A stretch of 64,000 nt of DNA from Faecalibacterium sp. An121 (GTDB lineage: Bacteria > Bacillota > Clostridia > Oscillospirales > Ruminococcaceae), in the NCBI RefSeq assembly GCF_002160915.1, contig NZ_NFLM01000003.1, positions 1 through 64,000 on the forward strand. The letters are read 5' to 3'. Position numbers and translations under genes: made by a program. This document shows positions 1 to 64,000 of the stretch, one piece after another. Numbering within the stretch: position 1 is the first letter of the stretch; the number at the start of each line of letters is the position of its first letter. The notes beneath the pieces are model-generated. The model was not told where the DNA came from. It searched no databases and saw only the letters and a program-made list of their open reading frames with translations.

Positions 1-199
1 CAGGATCGGAGCGGCGGGAGGCTGGCGCCCGGAAAAAGCGTTGTGCAATTCCTCTAATGCACTCTTACACGCTTTTTCAGCCAGCCGACTAGAGCGACTT
101 CTTCTTTTGGGTCCAGGGGCATACCCTGGTCGTCGAGGGTGGGTAGGGAGTCCAGAGGCCGACGCATTTTAGCGCTTTTTGCCCTCTTGACAAGCCGTG
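1..199. other. intergenic stretch, no supported gene
   Basis: No gene could be supported here. A 37-codon frame on the minus strand (54-167) has no Shine-Dalgarno sequence ahead of its ATG. A TTGTCA and a TAAAAT 16 nt apart on the minus strand resemble promoter boxes, but the TAAAAT overlaps that ATG, so a leaderless mRNA would be needed. It could also be the tail of something outside the window. Confidence 0.3.
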
Positions 200-295
200 T
201 CGTTTGTTTTGTATCGTACAGAATGCATGATTTGCATGATTTGAATGATTTTCTCAGGGTAGGGAAATCATTCACTTTGTACGACGCCAAACAAA
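200..295. repeat. compound inverted repeat
   Basis: An outer pair of imperfect arms (about 203-220 and 276-295, sharing a GTTT...TCGTACA pattern in opposite orientation) encloses a perfect 10-bp inverted repeat (TGAATGATTT at 242-251, AAATCATTCA at 265-274). Short direct repeats of CATGATTTG lie on the left side (about 226-245). The block is AT-rich against its surroundings and lies just downstream of the terminator of the uronate operon. It could be a small mobile palindromic element or a binding region; nothing in the sequence decides. Confidence 0.45.
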
Positions 296-320
296 AAGCC
301 CCCGGCGACCGAGCCGGAGG
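293..320 (-). terminator. Rho-independent terminator of the uronate/PTS operon
   Basis: Read on the minus strand, a GC-rich stem (CCTCCGGC pairing with GCCGGGGG, one mismatch) is followed by CTTTTTG. It lies about 30 nt after the stop codon of the last gene of the minus-strand operon. Confidence 0.8.
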
Positions 321-348
321 CGATGGCGGGAAACGGGGAAGGCGGGGC

Positions 349-1143
349 TTATACGCCGGTGCTGTCCCGGCCCCAGACCTCAAACTGGGTCAGGGCGGGG
401 AAGGGAGAGGGGTCGTCGGCCTTGATCAGCTGGCCCAGCCGGATCCAGGTGATCCCCTTGCGGGCAATGGACAGACGGTGGGGCTCATAGCTCTTTTCCA
501 GGCTGACGGTCTGGCTGGTGCCGTCCGAGAAGGTGAGGGTGACCTGGGTCCACCAGTTGTCGTGGGGGAAGTCGGCGCGGGTGTACAGCACGATGGTGTC
601 AAAGTCCACCGGCCGGCCAAAGTGCAGGGTCCATTCGGCGTCGTCCTGCTGGTTGATGCCCCAGGAGGAGAAGGGCCACTTGCCGTGGGAGCGGTTGGCC
701 AGCAGGCCGTCGATGGCGTTGCGGGCGGCGAAAACGCTTTCGCCCCGGGTCTCCACATTGGCGGTGGCGTGGGGGTAGCAGCCCTCCACGTCGTGCTGGT
801 CGGCGGGATTGAGAGCCAGATTGCGGTACCCCAGCTCCCAGGGCCAGGCGGGGCGCACCATCAGATAGTGGCGGTCGCCGGCAAAGGCCTTGGGATTGTG
901 GGCGAGCTTCTTTTCATCGAACAGGACCGGATACCGCAGGGTGGTGCCGGTCAGATAGACCAGGGCCTCGTCGATGCAGTCATCCACCCGCACCTTGTAA
1001 TAGCCGGGCTTCGATACCGTAAAGACGATCACGTCCCCCGGGGCGTATTCGCCGTATTTCCAGCCCAGGACCACTTCGCCGCTGCCGCTCAGCTCGGCTT
1101 TGGTCTGGCCGTCGGCGTCCAGAATGCAGATCTTGTTTTCCAT
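349..1143 (-). CDS. F5/8 type C (discoidin-like) carbohydrate-binding protein
   Basis: This 264-residue protein is the last gene of the uronate/PTS operon, 18 nt after the lyase gene. The C-terminal half (about residues 105-260) reads as an F5/8 type C or galactose-binding-like beta-sandwich: NLALN near the start, a segment with SSWGINQQDDAEWTL, then a DTIVLYTRADFPHDNWW strand pair and a terminal EVWGRD strand. The N-terminal 100 residues form a second beta-rich region that I do not recognise. There is no signal peptide, so it should be cytosolic. It may be an accessory binding module for the adjacent lyase encoded as a separate chain. The ATG follows GGGAGGGAACGAT. Catalytic function: none visible. 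Confidence 0.7.
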   Translation of the reverse strand: MENKICILDADGQTKAELSGSGEVVLGWKYGEYAPGDVIVFTVSKPGYYKVRVDDCIDEALVYLTGTTLRYPVLFDEKKLAHNPKAFAGDRHYLMVRPAWPWELGYRNLALNPADQHDVEGCYPHATANVETRGESVFAARNAIDGLLANRSHGKWPFSSWGINQQDDAEWTLHFGRPVDFDTIVLYTRADFPHDNWWTQVTLTFSDGTSQTVSLEKSYEPHRLSIARKGITWIRLGQLIKADDPSPFPALTQFEVWGRDSTGV

Positions 1144-1161
1144 ATCGTTCCCTCCCGGTGA

Positions 1162-3270
1162 TCAGGTTTTCAGGCGGATGCGCTCCAGCAGGGCGCCGTC
1201 GGCGTCCCGGTGCAGCACCACCGCCTTGCCATAGACGGGTATATCGTGGCAGAGGTACATTTTGCCGCCCCGGAAGGTCTCCCGGTGCCAGAGCAGGGCG
1301 GTCCAGGTGGTGCCGTCCGGCATCCGGAGATCCCAGGCGGTGAGACAGTCGGGGCTGACCGGCTGCGGTTTGCCGAACTGGAACACCGGAGCGCAGCTGG
1401 CCTCGATGCCTTCGGCGGTCAGCAGGGCGGCCCAGGTCTGACGGCCGTCCATCACGCCCCGCTTGCGCAGCACCGGCGCGTCGGTCTTTTCGTTGTAGCG
1501 CTTGGAATGGACGGCGGTGCCCAGGGTGAGGGGCGCGTCCGAGAACAGGTTCAGCCGGACGCCGCCGTTTTGCAGGGTGAAGGTCCGGTCTTTGCCCGTG
1601 ACCTGTACGGCCTCGTCCAGATGGAAGGATTCCTCCAGGACATGGGCTCCGGCGCAGCTGACATCCTGCACCGACAGCCATACGCCCCCCGGCAGGACCA
1701 GCACCTTGCGGACGATCAGATAGGGCGTGCCGTCGGCCAGGGTCCCGCGCAGGGGCATTTCGGCATAGGATGCGGCGCCCCGGGTGCAGGCGTAGCTCTT
1801 GAGCACCTCGCCGCAGGCGTCGTTGGTCCAGGAGCTGTCCGCATGGCCCCCCGACTGGCCGTCGATGACGCAGACCGAGTGGGCCTGGGGATTTTTCAGG
1901 GCCATCCGCAGGGGATCGTCCTCCCGGTAGGTGTAGCGGCCGCTGTCCACCAGGAAGGGCCGGCCCTTGTGGTACAGGCAGAGCTGGGTCTGGTCCAGAT
2001 GACCGTGACCGCTGCCCAGGGTGCTGTTTTTGAGCCAGGTGAAGTCGGCGTCCTCCTCCCAGCTGCTGCGCCAGAAGAAGTTGCCCGCATGGCCGCAGTC
2101 CCATTGCAGATGGCCGGGGACGCAGGCCGCGCGCTCCAGAAAGCGCTGCCGGCCCGGCGCGCCCAGCAGCCAGGCGCTGTCCATGTCCAGACGGCTGCCG
2201 GCGGCAAAGCGGTAGATGCCGCCGCCGTCCAGCAGCGCGGCCGACCGTGCCAGCACGTCCCGCACGTCGGTGACGTCGCTGTCGCACTGGGGCAGCTGCA
2301 GATGGGCCGGGTCGGCGGTGTAGAGCACATGGCGGCTGAGCACCCGCACGGCGCCCCACAGCCAGCCGGGCTGGCCCCGGTCATAGCCCTGCCCGGGGGC
2401 TGCGGCGGCTTCCTCCGCGTCGGTCCACAGGTGGGCCCCGGCCAGGGCGCGCCGGGCCCGGGAACACAGCGGCTGGCCGGCGGCCTGTGCATAGAGCAGG
2501 TGGGCCAGCAGCTTGACGCAGGTGTTGAGCACCTCCACATGGTACATGGCCGACTGCTCCCAGTGGGCGCCGTCCTCCAGGATCTGCAGCTCCAGTTCCT
2601 GCTCCAGTTCGTCCCAGGCCCACGCCTCCAGCCCGTCGGGCAAAAAGTCCCCGAACCAGGCATAGCCGGCGCAGATGGCGGTGGTCTGCAGCACGCCCCA
2701 GTTGCTCAGGGTGTATTTGCCGATGTACCGCGCCCGCATATTTTCAAACTGCCGGGCCATGCAGTCCAGCAGCCGGCCGGCCTGCCCGTCATCCAGGACG
2801 TTCCGGGCCAGCAGAGGCAGCAGCAGCCCGCACCAGTTCATGCAGCGGATGCCGGTGTCGATGGTGCGGGTGGCGTCGGTGCCCGCAAGGGTGATGGGGT
2901 TTCGCTCCGCCCAGTCCAGCAGGTAATCCCGCAGCGACGCCAGATACCGCTCCTCGCCGGTGAGCTGGGCGGCCTGCCAGAGCTTGAGCAGCAGGTCGTG
3001 GCGGTTGAGCATAAAGACCCACTCGGGGTCCCCGTTGGGACTGTACAGCCATTGGCCGGGCTCCAGGGTGTAGGGGGTGGGGCAGGGCTCCATGTCCCAT
3101 TTGTCCTGGAACCGGAAGGTATGGGCCAGCAGCTGGTCGGCCTGGCGCAGCAGCCCGGCGGCCTCGTCGGGACAGTGGCTGCGGATGTAGCGGGCGGTGC
3201 CGGCGGGGTCATAGCACTGGACAAAGCGCTGGCAAAGGGCCCGCAGGGCGGTGAGATCCGGTCGTTCCAT
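1162..3270 (-). CDS. heparinase II/III-like polysaccharide lyase, cytosolic
   Basis: A 702-residue protein of the heparinase II/III type: an N-terminal helical (alpha/alpha toroid) region, including TRTIDTGIRCMNW, YTLSNWGVLQT and HWEQSAMYHVEVL, followed by a beta-rich C-terminal half containing the STLGSGHGHLDQTQLCLY segment and a PFLVDSGRYTY strand. Such enzymes cleave uronate-containing chains by beta-elimination, leaving a 4,5-unsaturated uronyl end. I chose the ATG at 3270 (SD GGAGGGAACATC); a longer frame upstream has no homology-like sequence. No signal peptide is visible, so it probably acts inside the cell on imported oligosaccharides. It is co-transcribed with a PTS and GH88. The exact substrate (heparin/heparan, chondroitin, hyaluronan or another uronan) cannot be told from sequence. 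Confidence 0.8.
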   Translation of the reverse strand: MERPDLTALRALCQRFVQCYDPAGTARYIRSHCPDEAAGLLRQADQLLAHTFRFQDKWDMEPCPTPYTLEPGQWLYSPNGDPEWVFMLNRHDLLLKLWQAAQLTGEERYLASLRDYLLDWAERNPITLAGTDATRTIDTGIRCMNWCGLLLPLLARNVLDDGQAGRLLDCMARQFENMRARYIGKYTLSNWGVLQTTAICAGYAWFGDFLPDGLEAWAWDELEQELELQILEDGAHWEQSAMYHVEVLNTCVKLLAHLLYAQAAGQPLCSRARRALAGAHLWTDAEEAAAAPGQGYDRGQPGWLWGAVRVLSRHVLYTADPAHLQLPQCDSDVTDVRDVLARSAALLDGGGIYRFAAGSRLDMDSAWLLGAPGRQRFLERAACVPGHLQWDCGHAGNFFWRSSWEEDADFTWLKNSTLGSGHGHLDQTQLCLYHKGRPFLVDSGRYTYREDDPLRMALKNPQAHSVCVIDGQSGGHADSSWTNDACGEVLKSYACTRGAASYAEMPLRGTLADGTPYLIVRKVLVLPGGVWLSVQDVSCAGAHVLEESFHLDEAVQVTGKDRTFTLQNGGVRLNLFSDAPLTLGTAVHSKRYNEKTDAPVLRKRGVMDGRQTWAALLTAEGIEASCAPVFQFGKPQPVSPDCLTAWDLRMPDGTTWTALLWHRETFRGGKMYLCHDIPVYGKAVVLHRDADGALLERIRLKT

Positions 3271-3338
3271 GATGTTCCCTCCATAGAAAAAGACGGGGAT
3301 GCACAGCGCATCCCCGCCCAAAGGTTGGTTTGCAGAGG

Positions 3339-4151
3339 TCAGGCCAGGATGCCCAGCACCGACAGCAGGACGCCCACGATGATGGTCAGGATGACCAGCT
3401 TGTAGGTGGTCCACTTCTTCTTCTTGATGAGATAGAACATCAGAGCGGTGTACAGCACGGGCAGCAGCTTGGGCGCAATGGCGTCCATCATGCTCTGGAT
3501 CGATACCACCGACTGCTCGCCGGTGGGCATGGTGGAGACGTATTGCAGCGCACAGTTGATCTTGACGAAGTTGACCGCCAGACCCGAGATGACGGCGACG
3601 CCGATCATGCTGGCCACGTTGGAGATCTGGGCCATCTTCTCGGACAGGGTGGAAATGACGCTGGTGCCCAGCTTATAGCCCAGATTGCCGGTGAGGAGCT
3701 TGATGATCAGCAGGGTGATGTTCATGCCCAGCCAGAAGAACAGGGGTCCCAGCATCAGACCGTCGGCGGCCAGAGACGCGCCGATGGTGCCGAACAGGGG
3801 AGCCAGGCAGAACTGGGACAGAGAGTCGCCGATGCCGGCCAGAGGGCCCATCAGGGCCATCTTGATGTTGCGGATCTCAGCGCCGGGGGTCTTGTTCTGC
3901 AGCATCACCAGGTGCAGCGAGGTGATGAAGGGGGTGAAGTGGATGTTCGAGTTGAAGAACTCGATGTTGTCCTTCAGGGCAGCCTGCAGAGCGTCATCGT
4001 CGTCCTTGTACATCTTGCGCAGGGTGGGGTAGAGCATATTGGCGTAGCCCAGGCCCTGGTAGTTGCCGTAGTTGAAGCCGTTCTGCAAAAAGTAGGAGCG
4101 CAGCGACGTTTTGACGATGTCGCCCTTGGTGATCTGATAATTAGATGCCAT
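3339..4151 (-). CDS. PTS mannose/fructose/sorbose-family IID component
   Basis: A 270-residue integral membrane subunit. It begins with KGDIVKTSLRSYFLQNGFNYGNYQGLGY, typical of IID proteins, then has the MALMGPLAGIGDSLSQF signature and C-terminal membrane segments ending in several lysines (KKKKW) and a last helix. With IIC it forms the sugar channel. The ATG at 4151 (SD GGAGG, 12 nt upstream) is preferred over the in-frame TTG at 4163, which abuts the SD. It overlaps the IIC stop by 11 nt, implying translational coupling. Confidence 0.92.
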   Translation of the reverse strand: MASNYQITKGDIVKTSLRSYFLQNGFNYGNYQGLGYANMLYPTLRKMYKDDDDALQAALKDNIEFFNSNIHFTPFITSLHLVMLQNKTPGAEIRNIKMALMGPLAGIGDSLSQFCLAPLFGTIGASLAADGLMLGPLFFWLGMNITLLIIKLLTGNLGYKLGTSVISTLSEKMAQISNVASMIGVAVISGLAVNFVKINCALQYVSTMPTGEQSVVSIQSMMDAIAPKLLPVLYTALMFYLIKKKKWTTYKLVILTIIVGVLLSVLGILA

Positions 4152-4914
4152 CTTCGAATTCAACCTCCGATTCTTCCTCTTTGTTGGAGCTGCCGCTGTG
4201 CCAGAAAACGATCAGCGCAACGCAGGCGGCCAGGAACGTGACGCCCATGGTGGGCAGGCCCAGGTATGCAATGGCGATGTAGCCCAGCAGCACGAAGGGG
4301 ATCAGCTCCTTCTTGGCCATGACGTTCAGGATCATGGCAAAGCCGATGGCGGGCAGCATCTGACCGGCGACGCTCAGGCCGGCGTTCAGCCAGTCGGGGA
4401 TCAGGGCGATGACGGCGCTCAGGCCTTCCGAGCTGAACGCGGCGGCAAAGCCGATGATGAAGCCCACGATGGCAAAGACCGCGACGGTGGCGTTGGCGGC
4501 AATGCGGAACAGGGTGAAATTCTTGTTGTCCAGCGCCTTGATGGCGGTGCCGGTCAGGGTGGTGGCAAAGGTGTAAGTAGCGGTGATGACGAACTGGAAG
4601 GCCACGGCGAAGGGGATGCTCAGAGCCAGCGCGGTGTTGACGTCAACGCCGGCGGTGATGCACATGATGGCGCCCACGATGCCAGGGCCCATGTGGTTGG
4701 GGGGCACCGAGCCTCCCTGGGAGACGCCGTAGCCCATAAAGGCCAGCTCACCCACGGCGCCCATGGCCAGGCCGTTGATGGGGTCGCCCAGGATGATGCC
4801 CACGCCGGTGGCCATCACCAGGCAGCGGTTGGTGTAGATGCCCAGCAGGTTGCCGGCCAGGCAGACGGCGGTCCACAGACCGATCAAAAGACATTGTACA
4901 ATGCTGATTTCCAC
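4141..4914 (-). CDS. PTS mannose/fructose/sorbose-family IIC component
   Basis: A 257-residue polytopic membrane protein (about seven hydrophobic segments) with the IIC-type motifs GIILGDPINGLAMGAVGELAFMG and GGSVPPN. It is the permease domain that pairs with IID. The start codon is GTG at 4914 behind GGGAGGAACC. The acidic C-terminus (EEESEVEFEDG) overlaps the IID start. It lies 14 nt after the IIB gene. In streptococci the equivalent PTS imports unsaturated glycosaminoglycan disaccharides; that substrate is inferred here from GH88 and the lyase in the same operon. Confidence 0.92.
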   Translation of the reverse strand: MEISIVQCLLIGLWTAVCLAGNLLGIYTNRCLVMATGVGIILGDPINGLAMGAVGELAFMGYGVSQGGSVPPNHMGPGIVGAIMCITAGVDVNTALALSIPFAVAFQFVITATYTFATTLTGTAIKALDNKNFTLFRIAANATVAVFAIVGFIIGFAAAFSSEGLSAVIALIPDWLNAGLSVAGQMLPAIGFAMILNVMAKKELIPFVLLGYIAIAYLGLPTMGVTFLAACVALIVFWHSGSSNKEEESEVEFEDGI

Positions 4915-4928
4915 AAAAGGTTCCTCCC

Positions 4929-5417
4929 TTACAGATACTGGTTCAGATCGACCTGCTTGCCGCCGTCGTCGCCGGCCGCGGTGGTCTGGGTATTGAAGGT
5001 GATGCCGTACTGGTCACGCAGCGTCCGCAGGGCTTCCTTGTCCTCGGGACCCAGAGCGATGTACTTGCTGACCTCCTCCTTGCCGGGCGCGTGGTGGATG
5101 TTGCCCACGTTGATCTCCTTGGCAGGCACGCCGCCGGCCACCAGCTTCAGAGCATCCGCAGGGCTCTTGCAGACCAGGAAGATGACCTGCTTGGGCGAAG
5201 CCTTGTGGATGATGTCGCAGGTGTGCTGGATCGAGAAGAAGCGCATGGCGATGGTCTTGGGGACCACGGCCTTCATCAGCTGCTGCTGCATCGGATCTGC
5301 CGCGGCAGAATCGTTTGCAACGATCACGGTGTTGCAGCCAAGGGCTTTGATCCAAAGCTGCCCCTGCCCGTGGATCAGGCGCTCGTCGATACGGAATGCG
5401 ACAATGTTGGGTGTCAT
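4929..5417 (-). CDS. PTS mannose/fructose/sorbose-family IIB component
   Basis: A 162-residue cytosolic phosphocarrier. The N-terminus RIDERLIHGQ carries the phosphorylated histidine (H16). It accepts phosphate from IIA and passes it to the sugar as it crosses IIC/IID. The length fits the sorbose subfamily of IIB. The ATG at 5417 follows AAGGAGGAACAATCGTC. It lies between the GH88 gene (55 nt upstream) and IIC (14 nt downstream). Confidence 0.93.
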   Translation of the reverse strand: MTPNIVAFRIDERLIHGQGQLWIKALGCNTVIVANDSAAADPMQQQLMKAVVPKTIAMRFFSIQHTCDIIHKASPKQVIFLVCKSPADALKLVAGGVPAKEINVGNIHHAPGKEEVSKYIALGPEDKEALRTLRDQYGITFNTQTTAAGDDGGKQVDLNQYL

Positions 5418-5472
5418 GACGATTGTTCCTCCTTCATCATAAATCTATTTATACCGGGGACCGCACAGCGGC

Positions 5473-6663
5473 TCACCAGTACAAATCCCAATCCTTCCAG
5501 AACCGGACCAGGGCTTCCATATAATAGTAGTCGCCCCAGATGTTGCCCTCGTCCACGCCCTTGCCGCTGTGCCAGGAGTAAACGCCGTGGTACAGCACAG
5601 GGTTGCCGGGGGCAGCCTCATGGCCCTGGTAATTCTGGATCAGAGAGCGCAGGATGCGGTGGGCGGCGCGCTTGTAGGTGTCCTTTTCGGGGTCCACCTC
5701 CGGCAGGTATTTGCCCATCTCGTGCATCCCGCATACCGCGATGGCGGCGGCGGAAGAATCCCGCGACTGTCCCGAGCCGTCGCCGAAGATCAGGTCCCAA
5801 TAGCAGACGTCGTCCTCCGGCAGGCGGTTGAGGAAATAGTTGGTCATCCCCTCGTACAGGTTGATGGATGCGGGGTTGTGGTTCTGGATGTAGTTGAGGG
5901 GGATGCCGTAGATGCCCCAGGCCTGTCCGCGGGCCCAGGCGGAATCGTCGCTGTACCCCTGCCGGGTGGCGCCCCGCAGCGGCTCGCCGGTCTTGGCGTC
6001 AAAGTAATAGGTGTGGAACGCCGACGCATCGTCCCGGATGACGTAGTTGGCCGCCTTTTCAAAGTGCTTGTCGGCCGCCTGGGCGTACTTGGCATCGCCG
6101 GTGATCCGGGTGGCCCAGTACAGCAGAGGGATGTTCATAAAGCAGTCGATGATCAGACGGTAGTTGTCCTGGGCGCCCACAGCGCCCCAGGCCTGGATGA
6201 AGCCGTCCCGGGGGTTGTAGCGCTCCATCAGCTTGTCCGCAGCCAGGATGCCGGCCCGCTTGCCCTTTTCCGAGCCCACCAGCTTGTAGCCGGCCACACA
6301 GGAGGGCGAATACAAAAAGCCCAGGTCGTGGTGGTCCAGCTCGATGCGGTTCTCCACCCGGTGCAGGAAGGAGTCGATGTTCTCCTCGGCCCGCACCCGG
6401 AACGCTTCGTCCCCGGTGTACTCATAGCACAGCCACAGCAGGCCGGTCCAGAAGCCGTCGGTCCACTCGATGTTCTCGATGATGGGGTACTTCAGGCCCT
6501 TGGTGGCCGACCAGGGGAACTTTTTGCCAAAGTATTCCATGTTGGCCCGGGTCTGCCGGACCACATAGTCCATGGCCTGCTCCACCTCCGCTTTGGTCAG
6601 CAGGGGGGTGGACAGGTACTTGTCACGGAACCGGATGGGTTCCACAGCGATCTTTTTGATCAT
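5473..6663 (-). CDS. ugl: unsaturated glucuronyl hydrolase, GH88 family
   Basis: A 396-residue cytosolic hydrolase that removes the 4,5-unsaturated uronic acid from the non-reducing end of lyase products through vinyl-ether hydration. It reads as an alpha/alpha barrel with the GH88 landmarks: IEWTDGFWTG near residue 66, HHDLGF with D113 (equivalent to Bacillus UGL Asp88) and LIIDCFMN with D173 (equivalent to catalytic Asp149), then SDDSAWARGQAW. The ATG at 6663 (SD AAAGGAGAACATC) gives the usual family length; the open frame extends 32 codons upstream into the IIA gene without homology. It sits between IIA and IIB, tying the PTS to unsaturated uronyl sugars. Confidence 0.93.
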   Translation of the reverse strand: MIKKIAVEPIRFRDKYLSTPLLTKAEVEQAMDYVVRQTRANMEYFGKKFPWSATKGLKYPIIENIEWTDGFWTGLLWLCYEYTGDEAFRVRAEENIDSFLHRVENRIELDHHDLGFLYSPSCVAGYKLVGSEKGKRAGILAADKLMERYNPRDGFIQAWGAVGAQDNYRLIIDCFMNIPLLYWATRITGDAKYAQAADKHFEKAANYVIRDDASAFHTYYFDAKTGEPLRGATRQGYSDDSAWARGQAWGIYGIPLNYIQNHNPASINLYEGMTNYFLNRLPEDDVCYWDLIFGDGSGQSRDSSAAAIAVCGMHEMGKYLPEVDPEKDTYKRAAHRILRSLIQNYQGHEAAPGNPVLYHGVYSWHSGKGVDEGNIWGDYYYMEALVRFWKDWDLYW

Positions 6664-6688
6664 GATGTTCTCCTTTGTGCACAGGGCG

Positions 6689-7132
6689 TCAGATGCCGTC
6701 CTCGAACGCGGCGGCTTCGGCCTCCTCCTCCCCGGCGCCCAGAGCGTCCAGGTCCACAAAGCCCTCGGTGCCGGTCTGGATCACGTCGGCGGTCAGCTCG
6801 TCCAGCTCCATGTCGCCGCTGGAGAAAGCGGCCTCCACCACGGCGGGCATATTGGCGCCTGCCACCACCCGCATCCGCTTGCCGGTATACACGGCTTTGA
6901 TCTCGGCGGCCGTGCGGAAGGGGGTGCCCCCGGCCAGGTCGGTCAGGACCAGGATCTCCTCCTGCTCCATCCCATCCAGGGCCGCAAGCATCTTGGCCTT
7001 CAGCTCGTCGGTGCTCATGCCCTCCACAAAGTCTACGGCGGTCACGTTGCCGGGATTGCCGGCCACCAGGTTGACCGCGCTGAGCACGCCGCTGGGAAAG
7101 CCGCCGTGCCCTGCAATCAAGATTCCTACCAT
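6689..7132 (-). CDS. PTS mannose-family IIA component
   Basis: A 147-residue cytosolic phosphocarrier, first gene of the operon. The start MVGILIAGHGG contains the phosphorylated histidine H9, and the TDLAGGTPF segment is characteristic of EIIA-Man. It takes phosphate from HPr (a ptsH gene is at 36432) and hands it to IIB. The C-terminal tail beyond residue 130 is rich in Glu/Ala (EEEAEAAAFEDG). The ATG follows GGAGAAGGAGAAATAAC. The GH88 gene begins 25 nt downstream. Confidence 0.93.
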   Translation of the reverse strand: MVGILIAGHGGFPSGVLSAVNLVAGNPGNVTAVDFVEGMSTDELKAKMLAALDGMEQEEILVLTDLAGGTPFRTAAEIKAVYTGKRMRVVAGANMPAVVEAAFSSGDMELDELTADVIQTGTEGFVDLDALGAGEEEAEAAAFEDGI

Positions 7133-7266
7133 GTTATTTCTCCTTCTCCATACTTATTTCCACCTGCGGCCGTCCGGGGGGTGGACCCCGCCCGTCCACA
7201 GGAGGTGAAACGTTTTCGAAAAAAGAACAACCACGCGACGGTTTTTCTTTTGGACACAGATTGTTT

Positions 7267-7280
7267 ACAGATCATACAAA
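7267..7280 (-). promoter_or_regulatory. putative regulon operator (TTTGTATGATCTGT)
   Basis: On the minus strand this 14-mer lies just downstream of the promoter of the uronate/PTS operon. It matches the site over the 18779 gene promoter (TTTGTATGATACAG) in its first ten positions. Its place between -10 and start codon would suit repression. Assignment to a regulator is inference. Confidence 0.4.
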
Positions 7281-7300
7281 TTCAATCTATCACGACTATA

Positions 7301-7329
7301 ATTATGCACAGTTTTTTTCTGATTTTCAA
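7301..7329 (-). promoter_or_regulatory. promoter of the uronate/PTS operon
   Basis: On the minus strand, TTGAAA (7324-7329) and CATAAT (7301-7306) are 17 nt apart, about 170 nt upstream of the IIA start. The 490-nt gap 7133-7622 is otherwise AT-rich and holds several TTGTATGA-type half sites and a TTTGT/ACAAA inverted repeat near 7343-7353, suggesting a regulated intergenic region. No clear promoter for the divergent gene at 7623 was seen. Confidence 0.6.
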
Positions 7330-7622
7330 TAGGTTTTGAGCGTTTGTTACAAATTCAGCGATTCATACAAGAAAACCGAGGGGATTGTAGAATAAATGGA
7401 AAAGTGCCACAAGCCGGCCCAGACCGCTTTCGCGTGATTTTGGCTTGTATGCACAAACGGAGACGGAACTTTTGACGGAAATGCCAAAACGCCCCGCCCT
7501 TCCTTTTATAAAAGGTTCGCGCGCCCCGTCCCGCTTTTTTCTCCCCGCACGAATATTCCGCCCGCAAGTGTCAAAACTAAGCACAACACCCGTACACAGG
7601 TTACCGAAGGAGAAACAAGAGC

Positions 7623-8390
7623 ATGGAGCATATCAGGAATTTTTTGCGGGGCAAGGGCTTTGCGCTGGCCCTGCTGGCCTGCGTGGCGGCGGCTGCGGCC
7701 GTCGGCGTGTGGGCCGTGCGGACCGTCCGCGACCAGATGGCAAGGGACCTGGGGCAGGACCCCGGGCAGAGCGTCACCGGGGAGGAGAGCTACCCGGGCG
7801 TGGAAGAAGGAATGGACAAGGAGGAAGCGATATGGCAGCAGCAGGCGGCCGACGTGGCCCGGGCGGCGGAGGATGTGCCCGAGCCTGGCACGTCCAAAGG
7901 ATCTTCTGGTGCGCCGTCTGGGTCTGGTTCGGTGTCCGAACCCTCCGAACTGCAAACCGGATCGCCCGCTGCCAGCGCCTCGGCCGGGCCGGGCTATACG
8001 CGGCCTGTCTCTGGACGGGTGCTGGCGGTGTGGACCGGGGACGAACTGGTCTACCATGAGACCCTGGGGGACTGGCGCACCCACAACGGCGTGGATTACG
8101 CCTGCGAGGAAGGGGAGGACATCCTCTGCCCGGTGAGCGGCACGGTGGAGAGCCTGGCCGCCGAGGGCAACTGGGGGGTGGTGGCCTCCATCCGTGACGC
8201 CGAAGGCCGGCTGTGGCGGATCGCGGCGGTGGAGGACCCGGCCGTCCGGCAGGGCGAGCAGGTGACGTCGGGCCAGCGCCTGGGCCGGGCCGGCTCCATC
8301 ACCGGCGAGAGCGCCCAGGACCCCCATATCCACCTGGAGGTGCTGGACCAGGACCAATATCTGGACCCGGTCAAGCTGATCGGCAGCTGA
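7623..8390 (+). CDS. membrane-anchored M23/LytM peptidase, SpoIIQ-like
   Basis: A 255-residue protein with one N-terminal membrane segment (about residues 13-33), a low-complexity Ser/Gly/Pro/Glu linker (about 85-125) and a C-terminal LytM domain. The metal-binding motifs look complete: HNGVD (H154, D158) and HIH (H235, H237). Architecture and length fit SpoIIQ, the forespore protein that pairs with SpoIIIAH in sporulating Firmicutes. Bacillus SpoIIQ lacks one LytM metal ligand, whereas this one appears able to bind zinc, so it may cleave peptidoglycan. It is a single gene, preceded by GAAGGAGAAACAAGAGC and followed by a strong terminator. It could also be a vegetative cell-wall hydrolase. 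Confidence 0.75.
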   Translation: MEHIRNFLRGKGFALALLACVAAAAAVGVWAVRTVRDQMARDLGQDPGQSVTGEESYPGVEEGMDKEEAIWQQQAADVARAAEDVPEPGTSKGSSGAPSGSGSVSEPSELQTGSPAASASAGPGYTRPVSGRVLAVWTGDELVYHETLGDWRTHNGVDYACEEGEDILCPVSGTVESLAAEGNWGVVASIRDAEGRLWRIAAVEDPAVRQGEQVTSGQRLGRAGSITGESAQDPHIHLEVLDQDQYLDPVKLIGS

Positions 8391-8436
8391 CAGGGAAGGG
8401 CGCGGCGCGCATCCGGGGCGCCGTGCCTTTGTTTTT

Positions 8437-8468
8437 GTCCCGCCCAAACGGCAGAGCGGGACTTTTTT
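8437..8468 (+). terminator. Rho-independent terminator
   Basis: A perfect 7-bp stem GTCCCGC/GCGGGAC with a 12-nt loop is followed by six T. It ends the transcript of the M23 peptidase gene. Confidence 0.9.
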
Positions 8469-8570
8469 GCGTCCCGGGGCGGTGGGGGCCGATTTTTCAT
8501 AATTGCTTTTGCCGCTGGATTCTGGTATTATTAAAAAGTACGGAATCTGACGAAAAAGGGAGTGTCGCCG

Positions 8571-9857
8571 ATGGCACAAATCGTGATCGTGGGTGCGGGG
8601 GCCGCCGGGCTGATGGCTGCGGGCGCCGCCGTCCGCCGGGGACATACCGTCACGCTGCTGGAACACGCCCCCCGGCCCGCCCAGAAGATCCTGGTCACCG
8701 GCAAGGGGCGCTGCAACCTGACCAATGCCTGCGGCGAGGAGGAATTTCTGCGCCATGTGCGCACCAATCCCCGGTTTTTGTATTCTTCCCTCCACGCTTT
8801 CCCGCCGTCCGCGACCATGGACCTGTTCGAGTCCCTGGGGGTGGCGCTGAAGGTGGAGCGGGGCCGCCGGGTGTTCCCGGTGTCGGACAAGGCCGCCGAG
8901 GTCCGCCAGGCCCTGCTGGACTACGCCGCCGGGGCCGAGCTGGTGTACGACGGGGCCGCCTCGCTGCTGCTCGAACCGCTGGAGACGGAGCCGCCGCCGG
9001 GGAAAAAGAAAGGCCCCGCCTGCCGCTGCGTGGGGGTCCGGGGGGTCTCGGGCCGGCGGTATCCGGCCGACTGCGTCCTGGTGGCCACCGGCGGGGTCAG
9101 CTACCCGGGGACCGGGTCCACCGGGGACGGCTACAAGCTGGCCCGGCAGGCCGGCCACACCATCGTGGAGCCGGTGCCCAGCCTGGTCAGCCTGGTCAGC
9201 AGCGACCCGGACTGCAAAAAGATGATGGGCCTGGCCCTGAAAAACGTGGTCCTCACCCTCTATGAGGACGGCAAGGCCATCTTTTCCGAGCAGGGGGAGA
9301 TGCTGTTCACCCACTTTGGCATCAGCGGCCCCCTGACCCTCAGCGCGTCGAGCCATCTGGGGGATATGGACCGGCACCGCTACCGGGTGGAGATCGACCT
9401 GAAACCGGCCCTCAGCGACCAGCAGCTGTACGACCGGATCACCCGGGACTTCGCCCTGCTGTCCAACCATGCGGCCCAGGGCGCCCTTGTCAAGCTGCTG
9501 CCCGCCAGTATGCAGCCGGTGATGGTCCAGCGGTGGGGCATCGACCCCGCCACCCGCGCCAACCAGATCACCCGGGAACAAAAGCGGGAGCTGGTGCGCC
9601 TGTGCAAGCACTGGGCGGTGCCCATCGACGCCCGGGGCGACCTGGCCCATGCCGTCATCACGGCGGGGGGCGTGCCGGTGCGGGAGGTGGACCCCCGGAC
9701 CATGGCCAGCAAAAAGGCCGCAGGGCTGTATTTTGCCGGGGAGGTGCTGGATGTGGACGCCTACACCGGCGGCTACAATCTGCAGATCGCCTTCTGCACG
9801 GCCCAGGCCTTCGCGGCCCATCTGGAACAGGATACCAAAGGAGGAAATGCTGTATGA
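8571..9857 (+). CDS. NAD(P)/FAD-dependent oxidoreductase, BaiN/HI0933 (YhiN) family
   Basis: A 428-residue flavoprotein. An N-terminal Rossmann dinucleotide site ([17 protein letters not shown]) is followed by the family hallmark [14 protein letters not shown], an ATGG motif with [11 protein letters not shown] near the middle, and a C-terminal [40 protein letters not shown] region. The family includes BaiN, reported in bile-acid 7-dehydroxylation, but most members have no defined substrate. The ATG at 8571 is preferred over an in-frame GTG at 8562 that abuts the AAAGGGAG ribosome site. The stop overlaps the next start (ATGA). Confidence 0.9.
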
Positions 9858-10174
9858 TCGTTACCACTACCCCCTCCATCGAGGGAATGCGCATCACCGA
9901 ATACAAGGGCGTCGTCTGCGGCGAGGTCATCTCGGGGGTCAACTTTGTCCGGGATATCGCCGCGTCTTTCACCAACTTCCTGGGCGGGCGCTCGGGCAGC
10001 TACGAGGATGAGCTGATCGGCGCCCGGCAGAGCGCGATGGAGGAGATGCAGCAGCGGGCCGCCGCGATGGGGGCCAACGCCGTGGTGGGCGTGGACATCG
10101 ACTATGAGGTCCTGGGCGCCGACAACGGGATGCTGATGGTCACCGTCAGCGGCACCGCCGTGGTGGCGGAATAA
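9854..10174 (+). CDS. YbjQ/UPF0145 family protein
   Basis: A 106-residue protein matching the YbjQ family: [11 protein letters not shown] at the start, [19 protein letters not shown], then [29 protein letters not shown]. Members form pentamers of unknown role and are sometimes annotated as heavy-metal binding; no metal motif is evident here. It is translationally coupled to the upstream flavoprotein gene by a 4-nt overlap. Confidence 0.9.
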
Positions 10175-10230
10175 AAAGGAAAGTGCGGGCGGGCAGGCCC
10201 TCTCTGCCCGTCAAAAGGAGAAATGGGAAT

Positions 10231-10899
10231 ATGATATCGGTTGCGATCGACGGCCCCGCCGGGGCGGGCAAATCCACTCTGGCCAGGCAGCTGGCCAGGG
10301 ATCTGGGCTACATCTATGTGGACACCGGCGCCATGTACCGGGCGGTGGGGCTGTATGCCCTGCGGGCCGGCATCGACCCGGCGGACCAGGCCGGGGTGGA
10401 TGCCCTGCTGCCCCGCATCCGCCTGCGTCTGGCGGTGCTGGACGGCCAGCAGCATATCTATTTAAATGAGGAGGACGTCAGCGGCCTCATCCGCACCGAA
10501 CAGGTGGGCATGGCGGCTTCGGCGGTGGGGGCAAACCCCGCCGTCCGCGCCTTCCTGCTGGATCTGCAGCGGGATATGGCCCGCACCGGCAACGTCCTGA
10601 TGGACGGCCGGGACATCGGCACCGTCATCCTGCCCGACGCCACCGTCAAGATCTTTCTGACGGCCAGCCCCGAGGCCCGGGCCCGCCGCCGCTGGCTGGA
10701 ATACCAGGCCGCAGGCCGCCCCGACCGCTACGAGGAGGTGCTGGCCGACGTCAAGCAGCGGGACGAGCAGGACAGCGGCCGGGCCGCCGCCCCCCTCCGC
10801 CGCGCCGCGGACGCGGTTTTGCTGGATACTTCTGCCATGGACCTGGCCCAGAGCCTGGCCGCCATGAAGCAGATCATCAAAGAGCGTGTGGGGGAATAA
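10231..10899 (+). CDS. cmk: cytidylate kinase
   Basis: A 222-residue (d)CMP kinase. The P-loop GPAGAGKST is at residues 8-16, followed by YVDTGAMYRAVGL, the RTEQVGMAASAVGANPAVRAFL NMP-binding segment, MDGRDIGTVILPDA and ARRRWLEY. The ATG at 10231 follows AAAAGGAGAAATGGGAAT; an upstream in-frame ATG adds only unconserved residues. It opens the conserved clostridial run cmk-plsC-ispH/rpsA, with plsC 2 nt downstream. Confidence 0.97.
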   Translation: MISVAIDGPAGAGKSTLARQLARDLGYIYVDTGAMYRAVGLYALRAGIDPADQAGVDALLPRIRLRLAVLDGQQHIYLNEEDVSGLIRTEQVGMAASAVGANPAVRAFLLDLQRDMARTGNVLMDGRDIGTVILPDATVKIFLTASPEARARRRWLEYQAAGRPDRYEEVLADVKQRDEQDSGRAAAPLRRAADAVLLDTSAMDLAQSLAAMKQIIKERVGE

Positions 10900-10901
10900 T
10901 C

Positions 10902-11546
10902 ATGTTGTATCCTGTTATCATTGCCGGTGCCTGGCTGATCTGGCACATCCTGTTCCGCATCCAGGTGATCGGGAAGGAGAACCTGAAAAAGATCCAGTCG
11001 CCGGGGTTCATCCTGGCCCCCACCCATATCTCGGCCATCGACCCGGTGTTCATCGCCATCGCGCGCTTTTGGGGCAAGCGGATGGTGGTCTTCGGCAAAA
11101 AGGAGCTGTTCGAGATCAACCCCGTCGTCACCTGGTTTTTGGGCCAGTGCGGCTGCGTGATGGTGCGGGGGACCAAGGACGAGATGGAGACCCTCAACCA
11201 CACCATCGAGGAGTGCAAAAAGGGCCGCGGCCTGCTGCTGTTCCCCGAGGGCACCCGGGAAAAGGAGGGCAAACTGCTCCCCCCCAAGAGCGGGCTGTTC
11301 GTGGTGGCGGCGGGGGCCGGCACCGACGTCATCCCCTGCCGGGTGCTGTACGATACCCCCGACGGCCGGATGAAGCTGTTCTGCCGGGTGCGGGTCATCT
11401 TCGGGGAGCCCATGCCGGCGGCCCAGTTCCAGATGGAAAGCCGGCGGGACATCAAGAAGCTCAAGGCCAACAAGCAGGCCCTCACCGCCGCGTGGGTCGA
11501 TCTGGGCGAGCGCTACGGCTTTGAGGGCCGCACCGCCAGCGCATAA
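10902..11546 (+). CDS. plsC: 1-acyl-sn-glycerol-3-phosphate acyltransferase
   Basis: A 214-residue membrane-associated enzyme making phosphatidic acid from lysophosphatidate. The N-terminus is hydrophobic, then THISAID gives the HX4D catalytic motif and LFPEGTRE the substrate-binding motif. It lies between cmk and the ispH-rpsA fusion, an arrangement common in clostridia. Confidence 0.95.
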   Translation: MLYPVIIAGAWLIWHILFRIQVIGKENLKKIQSPGFILAPTHISAIDPVFIAIARFWGKRMVVFGKKELFEINPVVTWFLGQCGCVMVRGTKDEMETLNHTIEECKKGRGLLLFPEGTREKEGKLLPPKSGLFVVAAGAGTDVIPCRVLYDTPDGRMKLFCRVRVIFGEPMPAAQFQMESRRDIKKLKANKQALTAAWVDLGERYGFEGRTASA

Positions 11547-11573
11547 AACTGCACCAAACAGGAGGGGAACCTT

Positions 11574-13487
11574 ATGGAGATACGTTTGGCCCGCACCGCC
11601 GGCTTCTGCTTTGGGGTGGACCGGGCCGTCCAGCTCACCCGCAGCCTGCTGGACCAGGGCGAGAAGGTGGCCACCCTCGGCCCCCTCATCCACAACCCCC
11701 AGGTGGTGGCGGAGCTGGCCCGGCGGGGCGCCCTGGTGGCCGACAGCCCGCAGCAGGTGCCCCCCGGCTACAAGGTGGTCATCCGCAGCCACGGGGTGCC
11801 CCGCAGCGTCTACGACCAGCTGCAGGCGCTAAACCTGCCCTGGCAGGACGCCACCTGCCCCTTCGTGGCCAAGATCCACGCCATCGCCCGGCGGGCCGAA
11901 CAGGAGGGCGCGTGCCTGGCCGTGGCCGGGGACAGCGCCCATCCCGAGGTCCAGGGAATCGTGGGACATACCCGCGGGGAGTCCTTCGTCTTTGCCGATC
12001 TGGCCCAGCTGCGGGCCTGGAAAGGGCCTGAAAATCCCGAAAAACGGATGTTTGTGGTTGCTCAGACCACATTTCAAGCAACAAAATGGCAAGAATGTTC
12101 GGAGTTTCTGAAAAAAGCCTATACAAACGCCGAAATTTTTGATACAATATGTAATGCGACGTGGGCGAGGCAACAGGAAGCGGAAGACCTCAGCCGGCAG
12201 TGCGATCTTGTGGTCGTGATTGGCGGTCATCATTCTTCCAATACCCAGAAGCTGGTCGCAGTCGCCGCAAAACATACGCGGGCCGTTACGGTTGAAACAG
12301 CAAGCGAGCTTCAGCCCGAGTGGTTTGCAGATGTGAGGACGGCGGGCGTGACAGCAGGGGCTTCAACGCCATCGTCTATTATTGAGGAGGTACTTAACAG
12401 TATGACAGAAATCAATGACAGCATGAGCTTCGAGGAGATGCTGAACGCATCCGAGGAAAAACGTGTTCATGCAGGCAGTATTGTGAAAGGAGTCGTGACC
12501 AGCATTTCCGCCAACGAGATCCAGGTCGACATCGGTGCCAAGCAGACCGGCGTTGTCCGTCTGAGCGAGCTGACCGACGATTCCTCCGCAAAGGTCGAGG
12601 ATCTGGTCAAGGTTGGCGATGAGCTGGACCTCATCGTCGAGAAGGTTATGGATCAGGACGGCATCATCCAGCTCTCCCGCAAGAAGCTCGCCTCGCGCAA
12701 GGGCATGGAGGAGATCGCCAAGGCCGCTGAGTCCGGCGAGGTCGTCGAGGGCGACGTCACCGAGTACAACAAGGGCGGCGTCGTTGTGAACGTCAACGGC
12801 GTCAAGGTGTTCGTCCCCCGTTCCCAGGCCACCATGCGCCGCGACGAGGACTACACCGCCCTGGTGGGCAAGCACGTCCGTCTGGTCGTCACCGAGTGCT
12901 CCGGCCGCAAGATCGTGGGCAGCATCAACAAGGTCACCGCAGAGGAGAACAAGGTCCGCCGCGAGGAGTTCTGGTCCAACGTCGAGGTCGGCAAGACCTA
13001 CACCGGCGTGGTCAAGAGCCTGACTTCCTACGGCGCCTTTGTGGACATCGGCGGCGTGGACGGCCTGTGCCACATCAGCGAGCTGAGCTGGAACCGCATC
13101 AAGCATCCCTCCGAGGTGGTCAGCGTGGGCGACACCATCGAGGTGTATGTGAAGGATATCGACCGCGACAACCACAAGGTCTCTCTGGGCTACAAGAAGA
13201 GCGAGGACAACCCCTGGGAGCAGCTGCGCAGCAGCTACCCCGTGGGCAGCGTCTTCCACGCTCCCGTGGTGTCCCTGACCAAGTTTGGCGCCTTCGTCCG
13301 CATCCTGCCGGGTGTGGACGGCCTGGTGCACATCAGCGAGATCAGCAACGAGCGCGTTGAGAAGGTCTCGGATGTGCTGAAGGTGGGCGACATGGTGGAC
13401 GTCAAGCTGCTGGATGTGGACTTCGACAAGAAGCGCATCAGCCTGTCCATGAAGGCCCTGCTGAAGGATAAGGACAACGAGGAGTAA
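11574..13487 (+). CDS. ispH: IspH (HMBPP reductase) fused to ribosomal protein S1
   Basis: A single 637-residue frame. Residues 1-280 are 4-hydroxy-3-methylbut-2-enyl diphosphate reductase, last step of the MEP isoprenoid pathway, with the three Fe-S cysteines at C12 (GFCFGVDRA), C95 ([10 protein letters not shown]) and C193 ([10 protein letters not shown]) and the HS/SN substrate motifs. After a short linker (about 283-300) come four S1 RNA-binding repeats, the last two of the classic [19 protein letters not shown] and [20 protein letters not shown] type. The fusion is known in Clostridia and presumably serves as ribosomal protein S1 as well as reductase. The ATG follows AACAGGAGGGGAACCTT. 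No frameshift is evident at the junction. Confidence 0.96.
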
Positions 13488-13603
13488 GCCCTCCCTTTGT
13501 CCGATGGGTCCGACAGGCCCGGGCGCCGGTACCGGGGCGTGTCAACGCGCGCCGGCGGCAGGACCGGACCGTGCCGGAGCCTCCTGGAGTTGAGTAAAAG
13601 ACT

Positions 13604-13639
13604 GCCCCGTTGCCGGTAAAAAGGCGGCGGGGCGTTTTT
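13604..13639 (+). terminator. Rho-independent terminator after ispH-rpsA
   Basis: The outer stem GCCCCG/CGGGGC encloses a small inner GCC/GGC pairing and is followed by GTTTTTG. It lies about 115 nt after the fusion gene stop. Confidence 0.85.
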
Positions 13640-13687
13640 GTTCCATTCCCCCGGCCGCCGGCAGGGAGGATGGGGATCGGGTGCTGT

Positions 13688-14254
13688 ATGTCTGCTGTCA
13701 AGAAAGTATGGGCCGGGGCCCGGGCCCACGGCGAGGCGCTGCGCTATCTGGTGTTCGGCGTCCTGACCACCCTGCTGAATATGGTCCTGTACGGGCTGTT
13801 CCAGGCCCTGTTCGGCTACCGTGCCGCCAACAGCTGGGGCAATGTGCTGGACAACATCCTGTGCATCCTCTTTGCCTATGCCACCAACCGGCGGTTCGTC
13901 TTTGGCAGCCATACCCGCGGCCGGGCCGCCGCCGTGGAGTTCGGCCGCTTTGTGGGCTGCCGTCTGGGCACCATGCTGCTGGATACCGTCATCATGGCGG
14001 CGGTGGGCAACGGCCTGGCCCTGTGGGGGCAGGCTGCGGTGCAGACGGTGCTGGACGGCCTGTTCGGCGGGGCGCTGTGGGGGGCCGTGGCCCTGTGGCA
14101 GGGCGGCGGCGCCGCCTTGGATCACCCGGCCGCCGCGCTGGCGCTGTGGGGCCTGGGCGTCAAGGCGTTTTCCAATGTGCTGGTCATCGTGCTGAACTAC
14201 CTGTTCAGCAAGCTGTTGATCTTCAGGGACCCCGCCCGTCGGGGCCCGCAATGA
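13688..14254 (+). CDS. GtrA family membrane protein
   Basis: A 188-residue protein with four hydrophobic helices. It carries GtrA features: LRYLVFGVLTTLLNMVLYGLF in helix 1, ILCILFAYATNRRFVF after helix 2, and VLNYLFSKLLIF at the end. GtrA proteins are thought to help move undecaprenyl-linked sugars across the membrane. An insertion of about 40 residues (glycine and alanine rich, about 115-155) separates helices 3 and 4. The start is not certain: an in-frame ATG lies at 13670 but touches the SD GGGAGG. It is followed by a small peptide gene with its own SD. Confidence 0.85.
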   Translation: MSAVKKVWAGARAHGEALRYLVFGVLTTLLNMVLYGLFQALFGYRAANSWGNVLDNILCILFAYATNRRFVFGSHTRGRAAAVEFGRFVGCRLGTMLLDTVIMAAVGNGLALWGQAAVQTVLDGLFGGALWGAVALWQGGGAALDHPAAALALWGLGVKAFSNVLVIVLNYLFSKLLIFRDPARRGPQ

Positions 14255-14269
14255 ACGGAGGTAACGAGT

Positions 14270-14410
14270 ATGGTTCACAAGTTGAAAGGTTTTGGCTTTC
14301 TGGTGTCGGGCCTGGTGCTGGGCATCATCGGGGCGCTGGCGTCCATCGTCGCCATCGTGCTCAGCGGCGTGGGCATCGGCCTGGTGAAGAAGGCCAAAAA
14401 GCAGCATTAA
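14270..14410 (+). CDS. small single-span membrane protein, 46 residues
   Basis: A short gene with an excellent SD (GGAGG, 8 nt before ATG) between GtrA and deoC. The product starts MVHKLKGF, has one long hydrophobic span rich in Gly/Ile/Val (about residues 9-38) and ends in a basic tail KKAKKQH. The glycine spacing (GLVLGIIGALASIVAIVLSGVGIG) could support helix packing. I do not recognise a family. Spacing to both neighbours (15-16 nt) suggests one transcript. Confidence 0.7.
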   Translation: MVHKLKGFGFLVSGLVLGIIGALASIVAIVLSGVGIGLVKKAKKQH

Positions 14411-14426
14411 CAACGGAGGTTGAACA

Positions 14427-15092
14427 ATGGATCACAAGGAAATCCTGTCCCACGTGGACCACACCCTGCTCAAGCCCGAGGCGACCTGGCCCCAGGTGCA
14501 GGCGCTGTGCGATGAGGCGGTGGCCTACGGCACCGCTTCGGTCTGCATCAATACCTGCTACGTCCGCCAGGCTGCGGCGTATCTGGCAGGCCGCTGCAAG
14601 GTCTGCTGCGTGGTGGGCTTCCCTCTGGGCGCCATGGACACCGCGTCCAAGGCCTTTGAGGCCCGCACCGCCATTGCCAACGGCGCCGACGAGGTGGATA
14701 TGGTCATCAACATCGGCCGGCTGAAAAACGGCGAGTACGACGCCGTGCGGGAGGACATCCGGGCCGTCAAGGAGGCGGTGGGGGACAAGGTCCTCAAGGT
14801 CATCATCGAGACCTGCCTGCTGACCGACGAGGAAAAGCGCAGGATGTGCGACATCGTCTGCGAGGCCGGGGCCGACTATATCAAGACCAGCACCGGCTTT
14901 TCCACCGGCGGGGCTACCTTTGAGGACGTGGCCCTGATGGTCAAGGGGGTGGCGGGCCGCTGCAAGGTCAAGGCCGCCGGCGGCATCTCCACCATCCGGG
15001 ATATGGAGACCTTCCTCGAGCTGGGCGCAGACCGCCTGGGCACCAGCCGCGCCGTCAAGCTGATCCGGGGCGAGCAGGCCAGGGGCTACTGA
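14427..15092 (+). CDS. deoC: deoxyribose-phosphate aldolase
   Basis: A 221-residue TIM-barrel class I aldolase that splits 2-deoxyribose-5-phosphate into acetaldehyde and glyceraldehyde-3-phosphate. The motifs are DHTLLKPEAT at the start, EVDMVINIGRLK, KVIIETCLL, and YIKTSTGFSTGGAT with the Schiff-base lysine, then VKAAGGI. The ATG follows CGGAGGTTGAACA. Confidence 0.97.
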   Translation: MDHKEILSHVDHTLLKPEATWPQVQALCDEAVAYGTASVCINTCYVRQAAAYLAGRCKVCCVVGFPLGAMDTASKAFEARTAIANGADEVDMVINIGRLKNGEYDAVREDIRAVKEAVGDKVLKVIIETCLLTDEEKRRMCDIVCEAGADYIKTSTGFSTGGATFEDVALMVKGVAGRCKVKAAGGISTIRDMETFLELGADRLGTSRAVKLIRGEQARGY

Positions 15093-15120
15093 GCCTTTTG
15101 GCCGCAGCGCCGCTTTGCGC

Positions 15121-15149
15121 TTGACAATCGGACGAAGGGATGCTATACT
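15121..15149 (+). promoter_or_regulatory. promoter of the metK leader
   Basis: TTGACA (15121-15126) and TATACT (15144-15149) are 17 nt apart, about 28 nt before the riboswitch starts. Confidence 0.9.
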
Positions 15150-15176
15150 ACCCTTTGCAACAAATTGAATACCGTG

Positions 15177-15311
15177 CTTATCAAGAGCGGCTGAGGGGAC
15201 AGGCCCTGTGAAGCCCGACAACCTGCGCGCAAGCGTAAGGTGCCAAATCCTGCGGGAAACCGAAAGATAAGAGTGGGACACTCGGAGCCTTCGGGTTCCG
15301 GGTGTCTTTTT
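15177..15311 (+). promoter_or_regulatory. SAM-I (S-box) riboswitch with terminator
   Basis: The canonical S-box pattern is present: CTTATCAAGAG at the 5' side of P1, the GGCTGAGGGGA segment, a GAAGCCCGACAACC core, AAGGTGCCAAATCC, and AGATAAGAG closing P1 at about 15264-15273. A hairpin (GACAC at 15277-15281, GTGTC at 15302-15306) with a T run follows. High SAM should favour the terminator and shut off metK, the only gene downstream in this transcript. Confidence 0.96.
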
Positions 15312-15354
15312 GTTTGGGACCGTTTGCGATATACCTGTAAGAGAGGAGCATACT

Positions 15355-16506
<1,152 letters not shown>

Positions 16507-16711
16507 GAACAACTTTGTGAAAACCGGCCTGCCGGGATTTGTCAATAACGAACAGACCTGGGCGAATTTTGGTATAACTGCTGTGCAAGGCGCAGAAATT
16601 TGAAAATCCTGCTGGCAGCAGGGCCAAAATGTGATAAAATGAAAATGGCATGATCCTTTTCGTATGAAATAGGCATAACACTGGTAAAGAGGAATTAAAG
16701 GAGCCGTAAAA

Positions 16712-17872
16712 ATGTCCAATGTGATCGAAGCCAAGGATATCTTCGCCCAGGGCGGCAGCGTTGCAGACCTGCGCCTGCTGTGCTGCCCCGGTGCGGAGGA
16801 GCTGACCAACCTGATCGACCGCCACCTGATGCGGTGGGCTGCACAAAGCGGCATGGAGCAGGGCAGCTTCATCATCCCCTGCGAGTGCCCCCGCTTCCAG
16901 AGCGGCGACGCAAAAGGTCTGGTCAAGGATTCGGTGCGGGGCGATGACATCTTCATCGTGGTTGACCCGGGCAACTACAGCGTCACCTACAAGCTGTTCG
17001 GGTATGAGAACCATATGTCCCCGGACGACCACTTCTCCAACCTCAAGCGTCTGATCCAGGCCGTGGCAGGCAAGGCACACCGCGTGTCGGTGATCATGCC
17101 CAGCCTGTACGGCGGCCGTCAGCATCGCCGTGAGGTCCGGGAGAGCCTTGACTGCGCTGTGGCCCTGCAGGAGCTGCAGAATATGGGCGTGAAGAACATC
17201 ATCACCTTTGACGCCCACGACCCCCGCGTCCAGAACGCCGTCCCCCTGCTCAGCTTTGACAACGCCATGCCCACCTATCAGGTGCTCAAGAGCCTGCTGC
17301 AGAAGATGCCCGGCCTGTCGTTCGACAAGAACGATTTCATGGTGGTCAGCCCCGACGAAGGCGCCATGAACCGGAATATGTACTTCTCCAGCGTGCTGGG
17401 CTGCAACCTGGGTATGTTCTACAAGCGCCGCGACTACACCACGGTGGTCAACGGCCGCAACCCCATCGTGGCCCACGAGTATCTGGGTGAATCGGTGGAA
17501 GGCAAGACGGTGTTCGTGGCCGACGATATCGTCGCATCGGGCGACAGTATGCTGGAAGTGGCCCGCGAGCTGAAGAAGCGCGGCGCCGCCCACATCATCG
17601 CCGACGCCACCTTCCCCCTGTTCACCGCCGGCCTTGGCAAGTTCGACGCCGCCGTGGAGGAGGGCGCACTGGACTTTGTGGTGGGCACCAACCTGACCTA
17701 CCGCAAGCCCGAGCTGCTCCAGCGCGACTGGTATCTGGACGTGGACGTCTCGAAGTACGCGGCCTACTTCGTGCTGGCTCTGAACCACGACGTGTCGGTC
17801 TCGGCCATCGCGGACCCCATCCGCAAGATCGAGGCCCTGCTGGCCAAGCACCGCGCCGAACAGGCCCAGTGA
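16712..17872 (+). CDS. prs: ribose-phosphate pyrophosphokinase (PRPP synthetase)
   Basis: A 386-residue enzyme producing PRPP for purine, pyrimidine, His and Trp synthesis. It is longer than the roughly 315-residue classical form, with extra N-terminal and internal residues as in some clostridial homologues. Visible motifs are MPSLYGGRQHRREVRESLDCAV, FDAHDPRVQNA, VSPDEGAMNR, and the PRPP loop VFVADDIVASGDSM. The SD is AAAGGAGCCGTAAAA. The last part of the 205-nt gap upstream is AT-rich, but no confident promoter pair is seen. Confidence 0.93.
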   Translation: MSNVIEAKDIFAQGGSVADLRLLCCPGAEELTNLIDRHLMRWAAQSGMEQGSFIIPCECPRFQSGDAKGLVKDSVRGDDIFIVVDPGNYSVTYKLFGYENHMSPDDHFSNLKRLIQAVAGKAHRVSVIMPSLYGGRQHRREVRESLDCAVALQELQNMGVKNIITFDAHDPRVQNAVPLLSFDNAMPTYQVLKSLLQKMPGLSFDKNDFMVVSPDEGAMNRNMYFSSVLGCNLGMFYKRRDYTTVVNGRNPIVAHEYLGESVEGKTVFVADDIVASGDSMLEVARELKKRGAAHIIADATFPLFTAGLGKFDAAVEEGALDFVVGTNLTYRKPELLQRDWYLDVDVSKYAAYFVLALNHDVSVSAIADPIRKIEALLAKHRAEQAQ

Positions 17873-17898
17873 CCTTTTCCCCCGGCCTTATAGGATGC

Positions 17899-17948
17899 AA
17901 AAACGCCCCCGTCTCTCTCACAGCGAGAAAGGCGGGGGCGAGTTTTTT
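17899..17948. terminator. bidirectional terminator between prs and the SDR gene
   Basis: The stem CGCCCCCG (17904-17911) pairs with CGGGGGCG (17933-17940). It is flanked by five A on the left and a T run on the right, so it serves the two converging transcripts. Confidence 0.92.
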
Positions 17949-17969
17949 GCTTTTTACAGACGGCTGCGC

Positions 17970-18779
17970 TTACTGGGGCTGCTTGCCGATGTAAGCCAGG
18001 ATGCCGCCGTCCACATACAGGATGTGGCCGTTGACAAAGTCGGAAGCCTCGGAGGCCAGGAAGACGGCGGGGCCGCCCAGGTCCTCGGCGTTGCCCCAGC
18101 GGCCGGCCGGGGTCTTGGAGACGATGAACTGGTCGAAGGGATGACGGCTGCCGTCGGGCTGACGCTCACGCAGGGGCGCGGTCTGCGGGGTGGCGATGTA
18201 GCCGGGTCCGATGCCGTTGCACTGGATGTTGTACTCGCCGTACTCGGAGGCGATGTTCTTGGTCAGCATCTTCAGGCCGCCCTTGGCTGCGGCGTAGGCC
18301 GACACGGTCTCGCGGCCCAGCTCGCTCATCATCGAGCAGATGTTGATGATCTTGCCGCCGCCCTGCTGGATCATGTCGGGGATGACCGCCTTGGAGACGA
18401 TGAAGGGGGCGTTCAGGTCCACGTCGATGACCTGGCGGAACTGGGCGGCGGTCATCTCGCACATGGGGATGCGCTTGATGATGCCGGCGTTGTTGACCAG
18501 GATGTTGATGTGGCCCACTTCCTCGGTGACCTGCTTGATGAAGGCGTTGACGGCGTCCTCGTCGGTGACGTCGCAGACATAGCCGTGGGCGTCGATGCCG
18601 GCCTCTTTGTAGGCGGCCAGGCCCTTGTCCACCAGCTCCTGCTTGATGTCGTTGAAGACGATGGTGGCGCCGCAGTTTGCCATGGCGGTGGCGATGGCAA
18701 AGCCGATGCCGTAAGAAGCGCCGGTGATCAGGGCGATCTTGCCGGTCAGATCAAAGGATTTCGGGGTGCAGACAGACAT
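17970..18779 (-). CDS. SDR oxidoreductase, KduD / gluconate 5-dehydrogenase type (copy 1)
   Basis: A 269-residue NAD(P)-dependent short-chain dehydrogenase. Features are TGASYGIGFAIA (cofactor loop), NNAGI, the catalytic Ser in INICSMMSEL, YAAAKGG (Tyr and Lys), and a C-terminal YVDGGILAYIG. The family includes KduD (2,5-diketo-3-deoxygluconate to KDG) and IdnO-type gluconate 5-dehydrogenases. Over 60% of positions match by eye with the SDR at 28785. It has a consensus promoter with a palindromic operator over the -10. The SD is GGAGGTAAATATCA. KduD is the more likely role given kduI in the window, but 5-ketogluconate reduction is possible. Confidence 0.85.
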   Translation of the reverse strand: MSVCTPKSFDLTGKIALITGASYGIGFAIATAMANCGATIVFNDIKQELVDKGLAAYKEAGIDAHGYVCDVTDEDAVNAFIKQVTEEVGHINILVNNAGIIKRIPMCEMTAAQFRQVIDVDLNAPFIVSKAVIPDMIQQGGGKIINICSMMSELGRETVSAYAAAKGGLKMLTKNIASEYGEYNIQCNGIGPGYIATPQTAPLRERQPDGSRHPFDQFIVSKTPAGRWGNAEDLGGPAVFLASEASDFVNGHILYVDGGILAYIGKQPQ

Positions 18780-18862
18780 TGATATTTACCTCCTGTCATG
18801 CCCAGGGCCAAACAGGCGCCTGTGCAAGTCGATGTTGCAGCGCTCTGAGCGCCGCTCTTATT

Positions 18863-18873
18863 TGTATGATACA
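18863..18873. promoter_or_regulatory. palindromic operator TGTAT-G-ATACA
   Basis: A perfect 5+1+5 palindrome lies across the -10 box of the promoter for the 18779 SDR gene, as expected for a repressor site. Similar TTGTAT-containing sites lie upstream of other uronate genes in the window. The responsible protein is unknown; the GntR/FCD regulator at 22721 is the candidate. Confidence 0.6.
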
Positions 18874-18894
18874 GCCCCGCCGGCTGGATGTCAA
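18866..18894 (-). promoter_or_regulatory. promoter of SDR copy 1
   Basis: On the minus strand, TTGACA (18889-18894) and TATCAT (18866-18871) are 17 nt apart, about 90 nt before the gene. Confidence 0.8.
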
Positions 18895-18958
18895 GGCAAA
18901 AACGGCACCTTGTATACTAAGTGCACAAACTGCTGGAAAAAAGACAAAAGCCGCCGGC

Positions 18959-19000
18959 AAAAAAGCCCTGCACTGCGGCAAAGCAAACACAGTGCAGGGC
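18959..19000 (-). terminator. Rho-independent terminator after uxuB
   Basis: A perfect 11-bp stem (GCCCTGCACTG/CAGTGCAGGGC, arms 18965-18975 and 18990-19000) is followed on the minus strand by a T run. It lies 25 nt after the uxuB stop. Confidence 0.93.
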
Positions 19001-19025
19001 GGCGATCGCGTTGGGTTCGGAGGGA

Positions 19026-20612
19026 TCAGCGGGCGGAAACGTACTTGTGGAGGGTCTTGCGGACGGCGCCGGGGCCGGCATACAGCTCGGCGGCCATCCC
19101 CTCGATCTTCTCACCCAGGCCGGCTTCGTACAGGTCCAGGCCAAAGACGTCCTTGCGGGTGTACAGCTGTTTCAGGCAGCTGAAATCCTGCGGGCCTTCC
19201 TTGACCTCCAGGGGTGCCACGATGGCGCTCAGCTCGGCCAGCAGCGGGTCGGGAGAGGGCTCGAACGCCTTGCCCGCGTCGTCGATGCCCTTCAGGTAGC
19301 GGGCATAGCCTGCCAGCACCAGCGGGATGAGGACCAGCTCATGCAGATCCAGACCCTGGGCGATGTAGGCCTTGATGGTCTCGCCAAAGCGGATGGACAG
19401 CTTCTGGGAGGTGTCGGTGGCGATGCGCTGGGGCGCGTCGGGCATGAAGGGATTGGGCAGGCGGCGGTTGAGCACGGCGCCGATGAAGTCGGCGGGTTTC
19501 AGCACGCCGGGGTCCACCACCACGGGCATGGCCTCGATGTAGCCCATCTTGGTGATCAGGCCGCGGATATCCTCGTCGGCCATCTCGGCGCTGATGAGGG
19601 TGTAATCCAGCAGGCAGCCGTAGATGGACATGGCGGTGTGCAGGGGGTTCAGGCAGGTGCAGACCTTCATCTTCTCCACCTTGTCCACCGTCTCGCGGTC
19701 GGCGTACATGACGCCGCCCAGCTCCAGCGGGGGACGGCCGTTGGTGTACTTGTCCTCGATGACCAGGTACTCGGTCTCCTCGGCGTTGACGAAGGGCGCG
19801 GTGAAGGTGTGGCGCTCGGTGACGATGGTGTAGTTGTCCTCGAAGCCGTCCTCCTCCAGCATCTTCTGGACCTTGGCGTCGGGGCGCGGGGTGATCTTGT
19901 CGATCATGCTCCAGGGATAGGAGATCTTGCTCTCGTCCTTGACGTAGTCCACAAAGCCGGCGGGGACGATCCCCATTTCGGCCCACTTCTCGGCATAGGC
20001 CCAGACGCCGGCCTTGACCTTGTCGCCGTTGTGGGAGCAGTTGTCCATGCTCTGCAGCGTCAGAGGCATGGCGCCCGCCTTGTAGCGCTCATACAGCAGG
20101 GCCGTGATCTTGCCCATGGCGAACTGTGCGCCCATCCCCTTTTCCAGGTCGGCAGGGGAGAAGCCGTAGCCCTTCTCGGTGATGGTGAAGGACACCATCT
20201 CCAGGCTGGGCGCGCAGAATACCTCCACCAGCCGGGCCCAGTCCTCCGCGAACTGGGGGTCGGCCTTGAGGCTCTCGGTCACCGAGGCGATGACCTTTTT
20301 CTGGATGCTGCCGTCCGACTGCAGGCAGACCAGCAGGCTCAGGTTGTCGTAGGGGCGGTAGGCCTTGTCGATGATCTCGTAGTCAAAGCTCTCGGCCACG
20401 ATGACGCCCCGGTCGTACTTGCCCGAATCCAGCACCTGCTGCAAAATGGCCGCAGGGAAGGCGCGGAAAATGTTGCCTGCGCCAAAGTGGACCCAGGTGG
20501 GCTGGGCCGCGGTCTTGGCCTTGACGGCCTCCCGGTCGAATTGGGGCAGCTGATAGCCCTTTTCCTCCCACACGGGGCTGATGGGGCCGTGTTCGATGTC
20601 AGTCAGTTTCAT
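19026..20612 (-). CDS. uxuB: fructuronate reductase (mannitol dehydrogenase family)
   Basis: A 528-residue polyol dehydrogenase-family protein, converting D-fructuronate and D-mannonate with NAD(H). The cofactor segment WVHFGAGNIFRAF is at residues 40-52. The dehydrogenase core includes TLQSMDNCSHNGDKV, PYSMIDKITP-type sequence (here YPWSMIDKITPRP), CTCLNPLHTAMSIYGC and KLSIRFGETIKAY. The paired uxuA lies 45 nt upstream in the same operon. SD GGGAGCG is 10-12 nt from ATG. Confidence 0.92.
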   Translation of the reverse strand: MKLTDIEHGPISPVWEEKGYQLPQFDREAVKAKTAAQPTWVHFGAGNIFRAFPAAILQQVLDSGKYDRGVIVAESFDYEIIDKAYRPYDNLSLLVCLQSDGSIQKKVIASVTESLKADPQFAEDWARLVEVFCAPSLEMVSFTITEKGYGFSPADLEKGMGAQFAMGKITALLYERYKAGAMPLTLQSMDNCSHNGDKVKAGVWAYAEKWAEMGIVPAGFVDYVKDESKISYPWSMIDKITPRPDAKVQKMLEEDGFEDNYTIVTERHTFTAPFVNAEETEYLVIEDKYTNGRPPLELGGVMYADRETVDKVEKMKVCTCLNPLHTAMSIYGCLLDYTLISAEMADEDIRGLITKMGYIEAMPVVVDPGVLKPADFIGAVLNRRLPNPFMPDAPQRIATDTSQKLSIRFGETIKAYIAQGLDLHELVLIPLVLAGYARYLKGIDDAGKAFEPSPDPLLAELSAIVAPLEVKEGPQDFSCLKQLYTRKDVFGLDLYEAGLGEKIEGMAAELYAGPGAVRKTLHKYVSAR

Positions 20613-20657
20613 GGATCATACGCTCCCTTTCCTAGTGCGCGGATGTGCGGACATGGC

Positions 20658-21761
20658 TCAGTCCTTGCCGGCCTTTTCGGCGTCGAGCTTGTCCAGCATA
20701 TCCCAGATGCCCCACATATACATGATGCCCAGGGCACGGTCGTACAGGCCATAGCCGGGCCGGACGGTGCCGGGACCTTCGCCCCACAGATGACGGCCGT
20801 GGTCGGGGCGGATGTAGCCCTCGTAGTGGCAGTCGTGGTAGGCCTTGAGGATGTCCAGGATGTGGGTGTCGCCGTCGCAGTCCCGATGGCTGGCTTCCGA
20901 GAAGTCGCCGTTGGGGAAATGCTTGACGTTGCGGATGTGCGCGAACGCGATGCGGTCGCAGTGCTTGTAGATGATGTCGGCCACGTTGTTGTTGGGGTCG
21001 GCGTTCAGGCTGCCCGAGCACAAAGTCAGGCAGTTGTAGGGATCGTCCACCATGGACAGGAACCGGTCGATGTTCTCGGCGCTGGTCAGCAGGCGGGGCA
21101 GGCCGAAGATATCCCAGGGGGGATCGTCCATGTGGATGGCCATCTTGATGTCGCACTCGTGGCAGACCGGCATCAGGGCCTCCAGGAAGTACTTCAGGTT
21201 CTCCCACAGCTTTTCCTTGGTGACCGGCTTGTATGCCTTGAACAGCTCGTCGAGCTTGGCCATCCGCTCAGGCTCCCAGCCGGGGAAGGTCATGTTGTAC
21301 TTCTCGGTGAAGCTCATGATGTACTCGGCCATGGCGTTGTAGTCGTCCCGGATCATGTCCTTCTGGTAATACAGCGCCGTGGAGCCGTCCCCCACCGGGT
21401 GGAACAGGTCGGTGCGGGTCCAGTCGAAGATGGGCATGAAGTTGTAGCAGATGACCTTCACCCCGAACTTGGACAGGTTGCGGATGGTCTGGATGTAGTT
21501 CTGGATGTACTTGTCCCGGGTGGGCAGGCCGATCTTGATGTCGTCGTGGACATTGACCGACTCCACCACGTCCATGTTGAAGCCATAGGGCTCGAGCTGC
21601 TTTTGCACCTCGGCGATCTCATCCACTTCCCACACTTCGCCGGGCATCTTGCTGTGGAGCGCCCACACGATGCTTGTCACGCCGGGGATCTGCTTGATGT
21701 CGGACAGGGTGATCTTGTCGTTGCCTTCGCCGTACCAACGGAAACCCATTTGCATTGGCAT
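20658..21761 (-). CDS. uxuA: mannonate dehydratase
   Basis: A 367-residue UxuA-family TIM-barrel enzyme dehydrating D-mannonate to 2-keto-3-deoxygluconate (KDG). Visible landmarks are MGFRWYGEGNDKITLSDIKQIPG, YNFMPIFDWTRTDL, MAIHMDDPPWDIFGLPR, TLCSGSLNAD and FAHIRNVK, with YIRPDHGRHLWGE near the end, carrying the His/Asp/Cys residues typical of the metal site. The ATG at 21761 (SD AAAGGAGAGAAGACT) replaces a longer frame whose first 42 codons are not conserved. It is the first gene of uxuA-uxuB; its KDG goes to KdgK and KdgA at 25.7-27.8 kb. Confidence 0.97.
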   Translation of the reverse strand: MPMQMGFRWYGEGNDKITLSDIKQIPGVTSIVWALHSKMPGEVWEVDEIAEVQKQLEPYGFNMDVVESVNVHDDIKIGLPTRDKYIQNYIQTIRNLSKFGVKVICYNFMPIFDWTRTDLFHPVGDGSTALYYQKDMIRDDYNAMAEYIMSFTEKYNMTFPGWEPERMAKLDELFKAYKPVTKEKLWENLKYFLEALMPVCHECDIKMAIHMDDPPWDIFGLPRLLTSAENIDRFLSMVDDPYNCLTLCSGSLNADPNNNVADIIYKHCDRIAFAHIRNVKHFPNGDFSEASHRDCDGDTHILDILKAYHDCHYEGYIRPDHGRHLWGEGPGTVRPGYGLYDRALGIMYMWGIWDMLDKLDAEKAGKD

Positions 21762-21885
21762 AGTCTTCTCTCCTTTGTGTCTGGATTTGCAAACGCCGCG
21801 CCCTGGCCGGGACGCCGCCGGCAAGCGCGGCTTTGCAGCCGCTCCGGACTGCCCTGGGCACAGAGGGACATTCTTGATTGATTTC

Positions 21886-21914
21886 ATTCTAGTATATCAA
21901 TCCCTTTTTGACAA
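21886..21914 (-). promoter_or_regulatory. promoter of uxuAB
   Basis: On the minus strand, TTGTCA (21909-21914) and TAGAAT (21886-21891) are 17 nt apart, with a GATATACT sequence in the spacer just ahead of the -10. Confidence 0.75.
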
Positions 21915-21961
21915 GTGGTAAACCCTCCATTCTTTTTCCGGGGTTTTTGTGGAACCTTTCC

Positions 21962-22005
21962 AAAAAAGAAAAACCGTGAGAAAAATTTTATGTTTCTCAC
22001 GGTTT
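21962..22005 (-). terminator. terminator of the gntR gene
   Basis: A perfect 13-bp stem AAACCGTGAGAAA/TTTCTCACGGTTT (21971-21983 and 21993-22005) is followed on the minus strand by a T-rich tract (TTCTTTTTT). Confidence 0.9.
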
Positions 22006-22046
22006 ATTTTACTATTTTGGCCTGATATTTTAAAAAAATGCAGGTC

Positions 22047-22721
22047 TCAGCCCTCGATGAAATAATCGGGATGGGCCTTGCGGGCCTGCTGCACCGACAG
22101 CTTGTAGCGGTCCAGATGTTCCCGCAGCGCCTGGGCCAGCTGCCCGGCGGTGCCGTGTTCGAGGGCTTCCACGATCTGGCGGTGCTGGCTGGGCACCGAC
22201 TCGTTTTCGCCCAGCATCAGGCTGAACAGGCGCAGCCGCTCGATGTGCTTGAAGGTGGAGATCATATGGTCGAAATGGTCCTCCATGCCGCAGAACGTGA
22301 AAGCCAGCCGGTGGAACTGGTTGTCCACTTCCAGCATACGGCTGTTTTTCTGGGGGTCCCGGGAGGCGGCCGCCTTTTCATAGGCCCGGATGTTGGCCTG
22401 GTAGGCTTCGATGTAGGCGGGCTGGCAGTGGTCGTAGACTTGCAGCAGCATCTCCTTTTCGAGGGTGAAGCGCGCGAACTGCTCCAGCCGCATCAGCTTC
22501 AGATCCATGGGGGCCACATAGGTGCCGCTCTGGGGCTTGATCACCACCATGTGGGCGATGTTCAGCATGATCAGGGCTTCCCGCACGGGGGTGCGGCTGA
22601 TGCCCATTTCCTCAGCCAGCTGCCGGTCGTTGAGCGGGTCCCCGGGCTTCAATTCCATGGTGACGATCCGGTTCCATAGGGTCTGATAGGCGGCCTCCCG
22701 CGCACTGGATGATGCGGCCAT
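22047..22721 (-). CDS. GntR-family transcriptional regulator, FadR/FCD subfamily
   Basis: A 224-residue DNA-binding regulator. The N-terminal winged helix contains LKPGDPLNDRQLAEEMGISRTPVREALIML. The all-helical C-terminal FCD domain has the metal/ligand residues D and H in DNQFHRLAF, H in SQHRQIVEAL and H in REHLDRY. FCD regulators often control uronate genes (ExuR/UxuR types) and respond to uronate intermediates. It stands alone, next to uxuAB and within the uronate region, with its own consensus promoter and terminator. It is the best candidate for the TTGTAT-type sites in this window; that link is inference. SD AAAGGAGACGCGCCCT. Confidence 0.9.
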   Translation of the reverse strand: MAASSSAREAAYQTLWNRIVTMELKPGDPLNDRQLAEEMGISRTPVREALIMLNIAHMVVIKPQSGTYVAPMDLKLMRLEQFARFTLEKEMLLQVYDHCQPAYIEAYQANIRAYEKAAASRDPQKNSRMLEVDNQFHRLAFTFCGMEDHFDHMISTFKHIERLRLFSLMLGENESVPSQHRQIVEALEHGTAGQLAQALREHLDRYKLSVQQARKAHPDYFIEG

Positions 22722-22777
22722 AGGGCGCGTCTCCTTTCTTGTTTCCGCCGTGCGGAAGCTTTCTTGAACTTGCCTCT

Positions 22778-22806
22778 ATTGTAGACTGATATTCCAGCTG
22801 CGTCAA
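22778..22806 (-). promoter_or_regulatory. promoter of the gntR gene
   Basis: On the minus strand, TTGACG (22801-22806) and TACAAT (22778-22783) are 17 nt apart. Confidence 0.8.
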
Positions 22807-22839
22807 TGGGCCATTTGTTCAAACTTTGACAATGAAATT

Positions 22840-23484
22840 TTACATTTTGGGGGCTGCGGCGGTTTTCCGGCGGCCGTAGAGGGGGTAATACCACACGGCC
22901 ACCAGAGCCAGCCCGCAGACGACGTCGATGACCGAGTGCTGCTTGGTGAAAACGGTGGAGATGCAGATGAGCGCCGCCCAGCCGTACGCCAGCGCCTTGA
23001 GCCAGGGACGGCCCGCGGCCAGCTTGCTCTTGGCGAAGGCCAGGGCCATGCAGCCCGAGCTCTGGCAGTGGATGGAGGGGCAGACGTTGTTGGAGGCGTC
23101 GGCCCGCCAGATCAGCTGCATCAGGTCCATGGCGATGTTGTCCCGGCCCACCTGTTCGGCGGTGGGGCGCAGGTCCACCCCGTTGGGCAGCAGCATATAG
23201 AGGATGAGGCAGAAGGTCATGCCCGAGAACATCATCAGGCACAGCTTGTCGTAGGCGGGGGTATCGTACCACCACAGCAGGGCCGTCACCGCGACCAGCA
23301 GCACAAACCAGCTGCAATAGGGGAAGATGAACCACTCGCAGAAGGGGATCCGGTCGTCGAGGGGGCTGTGGATGATATAGGCAGGGTCGGTGATGGTCCA
23401 GTCCAGGGTGAAAAACCATACCAGGTAGATCACCCAGTACAGCTGGAACCAGAGATGGGGCCGAAGCCGGCATAGTTTCAGCAT
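22840..23484 (-). CDS. PAP2-family membrane phosphatase
   Basis: A 214-residue polytopic membrane protein with five or six hydrophobic spans. The PAP2 motifs are visible as CPSIHCQSSG (motif 2, with His) and FTKQHSVIDVVCG (motif 3, with His and Asp); motif 1 is weak. Such proteins hydrolyse lipid phosphates such as phosphatidate or undecaprenyl diphosphate, or transfer inositol phosphate. The ATG at 23484 follows AAGGAGTACGCC. It is transcribed away from the HAD genes. Confidence 0.85.
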   Translation of the reverse strand: MLKLCRLRPHLWFQLYWVIYLVWFFTLDWTITDPAYIIHSPLDDRIPFCEWFIFPYCSWFVLLVAVTALLWWYDTPAYDKLCLMMFSGMTFCLILYMLLPNGVDLRPTAEQVGRDNIAMDLMQLIWRADASNNVCPSIHCQSSGCMALAFAKSKLAAGRPWLKALAYGWAALICISTVFTKQHSVIDVVCGLALVAVWYYPLYGRRKTAAAPKM

Positions 23485-23548
23485 GGCGTACTCCTTACAA
23501 TAAAAAACACGGTGGCGCGCCCGGTCCGGCGGGCGCGGGTACCGTATC

Positions 23549-23598
23549 ATTCTACCACATCCGCCGCCCTTGCGCAAACGGAGAAAGTACAGTAAAAT
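23549..23598. promoter_or_regulatory. divergent promoters sharing a -35 region
   Basis: The TTGCGCAA at 23570-23577 supplies both -35 boxes. On the plus strand TTGCGC (23570-23575) is 17 nt from TAAAAT (23593-23598). On the minus strand TTGCGC (23572-23577) is 17 nt from TAGAAT (23549-23554). They would drive the HAD pair and the PAP2 gene. Confidence 0.7.
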
Positions 23599-23696
23599 AG
23601 TGGGGAGCGCCCCGCTTGCTCTGGGACGGCGCGCAAGGCGCCCCGGCGGCCTGTCTGCCGGGAACACAAAAACCATTGGGAAAATCGAGGCTTTTT

Positions 23697-24542
23697 ATGG
23701 ATACTTCACCCATTCGTCTGATCGCGGTGGACCTGGACGGCACCGTCCTGGACGACCGCAAACAGCTCACTCCGCGCACCCTCGAGGCCCTGCGGGCGGC
23801 CGGGAGGCAGGGGGTGCTGATCGTGCCCGCCACCGGCCGCACCCACGCCGGCCTGCCCCCCGAGCTGCTGGCACTGCCGGGGGTGCGCTACGCCATCACA
23901 TCCAACGGGGCCCGGGTCATGGACCTGGCCGCCGGCAAGGCCCTGCGGGAACTGTACATCCCCCGGGGCACCGCCCTGGCCGCCTACGACGCCCTGTCCG
24001 CCTTTGACTGCATGACCGACCTGTTCCAGGACGGCCAGGGCTACACCACCCCCGCCAACCGGGCCGCCTCCTACCGCTTTGTGCCCGACAACCTCCGGGA
24101 CTATGTCCTGAACACCCGCATCGCGCTGCCCGGCCTGCGCAGCTTCATCGCCGGCCAGAAGCGGGGCATCGAAAAGCTGACCCTGTTCTTTCTGGAGGAG
24201 GCCGAGCGCCGGCGCGCCTGGACCGCCATGGAGGACCTGGGCCTGGAGGTGGTGTCCAGCCTGCCCCTCAACATGGAGCTGAACGCCCGCGGCGCCAACA
24301 AGGGCGCCGGGCTGCTGGCCCTGGCCGATGCGCTGGGCCTGCCGGTCTCGTCCCTGATGGCCTGCGGGGACGGCGGCAACGACACCGCCATGGTGCGGGC
24401 CGCAGGGCTGGGGGTGGCCATGGCCAACGCCTTCCCCGAGGTAAAGGAGGCCGCCGACTACATCACCGCATCCAACAACCAGGACGGCGTGGGCCGTGCC
24501 GTGGAAAAATTTGTGCTGGGCATGGAGGAGGAAACGCTATGA
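23697..24542 (+). CDS. HAD-superfamily Cof-type phosphatase (tandem copy 1)
   Basis: A 281-residue sugar-phosphate phosphatase-like protein. Motif 1 DLDGTVLDD (first Asp nucleophile) is near residue 14, VPATGRTHAGL corresponds to motif 2, and MACGDGGNDTAM is motif 4. ANKGAGLLALADALGL precedes it, typical of the Cof subfamily with a C2B cap. The ATG at 23697 gives the family length. It overlaps the next paralogue by 4 nt (ATGA). Confidence 0.92.
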   Translation: MDTSPIRLIAVDLDGTVLDDRKQLTPRTLEALRAAGRQGVLIVPATGRTHAGLPPELLALPGVRYAITSNGARVMDLAAGKALRELYIPRGTALAAYDALSAFDCMTDLFQDGQGYTTPANRAASYRFVPDNLRDYVLNTRIALPGLRSFIAGQKRGIEKLTLFFLEEAERRRAWTAMEDLGLEVVSSLPLNMELNARGANKGAGLLALADALGLPVSSLMACGDGGNDTAMVRAAGLGVAMANAFPEVKEAADYITASNNQDGVGRAVEKFVLGMEEETL

Positions 24543-25450
24543 ACACACCTGTCATCCAAATGGCCGCCCTGGACCTGGACGGCACCCTGCTGGACCGCAC
24601 CAGCCGGATCACCCCCCGCACCCTGGACGCCATCGGCCAGGCGGTCCGCCGGGGGGTGGTGGTGCTGCCCGCCACCGGCCGGGGCCTGTCCGCCCTGCCC
24701 CGGGTGGCCGCCGCCCTCCCCGGGGTCCGCTACGCCATCACATCCAACGGCGCGGCGGTGTGGGACATGGGGGACGACCCCGCCGCCGCCATCCGCAGCT
24801 GCTACGGCGACCCCGGCCCCGAGCCGGTCAAGCAGCCGGTCTGCCTCCATTACAGCCCGCTGGCCCCCGCTACCGCCCGGGCCGTCTACGACCTGTTGGA
24901 GCGCTGCCAGGGGGAACTGAGCTATTTTGCGCACGGACGCACCTTCAAGACCCCCGCGGGCATGGCCTGGAGCAAGGCCCGGATGGCCCGGCTGCTCTCC
25001 ACCGAGGCCAAGCAGGCGGATGACGGCCGCTTCACCGTCCTGCCCGACCTGCGCACCTATTTTGAGGCGCACGCCGGGGAGATCGAAAAGTTCTGCATGT
25101 TCTTTGATTCCCGTGAGGCCGCCCGGGAGGTGCTGCCCCTGCTGGAGGCCATCCCCGGGGTGGAGGCCACCCAGGGCTCCCCCGACAACGTGGAGGCCAC
25201 CGCCGCCGGCGTGAACAAGGGCTCCGCCCTGCTGGCCCTGGCCCGCAGCCTCGGCATCCCCCGGGAAGGGGTGCTGGCCGTCGGGGACAGCGAGAACGAC
25301 CGCCGGATGCTGGAAGCCGCCGGGGTGGCCGCCGTCATGGCCAACGGGATGCCGTCCATCAAGGCCCTGGCCGACATCGTTTCCGACCGGGACTGCGACC
25401 ACGACGGGGTGGCCGAGCTGTTTGACCGGCTGGGCCTGACGGGGATGTAA
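24539..25450 (+). CDS. HAD-superfamily Cof-type phosphatase (tandem copy 2)
   Basis: A 303-residue paralogue of the preceding gene. Motif 1 is DLDGTLLDR near residue 11, LPATGRGLSAL is the motif 2 region, and LAVGDSENDRRM is motif 4, with GVNKGSALLALARSLGI ahead of it. The N-terminal third is clearly homologous to copy 1 (both contain GVRYAITSNGA), so the pair looks like a tandem duplication that has since diverged in the cap domain. The substrate is unknown. Confidence 0.92.
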   Translation: MNTPVIQMAALDLDGTLLDRTSRITPRTLDAIGQAVRRGVVVLPATGRGLSALPRVAAALPGVRYAITSNGAAVWDMGDDPAAAIRSCYGDPGPEPVKQPVCLHYSPLAPATARAVYDLLERCQGELSYFAHGRTFKTPAGMAWSKARMARLLSTEAKQADDGRFTVLPDLRTYFEAHAGEIEKFCMFFDSREAAREVLPLLEAIPGVEATQGSPDNVEATAAGVNKGSALLALARSLGIPREGVLAVGDSENDRRMLEAAGVAAVMANGMPSIKALADIVSDRDCDHDGVAELFDRLGLTGM

Positions 25451-25478
25451 AGGCCGGTCCTCGTGCAGTTTTATGCAA

Positions 25479-25486
25479 TGTATACA
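25479..25486. promoter_or_regulatory. TGTATACA palindrome upstream of kdgA
   Basis: A perfect 8-bp palindrome, seen as TTGTATACATTG on the minus strand, lies about 40 nt before the kdgA -35 box. A second half site (CATACAA, 25554-25560) lies just after the -10 box. It belongs to the TTGTAT-type set described for the uronate genes. Confidence 0.4.
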
Positions 25487-25519
25487 AGATGTGTTTACAA
25501 ACATTGTGCTATGTGAGTA

Positions 25520-25548
25520 TTACCAAACGGGCGTCCTTGGTTTATACT
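25520..25548 (+). promoter_or_regulatory. promoter of the kdgA-kdgK-kduI operon
   Basis: TATACT (25543-25548) has a weak TTACCA (25520-25525) 17 nt upstream. The poor -35 box would fit a regulated promoter. Confidence 0.55.
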
Positions 25549-25676
25549 AGTAGCATACAACAGTGTGCCTGGACAAGCCATGCCCATGGCTCCAGGGCGC
25601 TCCCGAAGGCCCCCTGCGGCGTTCCCGGGCGTCCTGGTCATACTGCGCAAGCCTGAAAGTAAAGGAGAATGCGTTT

Positions 25677-26645
25677 ATGTTTACGAATCCTACCCTGGAG
25701 CGTGTTTACGAGATCGGCATTATCCCCGTCATCGCCTTCAACAGCGTGGACGAGGCCCTGCCCCTGTGCAAGGCCCTGTCGGACGGCGGCTTGCCCGCCG
25801 CCGAGGTCACCTTCCGCACCGCCTGCGCCGAGGAGTGCATCCGCCTGATCCACAAGGAGATGCCCGAGATGCTGCTGGGCGCCGGCACCGTGCTGACCAA
25901 GGAGCAGGTGGACCGCGCCATCGATGCGGGCGCTTCCTTCATCGTCGCTCCCGGCTTCGATCCCAACATCACCCAGTATGTCATTGACAAGGGCTGCCTG
26001 GCCATGCCCGGCACCGCCACCGCAGGCGAGATGCAGCAGGCCATGAACATGGGCTGCGAGGCCCTCAAGTTCTTCCCCGCCGAGGCCAACGGCGGCGTGG
26101 GGATGCTGAAGAACATCGGCGGCGCCCTCAAGACCGCCAAGTGGATGTGCACCGGCGGCGTCAACGCCAAGAACGTCAACGATTACCTGAACTACGACCA
26201 GATCTTTGCCGTGGGCGGCACCTGGATGTGCAAGAGCGACGTGATCAAGGCCGGCGAGTGGGACAAGATCACCTCGATGTGCAAAGAGGCCGTCGATACC
26301 ATGCTGGGCCTCAAGCTGGTGCACGTGGGCATCAACACCGCCAACGAGGAGGAGGCCAAGTCCACCGCCAACGCCCTGGCCGCCCTGCTGAACATGAAGG
26401 TCACCCCGGGCAACTCCAGCATCTTTGTGGGCAACAAGGAGTTTGAGATCATGAAGAAGCCCGGCCGCGGCACCAACGGCCACATCGCCATCGGCACCAA
26501 CAACGTGGACCGCGCCATCTACCACCTGAGCCGCCGCGGCGTCAAGTTCGACCTCGAGTCCAAGGGCGTCAAGAACGGCAAGACCATGTCCTGCTACATG
26601 GCAGACGAGATCGGCGGCTTTGCCATCCACCTGGTCAAGGTCTGA
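25677..26645 (+). CDS. kdgA: KDPG/KHG aldolase with C-terminal glyoxalase-like (VOC) domain
   Basis: A 322-residue protein. Residues 1-207 are a class I 2-keto-3-deoxy-6-phosphogluconate aldolase: IIPVIAFNSVDEA, EVTFRTACAE with catalytic Glu43, LLGAGTVLTKEQV, and LKFFPAEANGG with the Schiff-base Lys131. It splits KDPG into pyruvate and glyceraldehyde-3-phosphate. The family is normally about 210 residues. The extra 110 residues (about 212-322) start LKLVHVGINTANEEEA and end GFAIHLVKV, with GHIAIGTNNVDRAIYHLSRRGVKF in between, which fits a VOC/glyoxalase fold. No frameshift is visible. The role of the added domain is unknown. The ATG follows AAAGGAGAATGCGTTT. Confidence 0.93.
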   Translation: MFTNPTLERVYEIGIIPVIAFNSVDEALPLCKALSDGGLPAAEVTFRTACAEECIRLIHKEMPEMLLGAGTVLTKEQVDRAIDAGASFIVAPGFDPNITQYVIDKGCLAMPGTATAGEMQQAMNMGCEALKFFPAEANGGVGMLKNIGGALKTAKWMCTGGVNAKNVNDYLNYDQIFAVGGTWMCKSDVIKAGEWDKITSMCKEAVDTMLGLKLVHVGINTANEEEAKSTANALAALLNMKVTPGNSSIFVGNKEFEIMKKPGRGTNGHIAIGTNNVDRAIYHLSRRGVKFDLESKGVKNGKTMSCYMADEIGGFAIHLVKV

Positions 26646-26742
26646 TCCGTCCCCCTTTCCGCATTCTCCCGCCGGGGCCCGCGCCCTGCGGCGGGTCGTT
26701 TGAAGTCCATCCACAAACCATAGATTGAAGGAGAACAGTACA

Positions 26743-27768
26743 ATGAAAGTCGTTACCTTTGGCGAACTGATGGTCCGTCTGCAGCCGTACAACTACGAGC
26801 GCTTCGTCCAGGCAAGCACCCTCGAGTTTACCTTTGGCGGCGGTGAGGCAAACGTTGCCGTTTCGCTGGCCAACTACGGCGTGGACGCCGCCTTTGTCAC
26901 CAAGCTCCCCGCTCATGCCATTGGCCAGTGCGCCATCAACAGCCTGCGCCGCTACGGCGTGGATACCAGCATGATCGTCCGCGGCGGCGACCGTGTGGGC
27001 ATCTACTACAACGAGAAGGGCGCTTCCCAGCGCGGCTCGGTCTGCATCTACGACCGCGCCAACAGCGCCATCCAGCTGGCCCAGCCCTCCGATTTCGACT
27101 GGGAGAAGATCTTTGAGGGCGTGGACTGGTTCCACTTCACCGGCATCACCCCGGCTCTGGGCGAGAACGTGGTGGAGATCTGCCGTCAGGCCTGCAAGGC
27201 CGCCAAGAAGGCCGGGGTCAAGATCAGCTGCGACCTGAACTACCGCGGCAAGCTGTGGACCCGTGAGCAGGCCCGCGCCGCCATGACCGACCTGTGCCAG
27301 TATGTGGATGTGTGCATCTCCAACGAGGAGGACGCCAAGGACGTGTTCGGCATCGAGGCCGAGGCCACCGATATCTACGGCGGCACCCTGAACCACGAGG
27401 GCTACAAGAGCGTGGCCAAGCAGCTGGCCGACAAGTTCCACTTCGAGAAGGTGGCCATCACCCTGCGTGAGAGCCACAGCGCCTCGGACAACGGCTGGAG
27501 CGCCATGCTGTACGATGCAGCCACCAACGATTACTGCTTCTCCAAGAAATATGAGCTGCGCATCATCGACCGCGTGGGCGGCGGCGACAGCTTCGGCGGC
27601 GGCCTGATCTACGCTCTGCTGAACGGCAAGAGCACCCAGGATGCCGTGGAGTTCGCAGTGGCGGCTTCCGCCCTGAAGCACTCCATCGAGGGCGACTACA
27701 ACATGGTCACCGTCTCCGAGGTGGAGAAGCTGGCCGGCGGCGACGGCTCCGGCCGGATCCAGCGCTGA
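26743..27768 (+). CDS. kdgK: 2-keto-3-deoxygluconate kinase, PfkB family
   Basis: A 341-residue ribokinase-fold kinase. It starts MKVVTFGELMVRLQP, the usual KdgK/PfkB opening, has FTFGGGEANVAVSLANYG (sugar site) and ends with the PfkB signature DRVGGGDSFGGGLIYALL containing the catalytic Asp. It phosphorylates KDG to KDPG for the KdgA just upstream. An in-frame ATG 18 nt upstream overlaps the SD region (GAAGGAGAACAGTACA), so 26743 is chosen. Confidence 0.93.
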   Translation: MKVVTFGELMVRLQPYNYERFVQASTLEFTFGGGEANVAVSLANYGVDAAFVTKLPAHAIGQCAINSLRRYGVDTSMIVRGGDRVGIYYNEKGASQRGSVCIYDRANSAIQLAQPSDFDWEKIFEGVDWFHFTGITPALGENVVEICRQACKAAKKAGVKISCDLNYRGKLWTREQARAAMTDLCQYVDVCISNEEDAKDVFGIEAEATDIYGGTLNHEGYKSVAKQLADKFHFEKVAITLRESHSASDNGWSAMLYDAATNDYCFSKKYELRIIDRVGGGDSFGGGLIYALLNGKSTQDAVEFAVAASALKHSIEGDYNMVTVSEVEKLAGGDGSGRIQR

Positions 27769-27792
27769 GCTGCGTTCCACAGGAGGCAGAAT

Positions 27793-28641
27793 ATGGAGAT
27801 CCGTTATTCCTGCAACCAGAAGGACTTCAAGCGCTACACCACCGAGGAAATGCGGGACGAAATGCTCATCACCGGCCTGTACAAGGCGGATGAGGTGGTG
27901 GCCGTTTACAGCCATGTGGACCGGATGGTCACCCTGGGCTGTATGCCGGTGCACGAGGTGGTGCCCATCGACAAGGGCATCGACGTGTGGGCCAACTTCG
28001 GCACCCACTATTTCCTGGAGCGCCGCGAGATCGGTATGTTCAACATCGGCAAGGGTTCCACCGGCATCGTGATGGTGGACGGCGTCCGGTACGAGCTGGG
28101 CTACAAGGACTGCCTGTACATCACCCAGGGCACCCGGGAGGTCACCTTTGCGTCGGCCGACCCCGCCTGCCCCGCCAAGTTCTACATGGTGTCGGCCCCG
28201 GCCCACTGCGCCTATGAGACCCGCCTGATCAAGATGGCGGACGCCAACCACCGGCCGCTGGGCAGCACCGAGACCTGCAACAAGCGCACCATCAACCAGT
28301 TCATCCACCCCGACGTGCTCAAGACCTGCCAGCTGAGCATGGGTATGACCGAGCTGGAGCCCGGCTCCAACTGGAATACCATGCCCAGCCACACCCACGA
28401 GCGCCGGATGGAGATCTACACCTATTTTGAGCTGCCCGAGGGGCAGGTGGTCTTCCATATGTGCGGCGAGCCCACCCAGACCCGCCACATCGTCATGCAC
28501 AACGAGGACGCTGTCATCAGCCCCTCCTGGAGCATCCACAGCGGCGTGGGCACCTCGAACTACACCTTCATCTGGGCTATGGGCGGCGAGAACATGGAGT
28601 TCGACGACATGGACAACATCGCCACCACCGACCTGCGCTGA
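27793..28641 (+). CDS. kduI: 5-dehydro-4-deoxy-D-glucuronate isomerase
   Basis: A 282-residue cupin-fold isomerase converting 5-keto-4-deoxyuronate (DKI) to 2,5-diketo-3-deoxygluconate (DKII). The zinc ligands known from E. coli KduI are all present with the right spacing: H200 and H202 in SHTHERRME, E207, and H249 in SWSIHSG. Length and N-terminus match the family. It lies 24 nt after kdgK with SD AGGAGGCAGAAT. It makes the substrate for a KduD-type SDR; candidates are at 28785 and 18779. Confidence 0.97.
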   Translation: MEIRYSCNQKDFKRYTTEEMRDEMLITGLYKADEVVAVYSHVDRMVTLGCMPVHEVVPIDKGIDVWANFGTHYFLERREIGMFNIGKGSTGIVMVDGVRYELGYKDCLYITQGTREVTFASADPACPAKFYMVSAPAHCAYETRLIKMADANHRPLGSTETCNKRTINQFIHPDVLKTCQLSMGMTELEPGSNWNTMPSHTHERRMEIYTYFELPEGQVVFHMCGEPTQTRHIVMHNEDAVISPSWSIHSGVGTSNYTFIWAMGGENMEFDDMDNIATTDLR

Positions 28642-28679
28642 GCCCCGGCGCCGGACAGGCCTGTAACTTTGGATGACAA

Positions 28680-28720
28680 GGCCCCGCATCTGGTCCACTG
28701 GGCCGGGGGCGGGGCCTTTT
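28680..28720 (+). terminator. terminator after kduI
   Basis: The stem GGCCCCGC/GCGGGGCC (28680-28687, 28709-28716) is followed by TTTTG. It separates kdgA-kdgK-kduI from the SDR gene. Confidence 0.88.
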
Positions 28721-28734
28721 GTTCAGGCTGCAAC

Positions 28735-28755
28735 TAGGATACAACATAGGATACA
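28735..28755 (+). promoter_or_regulatory. direct repeat TAGGATACA upstream of SDR copy 2
   Basis: Two exact copies of TAGGATACA (28735-28743, 28747-28755) are 12 nt apart start to start, 30-50 nt before the gene. On the other strand both read TGTATCCTA, sharing the TGTAT core of the sites at other uronate promoters. No clear -10/-35 pair was found here. Confidence 0.4.
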
Positions 28756-28784
28756 TCTGTGCATCGGATAGAAAGGAGCTTCCC

Positions 28785-29585
28785 ATGGAACTTTCTGCAT
28801 TTGACCTCCACGGCAAGGTCGCCCTGATCACCGGCGGCGCCCACGGCATCGGCTTTTCCATCGCGGAGGGGATGGCCCGCTGCGGGGCCAAAGTCTGCTT
28901 CAACTGCTCGTCTCAGTCCAGCTATGAGAAAGGCGTGGCCGCCTACCAGGCCGCCGGCATCGACGCCCACGGCTACATCGCAGACGTCACCGACTGGGCG
29001 GCGGTGCAGGCCATGGTGGCCCGGATCAAGCAGGATGTGGGCCCGGTGGATATCCTGGTGAACAACGCCGGCATCATCCAGCGCAAGCCCATGCTGGAGA
29101 CCGACACCGAGGATTTCAGGAAGGTGCTGGACGTCCACATCGTGGGCGCGTTCAACTGCTCCAAGGCGGTGCTGCCCGACATGATCCAGAAGCGGGCGGG
29201 CAAGATCATCAACATCTGCTCGATGATGAGCGAGCTGGGCCGCGAGACCGTCTCGGGCTATGCGGCGGCCAAGGGCGGCCTGAAGATGCTGACCAAGAAC
29301 ATCGCCTCGGAGTTCGGCGGGTACAACATCCAGTGCAACGGCATGGGCCCCGGCTACATCGCCACCCCCCAGACCGCGCCTTTGCGTGAGCGCCAGCCCG
29401 ACGGCAGCCGCAGCCCCTTCGACGCCTTCATCATCTCCAAGACCCCGGCCGGCCGCTGGGGCGAGGCCGAGGATATGGTGGGCCCCTGCGTCTTTTTGGC
29501 GTCGGACGCCTCCAACTTCGTCAACGGCCAGATCCTCTATGCCGACGGCGGCATCCTGGCCTACCTGGGCCATCAGCCCCAGTAA
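28785..29585 (+). CDS. SDR oxidoreductase, KduD / gluconate 5-dehydrogenase type (copy 2)
   Basis: A 266-residue short-chain dehydrogenase with TGGAHGIGFSIA, NNAGI, INICSMMSEL (Ser), YAAAKGG (Tyr/Lys) and YADGGILAYLG. It is nearly identical to copy 1 at 18779 in the catalytic and C-terminal parts, including a shared TPQTAPLRERQPDGSR loop, but differs more at the N-terminus and in the substrate-facing helix after NNAGI. It directly follows the kduI operon, which favours KduD. The ATG at 28785 follows AAAGGAGCTTCCC. Confidence 0.87.
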   Translation: MELSAFDLHGKVALITGGAHGIGFSIAEGMARCGAKVCFNCSSQSSYEKGVAAYQAAGIDAHGYIADVTDWAAVQAMVARIKQDVGPVDILVNNAGIIQRKPMLETDTEDFRKVLDVHIVGAFNCSKAVLPDMIQKRAGKIINICSMMSELGRETVSGYAAAKGGLKMLTKNIASEFGGYNIQCNGMGPGYIATPQTAPLRERQPDGSRSPFDAFIISKTPAGRWGEAEDMVGPCVFLASDASNFVNGQILYADGGILAYLGHQPQ

Positions 29586-29638
29586 ACCATACCCATAAAA
29601 ACGAAGCCCTCGTCTCTCTTTGAGGAGAGGCGGGGGTG

Positions 29639-29792
29639 AGCGTGTCGAAAAACGACACGCTTTAGGGGGAACCCATTTCTGCCTGCTGCGCAGGTCAGAA
29701 ATTCTTTCCCCCTAATATCCCCCTTGGGACAAAATTTAACGCTGAACCGCGCACTCGGCCTTTCGGCCTCGCACACTCTCAGCGCTAAATTT
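29639..29792. repeat. cluster of three long hairpins (structured intergenic element)
   Basis: Three inverted repeats stand side by side. (1) AGCGTGTCG/CGACACGCT, 29639-29661. (2) A nested stem: TTAGGGGGAA (29662-29671) with TTCCCCCTAA (29706-29715), inside it ATTTCTG/CAGAAAT, inside that CCTG/CAGG. (3) AAATTTA with TAAATTT (29732-29738, 29786-29792), inside it CGCTGA/TCAGCG and GGCC/GGCC. Nothing here is coding. It could be a MITE or REP-like mobile palindrome, or a small RNA. Confidence 0.6.
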
Positions 29793-29802
29793 CCCTGTAT
29801 GT

Positions 29803-29843
29803 GTCCTGTCCATCCGCACATGTCGGCTGGACAGGACTTTTTT
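29803..29843 (+). terminator. Rho-independent terminator (plus strand)
   Basis: The stem GTCCTGTCCA/TGGACAGGAC (29803-29812, 29828-29837) is followed by six T. It would end transcription entering from the SDR gene and protect the convergent MATE gene. Confidence 0.85.
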
Positions 29844-29867
29844 GATAGTCTGTTTTGCGCCGGCCGG

Positions 29868-31196
29868 TCAGAATTCGCCGTCCTTCATGAGACGCGCCAG
29901 CAGGGGCAGCTCGTAGATCAGCATACAGACCCAGCCCACGGCGTAGCTCCAGGGCAGGGCCTCGATGTCCATATGGAACACAAAGACGAACAGGGCCGCC
30001 GCAGCCACCCGTCCGCCCATGTTCAGCAGGCTGCTGTTGAGGGTGACCTGCAGCCGCTCCACCCCGCGGAAGCCGCCCTGGATGCCGTTGGTGGCCGAGG
30101 GCAGCAGGTAGAACAGGGACACCAGCCGCAAAAAGCGCACCCCCAGCCCGATCACTTCGGGCTCGTCCACAAAGAGGCGCATGATGGGCTCGGCCCCCCA
30201 AAAGCAGACCGCCATGATGAGCAGGCCGTACACCGCCTCGATGCGCATCCCGGCAAAGAAGCCCTGCCGGACCCGGTCCCGCTGGCCGGCGCCCCGGTTC
30301 TGGGCCATCAGGGTGGTCATGGCGTGACCGATGTTCTGCTGGGGGGTATAGGCAAAGTCATCCACCCGGCTGGCCGCCGTGAAGGCCGCCATGGCGCTGA
30401 CCCCCATGGTGTTCACCACGGCCTGGATGGCGATCTTCCCCAGCTGGACGGTGGCCTGCTGCATGGCGCTGGTCCAGCCGTACCGGACGGTCTGGCGCAG
30501 CATGGAAGGCTCGAACACCAGCCACTTGCGCCCCAGACAGAGCACCGGCACCCGGAGCCGGATGTAGACGGCGCAGCACAGGCAGCACAGCGCCTCGCTG
30601 AGGACGGTGGACAGGGCCGCGCCCCGCACCCCCCAGCCCAGGACCGCCACGCACAGCAGGTCTCCAAAGACGTTGAGCAGGGCGCTGAGCATCAGGAAAT
30701 ACAGGGCGCTTTTGCTGTCGCCCAGGGCCCGCAGGGTGGCCGCCAGGAAGTTGTAAAAGAAGGTGAAGATCAGCCCTGCGAACACCACCTGCAAATAGGC
30801 CACCGCGATGGGGAGAACTTCGTCGGGCACCTGCATCAGCCGCAGCAGAGGGGTGGCCAGCAGGATGCACAACAGCGAGAAGGCCAGGGAGAAGGCCCCG
30901 CCTGCAATGGCGGTGGTGGATACCTGCTTTTCCAGCCGGTCGGTGTCCTGGGCGCCAAAGGCGTTGCTCACCAGGATGCCTGCCCCCAGGCACATCCCGT
31001 TGATAAAGAGGATGGCCAGGGTCATCAGGGGGTTGGAGGTGCCTACGGCGGCCAGGGCGTCCTCGCCCACAAAGCGCCCCACGATGACGCTGTCGGCGGC
31101 GTTGTAGGTGAGCTGGAACAGGTTGCCCAGCACCAGGGGGATGGTGAATCGGACCAGCAGCGGGGTGATGGGCCCGCTGGTCATGTTGTGGGTCAT
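29868..31196 (-). CDS. MATE family efflux transporter
   Basis: A 442-residue protein with about 12 membrane spans in two homologous halves, typical of MATE exporters: ITPLLVRFTIPLVLGNLFQLTYNAADSVIVGRFVG at the start, GTSNPLMTLAILFINGMCLGAGILVSNAFGA, and RVDDFAYTPQQNIGHAMTTLMAQNRGA at the second half. It is driven by Na+ or H+; the substrate is unknown. It lies 35 nt downstream of the CysK-like gene in the same orientation, so the two may be co-transcribed. Confidence 0.94.
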   Translation of the reverse strand: MTHNMTSGPITPLLVRFTIPLVLGNLFQLTYNAADSVIVGRFVGEDALAAVGTSNPLMTLAILFINGMCLGAGILVSNAFGAQDTDRLEKQVSTTAIAGGAFSLAFSLLCILLATPLLRLMQVPDEVLPIAVAYLQVVFAGLIFTFFYNFLAATLRALGDSKSALYFLMLSALLNVFGDLLCVAVLGWGVRGAALSTVLSEALCCLCCAVYIRLRVPVLCLGRKWLVFEPSMLRQTVRYGWTSAMQQATVQLGKIAIQAVVNTMGVSAMAAFTAASRVDDFAYTPQQNIGHAMTTLMAQNRGAGQRDRVRQGFFAGMRIEAVYGLLIMAVCFWGAEPIMRLFVDEPEVIGLGVRFLRLVSLFYLLPSATNGIQGGFRGVERLQVTLNSSLLNMGGRVAAAALFVFVFHMDIEALPWSYAVGWVCMLIYELPLLARLMKDGEF

Positions 31197-31231
31197 GCAA
31201 AAACGCTTCCTTCTGTTTGGATTTGGCAGGT

Positions 31232-32143
31232 TCAGGCGAGAAGGCCGGTCCGGCCGGGGATCAGGCAGAGGGCGGCCCGGCTGCGGCCCTGGGCCAGGAA
31301 CCGTGCCGCCGCCGCGATGGCAGCCCCGCCGCTGGGCGAGGCGGGCACGGCGTCGGTCAGCAGGACGGTGCGGGCGGCCCGGGCGGCCTCGGCGCTGGTG
31401 ACGGCGGCGATCTTGTCCACGACGTAGGGGTTATAGTTGTCGGGCACCAGGCCAAAGCCCATGTCGGGGATGCCGTGCTGCCCGATGAAACCGCCCCCCA
31501 GGGCCTGGCATTCATAGGGCTCCACCGCGATGATCTGTACGTCGTTGGTCCAGGCCTTGATGCATTCGCCCACCCCGGTGATGGTCCCGCCGCTGCCCAC
31601 GCTGACCGCAATGGCGTCCACCAGGCTTTCCCCCTCCCGCACGATGGCCTGGGCAATGGCCGGGCCGGTCACGCGGCGGTGGTATTCGGGGTTGTCGTCG
31701 CAGGCCAGCCAGTCCGTGTAGTACCAGCCCCGCTTCCCGGCCCAGGTGCGCGCCAGGTCCCGTGCGCCTGCCGGCCCCTCCCGCGCCGGGGAAAAGAGCA
31801 GCTGCGCCCCCAGCTCCGACAGCAGTTCCTGGCGGCCGGCGGGGGTGTTGTCGGGCATGGCCAGACAGACCGGGTGGCCGCTGGTCCGGCCCGCCAGGGC
31901 CAGGGCGGCCGCAAAGGCGCCGCTGCCCGCTTCGATCAGGGTCTGGCCGGGCGCCAGTACCCCGCGCTGGGCGGCCAGGGCCAGCATCCCTTCGGCCAGG
32001 CCGTCCCGGGCGGTGCCGGTGGGGCCGCTGTAATCCAGGCAGGCATACAGCTTGCCGGGCAGCTTGCAGGCGCAGGCGTAGCCCCGCAGCTCCACGATGG
32101 GTCCGGGGGCGATGCTCTGGTAGATGTTGGGGTAGACGGTCAT
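31232..32143 (-). CDS. CysK-like fold-type II PLP-enzyme homologue lacking the catalytic lysine
   Basis: A 303-residue protein with the overall cysteine synthase sequence order: RGVLAPGQTLIEAGSG, the phosphate loop GSGGTITGVGECIKAW, IIAVEPYECQAL, GFGLVP and VVDKIAAVTSAEA. Two key sites are altered. In CysK the PLP lysine lies in NPxxSVKxR; here the aligned stretch is SGPTGTARDG, with Arg (codon CGG) at the lysine place. The substrate loop TSGNTG is replaced by GSGAFA. The phosphate-binding loop is kept. It may be a non-catalytic or repurposed protein. It has its own promoter and heads an operon with a MATE exporter. SD AAAGGAGCCGCAGCC before ATG. Confidence 0.8.
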   Translation of the reverse strand: MTVYPNIYQSIAPGPIVELRGYACACKLPGKLYACLDYSGPTGTARDGLAEGMLALAAQRGVLAPGQTLIEAGSGAFAAALALAGRTSGHPVCLAMPDNTPAGRQELLSELGAQLLFSPAREGPAGARDLARTWAGKRGWYYTDWLACDDNPEYHRRVTGPAIAQAIVREGESLVDAIAVSVGSGGTITGVGECIKAWTNDVQIIAVEPYECQALGGGFIGQHGIPDMGFGLVPDNYNPYVVDKIAAVTSAEAARAARTVLLTDAVPASPSGGAAIAAAARFLAQGRSRAALCLIPGRTGLLA

Positions 32144-32189
32144 GGCTGCGGCTCCTTTCTGTGAGGGATACATCATGCGGAATCTACCT

Positions 32190-32218
32190 TATCCTAACGC
32201 AAAGCGGGCCGCCCGTCA
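32190..32218 (-). promoter_or_regulatory. promoter of the CysK-like/MATE operon
   Basis: On the minus strand, TTGACG (32213-32218) and TAGGAT (32190-32195) are 17 nt apart. Confidence 0.6.
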
Positions 32219-32302
32219 AGCGGGCAGGGGAAGGGGGAACTATCTGCACAAAAATCAGAGCAAAAAATCTCTTTCTTCCACAAAAAAGATGTCCCTTCCC
32301 GG

Positions 32303-32331
32303 TTGACAGCCGGCCGCAAGTCTGGTATAAT
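32303..32331 (+). promoter_or_regulatory. promoter of the ylxM-ffh-rpsP operon
   Basis: A perfect consensus pair: TTGACA (32303-32308) and TATAAT (32326-32331), 17 nt apart. This is the strongest promoter seen in the window, fitting for translation and secretion genes. Confidence 0.95.
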
Positions 32332-32383
32332 CATCTGCGTCCGTAAAGCAAAATGCCTTTACAAAGACGCTGGAGGGAGAGCG

Positions 32384-32770
32384 GTGGCGTCAAAGAATCT
32401 GGAGATGGGCTACCTGCTGGACTTTTACGGCGAGGTGCTGACAGACAAACAGCGGGAGATGATGTCCCAGTATTACCACGACGATCTGTCGCTGAGCGAG
32501 ATCGGGGAGAACTTTGGCATCACCCGCCAGGGCGCCCGGGACGCCATCAAGCACGGGGAGAGCGCCCTGCTGGAGCTGGAGCAGAAAGTCGGGTTCGCGG
32601 CCCGCTACCGCCGGGTGCAGCAGACGCTGGAGCAGCTGGAACAGCTGGTCATCGACGCCCGGTTCGAGTGCACCGGCCCCCACGCCCGCCTGACCACCAG
32701 CGAGTATGTCAAGACCCTCAACAAGATCCTGGCCCTGCTGCGGTCGATCGATGAGGTGAACGAGAGCTGA
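32384..32770 (+). CDS. ylxM: YlxM-family DNA-binding protein (UPF0122)
   Basis: A 128-residue helix-turn-helix protein typically encoded next to ffh and able to stimulate the SRP GTPase in some bacteria. The start region is MGYLLDFYGEVLTDKQREMMSQYYHDDLSLSEIGENFGITRQGARDAIK, covering the HTH; the rest is helical. I chose GTG at 32384 behind GGAGGGAGAGC, as the nearby ATG touches the SD and upstream codons lie in the promoter. Confidence 0.92.
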   Translation: MASKNLEMGYLLDFYGEVLTDKQREMMSQYYHDDLSLSEIGENFGITRQGARDAIKHGESALLELEQKVGFAARYRRVQQTLEQLEQLVIDARFECTGPHARLTTSEYVKTLNKILALLRSIDEVNES

Positions 32771-32813
32771 ACCGGGCCGCGGCCTGCGGACCTGGTAGAA
32801 AGGACAGCCGAAC

Positions 32814-34154
32814 ATGGCATTTCAATCCCTATCCGAGCGCCTTGCCGGCGTGTTCAAAAAGCTGAAAGGACACGGCAAGCTCACCGAGGCCGACATCAAG
32901 GCCGCCATGCGGGAAGTGCGCATGGCCCTGCTGGAGGCCGACGTCAACTATAAGGTGGCCCGGGACTTCTGCAACAAGGTGTCCGAGCGCGCCATGGGCC
33001 AGGAGGTCATGGAGAGCCTGACCCCGGCCCAGCAGGTGGTCAAGATCGTCAACGAGGAGCTGACCGCTCTGATGGGCGGCGAGGAAGCCCCCCGCCTGAA
33101 CATCAAGAACAAGGGCCAGACCGTCCTGATGCTGTGCGGCCTGCAGGGCAACGGCAAGACCACCCACGCCGCCAAGCTGGCCAAGTACTACATCAAGCAG
33201 GGCCGCCGGCCTCTGCTGGTGGCCTGCGACATCTACCGCCCCGCTGCCATCGAGCAGCTGAAGGTGGTGGGCGGCCAGGCCGGCGCCCAGGTGTTCACCC
33301 TGGAGGGGGCCAAGCCCCCCGAGATCGCCCGCAAAGCCCTGGCCCACGCCCGCGACTATGGCAACGACATCGTCATCCTGGATACGGCCGGCCGCCTGCA
33401 GATCGACGAAGTGCTGATGGACGAGCTGGTGGACATCAAGAAGGCGGTCCCGGTGGACGAGACGCTGCTGGTGGTGGACGCCATGGCCGGCCAGGACGCG
33501 GTGAACGTGGCCCAGACCTTCAATGAGAAGGTCGGGGTGGACGGGATCATCCTCACCAAGACCGACGGCGATACCCGGGGCGGCGCGGCCCTGTCGGTGC
33601 TGGCTGTCACCGGCAAGCCCATCAAGTTCCAGGGCACCGGCGAAAAGCTGGACGACCTGGAACCCTTCCATCCCTCCCGGATGGCCAGCCGCATTTTGGG
33701 CATGGGCGATGTGCTGAGCCTGATCGAAAAGGCCCAGGAGGCCGCCGACGAGAAGGTCGCAGAGGAGACCGCCCGCCGGATGATGGAAAACAAGTTCGAT
33801 ATGAACGACCTGCTGGCCCAGTTCGCCCAGATCCGCAAGATGGGCGGCGCCTCGGCCATGCTGAGCATGCTGCCCGGCGGGGCCAACATCGACCCCAGCC
33901 AGGTGGACGAGAAGGGCTTTGCCCAGATCGAGGCCATCATCTACTCGATGACCAAGGAGGAGCGGGAAAAGCCCTCCATCATCAATCCCAAGCGCAAGCG
34001 CCGCATCGCGGCAGGCAGCGGCACCCGGGTGGAAGACGTCAACCGGCTGCTGCGCCAGTATGAGACCATGCAGAAGCTGATGAAGCAGATGCGCAAAAGC
34101 CCCAAGGGCTTTGCCCGGAGGCTGGGCGGCATGCTGGGCGGCCTGCGCGGCTGA
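32814..34154 (+). CDS. ffh: signal recognition particle protein (SRP54)
   Basis: A 446-residue GTPase that binds signal sequences and 4.5S RNA. N domain: [27 protein letters not shown] domain: [15 protein letters not shown] (G1), DTAGRLQID (G3), [15 protein letters not shown] (G4). M domain from about 300 with methionine-rich helices and [26 protein letters not shown]. There is a slight deviation in G1 (KTTHAAK rather than KTTTAAK). The SRP RNA gene was not seen in the window. Confidence 0.98.
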
Positions 34155-34263
34155 GAACGATCAAGGTACAAATCCAACCGCCCCGGCGGCATGGCTTTGG
34201 CATAGAATCACACGCCCCCGACCCGGGCGGCGTACAATCCAATGTTCAGGAGGAAAATTTATT

Positions 34264-34506
34264 ATGGCAGTGAAGATCAGACTGCGCCGTATGGGCGCCA
34301 AGAAGTCCCCGTTCTACCGTGTGGTGGTGGCTGACAGCCGCTTCCCCCGCGACGGCCGTTTCATCGAGGAGATCGGCACCTACAACCCCATGCGTGACCC
34401 CGCCGAGATCAACATCGACGCCGAGAAGGCCAAGGCATGGATCGCCAACGGCGCCCAGCCCACCGATACCGTCCGCTACCTGCTCAAGAAGTCTGAGATT
34501 CTGTAA
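34264..34506 (+). CDS. rpsP: 30S ribosomal protein S16
   Basis: An 80-residue small-subunit protein with [26 protein letters not shown] at the start and IEEIGTYNP. The ATG at 34264 follows CAGGAGGAAAATTTATT. Confidence 0.98.
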
Positions 34507-34521
34507 GCGGAGGGCGGTCAC

Positions 34522-34755
34522 ATGCAGGAGCTGTTGCTGACAGTAGCCCGCGGCCTGGTTGAGGACAAGGATGCCGTCACCGTAACGGTGGATCCCCCTC
34601 GTGAGGATGGCACCGTCGTCTACCACCTGCGGGTGGCAGAGGGTGACATGGGCCGCGTCATCGGCAAGCAGGGCCGGATCGCCAAGGCCATTCGCGTGGT
34701 CATGCGCGCCGCTGCCGTGCGGGTCGATGAGAAGATCCTTGTGGAGATCGACTGA
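34522..34755 (+). CDS. khpA: KH-domain RNA-binding protein KhpA
   Basis: A 77-residue protein with one KH domain: VAEGDMGRVIGKQGRIAKAIRVVMRAAA carries the GxxG loop. KhpA pairs with KhpB in RNA binding and affects cell division and elongation in other Firmicutes. It lies 15 nt after rpsP, the usual position. Confidence 0.95.
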   Translation: MQELLLTVARGLVEDKDAVTVTVDPPREDGTVVYHLRVAEGDMGRVIGKQGRIAKAIRVVMRAAAVRVDEKILVEID

Positions 34756-34766
34756 ACCGCTTTTCT

Positions 34767-34804
34767 GGGCCGTCCGCCGCTTTGGGCCGGGCGGCCCCTT
34801 TTTT
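34767..34804 (+). terminator. intra-operon terminator between khpA and rimM
   Basis: A nine-bp stem with one G-U pair (GGGCCGTCC/GGGCGGCCC) is followed by C and a run of T. It lies 14 nt before rimM's ribosome binding site and probably lowers rimM-trmD expression relative to rpsP. Confidence 0.75.
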
Positions 34805-34818
34805 GCAAAGGAGTAACT

Positions 34819-35355
34819 ATGCAGCAGTATCTGGAAGCCGGCCGGGTGGTCACCACCCACGGCGTCAGGGGCGAAGTAAAGATGGAACTGTGGTGCGACG
34901 GGGTGGACTTCCTGCGGCCCGCAGGCAAGCTGTATCTGTCCCCGGCGGGAGGCCGCAGCCTGGCCATCGAGAGCATCCGCCCCCAGGGCCGGATGGCCCT
35001 GGTCAAGTTTGCGGGGGTGGATGACATGGACGCCGCCCGGGCGCTGCGGGGCCAGGCCTTCTATTTTGACCGGGACGATGTGCAGCTGGCCCCCGGCCGG
35101 TGGTATGTGGCCGACCTGATCGGCTGCGAGGTGCGGGATGCGGACACCGGCAAGGTGTACGGCGTGGTCACCGGGGTGGACCGCCCGGGTCCCCAGGACA
35201 TCTATACCGTCAAGGCGCCCAATGGCAAGGAGTATATGTTCCCCGGGGTGGATGCCTTTTTGAAGGAGCGCAACCCGCCCGAGGGCTATATCACGGTGAC
35301 GCCCATCCCCGGCCTGCTGGATGACGGCACGGTGAGCGAGCGGGAGGACGGCTGA
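34819..35355 (+). CDS. rimM: 16S rRNA processing protein RimM
   Basis: A 178-residue ribosome maturation factor acting on the 30S head with S19. N-terminal barrel: AGRVVTTHGVRGEVKMEL. C-terminal PRC barrel: WYVADLIGCEVRD, VDRPGPQDIYTVKAPNGKEYMFPGV. It ends 2 nt before trmD. Confidence 0.96.
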   Translation: MQQYLEAGRVVTTHGVRGEVKMELWCDGVDFLRPAGKLYLSPAGGRSLAIESIRPQGRMALVKFAGVDDMDAARALRGQAFYFDRDDVQLAPGRWYVADLIGCEVRDADTGKVYGVVTGVDRPGPQDIYTVKAPNGKEYMFPGVDAFLKERNPPEGYITVTPIPGLLDDGTVSEREDG

Positions 35356-35357
35356 CC

Positions 35358-36197
35358 ATGGGGATGCGCGTGGACATTGCGACCCTGTTTCCCGAGATGT
35401 GCCAGCGGGTGCTGGATGAGAGCATTTTGGGCCGGGCCGCCCGGCGGGGGCACATCGAGACCCACTGCCACCAGATCCGGGATTACACCCTCAACCGTCA
35501 GAAACAGACCGACGACTATCCCTACGGGGGCGGCTGCGGAATGGTGCTGTACGCCCAGCCCATTGCCGACTGCATCCGGGAGATCCGGCGGCAGGTGGAA
35601 CAGCAGGGCCGCCCCGCCCCGCATATCGTGTTTATGACGGCGGGAGGCCAGCGCTACACCGAGGAGCACGCCCGCCGCCTGGCCCAATACGACAGCCTGC
35701 TTTTGGTGTGCGGCCACTATGAGGGGATCGACGAGCGGGTGATCGAGGCGTTTGCCGACGAGGAGATCTCGATCGGGGACTATATCCTCACCGGCGGCGA
35801 GCTGGCCAGCCTGGTGGTGGCCGACAGCGTGCTGCGGCTGCAGCCGGGGGTGCTGGCCGAGCAGAAGGGCTACGAGGAGGAGAGCTACTGGAACGGCCTG
35901 CTGGAGTACCCTCAGTACACCCGGCCCGAGGTGTGGGAGGGCCGCGCCGTGCCGCCCATCCTCCTCAGCGGCAACCACAAGGCGGTGGACGACTGGCGGG
36001 CCGAACAGAGCCGCCAGCGCACCCGCCAGCGCCGGCCCGACCTGTGGGAAGCTTATCTGGCGGCCGGCGGCTGGGACGGCACCCCGCCGCCCAAAAAGCC
36101 CTCCCGCCGGCGCAGAAAGAAGCTTGCAGAAGAGCCTCTTTTGCCCGGAACGGACGGCGGACAGACCCCGCCCGACGCCCCGCAGAAAGAGGAATGA
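35358..36197 (+). CDS. trmD: tRNA (guanine-N1)-methyltransferase
   Basis: A 279-residue knotted (SPOUT) enzyme methylating G37 of tRNA. The core has MRVDIATLFPEM, DDYPYGGGCGMV, CGHYEGIDERV, EEISIGDYILTGGE and the C-terminal SGNHKAVDDWR. It is about 35-40 residues longer than usual because of a Pro/Arg/Lys-rich tail (from about 245) likely to be disordered. It is the last gene of the rpsP-khpA-rimM-trmD group. Confidence 0.97.
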   Translation: MGMRVDIATLFPEMCQRVLDESILGRAARRGHIETHCHQIRDYTLNRQKQTDDYPYGGGCGMVLYAQPIADCIREIRRQVEQQGRPAPHIVFMTAGGQRYTEEHARRLAQYDSLLLVCGHYEGIDERVIEAFADEEISIGDYILTGGELASLVVADSVLRLQPGVLAEQKGYEEESYWNGLLEYPQYTRPEVWEGRAVPPILLSGNHKAVDDWRAEQSRQRTRQRRPDLWEAYLAAGGWDGTPPPKKPSRRRRKKLAEEPLLPGTDGGQTPPDAPQKEE

Positions 36198-36230
36198 ACT
36201 CCCTTGCCTGTCTGAACGTGTTGAAAACTT

Positions 36231-36242
36231 TTGTATGTACAA
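36231..36242. promoter_or_regulatory. TTGTA-TG-TACAA near-palindrome upstream of ptsH
   Basis: A 5+2+5 inverted repeat lies in the AT-rich 234-nt gap before ptsH. It resembles the TTGTAT sites of the uronate genes but is 190 nt from the start codon and no clear promoter is next to it, so function is doubtful. Confidence 0.25.
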
Positions 36243-36431
36243 CCAATAGCAATGGATATGTTTTATGAAAAGGGTACAAATTGTAAAAAATGTCCCTGTT
36301 TGGATTGGGAAAACCGCCAAAATTCCAAAAAAGGCTGTACAACCATGTCCCCTTGCGATAAAATAAGAAAAGACAGCAGGTGTTAATGCATTGCATCATT
36401 CCATTACGACAATAGATAGGAGCGTTTTACT

Positions 36432-36695
36432 ATGTATGTAAAAGAAGTTACCGTTGAAAATCAGGTCGGTCTGCATGCACGCCCCGCCACCTTCTTTATC
36501 CAGAAGGCCAATGAGTTCAAGTCCTCAATCTGGGTCGAGAAGGAAGAGCGCCGTGTGAATGCAAAGAGCCTGCTGGGTGTGCTCTCGCTGGGCATCGTGG
36601 GTGGCACCACCATCCGCATCATTGCCGACGGCGCAGATGAGCAGGCCGCTGTGGAGGCTCTGATCAAGCTGGTGGAGTCCGGCTTTGCAGAGTAA
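36432..36695 (+). CDS. ptsH: phosphocarrier protein HPr
   Basis: An 87-residue HPr. It takes phosphate from enzyme I on H15 (GLHARPA) and donates it to EIIA proteins such as the one at 7132. S46 in RRVNAKSLLGVLSLG is the regulatory site of HPr kinase in Firmicutes, so CcpA-type catabolite control is likely. ptsI is not adjacent. The SD is ATAGGAGCGTTTTACT. Confidence 0.97.
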   Translation: MYVKEVTVENQVGLHARPATFFIQKANEFKSSIWVEKEERRVNAKSLLGVLSLGIVGGTTIRIIADGADEQAAVEALIKLVESGFAE

Positions 36696-36773
36696 GCGGC
36701 ATTTTGCTGGATCGGATTTGAGGGACGATCGAAGGACCCCTATCTCGTTGGAGGGTTTTCAGATGCACCCTTG

Positions 36774-36799
36774 GGGCGGACGCAGGTTCCGCCCTTTTT
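36774..36799 (+). terminator. terminator after ptsH
   Basis: The stem GGGCGGA/TCCGCCC with a 7-nt loop is followed by five T, 80 nt after ptsH and before the uvrC start. Confidence 0.9.
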
Positions 36800-36824
36800 G
36801 TTTGCCCGTACAGGAGGTGAGACG

Positions 36825-38666
36825 ATGACCAAAGCGGAGCTGTACCAAAAGGCCTGTATGCTGCCTTTGCTGCCGGGGGTGTATATCATCCGGGACAAGG
36901 CCGATACCATCATCTACATCGGCAAGGCCAAGCGGCTGCGCACCCGGGTCAGCCAGTATTTCCGGGAGGGCGTGCCCCATGACAACAAGGTCAGCCAGAT
37001 GATCGCCCATGCCTTCAGCTTTGACGTGATCGTCTGCCAGAGCGAGTTTGAAGCCCTGGTGCTGGAGGCCAGCCAGATCAAGGCCCATACCCCCAAATAC
37101 AACATCCTGCTGAAGGATGACAAGGGCTATTCCTATATCAAGGTGACCAAAGAGGACTGGCCCCGGCTGTCCTTCACCCTGCAGAAAGAGGAGGACGGGG
37201 CCGAGTACATCGGGCCGTATACCTCCAGCTTTGCCGCCCGCGAGATGGCCGAGAGCGCCCAGGACGCCTTTTTGCTGCCCCGGTGCAGCCGCCGTTTCCC
37301 CCAGGACATCGGCAAGGGGCGGCCCTGCCTCAACGCCCACATCGGCAAGTGCATGGGGGTGTGCAGCGGCAAGATCAGCTGTGAGGCGTACAACCAGGCG
37401 GTGAAAGGGGCGGTGCACCTGATCCGCTACGGCAAAAAGGACATCCTCAAGACGCTGACCCGCCGGATGGAGGAGGCCTCCGAGCGGCTGGAGTTCGAGA
37501 CGGCCGCCCTGCTGCGGGACCAGATCGCCGCCATCACCAAGGTGACCGAAGGGCAGAAGGTGGTGGTGGACGAGGAACTGGAGATGGACGTGGTGGCCCT
37601 GGCAGGCACCCCGGACAGCGTCTGCGCGGCCGTGCTGCGCTACCGCCGCGGCCGCCTGACCGACAAGCGGGAATTTGTGTTCCACGACCGGTCGGACACC
37701 GACGGGGTGCGGGAGGAATTCCTGCCCCGCTATTACCTGGATGACGAGGAGATCCCGCGGATCATCGCGGTGGACGCCCTCCCCGCCGACGCCGACGCCC
37801 TGCGCCAGGCCCTGAGCCAGAAGCGGGGCAGCGAGGTGCAGCTGTACCAGCCCCAGCGGGGGGACAAGGCCCGCCTGGTGGAGATGGCCCACACCAATGC
37901 GGTGGAGCGGCTGGCCCGGGAACGGGGCCGCACCGCCCGGGAACAGAAGCTGCTGGACGAGCTGGCCCAGGTGCTGGGGCTGCCGGCTGCGCCCCGCCGC
38001 ATCGAGAGCTACGACATCTCCAACTGGGGGGACGGCACCAGCGTCTGCGGCATGGTGGTGTTCCGGGACGGCAAGCCCAGCAAGGCCGATTACCGCCGGT
38101 TCAAGATGCGGACGGTGGCGGGCACCGACGACTACGCCTCCCTGGCCGAGACATTGAGCCGCCGGGCCGGGGAATACCAGACCCGCACCGGGGCAGGGGA
38201 GAGCACCGGCTTTGCCGAGAAGCCCGACCTGCTGCTGATGGACGGCGGCCGGGGCCAGGTGAACGCCGCCCGGGCGGCCCTGGCCGGCACCGCGCTGGCC
38301 GATGTACCCCTCTACGGCATGGTCAAGGATGACCACCACCGCACCCGGGCCATCGTGGACGGGGATGGCCGGGAGATCGCCATCCAGATGAACCGGGGGA
38401 CCTTCACCTTCATCACCTCCATCCAGGACGAGACCCACCGCTTTGCCAACGCCTACCGCAAGCAGCAGATGCGCCAAAAGAGCTACTCCTCCACCCTGGT
38501 GCAGATCCCGGGGGTGGGGCCCAAGCTGGCCAAGGCGCTGATGACGCAGTTCGGCAGCGTGGGGGCGGTGCGCCAGGCCAGCTGCGAGGCCCTGGCCCAG
38601 ACCCCCGGCGTAGGCCCCAGGCTGGCCGGGGAGATCTACGCCTGGTTCCGCCGGGAAGAAACCTGA
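36825..38666 (+). CDS. uvrC: excinuclease ABC subunit C
   Basis: A 613-residue dual-incision nuclease of nucleotide excision repair. The N-terminal GIY-YIG domain has PGVYIIRDKADTIIYIGKAKRLRTRVSQYF. A Cys cluster follows (RPCLNAHIGKCMGVCSG). Then come a UvrB-binding UVR helix (about 200-235), the RNase H-like domain with ESYDISNWGDGTSVCGMVVF and LLMDGGRGQVNAA, and a C-terminal double helix-hairpin-helix (IPGVGPKLAKAL, TPGVGPRLAGEI). The ATG at 36825 follows CAGGAGGTGAGACG; an earlier TTG lies in the ptsH terminator. Confidence 0.98.
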   Translation: MTKAELYQKACMLPLLPGVYIIRDKADTIIYIGKAKRLRTRVSQYFREGVPHDNKVSQMIAHAFSFDVIVCQSEFEALVLEASQIKAHTPKYNILLKDDKGYSYIKVTKEDWPRLSFTLQKEEDGAEYIGPYTSSFAAREMAESAQDAFLLPRCSRRFPQDIGKGRPCLNAHIGKCMGVCSGKISCEAYNQAVKGAVHLIRYGKKDILKTLTRRMEEASERLEFETAALLRDQIAAITKVTEGQKVVVDEELEMDVVALAGTPDSVCAAVLRYRRGRLTDKREFVFHDRSDTDGVREEFLPRYYLDDEEIPRIIAVDALPADADALRQALSQKRGSEVQLYQPQRGDKARLVEMAHTNAVERLARERGRTAREQKLLDELAQVLGLPAAPRRIESYDISNWGDGTSVCGMVVFRDGKPSKADYRRFKMRTVAGTDDYASLAETLSRRAGEYQTRTGAGESTGFAEKPDLLLMDGGRGQVNAARAALAGTALADVPLYGMVKDDHHRTRAIVDGDGREIAIQMNRGTFTFITSIQDETHRFANAYRKQQMRQKSYSSTLVQIPGVGPKLAKALMTQFGSVGAVRQASCEALAQTPGVGPRLAGEIYAWFRREET

Positions 38667-38671
38667 CAAAC

Positions 38672-38713
38672 AAAAACCGCCCGGACGCATTGGCATCCGG
38701 GCGGGATCTTTTT
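38672..38713. terminator. bidirectional terminator between uvrC and the redoxin-like gene
   Basis: The stem CCGCCCGGA/TCCGGGCGG (38677-38685, 38696-38704) has A runs on the left and T runs on the right, serving both converging genes. Confidence 0.9.
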
Positions 38714-38719
38714 GCGGGG

Positions 38720-39394
38720 TCAGTCGAACAGCTTGGACAGGGCGTCCTCCTCTTCCTCCAGGCCGCCGGCCAGGTCGGGCAGGGTGAGGGTCTCGTCCGA
38801 GTGGGGGCCGGCCTTGGCCTTTTGGGGGGCCTGCTGGGCCTTGCGGGTCAGCTCGCACACCTCGTCGCAGAGGGTGTAAATGGCCCCGCAGTCCCCGGGC
38901 ATATCGGTCAGGTTGCGCCCGTAGTGGGTGAACAGGATGGCCCCTTCCTCCCCCAGCACCAGGGTCAGCGGGAGCAGCTGGGGGGCCTTGTGGTTGTAGC
39001 GCATCCCCTTGGCCTGGGCGCTGCGCAGGATGCGCTGGGCCTCAAAGCTCCAGTTCAGCAGGCCGGCGGTCTCCACCCCCATAAAGTTGTACAGCACCCC
39101 CGGCTGGTCGCAGATGAGGTCGAAGGGCAGCTGCCGGCCCTCCAGGGCCTGGGCCACCTGACGGGGCCCGCTGCGCACCACGCAGGCCAGCTTGACCCCT
39201 TTCAGGTCGTCCAGGGTCTTGAGGTAGCGGGAGATGTAGGTGCGGGTGATGGGATGGTCGAATGCGGGCAGGAAGATCATGGCCAGGGGCTTGTCCCCGG
39301 CGCACAGCCGGTAAAAGTCGTTGCCGGGGGACGAGGGGGTGTCGTAGGTGAAACGTGGGATGGAAGTCCCCACCAGGTGGTCTTCGGTCCGCAT
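38720..39394 (-). CDS. peroxiredoxin-like (AhpC/TSA fold) protein without peroxidatic cysteine
   Basis: A 224-residue protein. The middle reads as a redoxin fold: a YDTPSSPGNDFYRLC opening, the strand PLAMIFLPAF, then a helix, VKLACVVRSGPRQVAQALEGRQLPFDLICDQPGVLYNFMGVE. In true peroxiredoxins the loop after the first strand has a Cys in PxxxTxxC; here it is LPAFDHPITRTYIS with no Cys. The C-terminal tail (about 175-224) is acidic and Glu-rich. The ATG at 39394 is chosen over 39433. No redox activity by the usual mechanism is expected; it may bind ligands or partners. Confidence 0.65.
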   Translation of the reverse strand: MRTEDHLVGTSIPRFTYDTPSSPGNDFYRLCAGDKPLAMIFLPAFDHPITRTYISRYLKTLDDLKGVKLACVVRSGPRQVAQALEGRQLPFDLICDQPGVLYNFMGVETAGLLNWSFEAQRILRSAQAKGMRYNHKAPQLLPLTLVLGEEGAILFTHYGRNLTDMPGDCGAIYTLCDEVCELTRKAQQAPQKAKAGPHSDETLTLPDLAGGLEEEEDALSKLFD

Positions 39395-39507
39395 ACTGCA
39401 CACATCCTTTCCGGTTTTCGGGCCAGGATGCATCTGAAAACGACCGCCGTTCGGCAGATCTTCCCCCTATGCTGCATTTTCAGATACACCCCGGCAAGGG
39501 GGTAAAC

Positions 39508-39533
39508 AAAAAAGCCGGACCAAAAGTCCGGCT
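39508..39533 (-). terminator. Rho-independent terminator (minus strand)
   Basis: A perfect 8-bp stem AGCCGGAC/GTCCGGCT with a 5-nt loop is followed on the minus strand by six T. It would end transcripts coming from the DUF1292 gene or from the structured element at 39566-39724. Confidence 0.9.
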
Positions 39534-39565
39534 GTTATCATAAAAAAGATCCCGCCCGGTCGTCT

Positions 39566-39724
39566 GCGGATGAATCAAACCTACCCTTACGGACAGGTGG
39601 GTGCCCTGCCAATGGTTTCATGCTCCCGCATCGATCCTCCAGGGTGGACCCTGACGGGGCGGTCTGCAATCCCCCACCGGACTCCAGGCTCCCGATGGAT
39701 GATTAGTAGGATCATATATTCCGC
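39566..39724. ncRNA. candidate structured RNA of unknown class
   Basis: This 159-nt non-coding stretch folds on paper into a closed structure. The ends pair (GCGGA 39566 with TCCGC 39724), then CCTAC (39580-39584) with GTAGG (39706-39710), then a second nested set: CATCG/CGATG (39629, 39693), GGTGG/CCACC (39643, 39674) and GGGG/CCC. A side hairpin is possible around 39590-39615. The terminator 33 nt beyond its left end favours transcription on the minus strand, but orientation is open. It does not match tmRNA, RNase P, SRP RNA or riboswitch cores that I know; 6S RNA is a possibility I cannot confirm. Confidence 0.4.
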
Positions 39725-39777
39725 AACAAATCGTGCCGGGCAGGATACTGCCGGTTTGGGGGCCGGCCCGCAAAGGG

Positions 39778-40092
39778 TCAGCCGATGTCGAAGTTGTCGC
39801 TCAGCCGCTTTTCGAACAGAGCGCCCACTTCCATCAAGGTCTCGTCGTCATCGACCACGTCCAGGTACTCGCCTTCGGCGTCCTTGCCAACGCTCAGGAT
39901 CACCAGCTGGGCGTCCTCGTCCAGGTCTTCTTCGTCCTCGACGTATTCGACGACGGCCAGATAATGCACGCCCTTGTGGTCCAGCGCGTCGATCACCTCA
40001 AAGGTGATCTCGTTGCCGTCCTCGTCCTGCAGTGTCATCAGGTCGGGCTGGTATGCATTTTCTTCCTGAGGGATCTTGTTTTCGTCTGCCAT
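39778..40092 (-). CDS. DUF1292 protein (YrzB family)
   Basis: A 104-residue, very acidic protein. The DUF1292 pattern is visible: TLQDEDGNEITFEVIDALDHKGVHYLAVVEY and a DDETLMEV segment near the end. The function is unknown. In many Firmicutes the family is encoded next to ruvX, which lies 1 kb away here with the cyclophilin gene between. The ATG at 40092 follows GGAGTTATACCG. Confidence 0.9.
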   Translation of the reverse strand: MADENKIPQEENAYQPDLMTLQDEDGNEITFEVIDALDHKGVHYLAVVEYVEDEEDLDEDAQLVILSVGKDAEGEYLDVVDDDETLMEVGALFEKRLSDNFDIG

Positions 40093-40151
40093 CGGTATAA
40101 CTCCAGTCTGTTTCACATCTGGGGGCCGGTGCAGGCCCTCGTCTTGCCTAT

Positions 40152-40180
40152 AGTGTAGCGTTTTTTTGCCGCCTCGTCAA
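40152..40180 (-). promoter_or_regulatory. promoter of the DUF1292 gene
   Basis: On the minus strand, TTGACG (40175-40180) and TACACT (40152-40157) are 17 nt apart. Confidence 0.8.
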
Positions 40181-40249
40181 GATGCTAAATCAGGAAAAAG
40201 CGTTTTTTGCAGTTTTCACTTCTCTTCCCTCGCCTGGCAGGCGGTTCTG

Positions 40250-40258
40250 TGGTATACT
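40250..40258 (+). promoter_or_regulatory. extended -10 promoter of the cyclophilin gene
   Basis: TGGTATACT forms an extended -10 (TGnTATACT) 64 nt before the start codon. No good -35 box is seen. Confidence 0.55.
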
Positions 40259-40321
40259 GAACGATGAACCCCATGCCCGCCCGGCGGGTATGGTATAGGA
40301 TATGATACAAGGAGAAGCAAT

Positions 40322-41038
40322 ATGTCTGGTAAATTCAAACGGGCCGCGCTGGTCCTGGCGGCGGCCCTGGCCCTTGCGCTGGCCGGATGCCTGGGGGGCG
40401 GCGCGCCCTCCGGCGGCAGTGTCAGCCGCCCCGAAGCGGTCCAGTCGGCCGAACTGCAGTTCACCCACCCTGCGGCGGGGGATACGGTGGCTGTGTTCGA
40501 TACGTCGGCGGGGGTGTTCCGGGCGGTGCTGTTTCCCCAGCAGGCGCCCCAGGCCTGCGCCAACTTTGTGGGTCTGGCGCAGGCGGGCTATTACAACGGT
40601 CTGACCTTTACCCGGGTGGAACAGGGCTTTGTGGTGGAGGCCGGCCAGGCCGCCGACGGCAGCGCCGCCACCATCTGGAACGGCAGCGGCTATCCCGCCG
40701 AGTATACCGACCAGCTGCACCACTATTCGGGCGCCCTGTGCGCCGCCATGAGCGAGGAGGGCCAGGGGGCCAGCGTCTTTTACGTCATGCAGACCGCCCC
40801 GGGCCTGGAACAGGAGCTGGCCGATCGGATGGCGGCCCAGGGCTGGCGGCAGGAGATCATCGACGCCTACGCCGCTGCCGGGGGCGCGCCTTATCTGGAC
40901 TACACCGACACCGTCTTTGGCCAGGTGTACGAGGGGATGGACGTGGTGGACGCCATCGGCGCCGCCCAGGTGGACGAGGCCCTGGCGCCTGTGGAAGCCA
41001 TCACCATCCACAGCGTCACCATCGAGACCTATCCGTGA
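40322..41038 (+). CDS. cyclophilin-type peptidyl-prolyl isomerase lipoprotein
   Basis: A 238-residue extracytoplasmic protein. The signal peptide ends in a lipobox LAGC (Cys23), then a Ser/Gly-rich spacer. The cyclophilin barrel begins near residue 50: FRAVLFPQQAPQACANFVGLAQAGYYNGLTFTRVEQGFVVEAG keeps the catalytic-type Arg of the FxRV motif. A region with ASVFYVMQT (the usual FF motif is partly changed) and a C-terminal FGQVYEGMDVVDAI follow. An insertion around 165-190 is unusual. It probably helps fold secreted proteins. SD is AAGGAGAAGCAAT. Confidence 0.9.
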   Translation: MSGKFKRAALVLAAALALALAGCLGGGAPSGGSVSRPEAVQSAELQFTHPAAGDTVAVFDTSAGVFRAVLFPQQAPQACANFVGLAQAGYYNGLTFTRVEQGFVVEAGQAADGSAATIWNGSGYPAEYTDQLHHYSGALCAAMSEEGQGASVFYVMQTAPGLEQELADRMAAQGWRQEIIDAYAAAGGAPYLDYTDTVFGQVYEGMDVVDAIGAAQVDEALAPVEAITIHSVTIETYP

Positions 41039-41045
41039 GGGCCGC

Positions 41046-41477
41046 TCACCGTTCGCCGGGATGGTTTTTGCGCCAGGCCAGGTAATTTTCCAGGATCACC
41101 GAGGCGCTCACCGCATCCAGCACAGCTTTGCGCTTTTTGCCGAAGGTGCCGCTCTCGCTCAGAAAGCCTGCGGCGGTGATGGTGGTCTGCCGCTCGTCCC
41201 ACATACGGACGGGCAGGCCGCTGGCCTGCTCCACCAGGGCGGCCAGCTTGCGGCTTTTCTGGGCGCGGGCCCCCTCGGTGCCGTCCATGTTCCGGGGCAG
41301 CCCCACCACGATCAGTTCGGCGCGGTTGTCCCGGGCGGCCTGGCAGATCCGGTCGGCCACCTTGGCCATGGCCTTTTCCTCGATCTGGGGCTTGAGAGGT
41401 GTGGCCAGGATCTCGCCGGGGTCGCACACCGCAAGACCGGTGCGGCTGTCGCCGTAATCCACTGCTAAGATTTTCAT
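41046..41477 (-). CDS. ruvX: Holliday junction resolvase-like protein RuvX (YqgF)
   Basis: A 143-residue RNase H-fold protein involved in 16S rRNA 5' end maturation and, by proposal, Holliday junction resolution. It has ILAVDYGDSRTGLAVCD (first catalytic Asp), ELIVVGLPRNMDGTEG and a C-terminal AVLDAVSASVILENYL with the final Asp. It is convergent with the cyclophilin gene, 7 nt apart. Confidence 0.95.
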   Translation of the reverse strand: MKILAVDYGDSRTGLAVCDPGEILATPLKPQIEEKAMAKVADRICQAARDNRAELIVVGLPRNMDGTEGARAQKSRKLAALVEQASGLPVRMWDERQTTITAAGFLSESGTFGKKRKAVLDAVSASVILENYLAWRKNHPGER

Positions 41478-41510
41478 ACAAACGCTCCTTTGCTTTTGCT
41501 TTACAGGCTC

Positions 41511-41540
41511 ATTCTACCATATTCCCGGTCCAGAGCGCAA
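41511..41540 (-). promoter_or_regulatory. promoter of ruvX
   Basis: On the minus strand, TTGCGC (41535-41540) and TAGAAT (41511-41516) are 18 nt apart, close to the start of the divergent addB. Confidence 0.6.
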
Positions 41541-41579
41541 TGGGGCGTATTTTTTCTGCACAAAGGAGGGAGTCGATCC

Positions 41580-44500
41580 ATGCTGAAACTGGTCCTGGGA
41601 GGCTCCGGCAGCGGCAAGACCAGCTGGCTGTACGATCAGCTGGCCCAGCGGGCGGCCCAGGGGCAGCCCAGCATCCTGCTGGTGCCGGAGCAGTTCACCT
41701 CGTCCACCGAAGGGCGCATCTACCGCCAGCTGAGGGATCGGGGCTCGGGCTGGGTGGAGAGTTTTTCCTTCACCAGCCTGGCCGAACGGATCCTCTCGGA
41801 GGAGGGGGGCGCGGCCATCCAGACCCTCACCGACGCGGGGCGGGTGGCCCTGGTGCGCCGTGCCCTGGAGGAGCTGCAGGACAACGTCCGTTTTTATTAC
41901 CGCCACCGGCATTCGGCCGCCTTCTGCCAGCTGGCCGCCGAGACCATCGACGAGCTCAAGAGCGCCGGCGTGACGTGGGAGGAGCTGGCCCGGCTGGCCG
42001 GAGGCTGCGGCCCCGAGAGCGGCCGCCTGTCCGAGCTGGCCATGATCTACCAGGGCTATGAGACCCTGCTGGCCCAGACCGGCATGGACCCCTCCGACCG
42101 GATCAAGCTGGCCGCCCAGCGGCTGGAAGCCGCCCTGGCCCAGGGGCGGGTGCCCGCTTTCCTGGAGGGCCGGGCGGTCTTTATCGACGAGTTCGATACC
42201 TTCAACGCCCCCAAACAGCAGCTGATGGGGGCCATGCTGGCCGCCCTGCCCCAGGTGACGGTGGCCCTGTGCGACGACGGCGCGCCCGCCCGGCCGGGGG
42301 ATCTGGGGCTGTTCGCAGGGGCCAAGGCGGTGGGCGCCCAGCTGCGCCGTCTGGCCCGGAAAAACGGGGCCGAGGTGGCGGCGCCCCTGCTGCTGCGCCG
42401 GGACCTGCGCCATCGGGACGCCCCCGGGCTGGCCCGGCTGGAACAGCTTTTGGCCGCCGGCAGCTGTGACCCCGGCCCGGCGGCGGAGATCCGGCTGTAC
42501 GCCGCCCCCAGCCGGGAGGAGGAAGCCCGGGCCGCCGCGGGCGCCATCCGCCGGCTGATGGCCCAGGGGGTGCGCTGCGGCAAGATCGCGGTGGTCTGCC
42601 GGGACCTGGACCACTACCGGGCCGCCGTCCGGTACGAGTTCCGGATGGCGGAGATCCCCCTCTGGTGCGATGAGTCCACCACCCCGGCGTTCAGCGCCCC
42701 GGCAGCGGCGGTCACCGCCCTGCTGGAACTGGTCCGGGGCGCGGACTACACCGAACAGCTGTCCGCCCTGGTCAAGACCGGCCTGACCGGCCTGACCGAG
42801 GCCCAGGTGTGCGCGCTGGAGAACTACGCCTATACCTGGTCCCCCCGGGCCGCCGAGTGGCGGCAGCCCTTCACCAAGAGCCCCCGGGGCTTTGGGGGCG
42901 GCGAGCTGACCGAAGAAGAACGGCAGGCCCTGCACGACGCCGAGGAGGCCCGCGCTTTCCTGATGGGGCCGCTGGAGACCCTGCGCAGCCGCTGCCGGGA
43001 GGCCGGCGCGGAACAGATCAGCCGGGCGCTGTGGTTCTGCCTGGACGGGCTGGGGGCCGAACAGGCCCAGCAGGAGCAGGTGGAAGCCCTGCGCGCCGCC
43101 CGCGGCATCCCCGCCGCCGAGGAGGCCGCCCGGGAGTGGAACGTGGTGATGGACCTGCTGGACCAGATGGCCCGGCTGCTGGGGGACGAGACGGTCCCGC
43201 CCGCCGAATACGCCGAACTGTTCGGCCTGCTGCTGCGCTCGTCCGATCTGGGACACATCCCCCAGACCCTGGACGCAGTGATGCTGGCCCCGGCAGGCAA
43301 GATGCGGCTGGACCAGCCCGACTACGTCTTTGTGCTGGGGGTGGCGGAAGGGGAATTCCCTGCCGCGCCGGGCCAGGCCGGCCTGCTGACCCATGCCGAC
43401 CGGGACGCCCTAATGCGCCAGCAGGTGGACCTGCCCGACTGCTTTGAGAACCGGGTGGTCCGGGAACAGGTCTGCTTTTACAAGGCCATGACCGCCCCCG
43501 CCAAAGGGCTGTGGATTAGCTGGCCCGCAGGGGCCGGGCTGACGCTGTCGGCGGCGGCCCAGCCCATCGCCGACCTGCTGGCCCCGCCCCCGCCCGACCT
43601 GACGCTGCTGGATATGGCGGCCACCCCGGGCAGCGCGCTGGACTGTCTGGGGGGCGGCTGGACCCTCACCGGGACCCAGCGCTCCAGCCTGACCCGGGCT
43701 CTGGAGGGGGAGGGCGGACCGGGCCTGGCCCTGCTGGACCGGATGGCCCAAAACCCGCCCCACCATCTGGAGGACCTGGAGGCCCTGGGCAGCCTGCTGG
43801 GGCGGCAGCTGTGGATCTCGCCCAGCCAGATGGAAGCCTACGCCAACTGCCCGTATGGATATTTTCTGCGGTATGTGCTGGGGCTGCGGCCCCGCAAAAA
43901 GGCCCGTCTCACGGCGGACCAGAGCGGCACGCTGATGCACTGGGTGCTCCAGATGGCCCTGGACCCCGATCCCGGCCCCGACAACCCCTGCAAAGGGGTC
44001 ATGCCGGCCCCCTTTGCCCGGCTGACCGACAGCCAGCTGGCCGCCCTGGCGGCCGGCCTGGTGGACGAGTACGCCCGGCGCTTCCTGCCCGAGAACACCG
44101 CCCGGCTGCGGTATCTGCTGTCCCGGCTGAAAAAGAGCATGGCCGCCCTGCTGTGCTATCTGCGGGACGAGCAGGCCCAGAGCAGCTTTGCCCCCGCCGC
44201 CTGTGAGCTGAAGATCGGCCCGGAGCCCGACGCAGTCCGGCCGCAGGTCTACCGCCTGTCGGATGGGCGCACCGTCCGGCTGGTCGGCACGGTGGACCGG
44301 GCCGACGAGTGGGTGGAGGACGACGGCACCCGCTGGGTGCGGGTGGTGGACTACAAGACCGGGACCAAAAAGCTGGACCTGAAAGAAGTCTATTGCGGGC
44401 TGGACTGCCAGATGCTGCTGTATCTGTTCAGCCTGACCCGGGACAGCAAAGGCCGCTTTGCCGGGGCGGAGCCGGCGGGGGTGCTGTACCTGCTGGCCGA

Positions 44501-44930
44501 TCCCAACCCCGCCACCACCGCCCGGGCGGCGGCCGGGCAGGCGGCGCCCTGCCAGCTGGACGGCCTGGTGCGGGACGACGAAAAGCTCTTTGAGGCGATG
44601 GACCCGGGCAAGACCGGGCGGTATCTGCCCTTTGGCTGGGTGAACGGCAAGCCCAGCCCCTATCAGAAAAACCGCCGGGCCGACGCGGACAAGCTGGGCC
44701 GCATCCAGGCCCATCTGGACGGTCTGGTGACCGGCATGGGGGAGCGGCTGTGCCACGGCGCGATCGAGGCCGCTCCCCTCATCTCGGGGCGCACCCCCTG
44801 CCAGTGGTGCGACTACGGCTTTATCTGCTGCCACGAGGCGGGCAGCGGGGAGCGTCTGGTCCGGGAGCTGGCCCCCGAACGCCCCTTTGAGGCGGAACCG
44901 GAGACCGGCGGGAAGGAGGAACAGCCATGA
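41580..44930 (+). CDS. addB: AddB subunit of the ATP-dependent helicase/nuclease
   Basis: A 1116-residue AddB/RexB protein for double-strand break processing. The Walker A GGSGSGKT is near residue 8. The C-terminal nuclease domain has DYKTGTKKLDL and the four-Cys iron-sulfur set: Cys in YANCPYGYFLRYVLGLR and three in TPCQWCDYGFICC. The start at 41580 follows AAAGGAGGGAGTCGATCC. It overlaps addA by 4 nt (ATGA), giving coupled translation. Confidence 0.97.
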   Translation: MLKLVLGGSGSGKTSWLYDQLAQRAAQGQPSILLVPEQFTSSTEGRIYRQLRDRGSGWVESFSFTSLAERILSEEGGAAIQTLTDAGRVALVRRALEELQDNVRFYYRHRHSAAFCQLAAETIDELKSAGVTWEELARLAGGCGPESGRLSELAMIYQGYETLLAQTGMDPSDRIKLAAQRLEAALAQGRVPAFLEGRAVFIDEFDTFNAPKQQLMGAMLAALPQVTVALCDDGAPARPGDLGLFAGAKAVGAQLRRLARKNGAEVAAPLLLRRDLRHRDAPGLARLEQLLAAGSCDPGPAAEIRLYAAPSREEEARAAAGAIRRLMAQGVRCGKIAVVCRDLDHYRAAVRYEFRMAEIPLWCDESTTPAFSAPAAAVTALLELVRGADYTEQLSALVKTGLTGLTEAQVCALENYAYTWSPRAAEWRQPFTKSPRGFGGGELTEEERQALHDAEEARAFLMGPLETLRSRCREAGAEQISRALWFCLDGLGAEQAQQEQVEALRAARGIPAAEEAAREWNVVMDLLDQMARLLGDETVPPAEYAELFGLLLRSSDLGHIPQTLDAVMLAPAGKMRLDQPDYVFVLGVAEGEFPAAPGQAGLLTHADRDALMRQQVDLPDCFENRVVREQVCFYKAMTAPAKGLWISWPAGAGLTLSAAAQPIADLLAPPPPDLTLLDMAATPGSALDCLGGGWTLTGTQRSSLTRALEGEGGPGLALLDRMAQNPPHHLEDLEALGSLLGRQLWISPSQMEAYANCPYGYFLRYVLGLRPRKKARLTADQSGTLMHWVLQMALDPDPGPDNPCKGVMPAPFARLTDSQLAALAAGLVDEYARRFLPENTARLRYLLSRLKKSMAALLCYLRDEQAQSSFAPAACELKIGPEPDAVRPQVYRLSDGRTVRLVGTVDRADEWVEDDGTRWVRVVDYKTGTKKLDLKEVYCGLDCQMLLYLFSLTRDSKGRFAGAEPAGVLYLLADPNPATTARAAAGQAAPCQLDGLVRDDEKLFEAMDPGKTGRYLPFGWVNGKPSPYQKNRRADADKLGRIQAHLDGLVTGMGERLCHGAIEAAPLISGRTPCQWCDYGFICCHEAGSGERLVRELAPERPFEAEPETGGKEEQP

Positions 44931-47900
44931 GTACGACCAACTGGACCCCGGCCCAGCGGGCCGCCATCGAGGACCGGGGCGGGGGATTGCTGGTCAGCGC
45001 GGCGGCGGGCAGCGGCAAGACCGCCGTCCTCACCGAGCGGGCGGTGCAGCTCATCACCGACCCGGCAAAGCCGGTGGACGCCGACCGTCTGCTGATCGTT
45101 ACCTTTACCAATGCGGCCGCCGCCGAACTGCGGGCCCGCATCGGGGAAAAACTGCTGCGCCTGAGCCGGGAGGACCCGTCCAACGGCTGGCTGCGCCGCC
45201 AGCGGGTGCTGTTGCAGCGCGCCCCCATCTGCACCATCGACGCATTCTGTCTGGACCTGCTGCGGCGCCACTTTGAAGCTCTGGACATCCCCCCCGACTT
45301 CATCCCGGCCGACGCGGGCAGCGTCCAGATGCTGCGGGAGGCCGCCCTGGCCGACACCCTGGAGTGCGCCTGCCAGGACCCGGACTTCTGCGCCTTTGCG
45401 GACCTGTACGGCAAGGGCCGCAGCGACGACGCGGCGGGCCGGGCCATCCTGCAGGTCTACGATTTCCTGCGGGCCCTGCCCGACTACGACCGGGAGATCG
45501 ACCGGATGCTGGAGCCCTGGCAGCGGGAAAACAGTTTCCCCGCATCCCGGTGGCACGATCTGCTGCTGGAACAGGCGGCCCGGCGGGCGAAGGCAGCCTG
45601 CGGATTGCTGGATGCCGCCAGGACCGACTGCCAGCTGGATCTCGCGGAGGAGCGGGCCCGGGCGGAAGAAAGCAAAAAGACCGCCGCCGCACGGGCCGCG
45701 GCGGCAGCCAAGGTGAACGACCGGTTTGCCGAGCCTCTGGAGCGGCTGGAGACCGCCCTGACGCTGCTGCGGCGGGTGGAAGCGCTGGCCCGGGAAAGGG
45801 CCTGGGAGCCTCTGTACGACCTGCTGACCCCCTATGTGCTGGGGGCGGAGCCGATGCCCGGGTTCAAGGGGATGAAGGCGAGGCTGGCCGGCCCCCGTAA
45901 GTCGGCGGTCAGGACCCGGGCGGGGGAGGCTGCCGGCCTGTTTGAGGAGATCCTGGACCTGATCCCCTGCAGCGAGGCGGAAGCGGAGGCGGACCGGGCC
46001 CTGGCGGCCCCCCGGCTGGCCGCCCTCTTTCGGGCGGTGCGGGATTTCGACGCCCGCTTTGCCGCCAAAAAGAAGGAGCGCAAGCTGCTGGAGTTCAGCG
46101 ATTTCGAGCACCTGGCCCTCAAGCTGCTGCGCGGGGCCGACGGCCGGCCCACCGCCCTGTGCCAGGGACTGCGGGCCGGCTTTGGGGCGGTGATGGTGGA
46201 CGAATACCAGGACACCAACGCCTTGCAGGACGCCCTGTACGCCTGCCTGGCCGCCCCCGGCGGCAGCAACCTGTTCCTGGTGGGGGACCTCAAACAGAGC
46301 ATCTACCGGTTCCGCCAGGCCGACCCGGCCATCTTCCGGGAAAAGCTGGAGAGCTGGCCCCCGCTGCCCGGCGGGCAGGCCCGGCCCGCGCTGCCGGACC
46401 AAAGCGCCGGGCAAAACGCCATGCTGGCTCTGGACGCCAACTTCCGCTCGGCTCCGGCGGTGGTGGAGGGGGTCAACTTCTTCTTTGAACAGCTGATGAG
46501 CCCCGATCTGGGGGACACCGCCTATGGACCGGGCCAGCGGCTGGTCTGCGGGGCCCCGGGTCAGTACCAGGGGGCGGTGGAAGCCTGCCTTCTGCCCGAC
46601 GACGAGCAGGAGACGGACGCCGCCTGGATCGCCGCCCGGATCCAAGCTCTGGTGGCCGAAAAGGCCCCGGTGCGGGACAAGGACGGCACGCGCCCGGTGC
46701 AGTACGAGGACTGCTGCATCCTGCTGGCGGCCCGCACCAGCTTCCCGGTGTACACCCGGGCGCTGGCCCAGCGGGGCATCCCGGTGTACGCCGATGCCCG
46801 GGAGAACCTGTTTGAAGCGCCCCACATCCGGCCCCTGGTGGCGCTGCTCAAGATCATCGACAACCCTGCCCAGGACATCTGCCTGGCGGCGGCCATGCTG
46901 GGGCCGGTGTTTGGCTTCACCGACGACGAGCTGGTGCGGCTGCGGGCCCGCAGGAAAGGGGGCAGCCTGTACGGCGCGGTGGTGGCTGCCGCGTCGGAGC
47001 CGGGAGACGACCCCTTCACCGGCCGGGTGAAGCGGTTTTACGCCCATCTGACCGAGCTGCGGCGGCTGGCCCGCAGCCTGCCCGCCGAGCGTCTGCTGGA
47101 GGAGATCTTTGCGTCCACCGGCTATCTGGCGGCCCTGGGCGCGATGGAAAACGGCCAGCGCCGCCGGGAGGATGCCCGCCGGTTTGCCATCTTCTGCGCC
47201 GGGGCGGGGGCCGGGGGCATCTCGGCCCTGGTGCGGGCCATCGACGCGGCCAGCGCCGCCGGAGGCGAGACAGGGGACACCACCCCCGGCGGGGCCCGGC
47301 CGGGGTGCGTCACCATCATGACCATCCACCGCTCCAAGGGCCTGCAGTTCCCGGTGGTGTTCCTGGCGGATACGGCACGCCGCTTCAATGCCGCCGACCT
47401 GCGGGAGCCGGTGCTGCTGCACCGGGTATGGGGCGCCGGGCTGCGGCTGCGCCAGGAAGGGGGAGAGCTGTACAAGACCGCCCCCTATACCGCCCTGGCC
47501 GCCGTCCATGAGCGGGAGATGCGCAGCGAGCAGATGCGCCTTTTGTATGTGGCCCTGACCCGGGCCCAGGACCGTCTGATCCTCACCATGCCGCTGGGCG
47601 TCAGCCGCACTTCCAACCCGCTGGAAAAGGCTGCGGCCTTTTTGGCGGCCGGGGCGGGGCAGGTGCTGTACAGCCAGTGCAATTCCTTCGGGGCGTGGCT
47701 GCGGGCGGCGCTGCTGGTCCATCCCAACGGCGGCCCGCTGCGGCGGCTGGCGGGGGACCTCCAGCTGCCCTTTGTCCGCACCGGGAGCACCCTGACCCTC
47801 TGTCTGCCCGACGCGGCCCAGCCGCCCGAAGCGATCGAACCGCCCGCTGCGGCCCCCGCCGACCCGGCGCTGGTGGAAGCCCTGCGGGCAAACTTTGCCT

Positions 47901-48586
47901 GGCAGTACCCGGCGGCGGGACTGGCGGAGGTGCCGGCCAAGGTCAGCGTCACCAGCATCGTTCACAAGGCGGGGGACGTCACCCTGGAGCGGCCCGCCTT
48001 CCTGTCCAGGGACGGCCTGTCCGCCGCCGAGATGGGATCTGCCCTGCACGCCTTTCTGGAGCACGCCGATTTTGCCGCACTGGCCGCCCCGGCCCGGCAG
48101 GGCGGCGCTGCCCTGGAACAGGCCTTGGCCGACGAACGGGACCGCCAGGCTGCCGCCCGCCTGACCACCCCCCAGATCGCCCAGAAGCTGGATCTGGGCC
48201 GGCTGGCCCGGTTCTTTGGAGGAGAGGCGTTCCGGCGGGTGCTGGGGGCCCGGCAGGTGCTGCGGGAATACGATTTCATCACGGCGCTGCCCGCCGCCGC
48301 TGTGCTGGCGGCCCAGGGGCAAAGCCCCGAAGAAATGCCCCCCGCCGCCAAAGGGGAGCAGGTGCTGGTGCAGGGCATCGCCGATATCCTGCTGGTGTTT
48401 GAGGACCATCTGGAGCTGCTGGACTACAAGACCGACCGGGGCAAGACCGAGGCGGACTTCCTGGCGGCCTACCGGCCCCAGCTCAACCTCTATGCGCTGG
48501 CCATCGAAAAGCGCTTTGCCCCCAAAAAGGTCACCTACAAGGGGATCTATTCCTTCAGCCTGGGCAGGCTGATCGACGCGAACTGA
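44927..48586 (+). CDS. addA: AddA subunit of the ATP-dependent helicase/nuclease
   Basis: A 1219-residue UvrD/SF1 helicase with a C-terminal RecB-type nuclease. Helicase motifs are TPAQRAAIEDRGGGLLVSAAAGSGKTAVLTERA (Q and I), VTFTNAAAAELRARI (Ia), VDEYQDTN (II), VGDLKQSIYRFRQADP (III), TIHRSKGLQFPVVFL (V) and LLYVALTRAQDRL (VI). The nuclease motif is LLDYKTDRGKTE near the C-terminus. With AddB it replaces RecBCD. Confidence 0.98.
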   Translation: MSTTNWTPAQRAAIEDRGGGLLVSAAAGSGKTAVLTERAVQLITDPAKPVDADRLLIVTFTNAAAAELRARIGEKLLRLSREDPSNGWLRRQRVLLQRAPICTIDAFCLDLLRRHFEALDIPPDFIPADAGSVQMLREAALADTLECACQDPDFCAFADLYGKGRSDDAAGRAILQVYDFLRALPDYDREIDRMLEPWQRENSFPASRWHDLLLEQAARRAKAACGLLDAARTDCQLDLAEERARAEESKKTAAARAAAAAKVNDRFAEPLERLETALTLLRRVEALARERAWEPLYDLLTPYVLGAEPMPGFKGMKARLAGPRKSAVRTRAGEAAGLFEEILDLIPCSEAEAEADRALAAPRLAALFRAVRDFDARFAAKKKERKLLEFSDFEHLALKLLRGADGRPTALCQGLRAGFGAVMVDEYQDTNALQDALYACLAAPGGSNLFLVGDLKQSIYRFRQADPAIFREKLESWPPLPGGQARPALPDQSAGQNAMLALDANFRSAPAVVEGVNFFFEQLMSPDLGDTAYGPGQRLVCGAPGQYQGAVEACLLPDDEQETDAAWIAARIQALVAEKAPVRDKDGTRPVQYEDCCILLAARTSFPVYTRALAQRGIPVYADARENLFEAPHIRPLVALLKIIDNPAQDICLAAAMLGPVFGFTDDELVRLRARRKGGSLYGAVVAAASEPGDDPFTGRVKRFYAHLTELRRLARSLPAERLLEEIFASTGYLAALGAMENGQRRREDARRFAIFCAGAGAGGISALVRAIDAASAAGGETGDTTPGGARPGCVTIMTIHRSKGLQFPVVFLADTARRFNAADLREPVLLHRVWGAGLRLRQEGGELYKTAPYTALAAVHEREMRSEQMRLLYVALTRAQDRLILTMPLGVSRTSNPLEKAAAFLAAGAGQVLYSQCNSFGAWLRAALLVHPNGGPLRRLAGDLQLPFVRTGSTLTLCLPDAAQPPEAIEPPAAAPADPALVEALRANFAWQYPAAGLAEVPAKVSVTSIVHKAGDVTLERPAFLSRDGLSAAEMGSALHAFLEHADFAALAAPARQGGAALEQALADERDRQAAARLTTPQIAQKLDLGRLARFFGGEAFRRVLGARQVLREYDFITALPAAAVLAAQGQSPEEMPPAAKGEQVLVQGIADILLVFEDHLELLDYKTDRGKTEADFLAAYRPQLNLYALAIEKRFAPKKVTYKGIYSFSLGRLIDAN

Positions 48587-48589
48587 AAC

Positions 48590-48628
48590 AAAAAAGCCGC
48601 CCGCGGAGTGTTCCGCCGGCGGTTTTCT
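48590..48628. terminator. bidirectional terminator between addA and xpt
   Basis: A GC stem (GCCGCC...GGCGG with inner CGGA/TCCG) is flanked by an A run on the left and TTTTCTTT on the right, serving the two converging genes. Confidence 0.85.
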
Positions 48629-48649
48629 TTAAGACAGATACAAAAAACT

Positions 48650-49243
48650 TCAGCTCTGGTGGGGCTGGGGGCGGAAGGTGATCTGGCCGGTGGCGGCGTC
48701 CATCGAATCCACGATGGCCAAAGATTCCAGCTGGATGCCCCGGGCGCGCACCAGGTCGCCGCCGTGCTGGAAGCCTTTTTCCACCGCGATGCCGATGCCC
48801 TCCACCGTGGCGCCGGCCCGGTCGGCCAGCTCCAGCAGGCCCATCAGGGCGCAGCCGTTGGCCAGGAAGTCGTCGATGATCAGCAGGTGGTCCTCAGGGC
48901 CGAGGAACTTCTTGGAGACGATGACGTTGTAGATCTTTTTGTGGGTGAAGGACTGGATCTGGGTCTCGTAGTTGTCGTAGTCCAGGTTGATGCTCATGGC
49001 CTTTTTGGCAAACACCACCGGCACGTCCCACTCGCTGGCCACGATGGCCGCAATGCCGATGCCGCTGGCCTCGATGGTCAGCACCTTGTTGATGGGCTTG
49101 CCTGCAAACAGGCGCTTCCACTCCCGGGCCATCTGACGGAACAGGGGGATGTCCATCTGGTGGTTGATAAAGCTGTCTACCTTCAGCACGCCGCCCTCGC
49201 GCACGATGCCGTCCTTGCGGATGCGATCTTCCAAAAGTTTCAT
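48650..49243 (-). CDS. xpt: xanthine phosphoribosyltransferase
   Basis: A 197-residue purine salvage enzyme converting xanthine and PRPP to XMP. It starts [12 protein letters not shown] and has [29 protein letters not shown] and the PRPP loop [17 protein letters not shown]. No purine riboswitch is apparent in its leader. SD is GGAGGAAGGAATCAGCC. Confidence 0.95.
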
Positions 49244-49294
49244 GGCTGATTCCTTCCTCCGCCCTGGGGCGGCTCACAGATGTTATTATCAAAC

Positions 49295-49323
49295 AGTATA
49301 GCGGCAGGGGCCGCCGTTGGCAA
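49295..49323 (-). promoter_or_regulatory. promoter of xpt
   Basis: On the minus strand, TTGCCA (49318-49323) and TATACT (49295-49300) are 17 nt apart, giving a leader of about 45 nt, too short for a purine riboswitch. Confidence 0.75.
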
Positions 49324-49398
49324 TATCTTTGGGTCAAAAATTGTAAAAAGAAGGGGGAAGGAGACCGGGGCCGCGGACAGGTTTTTTCCTGTTTCCCC

Positions 49399-49427
49399 TT
49401 GTGCTTTTGCCGTTTTTTGATTATACT
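49399..49427 (+). promoter_or_regulatory. promoter of the patatin gene
   Basis: TTGTGC (49399-49404) and TATACT (49422-49427) are 17 nt apart. The leader between promoter and gene (about 110 nt) is very GC-rich and may fold. Confidence 0.6.
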
Positions 49428-49538
49428 TTGTGGTACGGGGCCCGCAGGGGCGGGCAGCCACACCAGCCGCCGGGCGTGCCGGGCGGCCGTATACGAGCCG
49501 GCGGGCAGCACCGCCGCGACCGAGGGGGAGGGCAGATC

Positions 49539-50402
49539 ATGAAAACCGGATTGATTTTGGAAGGCGGCGCCATGCGCGGGATGTTCACTGCGGGCGTCAC
49601 CGACGTACTGATGGAACAGGGCGTGACCTTTGACGGTGCGGTGGGGGTCTCGGCAGGGGCCGTGTTTGGCTGCAATTACAAGTCCCACCAGCCGGGCCGG
49701 GCCATCCGCTACAACCTGGCGTACTGCAGCGACAAGCGGTATGCCAGCTTTCACAACCTGGTGCACACCGGCGATTTGTATGGCGAGCAGTTCTGCTACC
49801 ACGACATCCCGGAAAAGCTGGACCCCTTCGACGCGGAGACTTTTGCGGCTTCGCCCATGGAGTTTTTTGTGGTCTGCACCGAGCTGCGCACCGGGGACCC
49901 GGTCTACCACAAGTGCCGCACCGGCGGCCCCGAAGACCTGAAATGGATGCAGGCTTCGGCCTCCATGCCCCTGGCAGCCAAGACCGTGCGGATCGGTCCC
50001 CACAGGCTGCTGGACGGAGGCATCGCGGACTCGATCCCGGTGCGCTTTCTGGAGTCCATCGGCTATAAGCGCAACCTGCTGATCCTGACCCAGCCCAGGG
50101 ACTACCAGAAAAAGAAAAACAAGCTGCTGCCCCTCATCCGGGCCCGCTATGCCCGCTATCCCGCCTTTGTGGCGGCGGTGGCCGACCGGCATGAGCGGTA
50201 CAACGAGACCCTGGCGTATATCTCGATGCTGGAGGAAGCGGGGGAAGCCTATGTGATCCGCCCGCCCATCCCCCTGGAGATCGGCGCCATGGAGCGGGAC
50301 CCCCGGGAACTGCAGCGGGTATACGACACCGGCCGTGCGGTGGCGGAAAAGCAGCTGGACCAGATCCAGCGCTTTCTGGCCCAGGCGAAGGCCGAGGTCT
50401 GA
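49539..50402 (+). CDS. patatin-like phospholipase
   Basis: A 287-residue serine lipase with a Ser-Asp dyad. The oxyanion segment EGGAMRGMFTAGV is followed by GVSAGAVFG (nucleophile Ser) and LDGGIADSIPV (catalytic Asp). It resembles bacterial YjjU-type patatins with a C-terminal alpha-helical region after residue 195. Its natural lipid substrate is unknown. The ATG at 49539 follows GGGGGAGGGCAGATC. Confidence 0.93.
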   Translation: MKTGLILEGGAMRGMFTAGVTDVLMEQGVTFDGAVGVSAGAVFGCNYKSHQPGRAIRYNLAYCSDKRYASFHNLVHTGDLYGEQFCYHDIPEKLDPFDAETFAASPMEFFVVCTELRTGDPVYHKCRTGGPEDLKWMQASASMPLAAKTVRIGPHRLLDGGIADSIPVRFLESIGYKRNLLILTQPRDYQKKKNKLLPLIRARYARYPAFVAAVADRHERYNETLAYISMLEEAGEAYVIRPPIPLEIGAMERDPRELQRVYDTGRAVAEKQLDQIQRFLAQAKAEV

Positions 50403-50424
50403 ACGACAGCCGGAACTATAAAAA

Positions 50425-50460
50425 GCCGGCCTGTGCATGGAGCACGGGCCGGTTTTGTTT
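50425..50460. terminator. terminator between patatin and oadG-like genes
   Basis: The stem CCGGCC-GTGC / GCAC-GGCCGG (one bulge) is flanked by A runs and TTTTGTTTT, usable in both directions. Confidence 0.88.
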
Positions 50461-50475
50461 TGGTCAGAAGATGGT

Positions 50476-50601
50476 TCAGCGGTTGTTGGTCATCTTGCTC
50501 AGCAGCATGACCACCAGGATGATGACCGCGATGACCAGGAAGATGCCCACCATGCCGATCAGCATGATCGGCAGAGTCTGGGCCAGAGAAGCGATGTTCA
50601 T
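50476..50601 (-). CDS. OadG-like gamma subunit of a sodium-pumping decarboxylase
   Basis: A 41-residue peptide with one membrane helix: MNIASLAQTLPIMLIGMVGIFLV then VVMLLSKMTNNR. Length, position after an OadB gene and the MGMV-like motif within the helix fit the small gamma (OadG) subunit that anchors the decarboxylase complex. The cytoplasmic tail is shorter than in the enteric proteins. It lies 100 nt downstream of oadB on the same strand. SD AAAGGGCTTTGCT is weak. Confidence 0.65.
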   Translation of the reverse strand: MNIASLAQTLPIMLIGMVGIFLVIAVIILVVMLLSKMTNNR

Positions 50602-50701
50602 AGCAAAGCCCTTTCTACACAGCAGTAAGGGTCCCATGGGGCGTTGTGCCCGCAGGAGGGACCGTTTGAAATAACGTCCAAAAGCAGGCCAGGCCGTGCG
50701 C

Positions 50702-51835
50702 TCAGGCGCCCATCAGGGTCAGCAGCAGGCCGCCCGCGATGACCGAGGCGATCTGGCCCGAGACGTTGACGCTGATGGAGTACATCAGCAGGAAGTTCTG
50801 GTTGTCCTCTGCCAGGCCCATCTGGTTGACCACGCGGCCGCTCATGGGGAAGGCCGAGATGCCGGCGGCGCCGATCATGGGGTTGAGCTTCTTGCCCTCG
50901 GGCAGGAACAGGTTGAGCAGCTTGGCAAACAGGACGCCGCCTGCGGTGTCGAACACGAAAGCGAACAGGCCCAGAGCCAGGATCAGGATGGTGTCGGGAC
51001 GGACGAATTTGTCTGCGGTCATCTGGCTGGCGACGGTCATGCCCAGCATGATGGTGATCAGGTTGGCCAGGACGTTCTGGGCCGTCTCGCTCAGGGAGTT
51101 CAGCACGCCGCACTCACGCAGCAGGTTGCCGAACATCAGGAAACCGACCAGGGCCACGCTGGCAGGGGCCACCAGGCCCGCCACGATGGTGACCACGATG
51201 GGGAACAGGATGCGGGTGGTCTGGGTGACGCTGCCCTTCTGGTAGGCCATCCGGATCCGCCGCTCCTTCTTGGTGGTGATGGCGCGGATGACGGGGGGCT
51301 GCACGATGGGGACCAGGGCCATATAGCTGTAAGCCGCCACCATGATGGCGCCCAGATACTGGGAACCCAGGGTGTTGGCCACGAAGATGGCGGTGGGGCC
51401 GTCGGCGGCGCCGATGATGCCGATCGAAACGGCGTCGTTCAGGTCAAAGAAGATGCCCGCCAGGCAGACCGTGAAGAAGATGCCGAACTGGGCGGCTGCG
51501 CCGAACAGCATCAGCCAGGGCTTTTCCAGCAGGGGGCCAAAGTCGATCATGGCGCCGATGCCGATGAACAGCAGCAAGGGGAACAGCTCATTGGACATAC
51601 CTGCCGCAAACAGTACGGACAGGGGCCCTTCGGTGTCCCCTTGGGTGATGGCGCCCGACAGGGGCAGGTTGACAAGGATGGCGCCGAAGCCCATGGGCAG
51701 CAGCAGGCTGGGCTCCATTTTCTTGGCGATGGCCAGATAGATCAGCAGTCCGCCTACGATCCACATGACCAGCATCTGCCAGGTCAGGTTCCCGAAGTTC
51801 GAGAACAGACTTGTAAATTGTCCGATGATATCCAT
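50702..51835 (-). CDS. oadB: sodium ion-translocating decarboxylase beta subunit
   Basis: A 377-residue polytopic protein of the OadB/GcdB/MmdB family that couples decarboxylation of a carboxybiotin carrier to Na+ export. Family landmarks are IGIGAMIDFGPLLEKPWLMLFGAAAQFGIF, GIIGAADGPTAIFVAN (the Na+ site region with its conserved Asp), GLVAPASVALVGFLMFGN and GAAGISAFPMSGRVV. SD AAGGAGG is 13 nt upstream of ATG. The carboxyltransferase and biotin carrier are not in this window, so the substrate (oxaloacetate, methylmalonyl-CoA or glutaconyl-CoA) cannot be assigned. Confidence 0.93.
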   Translation of the reverse strand: MDIIGQFTSLFSNFGNLTWQMLVMWIVGGLLIYLAIAKKMEPSLLLPMGFGAILVNLPLSGAITQGDTEGPLSVLFAAGMSNELFPLLLFIGIGAMIDFGPLLEKPWLMLFGAAAQFGIFFTVCLAGIFFDLNDAVSIGIIGAADGPTAIFVANTLGSQYLGAIMVAAYSYMALVPIVQPPVIRAITTKKERRIRMAYQKGSVTQTTRILFPIVVTIVAGLVAPASVALVGFLMFGNLLRECGVLNSLSETAQNVLANLITIMLGMTVASQMTADKFVRPDTILILALGLFAFVFDTAGGVLFAKLLNLFLPEGKKLNPMIGAAGISAFPMSGRVVNQMGLAEDNQNFLLMYSISVNVSGQIASVIAGGLLLTLMGA

Positions 51836-52045
51836 GATTTGTAAAATACCTCCTTCACAGGTTTGGCCGGACCGCGGCCCGCAGATCCTGCCCGAAAGGT
51901 CCGCTGCGCTGTTGTCTGTGCCGCAAAGCAGCCGCTTTGGGACAAAAAGTCCAGCCGGACGGGTCGGATGGATCGGCCAGAGGCCGCTTGGCGAAGGCCG
52001 GGCCGGCGCACAAAAGCCCCTTGCCCCACCCGTGCCAATGTCACT

Positions 52046-52074
52046 ATTATAAAATACAGCCTGAAAAAAGACAA
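52046..52074 (-). promoter_or_regulatory. promoter of the oadB-oadG genes
   Basis: On the minus strand, TTGTCT (52069-52074) and TATAAT (52046-52051) are 17 nt apart. This leaves a leader of about 200 nt (51836-52040), GC-rich, in which I see no recognisable riboswitch. Confidence 0.8.
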
Positions 52075-52142
52075 GAGGAATAAAAAAATTTGTCACAGAA
52101 CCACACTCTTGGCCGCAAAGCGAAAAGAATGGAAATTGGCCG

Positions 52143-52171
52143 TTGACAAAACCCCATCGGGATGATACAAT
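52143..52171 (+). promoter_or_regulatory. upstream promoter of the tRNA-Tyr unit
   Basis: TTGACA (52143-52148) and TACAAT (52166-52171) are 17 nt apart. It is the first of two very similar promoters, 119 nt apart, ahead of the tRNA. Confidence 0.85.
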
Positions 52172-52261
52172 AAGCAGGCGGTCGAGGCCAGGAGCCCGGC
52201 GGCACACAGCAGCCAGGCGGTGGCCGGCGGAAAAAAGCTTCCAAAAAATCCGAAAAACCGG

Positions 52262-52290
52262 TTGACAAACCCCGGACGCTGTGGTAAAAT
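52262..52290 (+). promoter_or_regulatory. proximal promoter of the tRNA-Tyr unit
   Basis: TTGACA (52262-52267) and TAAAAT (52285-52290) are 17 nt apart, 45 nt before the mature tRNA 5' end. Confidence 0.88.
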
Positions 52291-52335
52291 AAACAAGTCG
52301 CCAGCCGATACGGCCGGATGACAAAAACAAAATAA

Positions 52336-52420
52336 GGGCGTGTTCCCGAGTGGCCAATGGGGACAGACTGTAAATCTGCTGCTTAATGCTTCGGTGGTTC
52401 GAATCCACCCGCGCCCACCA
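52336..52420 (+). tRNA. tRNA-Tyr (GTA), CCA encoded
   Basis: An 85-nt class II tRNA. Acceptor GGGCGTG pairs with CGCGCCC (one G-U), the D-arm has CCCGAGTGGCCAATGGGG, the anticodon loop is ACTGTAAATC with GTA, a long variable arm (TGCTTAATGCTTCG region) follows, the T-arm is GGTGGTTCGAATCCACC, and CCA is encoded. Confidence 0.97.
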
Positions 52421-52422
52421 AA

Positions 52423-52461
52423 AGGACCGGATCTTCCCAGTGGAAGGTCCGGTCCTTTTTT
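52423..52461 (+). terminator. terminator after tRNA-Tyr
   Basis: A perfect 9-bp stem AGGACCGGA/TCCGGTCCT is followed by six T directly after the CCA end. Confidence 0.93.
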
Positions 52462-52493
52462 GTCTGCAAAAAGTGCGGCGCGCGGCACGAAGA

Positions 52494-52527
52494 AAACCGG
52501 ACTTGCCCTGCGGCAGGTCCGGTTTTT
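52494..52527. terminator. second, bidirectional terminator
   Basis: The stem AAACCGGAC/GTCCGGTTT, with an inner GCC/GGC, carries A/T runs on both sides. It backs up the tRNA terminator on the plus strand and ends the minus-strand YcxB-like transcript. Confidence 0.85.
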
Positions 52528-52545
52528 GCAGGGGAGCGGCGGGGA

Positions 52546-52647
52546 TCAGGCGCCGAAATAATCTGCGATCTGGCGCATCCGGGCCATCTGGTCCACATGG
52601 AAAGGAGGCGGCGGGGCCGCAAATACCTGTTTGGTATGCGGCTGCAT
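52546..52647 (-). CDS. possible 33-residue peptide
   Basis: A short open frame starting MQPHTKQVFAAPPPPFHVDQ lies between the YcxB-like gene (stop 24 nt upstream) and the terminator. It has no visible Shine-Dalgarno sequence. It would be cytosolic. It may be chance or a gene remnant. Confidence 0.2.
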   Translation of the reverse strand: MQPHTKQVFAAPPPPFHVDQMARMRQIADYFGA

Positions 52648-52670
52648 ACGTTTTTTCTATGGGCCGCCGG

Positions 52671-53204
52671 TCACAGGGTGTGCAGATGCTCCGGGGCCAG
52701 GCGGCGCTGCAGCATGGCCCACAGGGCGTCGGCGCCCTCCCGCACCTGGCTGTGGGGCAGCAGGTAGGCATGGTCCCCTACATAGAGATAGGTGATATCG
52801 CTGCGGCGGTAGACTTCGGTCACGTCGGTCCAGGGCACCAGGGTCGAGGTCTTGCCCAGGTCCTGGCTGACCTGGATGCCGTCCTCCTGAAAGACCAGGG
52901 TATAGACCCGGCGCGGGCTGCGCAGCAGCCCCATCCGTTTGGCCTGGGTGTGCAGGCTGTGCTCGTAGCTCAGATACCACACCAGCGGCATACCCAGACC
53001 CAGCACCACCAGGACGGTGCCCAGCAGCAGCGCCCCCTCCTGGGGATAGCGGGAATAACACAGCACCGAGGAAAGGGTGAGGATGGCGGCGAACAGGATG
53101 GGCCGGCGCCACAGCTTCTGGCGCCGGAAGGTGTCAAACAGGGCAAAGCTGCGGAATGCGGCCCCGTCCAGCTGCACCGGAACATAGATGGAAGCTTGTT
53201 TCAT
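52671..53204 (-). CDS. YcxB-like membrane protein
   Basis: A 177-residue protein with two hydrophobic spans (about residues 34-50 and 56-75) followed by a cytosolic domain of the YcxB type: VYTLVFQEDGIQVSQDLGKTSTLVPWTDVTEVYRRSDITYLYVGDHAYLLPHSQV. The function of the family is unknown. The ATG at 53204 follows AAGGAGAACCCCC. Confidence 0.75.
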   Translation of the reverse strand: MKQASIYVPVQLDGAAFRSFALFDTFRRQKLWRRPILFAAILTLSSVLCYSRYPQEGALLLGTVLVVLGLGMPLVWYLSYEHSLHTQAKRMGLLRSPRRVYTLVFQEDGIQVSQDLGKTSTLVPWTDVTEVYRRSDITYLYVGDHAYLLPHSQVREGADALWAMLQRRLAPEHLHTL

Positions 53205-53313
53205 GGGGGTTCTCCTTACAGGCTGCGGCCCGCCGGCGCGCAGCGCAAGATGTATCTTTTTAAGAGTAAACGCAAACGGAAGAATTTGCAAGTCCGTTCC
53301 GGGAGAATTAGGG

Positions 53314-53384
53314 ATGTATACAAAAATTGGCCATAAAATTGGTGAAAAAACTCAATAGTTTTGAACAAAGAAATGTGATATATT
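53314..53384 (+). promoter_or_regulatory. regulatory block of TRAP operon 1
   Basis: This AT-rich block starts with an ATGTATACA site (53314-53322), passes through an ATTGGTGAA segment and ends in an extended -10 TGATATATT (53376-53384). The same order of elements is found before TRAP operon 2, so the two promoters are related. The TGTATACA core matches the palindrome upstream of kdgA. Confidence 0.6.
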
Positions 53385-53472
53385 ACTAGCAGAACACAGG
53401 GGCGGCAGTGCGGCCGCCTGCCTGAAAGGAAAAAAGTCCACTTTGTTGGAAAGAGAAGGAGGAACTTATCCT

Positions 53473-54549
53473 ATGAAAAAGATCTCTCGTCGTTCGTTCC
53501 TGGCAGTTTCTGCAGCCCTGGGCGCAGCCGGCGTCCTGACTGCCTGCGGCGGCGGCACCTCGTCCAGCACCGCAGCCAGCACAGCCACCAGCACCGCTGG
53601 CAGTGCAGCCGCCGGCGACGCTGCATCCGACCCCAAGGTCACCCTAGTCTATGCGGAGGTCAACCCTCTGGACACCATCGTGGGCCAGACCGCCTCTTAC
53701 TTTAAGGAGCAGGTGGAATCCCTGTCCGGCGGTTCGATCCTGATCGACCTGCAGGCTTCCGGCGTCCTGGGCTCCGAGAACGACGTCCTGGACAACATCC
53801 TGGCGGGCGGCGACACCATCGACCTGTCCCGTATCTCCGCATTCGCTCTGACCAGCTATGGCTGCAAGAAGTCCATGCTGCTGAGCCTGCCCTACACCTT
53901 CGTCACCCGTGAGCACTGGTGGAACTTCGCCAACAGCGACCTGGCCCCCGACTTCCTGAACGAGCCCCAGGAGCTGGGCCTGCCCGTCCGCGGCATCTTC
54001 TACGGCGAGGAGGGCTTCCGCCACTTCTTCACCGTTGAGCCGGTGTCCGGCATCGAGGACCTGGCCGGCATGAAGCTGCGCGTGTCCAACGACCCCGTCA
54101 TGAACGGCCTGGTGGAAGGCCTGGGCGCCACCCCCACCGTCGTCTCGTTCAATGAGCTGTACAGCGCGCTGCAGACCGGCGTCGTGGACGGCGCCGAGCA
54201 GCCCATCGCCAACTACGCATCCAACGCCTTCCCCGAAGTGGCCAACAACCTGATCCTGGACGGCCACACCCTGGGCGCCGTGCAGGTGGTCATCACCGAC
54301 AACGCATGGGCCAAGCTGACCGCCAACCAGCAGAACGTCATCCTGGAGGCCGGCAAGGCCGCCCAGGAGTTCAACGCGGGCCTGTCGGAGGACGAGGAGA
54401 ACCGCGTGCTGGAGGAGCTGAAGGCCGAGGGCTGCAACGTGGTGGATGTGCCCGACAAGACCGCATGGCAGGAAGCCTGCGCCCAGGTCATCACCGACAA
54501 CACCGCCGGCCTGGAGGACCTGTACCAGCAGCTGGTGGATATGGCCTGA
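53473..54549 (+). CDS. dctP: TRAP transporter substrate-binding lipoprotein (DctP family), system 1
   Basis: A 358-residue secreted binding protein. The N-terminus MKKISRRSFLAVSAALGAAG holds a twin-arginine-like SRRSFLA motif and ends in a lipobox LTAC (Cys25), followed by a Ser/Thr/Ala-rich tether to about residue 58. The DctP fold is shown by VLGSENDVLDNILAGG, GLKLR-type text (AGMKLRVSNDPVMNGLVEGLGATPTVVSF) with the conserved Arg that grips a carboxylate, and LYSALQTGVVDGAEQP. Uronates are typical ligands of this family. The start at 53473 follows AAGGAGGAACTTATCCT. Confidence 0.95.
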   Translation: MKKISRRSFLAVSAALGAAGVLTACGGGTSSSTAASTATSTAGSAAAGDAASDPKVTLVYAEVNPLDTIVGQTASYFKEQVESLSGGSILIDLQASGVLGSENDVLDNILAGGDTIDLSRISAFALTSYGCKKSMLLSLPYTFVTREHWWNFANSDLAPDFLNEPQELGLPVRGIFYGEEGFRHFFTVEPVSGIEDLAGMKLRVSNDPVMNGLVEGLGATPTVVSFNELYSALQTGVVDGAEQPIANYASNAFPEVANNLILDGHTLGAVQVVITDNAWAKLTANQQNVILEAGKAAQEFNAGLSEDEENRVLEELKAEGCNVVDVPDKTAWQEACAQVITDNTAGLEDLYQQLVDMA

Positions 54550-54575
54550 GGACCAGCCTGACGATCCGATGAGTG

Positions 54576-54611
54576 GGGCGGGGCAGCCCGCGGCGCTGCC
54601 CCGCCCATTTT
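54576..54611 (+). terminator. intra-operon hairpin after dctP (system 1)
   Basis: A perfect 11-bp stem GGGCGGGGCAG/CTGCCCCGCCC is followed by ATTTTG. It lies between dctP and dctQ and could give partial termination or protect the dctP mRNA, keeping the binding protein more abundant than the membrane subunits. Confidence 0.75.
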
Positions 54612-54631
54612 GATAAAGGGGGGAATCCTGC

Positions 54632-55153
54632 ATGAAAAACTTTTTTGCTACCATGGATAAGCTCCGCCCCATCTACGACGTGACGGATAAGATCGTGATG
54701 ACCATCTGCAAGCTGCTGCTGATCGCGGATATCATCATCACCGGTTATTCGGTGCTGGGGCGCTATATCCCGTTCATCACCTCCCCGTCCTGGACGGAAG
54801 AAGTGGTGCTGACCCTGATGAGCTACATGGCCGTGCTTTCGGCGGCCATCGCCATCCGCCACAAGGAACATATCCGGATGGACGCCTTTGACCGCTACAT
54901 CCCCAAGCCCATGCTCCATTTCCTGAACCTGCTGTCGAATGTGGCAGTGCTGGCTCTGGGTGTGGTCATGCTGGTGATCGGCCTGCAGTACGCCACCACC
55001 ATCGGCGCGCGCGGCACCTACGTTTCGATGCCCAACGTCTCCCGTTTCTGGATGTACTTCCCGGTGCCTCTGGCCGGCCTGGCCATGATCGTCTTCGAGC
55101 TGGAGTGCATCTACGAGGAGATCCGTGATATTCTGTTGAAGGAGGATGTGTGA
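54632..55153 (+). CDS. dctQ: TRAP transporter small membrane subunit (DctQ), system 1
   Basis: A 173-residue protein with four membrane spans. The DctQ signature appears as VLGRYIPFITSPSWTEEVVLTLMSYMAVLSAAIAIRHKEHIRMD. It pairs with DctM. SD is GGGGGGAATCCTGC. Confidence 0.95.
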   Translation: MKNFFATMDKLRPIYDVTDKIVMTICKLLLIADIIITGYSVLGRYIPFITSPSWTEEVVLTLMSYMAVLSAAIAIRHKEHIRMDAFDRYIPKPMLHFLNLLSNVAVLALGVVMLVIGLQYATTIGARGTYVSMPNVSRFWMYFPVPLAGLAMIVFELECIYEEIRDILLKEDV

Positions 55154-55154
55154 T

Positions 55155-56477
55155 ATGGTCATCAATACGCCTGCGATCCTGATCCTTCTGCTGTCGTTCC
55201 TGGCGATGATCCTTCTGCGCTTCCCCATCGCCTATTCGGTGGCCCTGTCCTCCATCTTCTGCCTGATGTACCAGGGCCTGAGCCTGGCGACCGTCTGCCA
55301 GCAGATGGTCAAAGGCATCAGCTCTTACAGCCTGATGGCCGTGCCCTTCTTCATCACCATGGGTATGCTGATGGGTTCGGGCGGCCTGTCTGACAAGCTG
55401 GTCGCCCTGGCCAACGCCTGCGTCGGCTGGATGCGGGGCGGCCTGGGCATGGTCAACGTGCTGGATTCCTACTTCTTCGGCGGCATTTCCGGTTCCGCCG
55501 CCGCCGACACCGCTTCGCTGGGCGCCATCCTGATCCCCATGATGGTGGACCAGGGCTACGACGCCGACTTCTCCACCGCCATCACCATCACCTCCTCGGT
55601 GGAGGGCATCCTGGTGCCCCCCAGCCACAACATGGTCATCTACGCCACCACAGCCGGCGGCATCTCGGTGGGCAGCCTGTTCCTGGCTGGCTACATCCCC
55701 GGCGGCGTCCTGGCGGTCAGCCTGATGGTGGGCGTGTACATCCTGTCCGTGAAAAACAACTATCCCCGCGGCGACAAGTTCAGCATCAAGAACCTGATCC
55801 GTCAGCTGGGCCAGTCCATCTGGGCCGCAGGCGCCATCATCATCGTGGTGGTGGGCGTGGCCGCCGGCTGGTTCACCGCGACCGAGTCGGCCGCCATCGC
55901 CGTCTTCTACTCCCTGTTCGTGGCACTGTTCGTCTACAAGGGCCTGGACCTGAAGGGCGTCTGGAAAGAGCTGGACAGCGCGGTCCACACCCTGTCCATC
56001 GTCCTGATCCTGATCGCCACCTCCAACGTGTTCGGCTACTGCATGACCGCCCTGCACGTGCCGGATCTGGCGGCCAACGCCATCACCAGCGTCACCGATA
56101 ACCCCATCCTGCTGGCGCTGCTGATCAACCTGATCCTGCTGTTCCTGGGCTGCATCATGGATATGGCCCCCATCATCCTGATCGCCACCCCCATCCTGCT
56201 GCCCATCGCCACCTCCATCGGCATCGATCCCATCCAGTTCGGTATCATCGTCATGCTGAACTGCGGTATCGGCCTGCTGACCCCTCCGGTCGGCTCGGTG
56301 CTATTCATCGGCGCTGCCGTTGCCAAGCGTCCCATGGGTTCCGTGGTCAAGGCTACCATGCCGTTCTATCTGTGCATGGTGCTGGCCCTGCTGCTCATCA
56401 CCTTCATCCCGGATATCAGCCTGTTCATCCCCAAGATGTTCGGCTATGTCCCCCAGGTCACACCGGCATGGTTCTGA
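55155..56477 (+). CDS. dctM: TRAP transporter large membrane subunit (DctM), system 1
   Basis: A 440-residue protein with about 12 spans, using a Na+ or H+ gradient. It has AVPFFITMGMLMGSGGLSDKLV, FGGISGSAAADTASLGAILIPMM, VLVPPSHNMVIYA-type text (GILVPPSHNMVIYA) and LTPPVGSVLFIGAAVAK. The ATG at 55155 follows AAGGAGG by 10 nt and starts right after the dctQ stop; a GTG at 55146 is also in frame. Confidence 0.95.
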   Translation: MVINTPAILILLLSFLAMILLRFPIAYSVALSSIFCLMYQGLSLATVCQQMVKGISSYSLMAVPFFITMGMLMGSGGLSDKLVALANACVGWMRGGLGMVNVLDSYFFGGISGSAAADTASLGAILIPMMVDQGYDADFSTAITITSSVEGILVPPSHNMVIYATTAGGISVGSLFLAGYIPGGVLAVSLMVGVYILSVKNNYPRGDKFSIKNLIRQLGQSIWAAGAIIIVVVGVAAGWFTATESAAIAVFYSLFVALFVYKGLDLKGVWKELDSAVHTLSIVLILIATSNVFGYCMTALHVPDLAANAITSVTDNPILLALLINLILLFLGCIMDMAPIILIATPILLPIATSIGIDPIQFGIIVMLNCGIGLLTPPVGSVLFIGAAVAKRPMGSVVKATMPFYLCMVLALLLITFIPDISLFIPKMFGYVPQVTPAWF

Positions 56478-56502
56478 CGTCATAACCCGCAGTCACACGA
56501 CG

Positions 56503-56532
56503 CGGACGGGCAGGTCCCGTCCGCGTTTTTTA
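56503..56532 (+). terminator. terminator between dctM (system 1) and kdgF
   Basis: A perfect 9-bp stem GCGGACGGG/CCCGTCCGC is followed by a run of six T, 20 nt before the cupin gene. Either kdgF depends on read-through or it has a separate start not visible to me. Confidence 0.88.
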
Positions 56533-56551
56533 GTTCAGGAGGCATGATACA

Positions 56552-56896
56552 ATGAAACCGACCGAGAAAAAACAGCGCTGGGTCCCCCACCAGGAGGTCC
56601 AGCCCCAGAGCGGCGGCCCCGGCGTGACCCGGCGGGTGCTGGCCTACAACGACGGGCTGATGTGTGTGGAGAACACCTTTGAAAAGGGCGCGGTGGGCGC
56701 GCTGCACAGCCACCCCCATACCCAGATCACCTATGTGGTGTCGGGGGTGTTCCGCTTCACCATCGACGGCGAGACCCACACCGTCCGGGCAGGGGACACC
56801 ATGCTCAAAGAAGACGGCGTGGTCCATGGATGCACCTGCCTGGAGGCCGGGGTGCTTCTGGATATCTTCACCCCCATGCGGGAGGATTTTGTGTAA
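56552..56896 (+). CDS. kdgF: KdgF-like cupin (unsaturated uronate ring-opening)
   Basis: A 114-residue single-domain cupin matching KdgF, which converts 4,5-unsaturated monouronates to the linear ketone DKI. Metal ligands lie in ALHSHPHTQITYV (H52, H54, Q58) and at H92 in VVHGC. The end DIFTPMREDFV keeps Asp104, Phe106 and Arg110, spaced as the residues reported for Yersinia KdgF. It follows the first TRAP operon and precedes the second. This would supply the step between GH88 (6663) and KduI (27793). SD is CAGGAGGCATGATACA. Confidence 0.88.
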   Translation: MKPTEKKQRWVPHQEVQPQSGGPGVTRRVLAYNDGLMCVENTFEKGAVGALHSHPHTQITYVVSGVFRFTIDGETHTVRAGDTMLKEDGVVHGCTCLEAGVLLDIFTPMREDFV

Positions 56897-57036
56897 AGTC
56901 CGGCCTGTTTAAAAGGTTTGCGCGGCGCGCCGAACGGCGTGCCGCGTTTTGCGTTCTTGGGCAGACGGTTGCAGAAGCGAAAAAACAACGCACGATTTGC
57001 ACAAAGGAAGGGCCGAAATAACAAAAAATTCATCGG

Positions 57037-57106
57037 ATGTACAAAAATTGTACATGATTTTGGTGAAGGTTTGCCTCTGGTTTTTGCGATATAAATGTGA
57101 TATGTT
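57037..57106 (+). promoter_or_regulatory. regulatory block of TRAP operon 2 with perfect palindrome
   Basis: ATGTACAA-AAA-TTGTACAT (57037-57055) is a perfect 8+3+8 palindrome. It is followed by TTTTGGTGAA and an extended -10 TGATATGTT (57098-57106). The block parallels the one upstream of TRAP operon 1 element by element. The site is about 45 nt before the -10, which suits an activator or an upstream repressor site. Confidence 0.65.
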
Positions 57107-57168
57107 ACTTTTATAACATATGCGGCGGAAGGCAGGGCCGCCCGCATCCGGAAAATAAGGAGGAGAGA

Positions 57169-58200
57169 ATGCTTATGAAGAAAATATCCCGCCGTTCGTT
57201 CCTGGCGGCAATGGCCGTGCTGGCAGCGGGCGGGCTGGCCGGCTGCGGCGCTGCGGACAACGGCTTGCAGATCATCCGCATCGGCCACAACCAGTCCACC
57301 AACCACCCCACCCACACCGGCCTGACGGCTTTTGAGACGTACATCGAGGAGCAGCTGGGGGACAAGTACGATGTCCAGATCTTCCCCAGCGAGCTGCTGG
57401 GCTCCCAGAATGAGATGGTGCAGCTGACCCAGACCGGCGCCATCACCTTCTGTGTGGCGTCCAACTCCCTGCTGGAGACGTTCTCTGAGAACTACACCCT
57501 GTTCAACCTGCCCTATCTGTTCTCCAGCGCCGAGGCCTACCATGCCTCGATGGACGACCCCGCCATCGTGGGCCCCATCTTTGAGTCCACCAAGCAGGCC
57601 GGTTTTGAGGCGGTCACCTGGCTGGACGCCGGCACCCGCAATTTCTATACGGTCAAGACCCCCATCAACACCCCCGCCGACCTGCGCGGCCTCAAGATCC
57701 GTGTGCAGCAGTCTCCCACCAATGTGCGGATGATGGAGCTGCTGGGCGGCTCGGCCACCCCCATGGGCTTCGGCGATGTGTATACCGCCCTCCAGGCCCA
57801 GATGCTGGACGGCGCCGAGAACAATGAGCTGGCCCTGACCGACAACGGCCACGGCGACGTGTGCAAATACTACTCCTATACCATGCACCAGATGATCCCC
57901 GATATCCTGATCGGCAATCTGGGCTTTATGGATGGGCTGAGCGAGGAAGAGCGGGCCATCTTTGACGAGGGCTTCCAGATCCTGAACCAGACCCAGCGGG
58001 AAGCCTGGGGCACGGCGGTGGAGGAGGCCAAGGACTATGCCCAGAACGTCCAGGGCGTCAACTTCATCTATCCCGATATCGCCCCCTTCCAGGAGGCAGT
58101 GGCCCCCATGCACGAGGAGATGCTGGAGGATTACCCCGACCTGGCCCCCATCTATGAGCTGATCCAGGCGCACAATGCCGAGTATGCAGCCCAAGCGTGA
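57169..58200 (+). CDS. dctP: TRAP transporter substrate-binding lipoprotein (DctP family), system 2
   Basis: A 343-residue binding protein. Its N-terminus MLMKKISRRSFLAAM again has the SRRSFLA twin-arginine-like motif and a lipobox LAGC (Cys26), but the tether is short. The DctP core: IGHNQSTNHPTHTGLTAFE, LLGSQNEMVQLTQTGAITF, LKIRVQQSPTNVRMMELLGGSATPM (with the carboxylate-binding Arg), YTALQAQMLDGAENN. It is only distantly similar to system 1, so a different acid ligand is likely. ATG codons at 57169 and 57175 are both in frame; GGAGG spacing slightly favours the first. Confidence 0.94.
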   Translation: MLMKKISRRSFLAAMAVLAAGGLAGCGAADNGLQIIRIGHNQSTNHPTHTGLTAFETYIEEQLGDKYDVQIFPSELLGSQNEMVQLTQTGAITFCVASNSLLETFSENYTLFNLPYLFSSAEAYHASMDDPAIVGPIFESTKQAGFEAVTWLDAGTRNFYTVKTPINTPADLRGLKIRVQQSPTNVRMMELLGGSATPMGFGDVYTALQAQMLDGAENNELALTDNGHGDVCKYYSYTMHQMIPDILIGNLGFMDGLSEEERAIFDEGFQILNQTQREAWGTAVEEAKDYAQNVQGVNFIYPDIAPFQEAVAPMHEEMLEDYPDLAPIYELIQAHNAEYAAQA

Positions 58201-58220
58201 GAAAGGAAGTGTGCAACGTT

Positions 58221-58700
58221 ATGCAGTCCATCCGTAAGGTGCTTAACCATATCATGAACGTGCTGGCCGGTGTCAGCCTGATCGCCATGACGGCGCTGAC
58301 GGTGTGGCAGGTCTTTACCCGGTACGTCCTCAACAACCCCTCCACCTGGTCGGAGGAGCTGGTGGGCTATCTGTTTGCCTGGGCCAGCCTGTTCGGGGCC
58401 TCCCTCATCACCGGCGAGCGGGGGCACATGAACATCCCCGTGGTGGTGGAGATGATGCCCGCCGCCGCCCAGAAATTCTTTGCCATCTTTGGCGAGCTGA
58501 TCGCCATGGCCTTCTCGGCCATCATCCTGGTGTATGGCGGCTATGAGATCACCCAGCTGGCCATGGGCCAGATGACCTCCTCCCTGGGGGTGGCCGTGGG
58601 CGTGTTCTATGTCACCATGCCTGTGTGCGGCATCATCAATATCCTGTACACCGCGTTGAATATCTACGATATCTGCAAAGAAAAGAAGGAGGCAGCGTAA
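58221..58700 (+). CDS. dctQ: TRAP transporter small membrane subunit (DctQ), system 2
   Basis: A 159-residue four-span protein with TVWQVFTRYVLNNPSTWSEELVGYLFAWASLFGASLITGERGHMN, the standard DctQ pattern. The ATG at 58221 (SD AAGGAAG) is chosen over an in-frame GTG 24 nt upstream that overlaps the dctP stop. Confidence 0.94.
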   Translation: MQSIRKVLNHIMNVLAGVSLIAMTALTVWQVFTRYVLNNPSTWSEELVGYLFAWASLFGASLITGERGHMNIPVVVEMMPAAAQKFFAIFGELIAMAFSAIILVYGGYEITQLAMGQMTSSLGVAVGVFYVTMPVCGIINILYTALNIYDICKEKKEAA

Positions 58701-58703
58701 GTT

Positions 58704-60005
58704 ATGGCCATGCAATCTCTCGGGATGATCATTGTCATCCTTGCGGTCCTGCTGGTGGTGGGGGTGCCTATTTCCTATTCCATCGGCATTGCCTCACTGT
58801 TCACCATCCTGCAGACCGTTCCCCTGGACATCTCGGTGGTCACCGGCGCCCAGCGCATCTTCGTGGGCATGAGCAAGTTCAGCCTGACCGCCATACCGTT
58901 CTTCATCCTGGCAGGCAACCTGATGAACCAGGGCGGCATCGCCAAGCGCCTGGTCAACTTCGTCATGGCCATCCTGGGCAAGCTGCCCGGCGCCCTGCTG
59001 GTCACCAACGTGGGCGCCAACGCCCTGTTCGGCGCCATCTCCGGCTCGGCCTCCGCTGCGGCGGCCGCCGTCGGCTCGATGGTGCGGGAAGGCGAGGAGG
59101 AGCAGGGCTATGACGAGGCCCTGTGCGCTGCCACCAATGGCGCGTCGGCTCCCTCCGGCCTGCTGATCCCTCCCTCCAACGCATTGATCACCTACTCGCT
59201 GGCAGCGGGCGGCACCTCGGTGGCGGCCCTGTTTATGGCGGGTTACCTGCCCGGCATCATCTGGGCTGTCTGCTGCATGGCGGTGGCCATCCTCATCGCC
59301 AGGAAAAAGGGCTATAAGGGTACCCCGGGCAAGTTCAGCTGGGCCAATCTGGGCAAAGCCACCCTGCAGGCCCTTCCTTCCCTGTCCCTGATCATTGTGG
59401 TCATCGGCGGCATCATCGCCGGCGTGTTCAGCGCCACCGAGGGCTCGGCCATCGCTGTGGTCTATGCTCTGATATTGGGCATCTGCTACCGCAACATCAC
59501 CTGGAAGAGCTTCTGGAACATCGTGGTGGACAGCGCAAAAATGAGCGGCATGGTGGTCTTTTTGATCGGCGTGTCCAACATCCTGGGCTGGGTCATGGCC
59601 TTTTTGCAGATCCCCCAGGCGGTGTCCGCTGTGCTGCTGGGCATCACCGACAACCCCGTCATCATCCTGCTGATCATGAACATCATCCTGCTGATCGCAG
59701 GCACCTTCATGGACGTCACCCCCGCGATCCTGATCTTCACCCCGCTGTTTTTGCCCATCGTCCAGACCTTTGGCATGGACCCCATCCACTTCGGTCTGGT
59801 GCTGGTGTATAATCTGTGCATCGGCAACATCACCCCGCCGGTGGGCAACACCCTGTTTGTGGCCATCAAGGTGGGCCGCACCACCCTGGCCAAGACCATG
59901 CCCTATATGCTGGCCTACTACGCAGCCATTCTGGTGGGCCTGCTGCTGGTCACTTACATCCCGGCCATCAGTATGATCCTGCCTCAGCTGGCTGGCCTGG
60001 CCTGA
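58704..60005 (+). CDS. dctM: TRAP transporter large membrane subunit (DctM), system 2
   Basis: A 433-residue permease with about 12 spans. It has AIPFFILAGNLMNQGGIAKRLV, ANALFGAISGSASAAAAAVGSMV, GLLIPPSNALITYSLAAGG and NITPPVGNTLFVAIKVG, as expected for DctM. It starts 3 nt after dctQ and completes the second TRAP operon. Confidence 0.96.
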   Translation: MAMQSLGMIIVILAVLLVVGVPISYSIGIASLFTILQTVPLDISVVTGAQRIFVGMSKFSLTAIPFFILAGNLMNQGGIAKRLVNFVMAILGKLPGALLVTNVGANALFGAISGSASAAAAAVGSMVREGEEEQGYDEALCAATNGASAPSGLLIPPSNALITYSLAAGGTSVAALFMAGYLPGIIWAVCCMAVAILIARKKGYKGTPGKFSWANLGKATLQALPSLSLIIVVIGGIIAGVFSATEGSAIAVVYALILGICYRNITWKSFWNIVVDSAKMSGMVVFLIGVSNILGWVMAFLQIPQAVSAVLLGITDNPVIILLIMNIILLIAGTFMDVTPAILIFTPLFLPIVQTFGMDPIHFGLVLVYNLCIGNITPPVGNTLFVAIKVGRTTLAKTMPYMLAYYAAILVGLLLVTYIPAISMILPQLAGLA

Positions 60006-60025
60006 CCTGTCCCGAACATAGAAAG

Positions 60026-60059
60026 AGCGGCGCGCCGTTTGGCGCGCCGCTTGCTTTTT
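60026..60059 (+). terminator. terminator of TRAP operon 2
   Basis: A perfect 11-bp stem AGCGGCGCGCC/GGCGCGCCGCT with a GTTT loop is followed by TGCTTTTT. Confidence 0.9.
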
Positions 60060-60069
60060 GCAGATACGG

Positions 60070-60651
60070 TCAGGTGTGCACCACCACTTCGCACCGCTGC
60101 TGGATCGGAAAAGCCTCAAAATACCGTTCCTCCAGGGGGATCCAGCGGGTGCGGAAATTCTCAAGGTTGGCGCCGGTCCGCCGGGCCAGCCGTTCCAGCC
60201 GGGTGTCCAGGGAAGCGGTGACAAAAATATGCAGGCCGTACCGGTCCCACAGGTCGGGGTGGCAGCTGTACGAACCCTCCACCAGAACCACCGGCCGGCA
60301 GGGCGCAGTCACCGGCTGCCGCATCTGGAAGGTATGGCAGTCAAAGGGGCGGTAGACGGCATCCCGGCCGGCCAGCAGGGGGGAGAGGACCTCGGACAGA
60401 AACCGCTCCCGGTCCACATTGCCCCCGGGCTGGGCCAGACGCTGGGGGGTGCGCTGCTGGGGCTGCAAAAAGAAGTCGTCCATGTGCACAAGGGTGCAGG
60501 GCAGCCGCTGGGCCAGCTGTCCGGCCAGGGTGGTTTTGCCGCTGGCGCACCGGCCGTCGATGGCCAAAAAGGCCCTGCCGTCCCGTTCCAGCAGCGCCGA
60601 AGTCTGGCGGAGAATGGCCTCCAGGGCACAGTCCAGATCGTTATATTCCAT
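60070..60651 (-). CDS. uridine kinase-like P-loop protein
   Basis: A 193-residue protein of the uridine kinase/phosphoribulokinase fold. The P-loop is DGRCASGKTT; VHMDDFFLQP corresponds to the catalytic Asp region, then VLVEGSYSCHPDLWDRYGLHIFV and a C-terminal RTRWIPLEERYFEAF. Many bacteria annotate this group as uridine kinase, but the acceptor is not established for such short forms. The ATG at 60651 follows AAAGGAAATCAGAT; an in-frame upstream start lies in the promoter. Confidence 0.85.
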   Translation of the reverse strand: MEYNDLDCALEAILRQTSALLERDGRAFLAIDGRCASGKTTLAGQLAQRLPCTLVHMDDFFLQPQQRTPQRLAQPGGNVDRERFLSEVLSPLLAGRDAVYRPFDCHTFQMRQPVTAPCRPVVLVEGSYSCHPDLWDRYGLHIFVTASLDTRLERLARRTGANLENFRTRWIPLEERYFEAFPIQQRCEVVVHT

Positions 60652-60696
60652 ATCTGATTTCCTTTCTGTGATAGGGCGAAATGACCCTCCTACCTT

Positions 60697-60724
60697 ATTA
60701 TATAGGGCGGTATCAAAACTGCAA
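60697..60724 (-). promoter_or_regulatory. promoter of the uridine kinase-like gene
   Basis: On the minus strand, TTGCAG (60719-60724) and TATAAT (60697-60702) are 16 nt apart. Confidence 0.75.
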
Positions 60725-60830
60725 GGGGATCGGTCGCTTTTGCAGCAGAAGATGGCGAAAAAGAAATTGATTTTCACCCCGCCATCGTGTATCTTTATAG
60801 CAGATACACCCTAAGGAAGGAGCGCATCCC

Positions 60831-61217
60831 ATGAGCGCAACCATTATGAAGCAGTACAATCCCGGCTTGACCGACCCGCAGTTAAAACAGCTTGTCGCCG
60901 CCCATATTGACGATGACAGCTTTTGCCGCTATGTGATACAGCAGGACATAAACAAGATAGCCTTTGACCTGCGGGAAGCGCATAAGAACGATTTTTTCAG
61001 CGTTCCGGAGGACAACCCGCTGGAAGATTTCTTGCAGACCGCCGAGGAAACCGCCAGAGAGGACAGCGACCCGGAGCAAGCGGCTTTGGCGTTTATCTGT
61101 AAGCGGCTTAAACTGAATTACAAGAAGCTGTCCGAGGAAGAAAGGAAGGGGCTGAAAAAGATTGCACAGAAGTCGGACTTGCTGAAAAATCCAAAGCCCC
61201 AGCGGGGTAGAAAGTAA
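60831..61217 (+). CDS. hypothetical protein of a lower-GC island
   Basis: A 128-residue soluble, mostly helical protein that I cannot assign. It starts MSATIMKQYNPGLTDPQLKQLV, has an acidic middle (AEETAREDSDPEQ) and ends in a basic tail KNPKPQRGRK. Its GC content is clearly below that of neighbours, and codons such as AAA, TTT and ATA are more frequent, suggesting transfer. A second in-frame ATG (60846) is possible. SD AAGGAAGGAGCGCATCCC. Confidence 0.65.
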   Translation: MSATIMKQYNPGLTDPQLKQLVAAHIDDDSFCRYVIQQDINKIAFDLREAHKNDFFSVPEDNPLEDFLQTAEETAREDSDPEQAALAFICKRLKLNYKKLSEEERKGLKKIAQKSDLLKNPKPQRGRK

Positions 61218-61257
61218 GGGAGCGACAAAATCCTACTTGACAAAGGAGTACGATGAT

Positions 61258-61710
61258 ATGAAAAAAGCGATAGGTTTGATAGCCTTGCTGATTTTAATAA
61301 TGGGGCTGGTCGGCTGTAACGGAGAAACGGTTAATATTGACTTTCCCTTTGAGGTTGGAGATGTTGAGAATATTGAAATGTACCACTATGCGGGAGTACC
61401 TGTATCAGCGGAAAAGAAAGTAGTCGTTGCAGAAAGTGATATAACGGGCTTGTATGATATGTTTGAGGACTTATCGTTGAAAGACAAACAAGTTGAGGAA
61501 ACCACAGGGGCAGATGTGACCAGCTTTCGATTTAACCTTTCAGATGGAACAAACTACGAACTGATTTATGTCAGTAATGGAGTCAAGAGCGGAAAGCTGA
61601 AATCCTCCACGGGCAATTTTGAATATTTTACAAGTTCAGATATTGGCTCTTATTGGTCTAATATTGACCTTGAAGCAGTTCCAGTTGAAGAAAGCGAATT
61701 GCCGAAGTAG
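61258..61710 (+). CDS. small AT-rich lipoprotein, unknown function
   Basis: A 150-residue predicted lipoprotein. The signal peptide MKKAIGLIALLILIMGL ends in a lipobox LVGC, and the mature part is beta-rich (VENIEMYHYAGVPVSAEKKVVV, then TSFRFNLSDGTNYELIYVS). It may belong to a DUF5301-type family, which I can only suggest. It is the most AT-rich gene in the window, probably horizontally acquired along with the gene upstream. SD AAAGGAG is 9 nt before ATG. Confidence 0.7.
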   Translation: MKKAIGLIALLILIMGLVGCNGETVNIDFPFEVGDVENIEMYHYAGVPVSAEKKVVVAESDITGLYDMFEDLSLKDKQVEETTGADVTSFRFNLSDGTNYELIYVSNGVKSGKLKSSTGNFEYFTSSDIGSYWSNIDLEAVPVEESELPK

Positions 61711-62174
61711 CCCGACTAATTCCCATTTATCGGGAAGATGGCAAGGCCAGCCGAGCCAGTCAACGGTTAAGATGAACGGTGCATTTTATGCGCCGCCGTT
61801 GACAGTCCCGCCTGTCTTTGCTGATGGGCAATCAAGGCGGGAAAGCCCTAAAATGGCTTCCCGCCCATTTTAATTTTTACATCTTTAAACACTCCAAAAT
61901 CAGAAAGAGAGCGGCCAAGCACTTTGAGGGATTGGCCGCCTTGTCCACCCATCCAGCGGGGCGGCAGGCTGTTGCAGCCGTGAAACGGTTCCCGCGGCGG
62001 GACCGATGGACAAACCGGGAGACATATGGTATTCTTATATACAAGAGGGCCCGGATCTTGGCAGGCTGCCGCAAGCCGGAGACGGGCTTTTTTCGAGCGC
62101 CCGGTCTTTGCGCATGGGGCGGGCGCTGCAAGAAGGAAATTGTTTGGCATTGAGAGAAAGGAAAAGGATCGAAA
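61711..62174. other. non-coding stretch after the lower-GC island
   Basis: The 464-nt gap contains no supported gene. Its left part continues the lower-GC composition to about 61900 and includes a strong hairpin. From about 61910 base composition returns to that of the host. No transposase, integrase, direct-repeat boundary or attachment site could be identified. The ribosome binding site of the next gene (AAAGGAAAAGGATC) is at the right end. Confidence 0.4.
61836..61878 (+). terminator. terminator of the lower-GC island transcript
   Basis: The stem GGCGGGAAAGCC/GGCTTCCCGCC (one unpaired A) with a CTAAAAT loop is followed by CATTTTAATTTTT. Confidence 0.85.
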
Positions 62175-64000
62175 ATGAAAAAGATTTCCCGCAAAGGTTT
62201 CCTGAAGATCGCCGCTGCGGCCGCCATGAGCGGCGTCACCGCCGGTGCGCTGGCTGCCTGTGAGTCGGCCAGCTCGGCTGTGTCGGGGGCGGCTTCGGGG
62301 GCAGGATCGGCGGCGTCGGGCGCTGCCTACATCCCCGGCACCTATGAGGGCACGGCCCAGGGCATCTCCTCCACCGTCAAGGTCACCATGACCTTCTCGG
62401 AGACCGCCGTCACCGATGTGGTGGTGGATACTTCGGGCGAGACGGCTTCCTACGGCGCAGCCGCTGCCGAGGAGCTGCAGAAGCAGCTGCTGGAGGCCGG
62501 CTCCGCCGAGATCGACGGGGTGTCCGGCTCCACCATCACCTCGGATGCGGTCATGAAGGCGGCCCAGAGCTGCTATGCCCAGGCCCGGGGCGAGGCTGTG
62601 GTCACCTCGGTGCAGCTGCCCACCGGCGACGAGAACGACTGGCTGGGCACCGAGCCCGACATCGACGAGGCCGCCATCACCGACACCTGGGATACCGATA
62701 TCCTGATCGTGGGCGCGGGCAACGGCGGCATGATGGCTGCGGCCTACGCCGCCAAAAACGGCCTGAACTTCCGGGTCATCGAGCAGAACGCCGGCGTGCA
62801 GGACACCCGCCACTGGGTGGGCGCCGTGGACGGCTTCGGCGCGCAGGAAAACGGCGTGGTCACCGACAAGAAGAAGCTGCTGAGCGAGATCTCCCGCTAT
62901 GCTTCGGGCAAGTGCGACCAGCGTGTGGTCAAGGTCTGGCTGGATGAGTCGGCCGAGGCCATCGGCTTCATCCGGGAGGTCATGGAGGACGAGTTCGGCG
63001 TCCCGATGGTCTACACCCACGGCGAGGAGGCCCGCTGGCCCGCCGAGAACGCCGAGGAGAACACCGATTACATCTACCCCGAGATCGAGTACACCTACGA
63101 CCGCAGCACCGGCGCGGAGCGCAACAAGCTGTTCCAGGAGTACATCGAGAACCTGGGCTATTCCATCGACTTCAACACCGCCCTGGCCAAGCTGGAAAAG
63201 GACGATACCGGCCGCATCACCGGCGTCATCGCCCAGAGCAACGACGACGGCCACTTCATCCGGATCAATGCGGCCCAGGGCGTGCTGCTGGCCTGCGGCG
63301 GCTACCCCGGCAACCCCTACATGATGGAGCAGCTGGACCCCCTGGGCACCAGCGTCACCACCGCCTGCTCCTACTCTCCCGCAGACCGGGGCTATGGCAT
63401 CCGCGCCGCCATCTGGGCGGGCGCCAACTTTGACAAGGAAGCCGCCCCCATGCTGTTTGACCGCGGCGTGGTGCCTCCGGGACAGGACGCCGGCTATGTG
63501 GACAGCCCCAGCGCCTTCGGCGGCAAGGCGTTCCCCGGCCCCATCCGCCAGTACAACCCCGGCACCCAGCCCTTCCTGAAGGTCAACCGCCACGGCCAGC
63601 GCTTTGCAAACGAGAGCTGCCCCTACAACGACATCGTCTATGCCGCTGCCCATCAGCCGGGTCGGGTCTACGCCCAGATCCACGATGACAACTGGTATGA
63701 GGACGTGCAGCGCTTCCACACCATCGGCTGCTCGGCCCAGACCCGTGCGGGCGGCCCCGACTATGTGCTGCCCAAGATGGAGGAGGCCGAGGCCGCAGGC
63801 TGCTTCTTCCGGGCGGATACCCTGGACGAGCTGGCCGACAAGCTGGGCTTCACCGGGACCGACAAGGAAAACTTCCTGGCCACGGTGGAGCGCTACAACG
63901 AGCTGTACGACGCCCAGGAGGATGTGGATTTCGGCAAGCCGGCCTACCGCCTGAGCGCCATCCGCCAGCCGCCCTTCTACGGCTGCTGGCTGGGCGCCTC
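62175..64000 (+). CDS. flavinylated FMN_bind/FAD-dependent reductase lipoprotein (3' end outside window)
   Basis: At least 608 residues, cut by the window end. The N-terminus MKKISRKGFLKIAAAAAMSG has a SRKGFLK motif like a twin-arginine signal and a lipobox LAAC (Cys29), then a Ser/Ala/Gly-rich tether. Residues about 52-135 form an FMN_bind domain with the flavinylation motif DGVSGSTITS (probable FMN-Thr120). From about 173 a FAD_binding_2 domain begins, DILIVGAGNGGMMAAAYAA, with VLLACGGYPGN and KVNRHGQRFANES, as in fumarate and urocanate reductases. It would be an extracellular reductase that uses an external acceptor such as an enoate. The acceptor is not predictable here. Confidence 0.93.
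   Translation, partial: MKKISRKGFLKIAAAAAMSGVTAGALAACESASSAVSGAASGAGSAASGAAYIPGTYEGTAQGISSTVKVTMTFSETAVTDVVVDTSGETASYGAAAAEELQKQLLEAGSAEIDGVSGSTITSDAVMKAAQSCYAQARGEAVVTSVQLPTGDENDWLGTEPDIDEAAITDTWDTDILIVGAGNGGMMAAAYAAKNGLNFRVIEQNAGVQDTRHWVGAVDGFGAQENGVVTDKKKLLSEISRYASGKCDQRVVKVWLDESAEAIGFIREVMEDEFGVPMVYTHGEEARWPAENAEENTDYIYPEIEYTYDRSTGAERNKLFQEYIENLGYSIDFNTALAKLEKDDTGRITGVIAQSNDDGHFIRINAAQGVLLACGGYPGNPYMMEQLDPLGTSVTTACSYSPADRGYGIRAAIWAGANFDKEAAPMLFDRGVVPPGQDAGYVDSPSAFGGKAFPGPIRQYNPGTQPFLKVNRHGQRFANESCPYNDIVYAAAHQPGRVYAQIHDDNWYEDVQRFHTIGCSAQTRAGGPDYVLPKMEEAEAAGCFFRADTLDELADKLGFTGTDKENFLATVERYNELYDAQEDVDFGKPAYRLSAIRQPPFYGCWLGA

Follow-up and report, generated by a model that had tools for sequence, protein, structure and literature searches.

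The 6S RNA gene of Faecalibacterium, its DUF1292 neighbour and the possible origin of its transcript

The locus

The window, i.e. the whole stretch of 64,000 nucleotides that was analysed, carries on its minus strand a DUF1292 gene, followed by a 6S RNA gene and an intrinsic terminator. In the direction of transcription, the parts of the locus are the following:

40152..40180, minus strand, promoter-like site of sigma-A type (TTGACG-17-TACACT) preceding DUF1292, with the 6S RNA as a proposed second target
39778..40092, minus strand, DUF1292 gene, immediate upstream neighbour of the 6S RNA gene at a distance of 28 nt (PF06949, 51.9 bits on the longer frame, cut-off 24)
39545..39749, minus strand, 6S RNA gene (ssrS / bsrA type), 205 nt by the model with model-predicted ends, based on RF00013 and covariation
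39736..39746, minus strand, outer closing stem, 5' strand, 11 bp with 39549-39559
39720..39725, minus strand, inner closing stem, 5' strand, 6 bp with 39565-39570
39706..39719, minus strand, predicted pRNA template, predicted pRNA GUAGGAUCAUAUAU with a start near 39706
39706..39713, minus strand, helix P2, 5' strand, pairs with 39577-39584
39694..39705, minus strand, central bubble, 5' side, from the model alignment
39599..39693, minus strand, internal (apical) arm, helices 4-8 of the counted structure
39585..39598, minus strand, central bubble, 3' side, able to fold with 39579-39584 into an 8-bp hairpin incompatible with P2
39577..39584, minus strand, helix P2, 3' strand, pairs with 39706..39713
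39565..39570, minus strand, inner closing stem, 3' strand, pairs with 39720..39725
39549..39559, minus strand, outer closing stem, 3' strand, followed by TCTTTTTT on the minus strand
39513..39533, minus strand, intrinsic terminator downstream of the 6S RNA, a 9-bp stem with 6 GC pairs, then TTTTTGTTTA

The ATG at 40092 was chosen as the DUF1292 start, the alternative being a GTG at 40116. On the minus strand, the terminator (39533..39513) comes after the RNA, an order which the initial annotation of this DNA had implied. Beyond it follows a minus-strand frame at 38720-39433 with a sub-threshold match to AhpC/TSA antioxidant enzyme (PF13911, 22.9 vs. 27 bits).

The same annotation had described four pairs of complementary segments between 39566 and 39724. 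All of them exist, but only two are 6S helices: GCGGA at 39566 and TCCGC at 39720 form the inner closing stem, and CCTAC at 39580 and GTAGG at 39706 correspond to helix P2, in both cases with 5/5 bases mutually paired. The segments CATCG at 39629 and CGATG at 39693 do not pair with each other in the 6S structure (0/5 bases), nor do GGTGG at 39596 or 39643 and CCACC at 39674 (0/5 bases). The range 39566-39724 itself covers the interior of the RNA and proved too short, with the outer 11-bp stem outside of it.

Assignment to the 6S RNA family

The Rfam model RF00013 (6S RNA) scores 58.1 bits at 39749..39545 on the minus strand, above its curated cut-off (46.4) and with E 6.2e-9 in the 64-kb window; the alignment covers model positions 1-187 of 187, i.e. 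it runs end to end. The initial annotation had proposed a candidate novel RNA to which the conserved RNA classes do not fit. This novelty claim was wrong, given the full-length RF00013 match with a score over the curated threshold, and a new RNA class was rejected on the same match. The accompanying suggestion of a structured RNA of 6S-like size was borne out, the RNA being 6S itself. Several sub-threshold Rfam matches in the same stretch (anti-hemB, SorX, sucA-II, rox1, BASRCI414) are far under their cut-offs and were taken as chance. The feature is almost certainly the single 6S RNA gene found in the Faecalibacterium genome, in which one RF00013 match was found, and is transcribed from the minus strand. 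It is an ordinary gene and an added member of a well-known RNA family. Hence, a candidate "novel RNA" can be removed from the list, and the 6S gene of a gut genus is identified.

The RNA resembles RF00013 6S / SsrS in length, closing stem, central bubble, P2, apical arm and covariation. It differs in the apical arm, at whose tip the RF00013 model skips 25 nt, and in that no promoter of its own was found in Faecalibacterium (see below). At curated cut-offs, the 64-kb window holds three Rfam matches, namely the 6S RNA, a tRNA and a SAM riboswitch. The riboswitch (RF00162, 15175-15273, plus strand, 71.1 bits) lies upstream of a frame at 15355 and is ordinary. The first codons of this frame look like those of an S-adenosylmethionine synthetase.

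Distribution among relatives

In the search among relatives, a 6S match at E <= 0.001 was obtained in 54 of 61 genomes, with 46 of the 61 above the cut-off; in the class draw it was obtained in 124 of 148 genomes, 117 of them above the cut-off. Both counts include the own genome and were made with stricter filters, by which weak matches were lost. Some of the genomes without a match are incomplete, others nearly complete. Among the 14 control genomes, five matched in the relatives search (E. coli and B. subtilis included) and four in the class draw.

A single place per genome is the rule, found in 53 of the 54 matching genomes. For B. subtilis, PMC8414754 names two 6S RNAs (6S-1 and 6S-2), compared to the one 6S match in this genome. 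The genome with two places, G034, belongs to a relative of the same family; its contig C3 carries two equal matches (68.8 bits) at 1077168-1077358 (L007:1501-1691 in our locus set) and 1080129-1080319, about 3 kb apart, perhaps a recent tandem duplication.

Covariation and strand

The initial annotation had named a lack of covariation as part of what would refute it; covariation was counted on alignments of relatives, and the outcome favours a structured RNA. For the genus, 28 distinct Faecalibacterium sequences were aligned with MAFFT, G006 being omitted from the 29 as identical to G003. The counted 6S structure combines the window sequence with the Rfam alignment and, for the apical arm, the RNAalifold genus fold. 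Being composed in this way, this structure is favoured on the measure of paired cells, which amounted to 98.5% of 1506 cells compared to a shuffled mean of 93.6%, with 0/500 shuffles as high. Changes on both sides were found in 14 of the 54 pairs (7.2 in shuffles), two-sided changes in 83 cells (shuffled mean 30.1), and the covariation score was 0.173 (shuffled mean 0.089); none of 500 shuffles was as high on any of these measures, whereby the shuffle control ignores relatedness and its figures, here and below, are not probabilities. The number of further pair types in the genus was no higher than in the shuffles (84/500 as high). Structures slid by 1-3 columns pair just 36.5-46.5%.

The two-sided changes in the genus are located in the closing stems and the apical arm. 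In the outer stem, the pairs are invariant or kept through changes among the 28 Faecalibacterium sequences, except for the outermost pair, 39746-39549, which is paired in 15/28. The core of P2 (five pairs) does not vary in the genus, and the genus alignment is therefore uninformative for this helix. The order alignment consisted of 29 sequences, seven from Faecalibacterium and all 22 others fetched. As RNAalifold gave just 25 pairs on it, the named 6S structure was counted instead. Here, 77.8% of 1461 cells were paired (68.7% shuffled), 34 pairs were changed on both sides (25.7 shuffled), with 172 such cells and a score of 0.266, and 0/500 shuffles reached the observed values on all five measures. 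Slid structures paired 40-49%, with 17-27 pairs changed on both sides, and of the P2 cells 74% were paired. Altogether, the closing stem, the central bubble and the long apical arm of a 6S RNA are present and supported by covariation.

Read on the minus strand, the genus alignment contains 117 G-U cells and 3 A-C cells, and minus is taken as the RNA strand because the G-U cells far outnumber the A-C cells; in the noisier order alignment the signal is weaker (130 G-U vs. 71 A-C cells). An RNA on the plus strand could be considered, or an element belonging to the AhpC/TSA-like or PPIase gene nearby, as the initial annotation gave its segments on the plus strand and this strand folds too (-75.6 kcal/mol). 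However, besides the G-U excess, the Rfam match sits on the minus strand, and on plus the stretch 39566-39724 folds with z = +0.1, which leaves this explanation with next to no probability. Scarcely more probable is a structured RNA of a new class which merely resembles 6S. The score would allow for it, being modest with 58 bits compared to up to 110 among class members, as would the apical arm, which deviates from the RF00013 model. Against it stand the end-to-end match above the cut-off, the single place per genome mentioned above, and a gene neighbourhood shared by 50 of 51 loci, one of them scoring 77.6 bits. Hence, assignment to 6S RNA on the minus strand is the reading we follow.

Folding energies and the 3' bubble hairpin

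The evidence for the RNA rests on the family model and covariation. Folding energy alone is no better than chance. The minus-strand fold has z = -1.5 with 16/200 shuffles folding as well, while for 39566-39724 on the plus strand 103/200 shuffles were as good. Thermodynamic stability was rejected as evidence, being too weak and near chance on both strands.

The energies are also close for competing folds of the RNA. The whole canonical 6S form is predicted at -72.5 kcal/mol and the best fold at -83.8; the latter keeps 45/54 canonical pairs, lacks P2 and contains a hairpin on the 3' side of the bubble. With P2 enforced, the best fold reaches -83.3 at the cost of all pairs (7/7) at the apical arm's base. 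Energy prediction alone does not tell whether P2 or the 3' bubble hairpin forms. The possible 8-bp hairpin (39598-39591 with 39586-39579) shares bases with P2, and each of its pairs is identical in 28/28 sequences; this invariance is its one support here, and would be expected of the same bases in P2 and the bubble anyway. When the pRNA template is blocked, the best fold (-82.3) has 0/8 pairs of the hairpin, and enforcing the hairpin gives -82.0, i.e. 0.3 kcal/mol worse. A switch to the hairpin upon pRNA synthesis was considered and is unsupported by the template-blocked fold.

A possible hairpin on the 3' bubble side is shared with B. subtilis 6S-1 (bsrA), likewise a 6S RNA of the Bacillota. 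According to PMC8876501, E. coli 6S forms a 9-bp hairpin at this place, whereas that of B. subtilis 6S-1 is smaller and exists already in the free RNA. Compared with these descriptions, the possible genus-invariant 8-bp hairpin would be nearer in size to that of E. coli than to that of B. subtilis 6S-1.

Proposed function

6S RNA is well established as a mimic of open promoters to which the primary-sigma form of RNA polymerase binds. Its level rises as growth slows, and transcription from many promoters is lowered. Once nucleotides are available again, the bound polymerase transcribes a short pRNA from it, by which P2 opens and 6S is released. By family membership, the most likely function of the Faecalibacterium RNA is that of a classical 6S, which would sequester primary-sigma RNA polymerase. 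Its bubble (5' side 39705-39694, 3' side 39598-39585) would imitate melted promoter DNA and hold the polymerase. The pRNA, predicted to be copied from 39706-39719 in the region of the 5' bubble side and P2, would open P2 and free the RNA; the product would begin GUAGGAUC. Its start near 39706 is predicted from the 6S model alignment and the position of the pRNA starts of E. coli and B. subtilis.

DUF1292 neighbourhood and origin of the transcript

Among 51 order loci examined, which come from the 55 places of the relatives search (absent are G009, G033, G053 and the second G034 copy), DUF1292 lies directly upstream of 6S on the same strand in 50. The profile used for this count was made from 19 of the upstream proteins themselves, for which the count is not independent; a single-sequence tblastn gave 48/51. 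In the exception, G037, no DUF1292 was found upstream of 6S in its 3.2-kb locus. Within the class, DUF1292 is directly upstream in 9 of the 30 fetched loci, which are the best-scoring ones. Close DUF1292 relatives in named genomes all belonged to Faecalibacterium (18/18 loci); these loci overlap with the genome set of the relatives search.

The gap between DUF1292 and 6S is at most 47 nt in 43 loci (e.g. 19 nt in G054) and 60-85 nt in seven (60 nt in G039, 85 nt in G042), the split being placed at an empty interval in the data. In a first promoter scan, the -10 box had to lie no more than about 18 nt from the start of 6S, and p <= 0.01 was reached only by G035, G044 and G037 (G017 0.043). The scan was widened to 28 nt after a TATAAT had been spotted further upstream in G032, with a -10 match of at least 4/6 and A2 and T6 required, and its output then served to set the score limit of 9. 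With these settings, which were tuned on the data, a sigma-A-like site scoring at least 9 precedes 6S in 0/43 close-gap loci but in 7/8 others. As 29 of the 43 are from one genus, Faecalibacterium, the comparison was also made without it and gave 0/14 vs. 7/8 (Fisher p 4.7e-5, from loci still related by descent). Across the order, the locus appears to switch between a gap of at most 47 nt without a promoter and one of at least 60 nt with a promoter.

The sigma-A consensus scan found no promoter in the short DUF1292-6S gap of Faecalibacterium. Across 29 genomes of the genus, this gap is the least conserved stretch from the DUF1292 start to 6S (means 0.42-0.50 per 10 nt). The promoter-like site before DUF1292, in turn, sits in a conserved island of the Faecalibacterium alignment, and TTGACG-17-TACACT recurs with identical hexamers and spacing in 18/18 named Faecalibacterium loci and the window. 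Because a gap promoter was not found and the DUF1292 promoter is conserved, 6S may be processed from a DUF1292-6S transcript. Judged from these sequence features, there is about an even chance that the 6S RNA of Faecalibacterium and of several related families lacks an own promoter, is processed from the 3' end of the DUF1292 messenger and has its level tied to DUF1292 expression. Less firmly than the polymerase binding proposed above, it would then be made as the 3' part of this transcript and trimmed. The gap holds a GCCGG/CCGGC hairpin that has no U-run (39750-39767, minus strand), as it does in several close relatives; this hairpin might mark a processing site.

Alternatively, 6S has its own promoter, which the scan missed because it depends on an alternative sigma factor or lies inside the DUF1292 frame, and does not come from the DUF1292 transcript. 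We consider this well possible, with somewhat less than even prospects. A strong sigma-A-like site does occur in 7/8 relatives with a gap of at least 60 nt or without DUF1292, and the 3' part of the DUF1292 frame, with means of 0.76-0.91 per 10 nt in its last 60-90 nt, is conserved enough that it could hide one. Moreover, the clostridial 6S of C. difficile, RCd3, is preceded at its start by own sigma-A promoter elements according to PMC3649979, which makes it unlike the RNA studied here. An own promoter is less compatible with the 0/43 close-gap loci, or with a Faecalibacterium gap that is poorly conserved where the site before DUF1292 is kept in 18/18 loci. Hence, the DUF1292-6S transcript is somewhat likelier than an unseen promoter, and in itself roughly a toss-up.

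If the promoter-less arrangement is true, 6S would be supplied via messenger processing, and DUF1292 would be tied to a known regulator, with the level of a global polymerase regulator linked to the expression of a small acidic protein. RCd3 of C. difficile was seen in two bands, at about 200 and 175 nt, regarded by the authors as perhaps primary and processed forms (PMC3649979). For C. acetobutylicum, three 6S bands were read as processed forms (PMC3879012).

Our literature searches found no paper that pairs "6S RNA" with "DUF1292" and none on ruvX, yqgF, yrrK or yrzB with 6S RNA. The paper "Dissemination of 6S RNA among bacteria" may already list these genes. In titles and the beginnings of abstracts found for co-transcription, there was nothing on a DUF1292-6S arrangement. 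For 6S RNA together with Faecalibacterium, PMC6749105 alone was found, which in the passages concerned is about E. coli 6S.

The Faecalibacterium alignment also contains a second conserved island at about 40249-40258 (mean 0.90, GTATACCA on the minus strand). It is placed between DUF1292 and the divergent PPIase gene and is possibly the -10 region of the latter.
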